A stretch of 9,641 bases of DNA, taken from positions 8,688 through 18,328 of the forward strand of contig JAYEMH010000003.1 of NCBI GenBank assembly GCA_034717985.1, in the 5' to 3' direction. This document shows, in pieces, positions 1 to 9,641 of the stretch. Made by a program: the position numbers and the translations under genes. The DNA is from JAYEMH01 sp034717985 [NCBI: Candidatus Ratteibacteria bacterium] (GTDB lineage Bacteria; CAZDME01; JAYEMH01). The stretch's first letter is position 1. Each line of letters opens with the position of its first letter. A model generated the notes under the pieces. That model had not been told where the DNA came from. It worked only from the letters and a program-made list of their open reading frames with translations, and made no database searches.

Positions 1-207
1 GGTCCCTTCCACTTTACAGCCTTTTGAAATAACAGCATTTAATCTGCCCAGCTCTTCTTCGGTAAGATTTTTTACTCTGGTATCAGGGTTAATTTGAGAT
101 TCGCTTAAAATTCTCATAGACTGTCTGTGTCCGATGCCGTAAATATAAGTCAAGCCTACTTCAACCCTTTTATCCTTTGGCAGATCTACTCCTGCAATTC
201 TGGCCAT
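1..207 (-). CDS. rpsM: 30S ribosomal protein S13, N-terminal part (cut by window edge)
   Basis: S13 sits in the head of the small subunit, where it contacts the P-site tRNA and forms bridges to the large subunit. The 69 visible residues begin [20 protein letters not shown] and continue with YIYGIG, the classic S13 start. The helix-two-turn-helix region follows, and the C-terminal tRNA-contacting tail lies outside the window. The ATG at 205-207 is preceded by a strong GGAGG with a 5-nt spacer, which fixes the start. This is normally the first gene of the alpha operon (rpsM-rpsK-rpsD-rpoA-rplQ); those partners are not visible. It is separated from rpmJ by 268 bp of repeat-rich DNA, the only large gap in the cluster. 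The identity is certain; the C-terminus cannot be assessed. Confidence 0.97.
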
Positions 208-253
208 CTAAACCTCCATAGATTAGACTGGGTATTGTCAAAAAATATCATTA

Positions 254-411
254 AATCACCAATAACCAAATTACAAGATACAAATAAATTCCAATCACCA
301 ATAATTAATCACCAAAGCTATTAGTTTATTACTGATTTTATTATATCTTTTGGTTATTTGAATTTGGTTATTGGGTTTTGTTTGGTTATTGTTTCTTGTA
401 TCTTGGTTATT
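254..411. repeat. Inverted array of a 9-mer, four units in each orientation
   Basis: On the plus strand the left half carries AATCACCAA at 254-262, 293-301 and 307-315, and AATAACCAA at 261-269. The right half carries the complement TTGGTTATT exactly at 350-358, 364-372, 382-390 and 403-411. The best paired arms are 261-278 (AATAACCAAATTACAAGA) and 394-411 (TCTTGTATCTTGGTTATT), 16 of 18 positions complementary. The spacers are not conserved, which rules out a CRISPR. From memory, similar AACCAA-type intergenic repeats are scattered through some metagenome-derived bacterial genomes; copy number elsewhere in this genome cannot be seen. Confidence 0.8.
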
Positions 412-455
412 TTATCTGCTCCCTCCTATAATAAAATAATCCCTATCTACTATTT

Positions 456-472
456 ACTGCCTACGAAGCAGT
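456..472 (-). repeat. Small hairpin just after the rpmJ stop
   Basis: The minus-strand sequence ACTGCTTCGTAGGCAGT folds into a 7-bp stem (one T-G wobble) with a CGT loop, 3 nt downstream of the rpmJ stop codon. It could protect the mRNA 3' end or attenuate transcription before rpsM. It is followed by an A-rich, not U-rich, stretch, so it is not called an intrinsic terminator. Confidence 0.5.
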
Positions 473-475
473 CTG

Positions 476-589
476 CTACCCCTGTCTCTGTTTATGTCTT
501 GGATTTGAACAGATGACGCGCAGTACACCTTTCCTTTTAACAAGCTTGCATTTTTCACAAATCCGTCTAACTGACGGTTTAACTTTCAT
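476..589 (-). CDS. rpmJ: 50S ribosomal protein L36
   Basis: L36 is the smallest large-subunit protein and binds 23S rRNA near the L7/L12 stalk base. The product is 37 residues, starting [20 protein letters not shown] and ending [10 protein letters not shown], the usual family length. Cys11, Cys14, Cys27 and His32 form the CCCH zinc ribbon, so this is the zinc-binding (C+) form. The ATG at 587-589 has GGAG 7 nt upstream. It follows infA by 18 nt, the common bacterial order infA-rpmJ-rpsM. Lineages with C+ L36 may carry a zinc-free paralogue elsewhere for zinc starvation; none is visible here. Confidence 0.97.
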
Positions 590-607
590 TTGTCTCTCCA
601 GAACAAG

Positions 608-826
608 CTATTTAGTGCGATAAACTATTCTTCCTTTAGTTAAATCATAAGGTGAAAGCTCCACCTTAACCGTATCACCGGGAAGAATGCGAATAAAGTG
701 CATTCTCATTTTGCCCGAAACATGGGCCAATACTTTATGTCCATTTTCCAATTCAACGTTAAACACAGCATTAGGTAATGCTTCTCTCACTACTCCCTGA
801 ACCTCAATTGCCTCTTCTTTTGGCAT
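608..826 (-). CDS. infA: Translation initiation factor IF-1
   Basis: IF1 binds the A site of the 30S subunit and acts with IF2 and IF3 to select the initiator tRNA. The 72-residue product is a single OB-fold domain of exactly the usual length. Family motifs are clear: [20 protein letters not shown] (residues 26-45), then [20 protein letters not shown] and RIVYR near the end. The ATG at 824-826 is preceded by AAGGATAAGGAAG, a purine-rich ribosome-binding region. It lies 15 nt after map and 18 nt before rpmJ. Nothing is unusual in the sequence. Confidence 0.98.
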
Positions 827-841
827 CTTCCTTATCCTTTT

Positions 842-1591
842 TTACTTTGTCAATATCCTTGGTCCTCTTGAGGTAATTGCTACCGTATGCTCAAAATGGG
901 CCGATAAACTCCCGTCCATGGTAACGACCGTCCAGTTATCTTTTTCTACCTTCACTTCACTTCCGCCGATATTAACCATCGGTTCAATCGCCAGAACCAT
1001 TCCCGCTTTTAACCTTGGACCCCGGCCGGGAGGACCGTAATTAGGTACCGGCGGTTCCTCGTGCAGTTTCCGTCCGATACCATGCCCCACAAAATCTTTG
1101 ACGACCGAATATCCCCTTTTTTTTGTATAGGCTTCTATGGCGTGGGAGATATCGGAAAGAAATTTTCCCTCTCGGGCATTTTTAATCCCTTTTGCCAGAG
1201 CCTTCCGGGTGCAGGCAATCAAACGCCTGGCCCGGGGACTTATTTTCCCTATTCCCTTGGTAAAAGCCATATCAGAAAAGTATCCTTTGTATTTAATTCC
1301 CATATCAATACTTACCACATCTCCCTCAGACAATCGCCTGGAACCAGAAATTCCATGCACCACCTGGCTGTTAATCGATATACAAATATTCCCCGGAAAA
1401 CCCAGGTAACCTTTAAAAGCCGACTCTGCTCCGTTTTCCCGAATCAGCTTTTCTGCCAGGCTGTCCAGAAAGGCCGTCGTAAGGCCCTTTTGCATTTCCT
1501 TTTCTAAACTATCCCTGATTTTTCCCAGCAGTTTACCGGCGCGGCGCATCAAATCCATCTCTTCAGCGCTTTTCAGGGGAATCTGAGCCAT
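842..1591 (-). CDS. map: Methionine aminopeptidase, type I
   Basis: This cytoplasmic metalloprotease removes the initiator methionine from nascent proteins when the second residue is small, after deformylation. The 249-residue product shows the full pita-bread fold. The metal ligands are Asp96 (in SIDMG), Asp107 (in YFSDMAFT), His170 (in FVGHGIG), Glu203 (in AIEPM) and Glu234 (in HFEHT), with catalytic-pocket histidines His79 and His177. There is no N-terminal zinc-finger extension and no type II insertion, so it is type I. The start codon abuts the adk stop (TAAATG, zero gap). I see no Shine-Dalgarno upstream of it, so its translation is probably coupled to adk. It is the usual neighbour between adk and infA in many bacteria. 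Confidence 0.98.
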   Translation of the reverse strand: MAQIPLKSAEEMDLMRRAGKLLGKIRDSLEKEMQKGLTTAFLDSLAEKLIRENGAESAFKGYLGFPGNICISINSQVVHGISGSRRLSEGDVVSIDMGIKYKGYFSDMAFTKGIGKISPRARRLIACTRKALAKGIKNAREGKFLSDISHAIEAYTKKRGYSVVKDFVGHGIGRKLHEEPPVPNYGPPGRGPRLKAGMVLAIEPMVNIGGSEVKVEKDNWTVVTMDGSLSAHFEHTVAITSRGPRILTK

Positions 1592-2233
1592 TTATTTCAA
1601 TAAACCAAGAAGCTTTTCCTGAGCTTCTTCAAGAGGCAAATCCCCAGGAAAATTCATCAAGATTTCTTTCTCGTTATAATATTTAATCAGCGGCCGGGTC
1701 TCTTCGTTATATACCTGTAATCTCTTTATGATTGTCTCTTCCCGGTCATCCTCCCGGGCATAAAGCTCTCCCCGGCAGCGGTCACAGATACCTTCTTCCC
1801 GGGGCGGCATGTTTTTAATATGATAATTAACCCCGCAGTTTCGACAAACCCGCCGTCCGGTAAGCCGGCTGATAATAAGTTCTTCAGGGGTAACAAAGTT
1901 TATAACTTTTTGAATCGGCCTTTCTTTACCCAAATACTTATCCAGGGCTTCGGCCTGAGCGACTGTCCTGGGAAAACCGTCAAGAATAAATCCATCCTTA
2001 CAGTTTAAGCTGTCAAGCCGCAGTTTTATTATTTCAATAACTAACTGGTCCGGAACTAATTCACCTTTTTGAATATACGGTTTAACTCTTTCTGCCAGAA
2101 GGTTATTTTGTTTCACCATCTCTCTCAATATATCGCCCATAGCGATATGGGGAATATCTGCTTTTTCGCTCAAGGCTGCTGCTTGAGTGCCTTTTCCTGC
2201 TCCCGGTGGGCCGAAAAAAATTAAATTTTGAAT
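1592..2233 (-). CDS. adk: Adenylate kinase, apparently started at ATT
   Basis: Adenylate kinase interconverts ATP plus AMP and two ADP in the cytoplasm. With the start proposed here the protein has 213 residues, the usual length. It has the P-loop GPPGAGKGT (8-16), DGFPRT (85-90), and a long LID domain holding Cys130, Cys133, Cys150 and Cys153, a four-cysteine zinc site, followed by REDDREETIIKRL. The first TTG in frame (2171-2173) would delete the whole P-loop, so it cannot be the start. Between the in-frame secY stop (2237-2239) and the P-loop there is no ATG, GTG or TTG. ATT at 2231-2233 gives MQNLIFFGPPGAGKGT, matching the family N-terminus. The AMP-site motif usually ending in Thr-Gly-Asp reads IPHIAMGD, with Met in place of Thr. 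The family call is certain; the start codon is inferred. Confidence 0.93.
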   Translation of the reverse strand: MQNLIFFGPPGAGKGTQAAALSEKADIPHIAMGDILREMVKQNNLLAERVKPYIQKGELVPDQLVIEIIKLRLDSLNCKDGFILDGFPRTVAQAEALDKYLGKERPIQKVINFVTPEELIISRLTGRRVCRNCGVNYHIKNMPPREEGICDRCRGELYAREDDREETIIKRLQVYNEETRPLIKYYNEKEILMNFPGDLPLEEAQEKLLGLLK

Positions 2234-2236
2234 TTT

Positions 2237-3559
2237 TTAGTACCTTCCCTTTATTTTACCTTTTTTGATAAACCCTTCGTAATGACGCATCATCAGATGT
2301 GATTCAATCTGACGGATGGTATCCAGGGTAACGCCGACAACAATCAAAAGTCCGGTCCCTCCGAGAAAACTGGCCACTAAGGAGGGAATCTTCAAGCCGC
2401 TGGATACCAGGGTAGGAAATTCGGCCACAGCAACCAGATATACCGCTCCGATTAAAGTAATCCTGGCCATAATATGGTCAAAGAATTCTGCCGTGGGGCG
2501 TCCCGGTCTTATTCCCGGAACAAACCCGCCGTATTTTTTCATGTTGTCGGAGACATCGTTGGAGTTAAAAGTAATAGCGGTATAGAAAAAACAGAAGAAA
2601 ACGATCAGGGCGCCGTTCACCAATAAATAAATCCACCCTCCCTGGTTCAAATATTCCGCCGCTTTCTGCATCCAGCCAACGCGGGCAAATTGAGCCATGG
2701 TCGCCGGCATCATCATAATAGATGAAGCGAAAATAACGGGAATTACCCCTGAATGATTAACCCGGAGAGGAATATAAGTGCTTTGCCCGCCGTACATTTT
2801 TCTCCCGACGATGCGCCGGGCATACTGCACCGGGATATTGCGCTGTCCCTGGCTTAGGATTATTACCGCCATAATTACACCGACAAACATCACCACTAAA
2901 AACAACAATTTAAACAGATGTATTTGCCCGGCCGTAAAAAGGATGCCTAAATTATGCAGGGCCGAAGGAAACCGGGAAATAATTCCGGCGGTTATAATTA
3001 AAGAAATACCGTTTCCAATTCCCCGCTGCGAAATTTGTTCTCCCAGCCACATAATAAAGATGGTGCCCGAGGTTAAGGTAATAACGGTTATAATTCGAAA
3101 ATGCCACCCCGGATCTAAAACAATAGGAGACGATAAGCCAAAACTGCGGTGCAGGTTCTCCAACCAGAAACTAATCCCGAAAGATTGAACGGTGCTTAAA
3201 AGCACGGTTGCGTAACGCGTATACTGATTGATTTTTCTTCTTCCGGCCTCTCCTTCTTTGGAGAGCCTTTCCAGTTGCGGAATAACTACCGTAAGAAGCT
3301 GCAGGATGATAGAAGCGCTAATGTAAGGCATAATGCCCAGGGCAAAAATGGTCAGCCGGCGGAAAGATCCACCGGAAAAAAGATCCATAATACCTAAAAG
3401 CGTCCCTTGAGCCTGGTTAAACAATTGGCTTAAGGCCTCGCCGTCTATACCCGGGGTAGGAATGTGGGCTCCGATACGAAAAACAAATAGCAGTCCGACG
3501 GTAAAAATAATTCTCTTCTTTAGCTCTGGAATTTTAAATATGCTCTGGATTGCTCCCAT
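2237..3559 (-). CDS. secY: Protein translocase channel subunit SecY
   Basis: SecY is the inner-membrane channel of the Sec translocon, working with SecE, SecG and SecA or the ribosome to export or insert proteins. The 440-residue product has the usual length and ten hydrophobic segments. The first spans roughly residues 16-36. TM2, starting after the plug loop, contains FALGIMPYISASIILQLL (72-89). The cytosolic loop EGEAGRRKINQYTRYA (102-117) precedes TM3. GEQISQRGIGNGISLII lies at 173-189. The ribosome/SecA-binding loop FVPGIRPGRPT includes the conserved Arg351. The C-terminal tail ends with MMRHYEGFIKKGKIKGRY. The ATG at 3557-3559 has AAGG 7 nt upstream, overlapping the rplO end. Its TAA stop lies in the same frame as, and 3 nt before, the proposed adk start. 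Confidence 0.98.
   Translation of the reverse strand: MGAIQSIFKIPELKKRIIFTVGLLFVFRIGAHIPTPGIDGEALSQLFNQAQGTLLGIMDLFSGGSFRRLTIFALGIMPYISASIILQLLTVVIPQLERLSKEGEAGRRKINQYTRYATVLLSTVQSFGISFWLENLHRSFGLSSPIVLDPGWHFRIITVITLTSGTIFIMWLGEQISQRGIGNGISLIITAGIISRFPSALHNLGILFTAGQIHLFKLLFLVVMFVGVIMAVIILSQGQRNIPVQYARRIVGRKMYGGQSTYIPLRVNHSGVIPVIFASSIMMMPATMAQFARVGWMQKAAEYLNQGGWIYLLVNGALIVFFCFFYTAITFNSNDVSDNMKKYGGFVPGIRPGRPTAEFFDHIMARITLIGAVYLVAVAEFPTLVSSGLKIPSLVASFLGGTGLLIVVGVTLDTIRQIESHLMMRHYEGFIKKGKIKGRY
2243..2250 (-). promoter_or_regulatory. Ribosome-binding site supporting the ATT start of adk
   Basis: The minus strand reads AGGGAAGG inside the last secY codons, followed by 9 nt (TACTAAAAA) and then ATT at 2231-2233. 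Purine content and spacing fit a Shine-Dalgarno for that codon. The seven-nucleotide stretch upstream of the P-loop offers no other plausible start, so this site decides the call. Confidence 0.6.
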
Positions 3560-3568
3560 CGAAAATCC

Positions 3569-4060
3569 TTATTTTATCAATTCGGCCCGGCCGCCATGGG
3601 CTTCAATTTTTTGCCGGGCATTTTTACTCAAGGCGTGAACTTTGACAACTAAAGGTTTCTTTAACTCCCCTTCGCCTAAAATTTTTACTCCGCTATTCTC
3701 TTTCTTAATCACCCCTTCTTCAGCCAAAACTTCAGGAGTAACCACTGTATCCTTTTTAAACCGGTTCAACCGGGAAATATTAACTATGGTGAAAGATTGG
3801 CGGAAAATATTGGTAAATCCCCGCTTGGGAATCCGCCTGACTAAAGGCATCTGTCCGCCTTCAAATCCCGGCCTTTTCCCGCCGCCAGAACGTGACTTCT
3901 GGCCTTTATGCCCGCGGGTGGAGGTTTTTCCGTGGCCGGAACTTGGTCCCCGGCCGACTATTTTTTTTCGCTTTTTTGCTTGAAAAGAATGGTGAAGCCT
4001 GTTCAATCCAAGAAGCGGTTTCACGGCCTCTTTTTGTGCTTTAGTCTTCTTCGAGGACAT
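3569..4060 (-). CDS. rplO: 50S ribosomal protein L15
   Basis: L15 is a late-assembly large-subunit protein that threads an extended, glycine-rich N-terminus into 23S rRNA. The 163-residue product carries the signature [20 protein letters not shown] (35-54), [26 protein letters not shown] (57-82), and the C-terminal globular part ending [11 protein letters not shown]. The ORF is open upstream to 4144, but the ATG at 4058-4060 is chosen because AGGAG stands 9 nt before it and upstream residues show no L15 character. Even so, about 15-18 lysine-rich residues precede the usual family start; a TTG at residue 19 or 20 is a weaker alternative. The gene overlaps the end of rpsE by 20 nt, leaving no room for rpmD, which normally sits between them. 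Confidence 0.96.
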
Positions 4061-4586
4061 CGATAATTTCTCCTGTTCGCTTTCTTTTTTCAACTTCCTC
4101 TTTGGTTTTAAAGCTCTGCAGGGCCTGCACCGTTGCCCGGACAAGGTTTACCGGGTTATTAGTACCCAGTGACTTGGTCAAAATATCTTTCACCCCGCCT
4201 AAATCCAAAATGGCACGAGCCGAAGCTCCGGCAATAACACCCGTTCCCTTTCCGGCCGGGCGCAGCATAATTCTGGCGGCTCCAAAACGCCCGATAATCT
4301 CGTGCGGGATTGTTGTTCCTTCTAAAGGAATGGTAAAAATATTTTTCTTAGCGTGCCCCGACGCTTTAGCGATTGCCTCGGGAACACCATTGGCCTTGCC
4401 AAAACCATAGCCGATTTTACTTTTGCTGTCGCCAACGACCACAAGGGCGTTAAAACTAAAACGTTTGCCACCCTTAACGACTTTGGAAACCCGTTTAATA
4501 TTTATCACCCGCTCGGTAAATTCCGGTTCTTCACGGAAAGCTGATTCGATTTTTTCCCCGGCTTTTTTAGAAATTTTTTTCGTCAT
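4041..4586 (-). CDS. rpsE: 30S ribosomal protein S5
   Basis: S5 lies on the solvent side of the small subunit near the mRNA entry and affects decoding accuracy. The 181-residue product has the N-terminal double-stranded RNA-binding domain with [20 protein letters not shown] (28-47) and [14 protein letters not shown] (59-72). The C-terminal domain follows, with [20 protein letters not shown] (108-127) and [19 protein letters not shown]. The length is a little over the common 165-170 residues because of a charged tail. The ATG overlaps the rplR stop by one base (TAATG), so it is probably translated by reinitiation. The neighbours are rplR before and rplO after. Confidence 0.98.
4070..4074 (-). 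promoter_or_regulatory. Ribosome-binding site setting the rplO start
   Basis: AGGAG on the minus strand, 9 nt before the ATG at 4058-4060 and inside the rpsE coding sequence. It favours that ATG over the longer open frame that begins at 4144. Confidence 0.7.
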
Positions 4587-4954
4587 TAAAATTCTACTCC
4601 TCCGCGTTTTGCTTCTTCAGCCAGGGCTTTCACCCGGCCATGATAGGCATATCCGGCTCGGTCAAAAACTACCTTTTTAATTTTTTTCGCCTGGGCTTTT
4701 TTTGCCAGTAACTTGCCCACTGCTTTAGCCGCCTCTATATTGGCTCCGTATTTCATGGTTTTTTTTACTTCCGGGGATAAACTGGAGACCGTTAATAAAG
4801 TTTTACTTTCTTCATCATTAACAATCTGAGCGGAAATATTGTTCAAACTCCTAAAAACACACAACCTCGGACAATCTCTCCTCCCTCTGAGCTTTAACCT
4901 GAGCCGCCTATGCCTTTTAATCCTTCCTTGATTCTTCTTCAGCAAAGAAATCAC
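4586..4954 (-). CDS. rplR: 50S ribosomal protein L18
   Basis: L18 binds 5S rRNA with L5 and L25-type proteins and helps attach it to the central protuberance. The 122-residue product has the arginine/lysine-rich N-terminus with [14 protein letters not shown] (11-24), [20 protein letters not shown] (28-47), and the C-terminal signature [19 protein letters not shown] (95-113). The GTG at 4952-4954, 2 nt after the rplF stop, gives an N-terminus of the same length as B. subtilis L18. A TTG at 4943-4945 is better placed behind the GAGGTGA site and would shorten the protein by three residues. The end overlaps the rpsE start by one base. Identity is certain; the start is uncertain by three codons. 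Confidence 0.97.
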
Positions 4955-4957
4955 CTC
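4951..4957 (-). promoter_or_regulatory. Shine-Dalgarno overlapping the rplR GTG codon
   Basis: GAGGTGA runs from the last base of the rplF stop codon through the putative rplR GTG. Its spacing (5 nt after the full 7-mer) suits the downstream TTG at 4943-4945 better than the GTG it contains. Confidence 0.5.
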
Positions 4958-5523
4958 TATTTTCCGCCGCCCGGCGCACCGATCCCAACCGCCGCTTTTC
5001 CGGCTTTCCGGCGGACATGCTCATTTAAATAGCGTATCCCTTTTCCCTTATAAGGCTCCGGGGGATAAATCTGGCGGATTTCTGCCGCCGTTTTTCCAAC
5101 TAAATGCTTATCAAAACCCTTAATGGCAACCCGATTCCCTTTGGCAGCAGAAATTTCTATTCCTTCAGGAATTGAATACTCGGTCGGATGAGAAAAACCC
5201 AATTGAAGCTGAAGCATTCGGCCCTGAACCTGGGCTCGATACCCAACCCCCTGAATCTCCAGCTCTATCTCAAAACCATCGGTTACCCCTTTAATCATGT
5301 TAGCCAGTAAAGCCCGCACCAATCCCTGCTGTGCGTCGGATAAATTGGTTTCCTCAAGCTTAACAACAACCAGTTCCGTTTTTCCTTTTATTTCAACTTT
5401 GGCCAAAGGGTTAATTTTCTGTTTGAGTTTCCCCTTGGGACCTTCCACTTCCACCGAATCCGCACCAATATTAATTTTTACGTTTTCAGGGATAGTCAAA
5501 ATTTTTCGTCCTATTCTAGACAT
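4957..5523 (-). CDS. rplF: 50S ribosomal protein L6
   Basis: L6 sits near the sarcin-ricin loop and the GTPase-associated centre of the large subunit. The 188-residue product shows the two repeated domains of the family: MSRIGRKILTIPENV at the start, LVRALLANMIKGVTDGFE (68-85), QGVGYRAQVQG (91-101), and the signature PEPYKGKGIRYLNEHVRRKAGK (155-176). The tail ends in a glycine-rich GIGAPGGGK, slightly longer than usual. The ATG at 5521-5523 has AAGGAG 5 nt upstream, overlapping the rpsH stop. Gaps are 9 nt to rpsH and 2 nt to rplR. Confidence 0.98.
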   Translation of the reverse strand: MSRIGRKILTIPENVKINIGADSVEVEGPKGKLKQKINPLAKVEIKGKTELVVVKLEETNLSDAQQGLVRALLANMIKGVTDGFEIELEIQGVGYRAQVQGRMLQLQLGFSHPTEYSIPEGIEISAAKGNRVAIKGFDKHLVGKTAAEIRQIYPPEPYKGKGIRYLNEHVRRKAGKAAVGIGAPGGGK

Positions 5524-5532
5524 CTACGCTCC

Positions 5533-5925
5533 TTACCAGATGTAACAAAGAATCTCGCCGCCGACATTTACCTGACGGGCTTCTTCATCCGTCAAAATTC
5601 CCTTCGGGGTTGAAAGAATAGCAATTCCTAAGCCCTTGAGGACATGAGGGATATTCTCTTTCCTTTTGTAAACTCGTAAACCCGGCCGGCTTATCTTTTT
5701 TAATCCGGTGATAATCTTTTTCTTCTGCGGCCCATACCGAAGATGGACTGTAAGCACCGGTTTTTTGCCGCTTTCAGCAATTTTATAATCTTTTATGAAA
5801 GCTTCCTTTTTTAAAATCCGAGCGACGCCCACCCGCATTCGGGAAGAAGGCATTTCTACCTTGTCTTTTCGCGCCTGATGCGCATTGCGAATTCTGGTTA
5901 ACATATCAGCAATTGGGTCGGTCAT
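5533..5925 (-). CDS. rpsH: 30S ribosomal protein S8
   Basis: S8 is a primary 16S rRNA binder that organises the central domain. In E. coli it also represses the spc operon by binding its mRNA near the rplE start. The 130-residue product is of normal length, beginning [20 protein letters not shown]. The C-terminal signature [20 protein letters not shown] (98-117) carries Pro107 where many family members have Ser. The protein ends [11 protein letters not shown]. The ATG at 5923-5925 is preceded by GGGAG at a good distance. No structure matching the E. coli S8 regulatory site could be recognised at rplE. Confidence 0.98.
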
Positions 5926-5955
5926 TTTTTGCTCCCTCTGTGCATCCGTGAAATT

Positions 5956-6141
5956 TCACCAGCTGGCTTTAATTACTCCGGGAATTTTTCCGTCCGAAGC
6001 TAATTTTCTAAAACAAATCCGGCAAACACCAAACTTCCGGTAATATGCCCGGGCACGACCGCAGATAAAACAGCGGTTCCGCTGCCTGACTTTAAACTTT
6101 GGCTTTCGTTTTGATTTTTCTATCATTGCTAATCTTGCCAT
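5956..6141 (-). CDS. rpsN: 30S ribosomal protein S14, zinc-binding type Z
   Basis: S14 is in the head of the small subunit, next to S3 and S10. The 61-residue product is the short zinc form. Cys24, Cys27, Cys40 and Cys43 form the CX2C-X12-CX2C site ([21 protein letters not shown]), and the end [11 protein letters not shown] is typical. The ATG at 6139-6141 has GGAG 9 nt upstream, inside the end of rplE, and lies only 3 nt after the rplE stop. The longer zinc-free paralogue found in some bacteria is not seen here. The stop codon lies inside a 12-bp palindrome. Confidence 0.98.
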
Positions 6142-6144
6142 TAA

Positions 6145-6696
6145 TTAACTCTCCGATTTTCCAAAAGGCATACCGAGAAGCGCCAGCAATCCCTTAACTT
6201 CCTCCTTCTTGGCGGAGGAAGTAACAATAGTTATATCCATCCCTCCGATTTTAGTCACCTTGTCGTAATCTATTTCAGGGAAAACAATCTGTTCCCGGAT
6301 ACCCAGGGAAAAATTTCCGCTTTGATCAAAAGAAGAGGCGCTTACTCCCTGAAAATCCCTGATACGCGGCAAAACTACATTGACCAACCGGTCAAAAAAT
6401 TCGTACATAATTTTTTTTCGCAAAGTAACTTTACAGCCGATGGGATTCCCTTTTCTTAACTTAAAGTTAGAAATCGATTTTTTTCCCCGGGTTATTGCCG
6501 GGAATTGCCCGGTAATCGTCGCCAGCTCCTTCATTGCTGTATCCAGAATTTTGCGGTCGGACATCGCCTCGCCGCCCCGCCCCATATTGATGACAATTTT
6601 CTCCAGTCGAACAGCCTGCCACGGATTTTTATAGCCGAATCTTTTCATCATCTCCGGGACTACTTCTTCCCTATATCTTTTAAGCAATCTTGACAT
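6145..6696 (-). CDS. rplE: 50S ribosomal protein L5
   Basis: L5 binds 5S rRNA and the P-site tRNA elbow, and bridges to S13 in the small subunit. The 183-residue product begins [21 protein letters not shown]. Family landmarks include [11 protein letters not shown] (31-41), [33 protein letters not shown] (61-93), [13 protein letters not shown] (107-119), [17 protein letters not shown] (129-145) and [11 protein letters not shown] (152-162). Its length is normal. The ATG at 6694-6696 follows the purine-rich GAAAGGAAAT. It lies 10 nt after rplX and 3 nt before rpsN. Confidence 0.98.
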
Positions 6697-6706
6697 ATTT
6701 CCTTTC

Positions 6707-7021
6707 TTACACCTTTATCGGCTCTCCGCATTTCTTGCAATATCTTTCCCTGCTTCCGTCATCCAAAAATCTTTTTCCGACCCGGGTAGTACGGCTGCAT
6801 CGGGCGCAGAAAACCTGAAGGTTAGAGCAATTAATCGAAGTTTCTTTATCAATAATTCCGCCTTTCTGCTGTTTAGCCGAAGGCCGCAGATGTTTTTTTG
6901 CCAGATTAATCCCTTCAACAATCGCCCGGTTTTTATCTTTCAACACCCAGAGCACCTTGCCGGCCTTGCCCCTGTCCTTTCCGGAAATAACCTTTACCAT
7001 ATCATCTTTTTTAATTTTCAT
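6707..7021 (-). CDS. rplX: 50S ribosomal protein L24
   Basis: L24 is an assembly initiator that binds the 5' domain of 23S rRNA close to the peptide exit. The frame is open to a TTG at 7027, but ATG at 7019-7021 is preferred because it gives the usual start [23 protein letters not shown], a KOW motif, and 104 residues. Further landmarks are [13 protein letters not shown] (35-47). Cys72/Cys75 (CARC) and Cys95/Cys98 (CKKC) are likely zinc ligands, as in many bacterial L24 proteins. The ribosome-binding site is modest (GGA 8 nt upstream). It is 30 nt after rplN. Confidence 0.97.
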
Positions 7022-7051
7022 TGTCAATATCCGTCTTGAAATGCTTAACTA

Positions 7052-7420
7052 TTAGACTACCTCCGGAGCTAAAGAAATAATTTTCATAAATTTCTTTTCT
7101 CTTAGTTCCCGGGCAACCGGACCGAAGACGCGAGTCCCCTTTGGCTCGCCCTGATCGTTAATAATAACCGCCGCATTAGTGTCAAACCTGAGATAGGTTC
7201 CATCCGGCCTTCTGATTTCCTTATGGGTTCTTACAATCACCGCTTTAACTACCTCTCCGGCTTTGGTAGCCCCATCAGGAATTGACTCTCTGACCGAAGC
7301 AACTATAACATCGCCAACCCCGGCATAGCGTCTTTTCGTCCCTCCGAGAACTCGTATGCAGCGGATCTTTCGCGCCCCGGTATTGTCAGCAACGTTGAGA
7401 TAGGAATGCAGCTGGATCAT
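7052..7420 (-). CDS. rplN: 50S ribosomal protein L14
   Basis: L14 lies at the subunit interface, forms bridges to 16S rRNA, and is the docking site of silencing factor RsfS in many bacteria. The 122-residue product is exactly the usual length. It begins [20 protein letters not shown] and contains [13 protein letters not shown] (34-46), [22 protein letters not shown] (59-80), NAAVIIND (82-89), and [28 protein letters not shown] at the end. The ATG lies 1 nt after the rpsQ stop without an obvious Shine-Dalgarno, so translation is probably coupled to rpsQ. Confidence 0.98.
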
Positions 7421-7421
7421 T

Positions 7422-7685
7422 TTATTCTGAAGCCTTCTCTAATACGACGGCCACCCGCCACATTTTATCTTTGCTCAGAGGGCGGGTTTCCGCAATTCTT
7501 ACCTTATCGCCTAACCGGGCTTTATTTTCAGGATTATGCGCTTTGAATTTATTGCTCTTTTTGATGCGCTTTTTAAGAAGAGGGTGGAGGAATAATCTTT
7601 CTACCTTTACCACCACCGTTTTCTCCATTTTGTCGCTGGTAACAATTCCTATTTTTGTTTTTCGCGTTCCTCTTTTGCTCGTCAT
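7422..7685 (-). CDS. rpsQ: 30S ribosomal protein S17
   Basis: S17 is a primary 16S rRNA binder with an OB fold, acting early in 30S assembly. The 87-residue product contains [27 protein letters not shown] (13-39), [36 protein letters not shown] (48-83) and a short tail. The ATG overlaps the rpmC stop as ATGA (4-nt overlap), typical of coupled translation. The length is normal and nothing is odd. Confidence 0.98.
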
Positions 7686-7876
7686 TTTTCTGATTTTCTT
7701 TCTTTTATAATGGTTCTTATTCGCGCAATATCTTTTTTGATAATCCGAATCTGGCGATGCTTTTTCAACTGGCCGCTTCTCACCTGCTGCCTAATTTTAT
7801 AAAGTTCGGCCTCCTTCTCACGCAGTTTCAGCGCCGTTTCTTCCTCGGTAAAATTACGAATTTCAGCCGGCTTCAT
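7682..7876 (-). CDS. rpmC: 50S ribosomal protein L29
   Basis: L29 is a two-helix protein beside the peptide exit tunnel, near the docking site for trigger factor and SRP. The ORF is open to a TTG at 7903 inside rplP, but ATG at 7874-7876 gives the canonical start [20 protein letters not shown] and 64 residues, the usual length. Later landmarks are [34 protein letters not shown] in the rplP stop region lies about 10 nt upstream. It starts 7 nt after rplP and ends in a 4-nt overlap with rpsQ. Confidence 0.97.
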
Positions 7877-7883
7877 AAAACCG

Positions 7884-8297
7884 TTACTCCCCCCTGGAAA
7901 CAAACCGGCAATGAATGGGCAGCTTGTTTGCCGCTAACCTCATCGCCTCTCTGGCCAGTTCTTCAGAAAGCCCTTCAATTTCAAAAACTATCCTGCCCGG
8001 TTTAACTACGGCAACCCAGCCTTCGGGCGCCCCCTTGCCTTTACCCATTCTGGTTTCGGCCGGTTTTTTGGTAACCGGCTTATTAGGAAACAACCTTATC
8101 CAAAGCTTTCCTCCTTTTTGCACATGGCGGCTGATAGCCACCCGAGCCGCTTCAATCTGCTGACTGCTAATCCAGGCCGGTTCCAAAACCTGCAGGCCAA
8201 AGGAGCCAAAATGAAGAGTCGCACCCCGGGTTGCCTTTCCTTTTCGGCGGCCCCGGTGGAGCTTGCGGAATTTTACCCTTTTAGGCATCAAAAGCAT
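7884..8297 (-). CDS. rplP: 50S ribosomal protein L16
   Basis: L16 sits near the A site and helps shape the binding site for aminoacyl-tRNA on the large subunit. The 137-residue product begins [20 protein letters not shown] and carries the signature [37 protein letters not shown] (65-101). The second ATG (8286-8288) would remove three residues. The first (8295-8297) is kept because AGG lies 10 nt upstream and MLMPKR-type starts are usual. A 38-nt gap containing a heptamer tandem separates it from rpsC. Confidence 0.98.
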
Positions 8298-8318
8298 GAT
8301 TATCTTACCTATAAGTCA

Positions 8319-8339
8319 ATGCTAAACGCTAAATTCTAA
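8319..8339 (-). repeat. Three tandem TTAGNNT heptamers over the rpsC stop
   Basis: On the minus strand TTAGAAT, TTAGCGT and TTAGCAT follow each other without gaps. The first unit contains the rpsC stop codon TAG. The array occupies most of the rpsC-rplP spacer. Confidence 0.6.
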
Positions 8340-9022
8340 ATTTGTTTTTTCGTTTCCCGTCTACCTTCTGTCTTTTCCCGTTTTCCTCCCTCTTTTCTCT
8401 CTTCTTCTTGCTCCTGATAAATCCAAACTTTCACACCAATAGTTCCATAAGTCGTATGCGATTCGGCAAAGCCATACTTAACCTTAGCCGCTATAGTATG
8501 CAGGGGAATTTTACCTTCCTTAACACTTTCCGTCCGGGCAATTTCTGTCCCTCCCAATCGCCCTGAACATATAATTTTTATTCCGTCGCCGCCCCGCTGC
8601 ATTGTCTGGCTAACCGCTCTTTTCATCACCCGGCGGAAAGGAAGTCTTTTTTTGAACTGTAGAGCAATTCCCTCCGCTACCAGTTGGGGATGCAATTCCG
8701 GTTTATTTATTTCCTGAATATTAATGGAAATTTGCTTGTTAGTCATCTTTTGCAATTCGTCCCTGAGGCGGTCGATGTCGCTGCCTTTTTTTCCGATGAC
8801 TACTCCCGGACGGGCAGTATGAATATCAACGCGCAGCTTTTTATCCGTTTTTTCAAGCACGATTTTACCTACCCCGGCAAAGGATAAACTTTCCTTTATA
8901 AAATCTCTAATTTTAAGATCCTCTTGTAAAAAAAACCGGTGGTGTTTTTTAGCAAACCAGCGTGAATCCCAATCTTTGGTTACCACAAGTCTGAAACTTT
9001 TAGGATTTACTTTTTGTCCCAT
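8336..9022 (-). CDS. rpsC: 30S ribosomal protein S3, with a repeat-like charged tail
   Basis: S3 lies in the head of the small subunit at the mRNA entry tunnel, with helicase-related arginines and lysines. The 228-residue product begins MGQKVNPKSFRL. It has the KH type 2 domain with RPGVVIGKKGSDIDRLRDEL (71-90; GKKG loop at 77-80) and the C-terminal domain with RVMKRAVSQTMQRGGDGIKI (131-150), SGRLGGTEIARTE (153-165) and YGTIGVKVWIY (192-202). Residues 203-228 form a very charged tail containing a 7-residue near-repeat, KREKTEG then RRETKKQ. The ATG overlaps the rplV end by 23 nt; the upstream AAGG is weak. The S3 call is certain and the origin of the tail is open. Confidence 0.98.
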   Translation of the reverse strand: MGQKVNPKSFRLVVTKDWDSRWFAKKHHRFFLQEDLKIRDFIKESLSFAGVGKIVLEKTDKKLRVDIHTARPGVVIGKKGSDIDRLRDELQKMTNKQISINIQEINKPELHPQLVAEGIALQFKKRLPFRRVMKRAVSQTMQRGGDGIKIICSGRLGGTEIARTESVKEGKIPLHTIAAKVKYGFAESHTTYGTIGVKVWIYQEQEEERKEGGKREKTEGRRETKKQI

Positions 9023-9491
9023 AACTTTTCGCCTTTAGTTTTGAACTTGTACAGATTATTACACTAATATGAGAAGTCCTTTTCAAATATCGGTCTGCCC
9101 TCCCCATAGCCCGGGGACGAATTCTCTTCCAGCGGACCCCTTCATTAGCCAGAACCTTAGAGACATATAAATCTTTATCTTCCACCTTTTCTTTCTGTTT
9201 GGCATTGGCTACGGCAGATTTAAGAACTTTGCTGACAATTTTTGAACTCCGCTGGGGAAGACTATCTAAAATCTCAAAAGCCTTGGGAATATTTTGTCTT
9301 CGGATTAAATTGATTACCGGCCTCACCTTGCGTGGAGAAATACGCACAAACCGGGCAATCGCTCTTGCCTCCACCTCTTTTACTGCTTCTGCCTTCTGCT
9401 TGCCCTGAACCCGACGTGGTTCAGCGGGCTTGCCCTGTCGAAGAGGTTTCTGTTTTCTTTCTTTTAGTTTCTCCTTTGCACCTTTTGCCAC
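9000..9491 (-). CDS. rplV: 50S ribosomal protein L22, extended at both ends
   Basis: L22 lines the peptide exit tunnel with a long beta-hairpin and contacts several 23S domains. The canonical core runs from about residue 41 (EARAIARFVRISPRKVRPVI) through KIVSKVLKSAVANA to the tunnel hairpin KRIRPRAMGRADRYLKRTSHI (122-142). The 163 residues exceed the common 110-115. About 40 lysine- and glutamine-rich residues precede the core, and about 17 follow it, running into rpsC. The chosen GTG (9489-9491) has AAGGAG 10 nt upstream. GTG at 9372-9374 would give the textbook start MEARAIARF and 124 residues, but has no well-spaced Shine-Dalgarno and would leave a 142-nt gap after rpsS. Residues 16-32 are encoded by a palindromic repeat. 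The family is certain and the start is not. Confidence 0.95.
   Translation of the reverse strand: MAKGAKEKLKERKQKPLRQGKPAEPRRVQGKQKAEAVKEVEARAIARFVRISPRKVRPVINLIRRQNIPKAFEILDSLPQRSSKIVSKVLKSAVANAKQKEKVEDKDLYVSKVLANEGVRWKRIRPRAMGRADRYLKRTSHISVIICTSSKLKAKSYGTKSKS
9398..9446. repeat. Palindromic repeat element inside the rplV 5' end
   Basis: GCTTGCCCTG occurs twice on the plus strand (9398-9407 and 9428-9437). Between them, CTGAACC (9405-9411) and GGTTCAG (9418-9424) form a perfect 7-bp hairpin with a 6-nt loop; TGTCGAAGAGG follows. From memory this resembles short palindromic repeats of the GCCCTGAGC...GTCGAAGG type found scattered in many environmental bacterial genomes. In the rplV frame it encodes residues 16-32, with no stop. 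Confidence 0.65.
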
Positions 9492-9501
9492 TTACTATTC
9501 A

Positions 9502-9507
9502 CTCCTT
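9502..9507 (-). promoter_or_regulatory. Ribosome-binding site for the long form of rplV
   Basis: AAGGAG on the minus strand between the rpsS stop and the GTG at 9489-9491, with a 10-nt spacer. It is the best Shine-Dalgarno near rplV and argues for the extended L22. Confidence 0.6.
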
Positions 9508-9516
9508 ATACGATTT

Positions 9517-9641
9517 TTAGGTCTTATCCAATGACCTTTCTGTATGGGAACCGTGTCTTCTAAACACCCTGGTCGGCGAAAATTCTCCTAAATAATGACC
9601 CACCATATCCTCGGTTACCCGCACCGGTATAAATTTATTCC
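9517..9641 (-). CDS. rpsS: 30S ribosomal protein S19, C-terminal part (cut by window edge)
   Basis: S19 is in the head of the small subunit, in complex with S13, and bridges to the large subunit. Only the last 40 residues are visible: [20 protein letters not shown], then [20 protein letters not shown] and [22 protein letters not shown] is the diagnostic C-terminal signature of the family. It precedes rplV by 25 nt, as expected in the S10 operon, where rplB normally lies upstream. The N-terminal half is outside the window. Confidence 0.96.

What the first reader, a model, noticed from the sequence alone, without database searches (positions are those of the whole stretch)
2231..2239. adk appears to start at ATT, in frame with and 3 nt after the secY stop
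The secY stop TAA (2237-2239) and the adk P-loop are in one frame, separated by AAA ATT CAA AAT TTA ATT TTT TTC. None of these is ATG, GTG or TTG. The first TTG downstream would delete the whole nucleotide-binding P-loop. ATT at 2231-2233, behind AGGGAAGG, restores a normal 213-residue enzyme. AUU starts are very rare; the known cases, E. coli infC and pcnB, are kept low or are sensitive to IF3. Here it could throttle adk relative to secY or tie it to IF3 levels. Alternatives are readthrough of the secY stop giving a SecY-Adk fusion, or an assembly error in the A/T-rich run.
Basis: partly seen in the sequence, partly recalled or inferred. Interest (0 to 1): 0.65.

Follow-up and report, generated by a model that had tools for sequence, protein, structure and literature searches.

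The report
adk gene apparently starting at AUU
In this uncultured bacterium the adenylate kinase gene has no normal start codon and seems to begin at a rare AUU directly behind the secY gene, but no relative examined shares this, so a one-letter sequence error is still possible.

Summary
Between the secY stop (TAA, 2239-2237, minus strand) and the adk P-loop there is no ATG, GTG or TTG in frame. ATT at 2233-2231 gives a normal 213-residue Adk, 8 nt behind AGGGAAGGT. Adk is intact and evolves at an ordinary rate. The window is a deep branch beside Omnitrophota; SecY identity in the groups searched reaches 66% at most. All 221 distinct adk genes of relatives have ATG, GTG or TTG near the expected place, so the ATT is not conserved. 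In Omnitrophota, infC itself often starts at ATT or ATC (13 clear cases in 30), so such starts are credible in this group. The junction (+3 nt) lies in the range for termination-reinitiation, as in 115 of 179 relatives. The SD is moderate: better than at most relatives' adk, below the infC median. Best reading: a lineage-specific AUU start carried by SecY-Adk coupling (0.6). Main rival: one substitution error (0.3). Regulation by IF3 is untested. If real, it is a new member of a known kind; interest is modest.

The parts
2237..3559 (-). secY, ATG start, TAA stop at 2239-2237
   Evidence: up to 66% identity to SecY of Omnitrophota genomes
2242..2250 (-). AGGGAAGGT, Shine-Dalgarno-like, inside the secY 3' end
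   Evidence: -7.8 kcal/mol against a recalled 16S tail, stronger than 69% of 179 relatives' adk sites
2231..2233 (-). ATT, the most likely start codon of adk
   Evidence: leaves the first strand and P-loop whole; 3 nt after the secY stop
1592..2233 (-). adk, adenylate kinase with a four-cysteine lid, 213 aa
   Evidence: NF001380 266.7 bits over cut-off 251; TIGR01351 244.9 over 168; Pfam ADK and ADK_lid; lid cysteines 130, 133, 150, 153 kept
2171..2173 (-). TTG, first in-frame canonical start codon, too late (removes the P-loop)

Best explanation
adk in this organism starts at AUU (2233-2231, minus strand). Shown: no canonical start is available, the gene is intact, an SD-like site lies 8 nt upstream, and the secY stop is 3 nt upstream. 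Inferred: ribosomes that finish secY reinitiate on the AUU with help of the AGGGAAGGT site, so Adk output is tied to SecY translation and lowered by the weak codon. It is a lineage-specific departure from the usual start, not a device conserved in the relatives examined. Sensitivity to IF3 follows from general knowledge of AUU codons and was not tested.
For: No ATG/GTG/TTG in the available stretch and none in the other frames near by. Adk above the equivalog cut-off; all 26 columns that are at least 99% invariant are kept; ordinary rate, rank 0.41 among 167 Omnitrophota. SD -7.8 kcal/mol, 5th of the 18 genes scored in the window (rpsM and rplO at approximate start positions), stronger than 69% of 179 relatives' adk sites and near the median of TTG-started adks (-8.2, n=17; GTG -6.85, n=18; ATG -5.9, n=144). 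secY-adk distance +3; 115 of 179 relatives lie between -4 and +5; reinitiation was measured at overlaps and short gaps in E. coli and Haloferax pairs (PMC10666635, passages). Omnitrophota infC: 15 of 30 have no canonical codon from the previous stop to the core, 13 of these with ATT (8) or ATC (5) 7-10 codons before it. The other 13 well-anchored genes of the window have canonical starts.
Against: All 221 distinct adk genes of relatives have a canonical start, 199 of them one codon further on, where the window has CAA. The SD is below all 18 infC sites that I picked by eye, though 4 of these are nearly equal (-7.9 to -8.1; median -11.9), and published AUU/AUA starts in S. aureus come with extended SDs (PMC13009471, passages). 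Even a 2-nt gap cost 5, 20 and 70% of reinitiation in three E. coli pairs (PMC10666635, passage). At the two adk AMP-site positions the window departs from nearly all relatives. The folded start region is no more or less structured than shuffles (z -0.07). No reads, no close relative, no genome.
Confidence: 0.6

Rival explanations
1. Sequence or assembly consensus error: the true codon is ATG and a single base is wrong (plus-strand base 2231).
For: One substitution gives an ordinary start at the same place. None of 221 relatives lacks a canonical start. Genes without one are very rare in comparable assemblies (1 of 2213), so a real one is a priori rare too. The SD lies in the range of ATG- and TTG-started adks.
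Against: The other 13 well-anchored genes of the window are open with canonical starts and the A and T runs keep frame, so there is no sign of a poor consensus. The error must hit one particular base. ATT is one of the few codons that can start natively. An indel does not explain it.
Confidence: 0.3
2. The gene is inactive or starts at TTG 2173 as a remnant, another adenylate kinase serving the cell.
For: AMP-site residues Ala-Met replace the usual Ser-Thr, the only such pair among 181 distinct motifs, and Gly47 is Ala.
Against: All 26 columns at least 99% invariant are kept, ordinary rate, family cut-offs passed, full-length open frame.
Confidence: 0.06
3. Readthrough of the secY TAA yields a SecY-Adk fusion.
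For: The two genes share a frame and one stop codon, then AAA, separates secY from the ATT.
Against: In frame by chance one time in three; a stop separates the genes in 218 of 218 distinct relatives with adjacent genes; UAA followed by A is not a readthrough context known to me (recalled).
Confidence: 0.01
4. Initiation at another codon or by a mechanism not considered (second ATT at 2221-2219, AAA, programmed shift).
For: A second in-frame ATT exists at 2221-2219.
Against: It would leave three residues (Met and two Phe) before the P-loop glycine, against six at the commonest start of relatives, and it lies 20 nt from the SD-like site.
Confidence: 0.03

Closest known systems
infC (IF3), AUU start in E. 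coli (recalled; also stated in PMC5472188, passages read)
   Same: No canonical start; near-cognate AUN codon behind an SD
   Different: In Omnitrophota infC such starts recur (13 clear cases in 30), mostly with stronger SDs; here one lineage, moderate SD, a metabolic gene
Borrelia burgdorferi pncA/bbe22, AUU start (PMC13398362, abstract read)
   Same: Metabolic enzyme whose annotated later start would cut off needed N-terminal residues
   Different: Shown by experiment and structure; plasmid gene; here prediction only
S. aureus cvfC1 (AUU) and ccpN (AUA) (PMC13009471, passages read)
   Same: Near-cognate starts; about 10% of AUG expression in reporters in poor medium, up to 30% for ccpN in rich medium
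   Different: Conserved and with extended SD; here neither was found
Streptomyces sigR GTC start repressed by IF3 (PMC5472188, passages read)
   Same: Non-canonical start in a two-gene operon that affects the ratio of neighbours
   Different: IF3 control shown there; untested here

Membership tests
Genes with a native AUU/AUC/AUA start | No ATG/GTG/TTG in frame between upstream stop and conserved core | tested here: met
Genes with a native AUU/AUC/AUA start | Near-cognate codon at proper distance from an SD | tested here: met
   AGGGAAGGT 2250-2242, 8 nt before ATT
Genes with a native AUU/AUC/AUA start | Strong or extended SD, as at infC of relatives | tested here: inconclusive
   -7.8 against -7.9 to -13.0 (median -11.9) at 18 hand-picked infC, 4 of them at -7.9 to -8.1
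Genes with a native AUU/AUC/AUA start | Non-canonical codon conserved in relatives (supporting feature, not strictly defining) | tested here: not met
   0 of 221 distinct adk genes of relatives; no close relative available
Genes with a native AUU/AUC/AUA start | Correct base in the genome (read support) | not testable with these tools
   no reads, no whole genome
IF3-controlled genes | Expression falls with excess IF3 and rises in infC fidelity mutants | not testable with these tools
   needs experiment
Translationally coupled pair (termination-reinitiation) | Overlap or very short gap between stop and start | tested here: met
   +3 nt; 115 of 179 relatives at -4 to +5
Adenylate kinase (NF001380/TIGR01351) | Profile score over the curated cut-off, P-loop and lid present | tested here: met

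The most novel reading that the evidence does not exclude
A deep Omnitrophota-like lineage has put its adenylate kinase, the enzyme that sets the adenylate energy balance, under an AUU start that works mainly by reinitiation from secY and answers to IF3 level, tying energy metabolism to translation initiation capacity.
Probability: 0.15. Interest if true: 0.55.

Novelty: new member of a known kind. Interest (0 to 1): 0.3.

Why it matters
A start codon other than ATG, GTG or TTG is missed by a standard ORF list: here it offers only a 193-aa product without the ATP-binding loop. If real, an enzyme of central metabolism lives on a weak start codon, perhaps because the preceding gene delivers the ribosomes. 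The survey also shows that ATT/ATC starts of infC recur in Omnitrophota, so automatic annotation of infC in that phylum deserves a check.

Tried and rejected
Own genome search: none held. Plasmid DNA search for the adk-secY stretch: no match. Closer relatives: 384 genomes drawn from the phylum of G001, 82 of the phylum of L071's genome, 7 of the phylum of L073's genome, and 147 drawn from the class of G034 (Adk query): over near-full length none was closer than 66% SecY or 57% Adk identity. Viral contigs: one 43-residue SecY match of no use; the junction pattern with the doubtful base left open: none. Rfam: none. Structure at the start: ordinary. Indel in the A or T run: rejected. Decaying gene: ordinary rate. 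Literature: no paper in the library holds 'adenylate kinase', 'secY', 'start codon' and 'AUU' together; that says little about the wider literature. A substitution-error test by near-invariant residues was uninformative: 3 of 308 near-invariant residues differ in the window (rpsC 2, map 1), which a deep branch could explain.

Rows dropped. In one search, rpsE, rplO and rpmC gave many false 'none' rows because their N-termini did not align; I left them out of the 2213, and rplV because only 3 sources held it. Hits that began beyond query residue 20, duplicates and frames cut by contig ends were dropped. The first adk counts (181, 41) used a weak duplicate check; one search recounted: 308 sources, 256 with an adk hit, 34 duplicates removed, 222 left including the window. 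Before this recount I had the total wrong by one (222 relatives instead of 221).

Full report
What is there. The window carries a ribosomal protein operon on the minus strand: rplV, rpsC, rplP, rpmC, rpsQ, rplN, rplX, rplE, rpsN, rpsH, rplF, rplR, rpsE, rplO, secY, adk, map, infA, and the start of rpsM (gene names by my reading of the translations, with matching order in relatives). The secY stop TAA is at 2239-2237. The next codons in the same frame are AAA ATT CAA AAT TTA ATT TTT TTC GGC, leading into the Adk P-loop GPPGAGKGT. No ATG, GTG or TTG is present before the P-loop; the first is TTG at 2173, which would give 193 residues without the P-loop. In the two other frames a stop lies at 2253 and 2258 with no canonical start behind it.

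The gene is a real adenylate kinase. The translation passes NF001380 (266.7 bits, cut-off 251) and TIGR01351 (244.9, cut-off 168) and Pfam ADK and ADK_lid. All 26 columns that are at least 99% invariant in 196 aligned relatives are kept; of the columns at least 95% conserved, three differ (S31A, T32M, G47A). Its mean identity to an outgroup is ordinary (rank 0.41 among 167 Omnitrophota). It therefore most likely needs a working start. In relatives the commonest start is the codon after the window's ATT, so ATT adds one residue.

Which organism. A tree of 14 concatenated proteins (109 rows, midpoint-rooted) groups the window, on a long branch, with 51 loci of Omnitrophota (support 0.999). SecY identity reaches 66% at most in 384 genomes of that phylum, 58% in two other groups over near-full length. 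No close relative and no own genome are available.

Relatives. Of 222 distinct adk genes (308 sources, 34 duplicates removed), the 221 that are not the window's all have ATG, GTG or TTG between 7 codons before and 2 codons after the ATT position, 199 of them at the codon where the window has CAA; only 3 start at the ATT position itself (first counts). Over 14 well-anchored genes, 1 of 2213 non-window genes has no canonical codon in the available frame. So the ATT is not an old feature of the relatives examined, and genes without a canonical start are rare in this operon.

Positive control. The same reading finds non-canonical starts where they are expected. Of 58 Omnitrophota genomes searched, 56 had infC, and the 30 best matches were read. 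In 15 of these 30 no canonical codon lies between the previous stop and the conserved core, and 13 of the 15 show ATT (8) or ATC (5) 7 to 10 codons before it, some in closely similar genes; two of the 15 show neither. The other 15 have at least one canonical codon, which in some is a plausible start (for example ATG in L299, TTG in L305) and in others part of the SD. Initiation on AUU/AUC is therefore credible in the nearest phylum, at infC.

Signals at the adk start. AGGGAAGGT (2250-2242) pairs with the 16S tail (recalled) at -7.8 kcal/mol, fifth among the 18 genes scored in the window, stronger than 69% of 179 relatives' adk sites, close to the median of TTG-started adks (-8.2) and stronger than that of ATG-started ones (-5.9). 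At 18 infC genes chosen by eye the range is -7.9 to -13.0 with median -11.9; four of them are about as weak as adk here. The start lies 3 nt behind the secY stop; 115 of 179 relatives lie between -4 and +5, with -1 (43) and -4 (35) commonest. In six tested gene pairs reinitiation was almost abolished by about 20 nt; a gap of 2 nt cost 5, 20 and 70% in three E. coli pairs (PMC10666635, abstract and passages). Reinitiation is itself lowered by excess IF3, less so with an SD (PMC2268962, passages). The local fold is like shuffles (z -0.07).

Error or real? A single base (ATG read as ATT) would explain everything. The other 13 well-anchored genes of the window start canonically, and the A and T runs keep frame, so the consensus looks sound, but neither reads nor a sister genome can be consulted. 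Published cases outside infC, Borrelia pncA (PMC13398362, abstract), S. aureus cvfC1 and ccpN (PMC13009471, passages) and Streptomyces sigR (PMC5472188, passages), show that it happens. I put a native AUU at 0.6 and an error at 0.3; these are judgements, not computed.

Mechanism. Most likely SecY ribosomes terminate at UAA, stay near, and reinitiate at AUU under the SD. Reporter work in S. aureus found about 10% of AUG expression for such codons in poor medium (PMC13009471, passage), so a penalty is expected; how large it is with coupling is unknown. Control by IF3 is a deduction from the codon alone.

Verdict. Observation confirmed; interpretation partly supported; if real, a new member of the known class of AUU-started genes, in a core metabolic gene.

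Noticed in passing
window 2143-2138 (minus strand, adk residues 31-32 counted from ATT): AMP-site Ser-Thr (STGD) is Ala-Met (AMGD) in the window Adk: of 181 distinct motif matches, window included, 174 have ST, 4 AT, 1 SA, 1 SS, and only the window AM. The threonine is recalled to matter for the choice of AMP against UMP; specificity may differ.
   Followed up: partly
L279-L308: infC of Omnitrophota often starts at ATT or ATC behind an SD (13 clear cases in 30), so automatic annotation there deserves a check.
   Followed up: partly
window 4041-4066: No room for rpmD (L30) between rpsE and rplO, which overlap; the gene is not at its usual place (usual place recalled).
   Followed up: no
L140 (infA): infA has an in-frame TGA directly after its ATG and no other canonical start in the available frame; error or unusual start.
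   Followed up: no
window rpsC (8336-9022) residues 13 and 78; map (842-1591) residue 82: Three near-invariant residues differ in the window; rpsC also ends in a charged Glu/Lys/Arg-rich tail.
   Followed up: no
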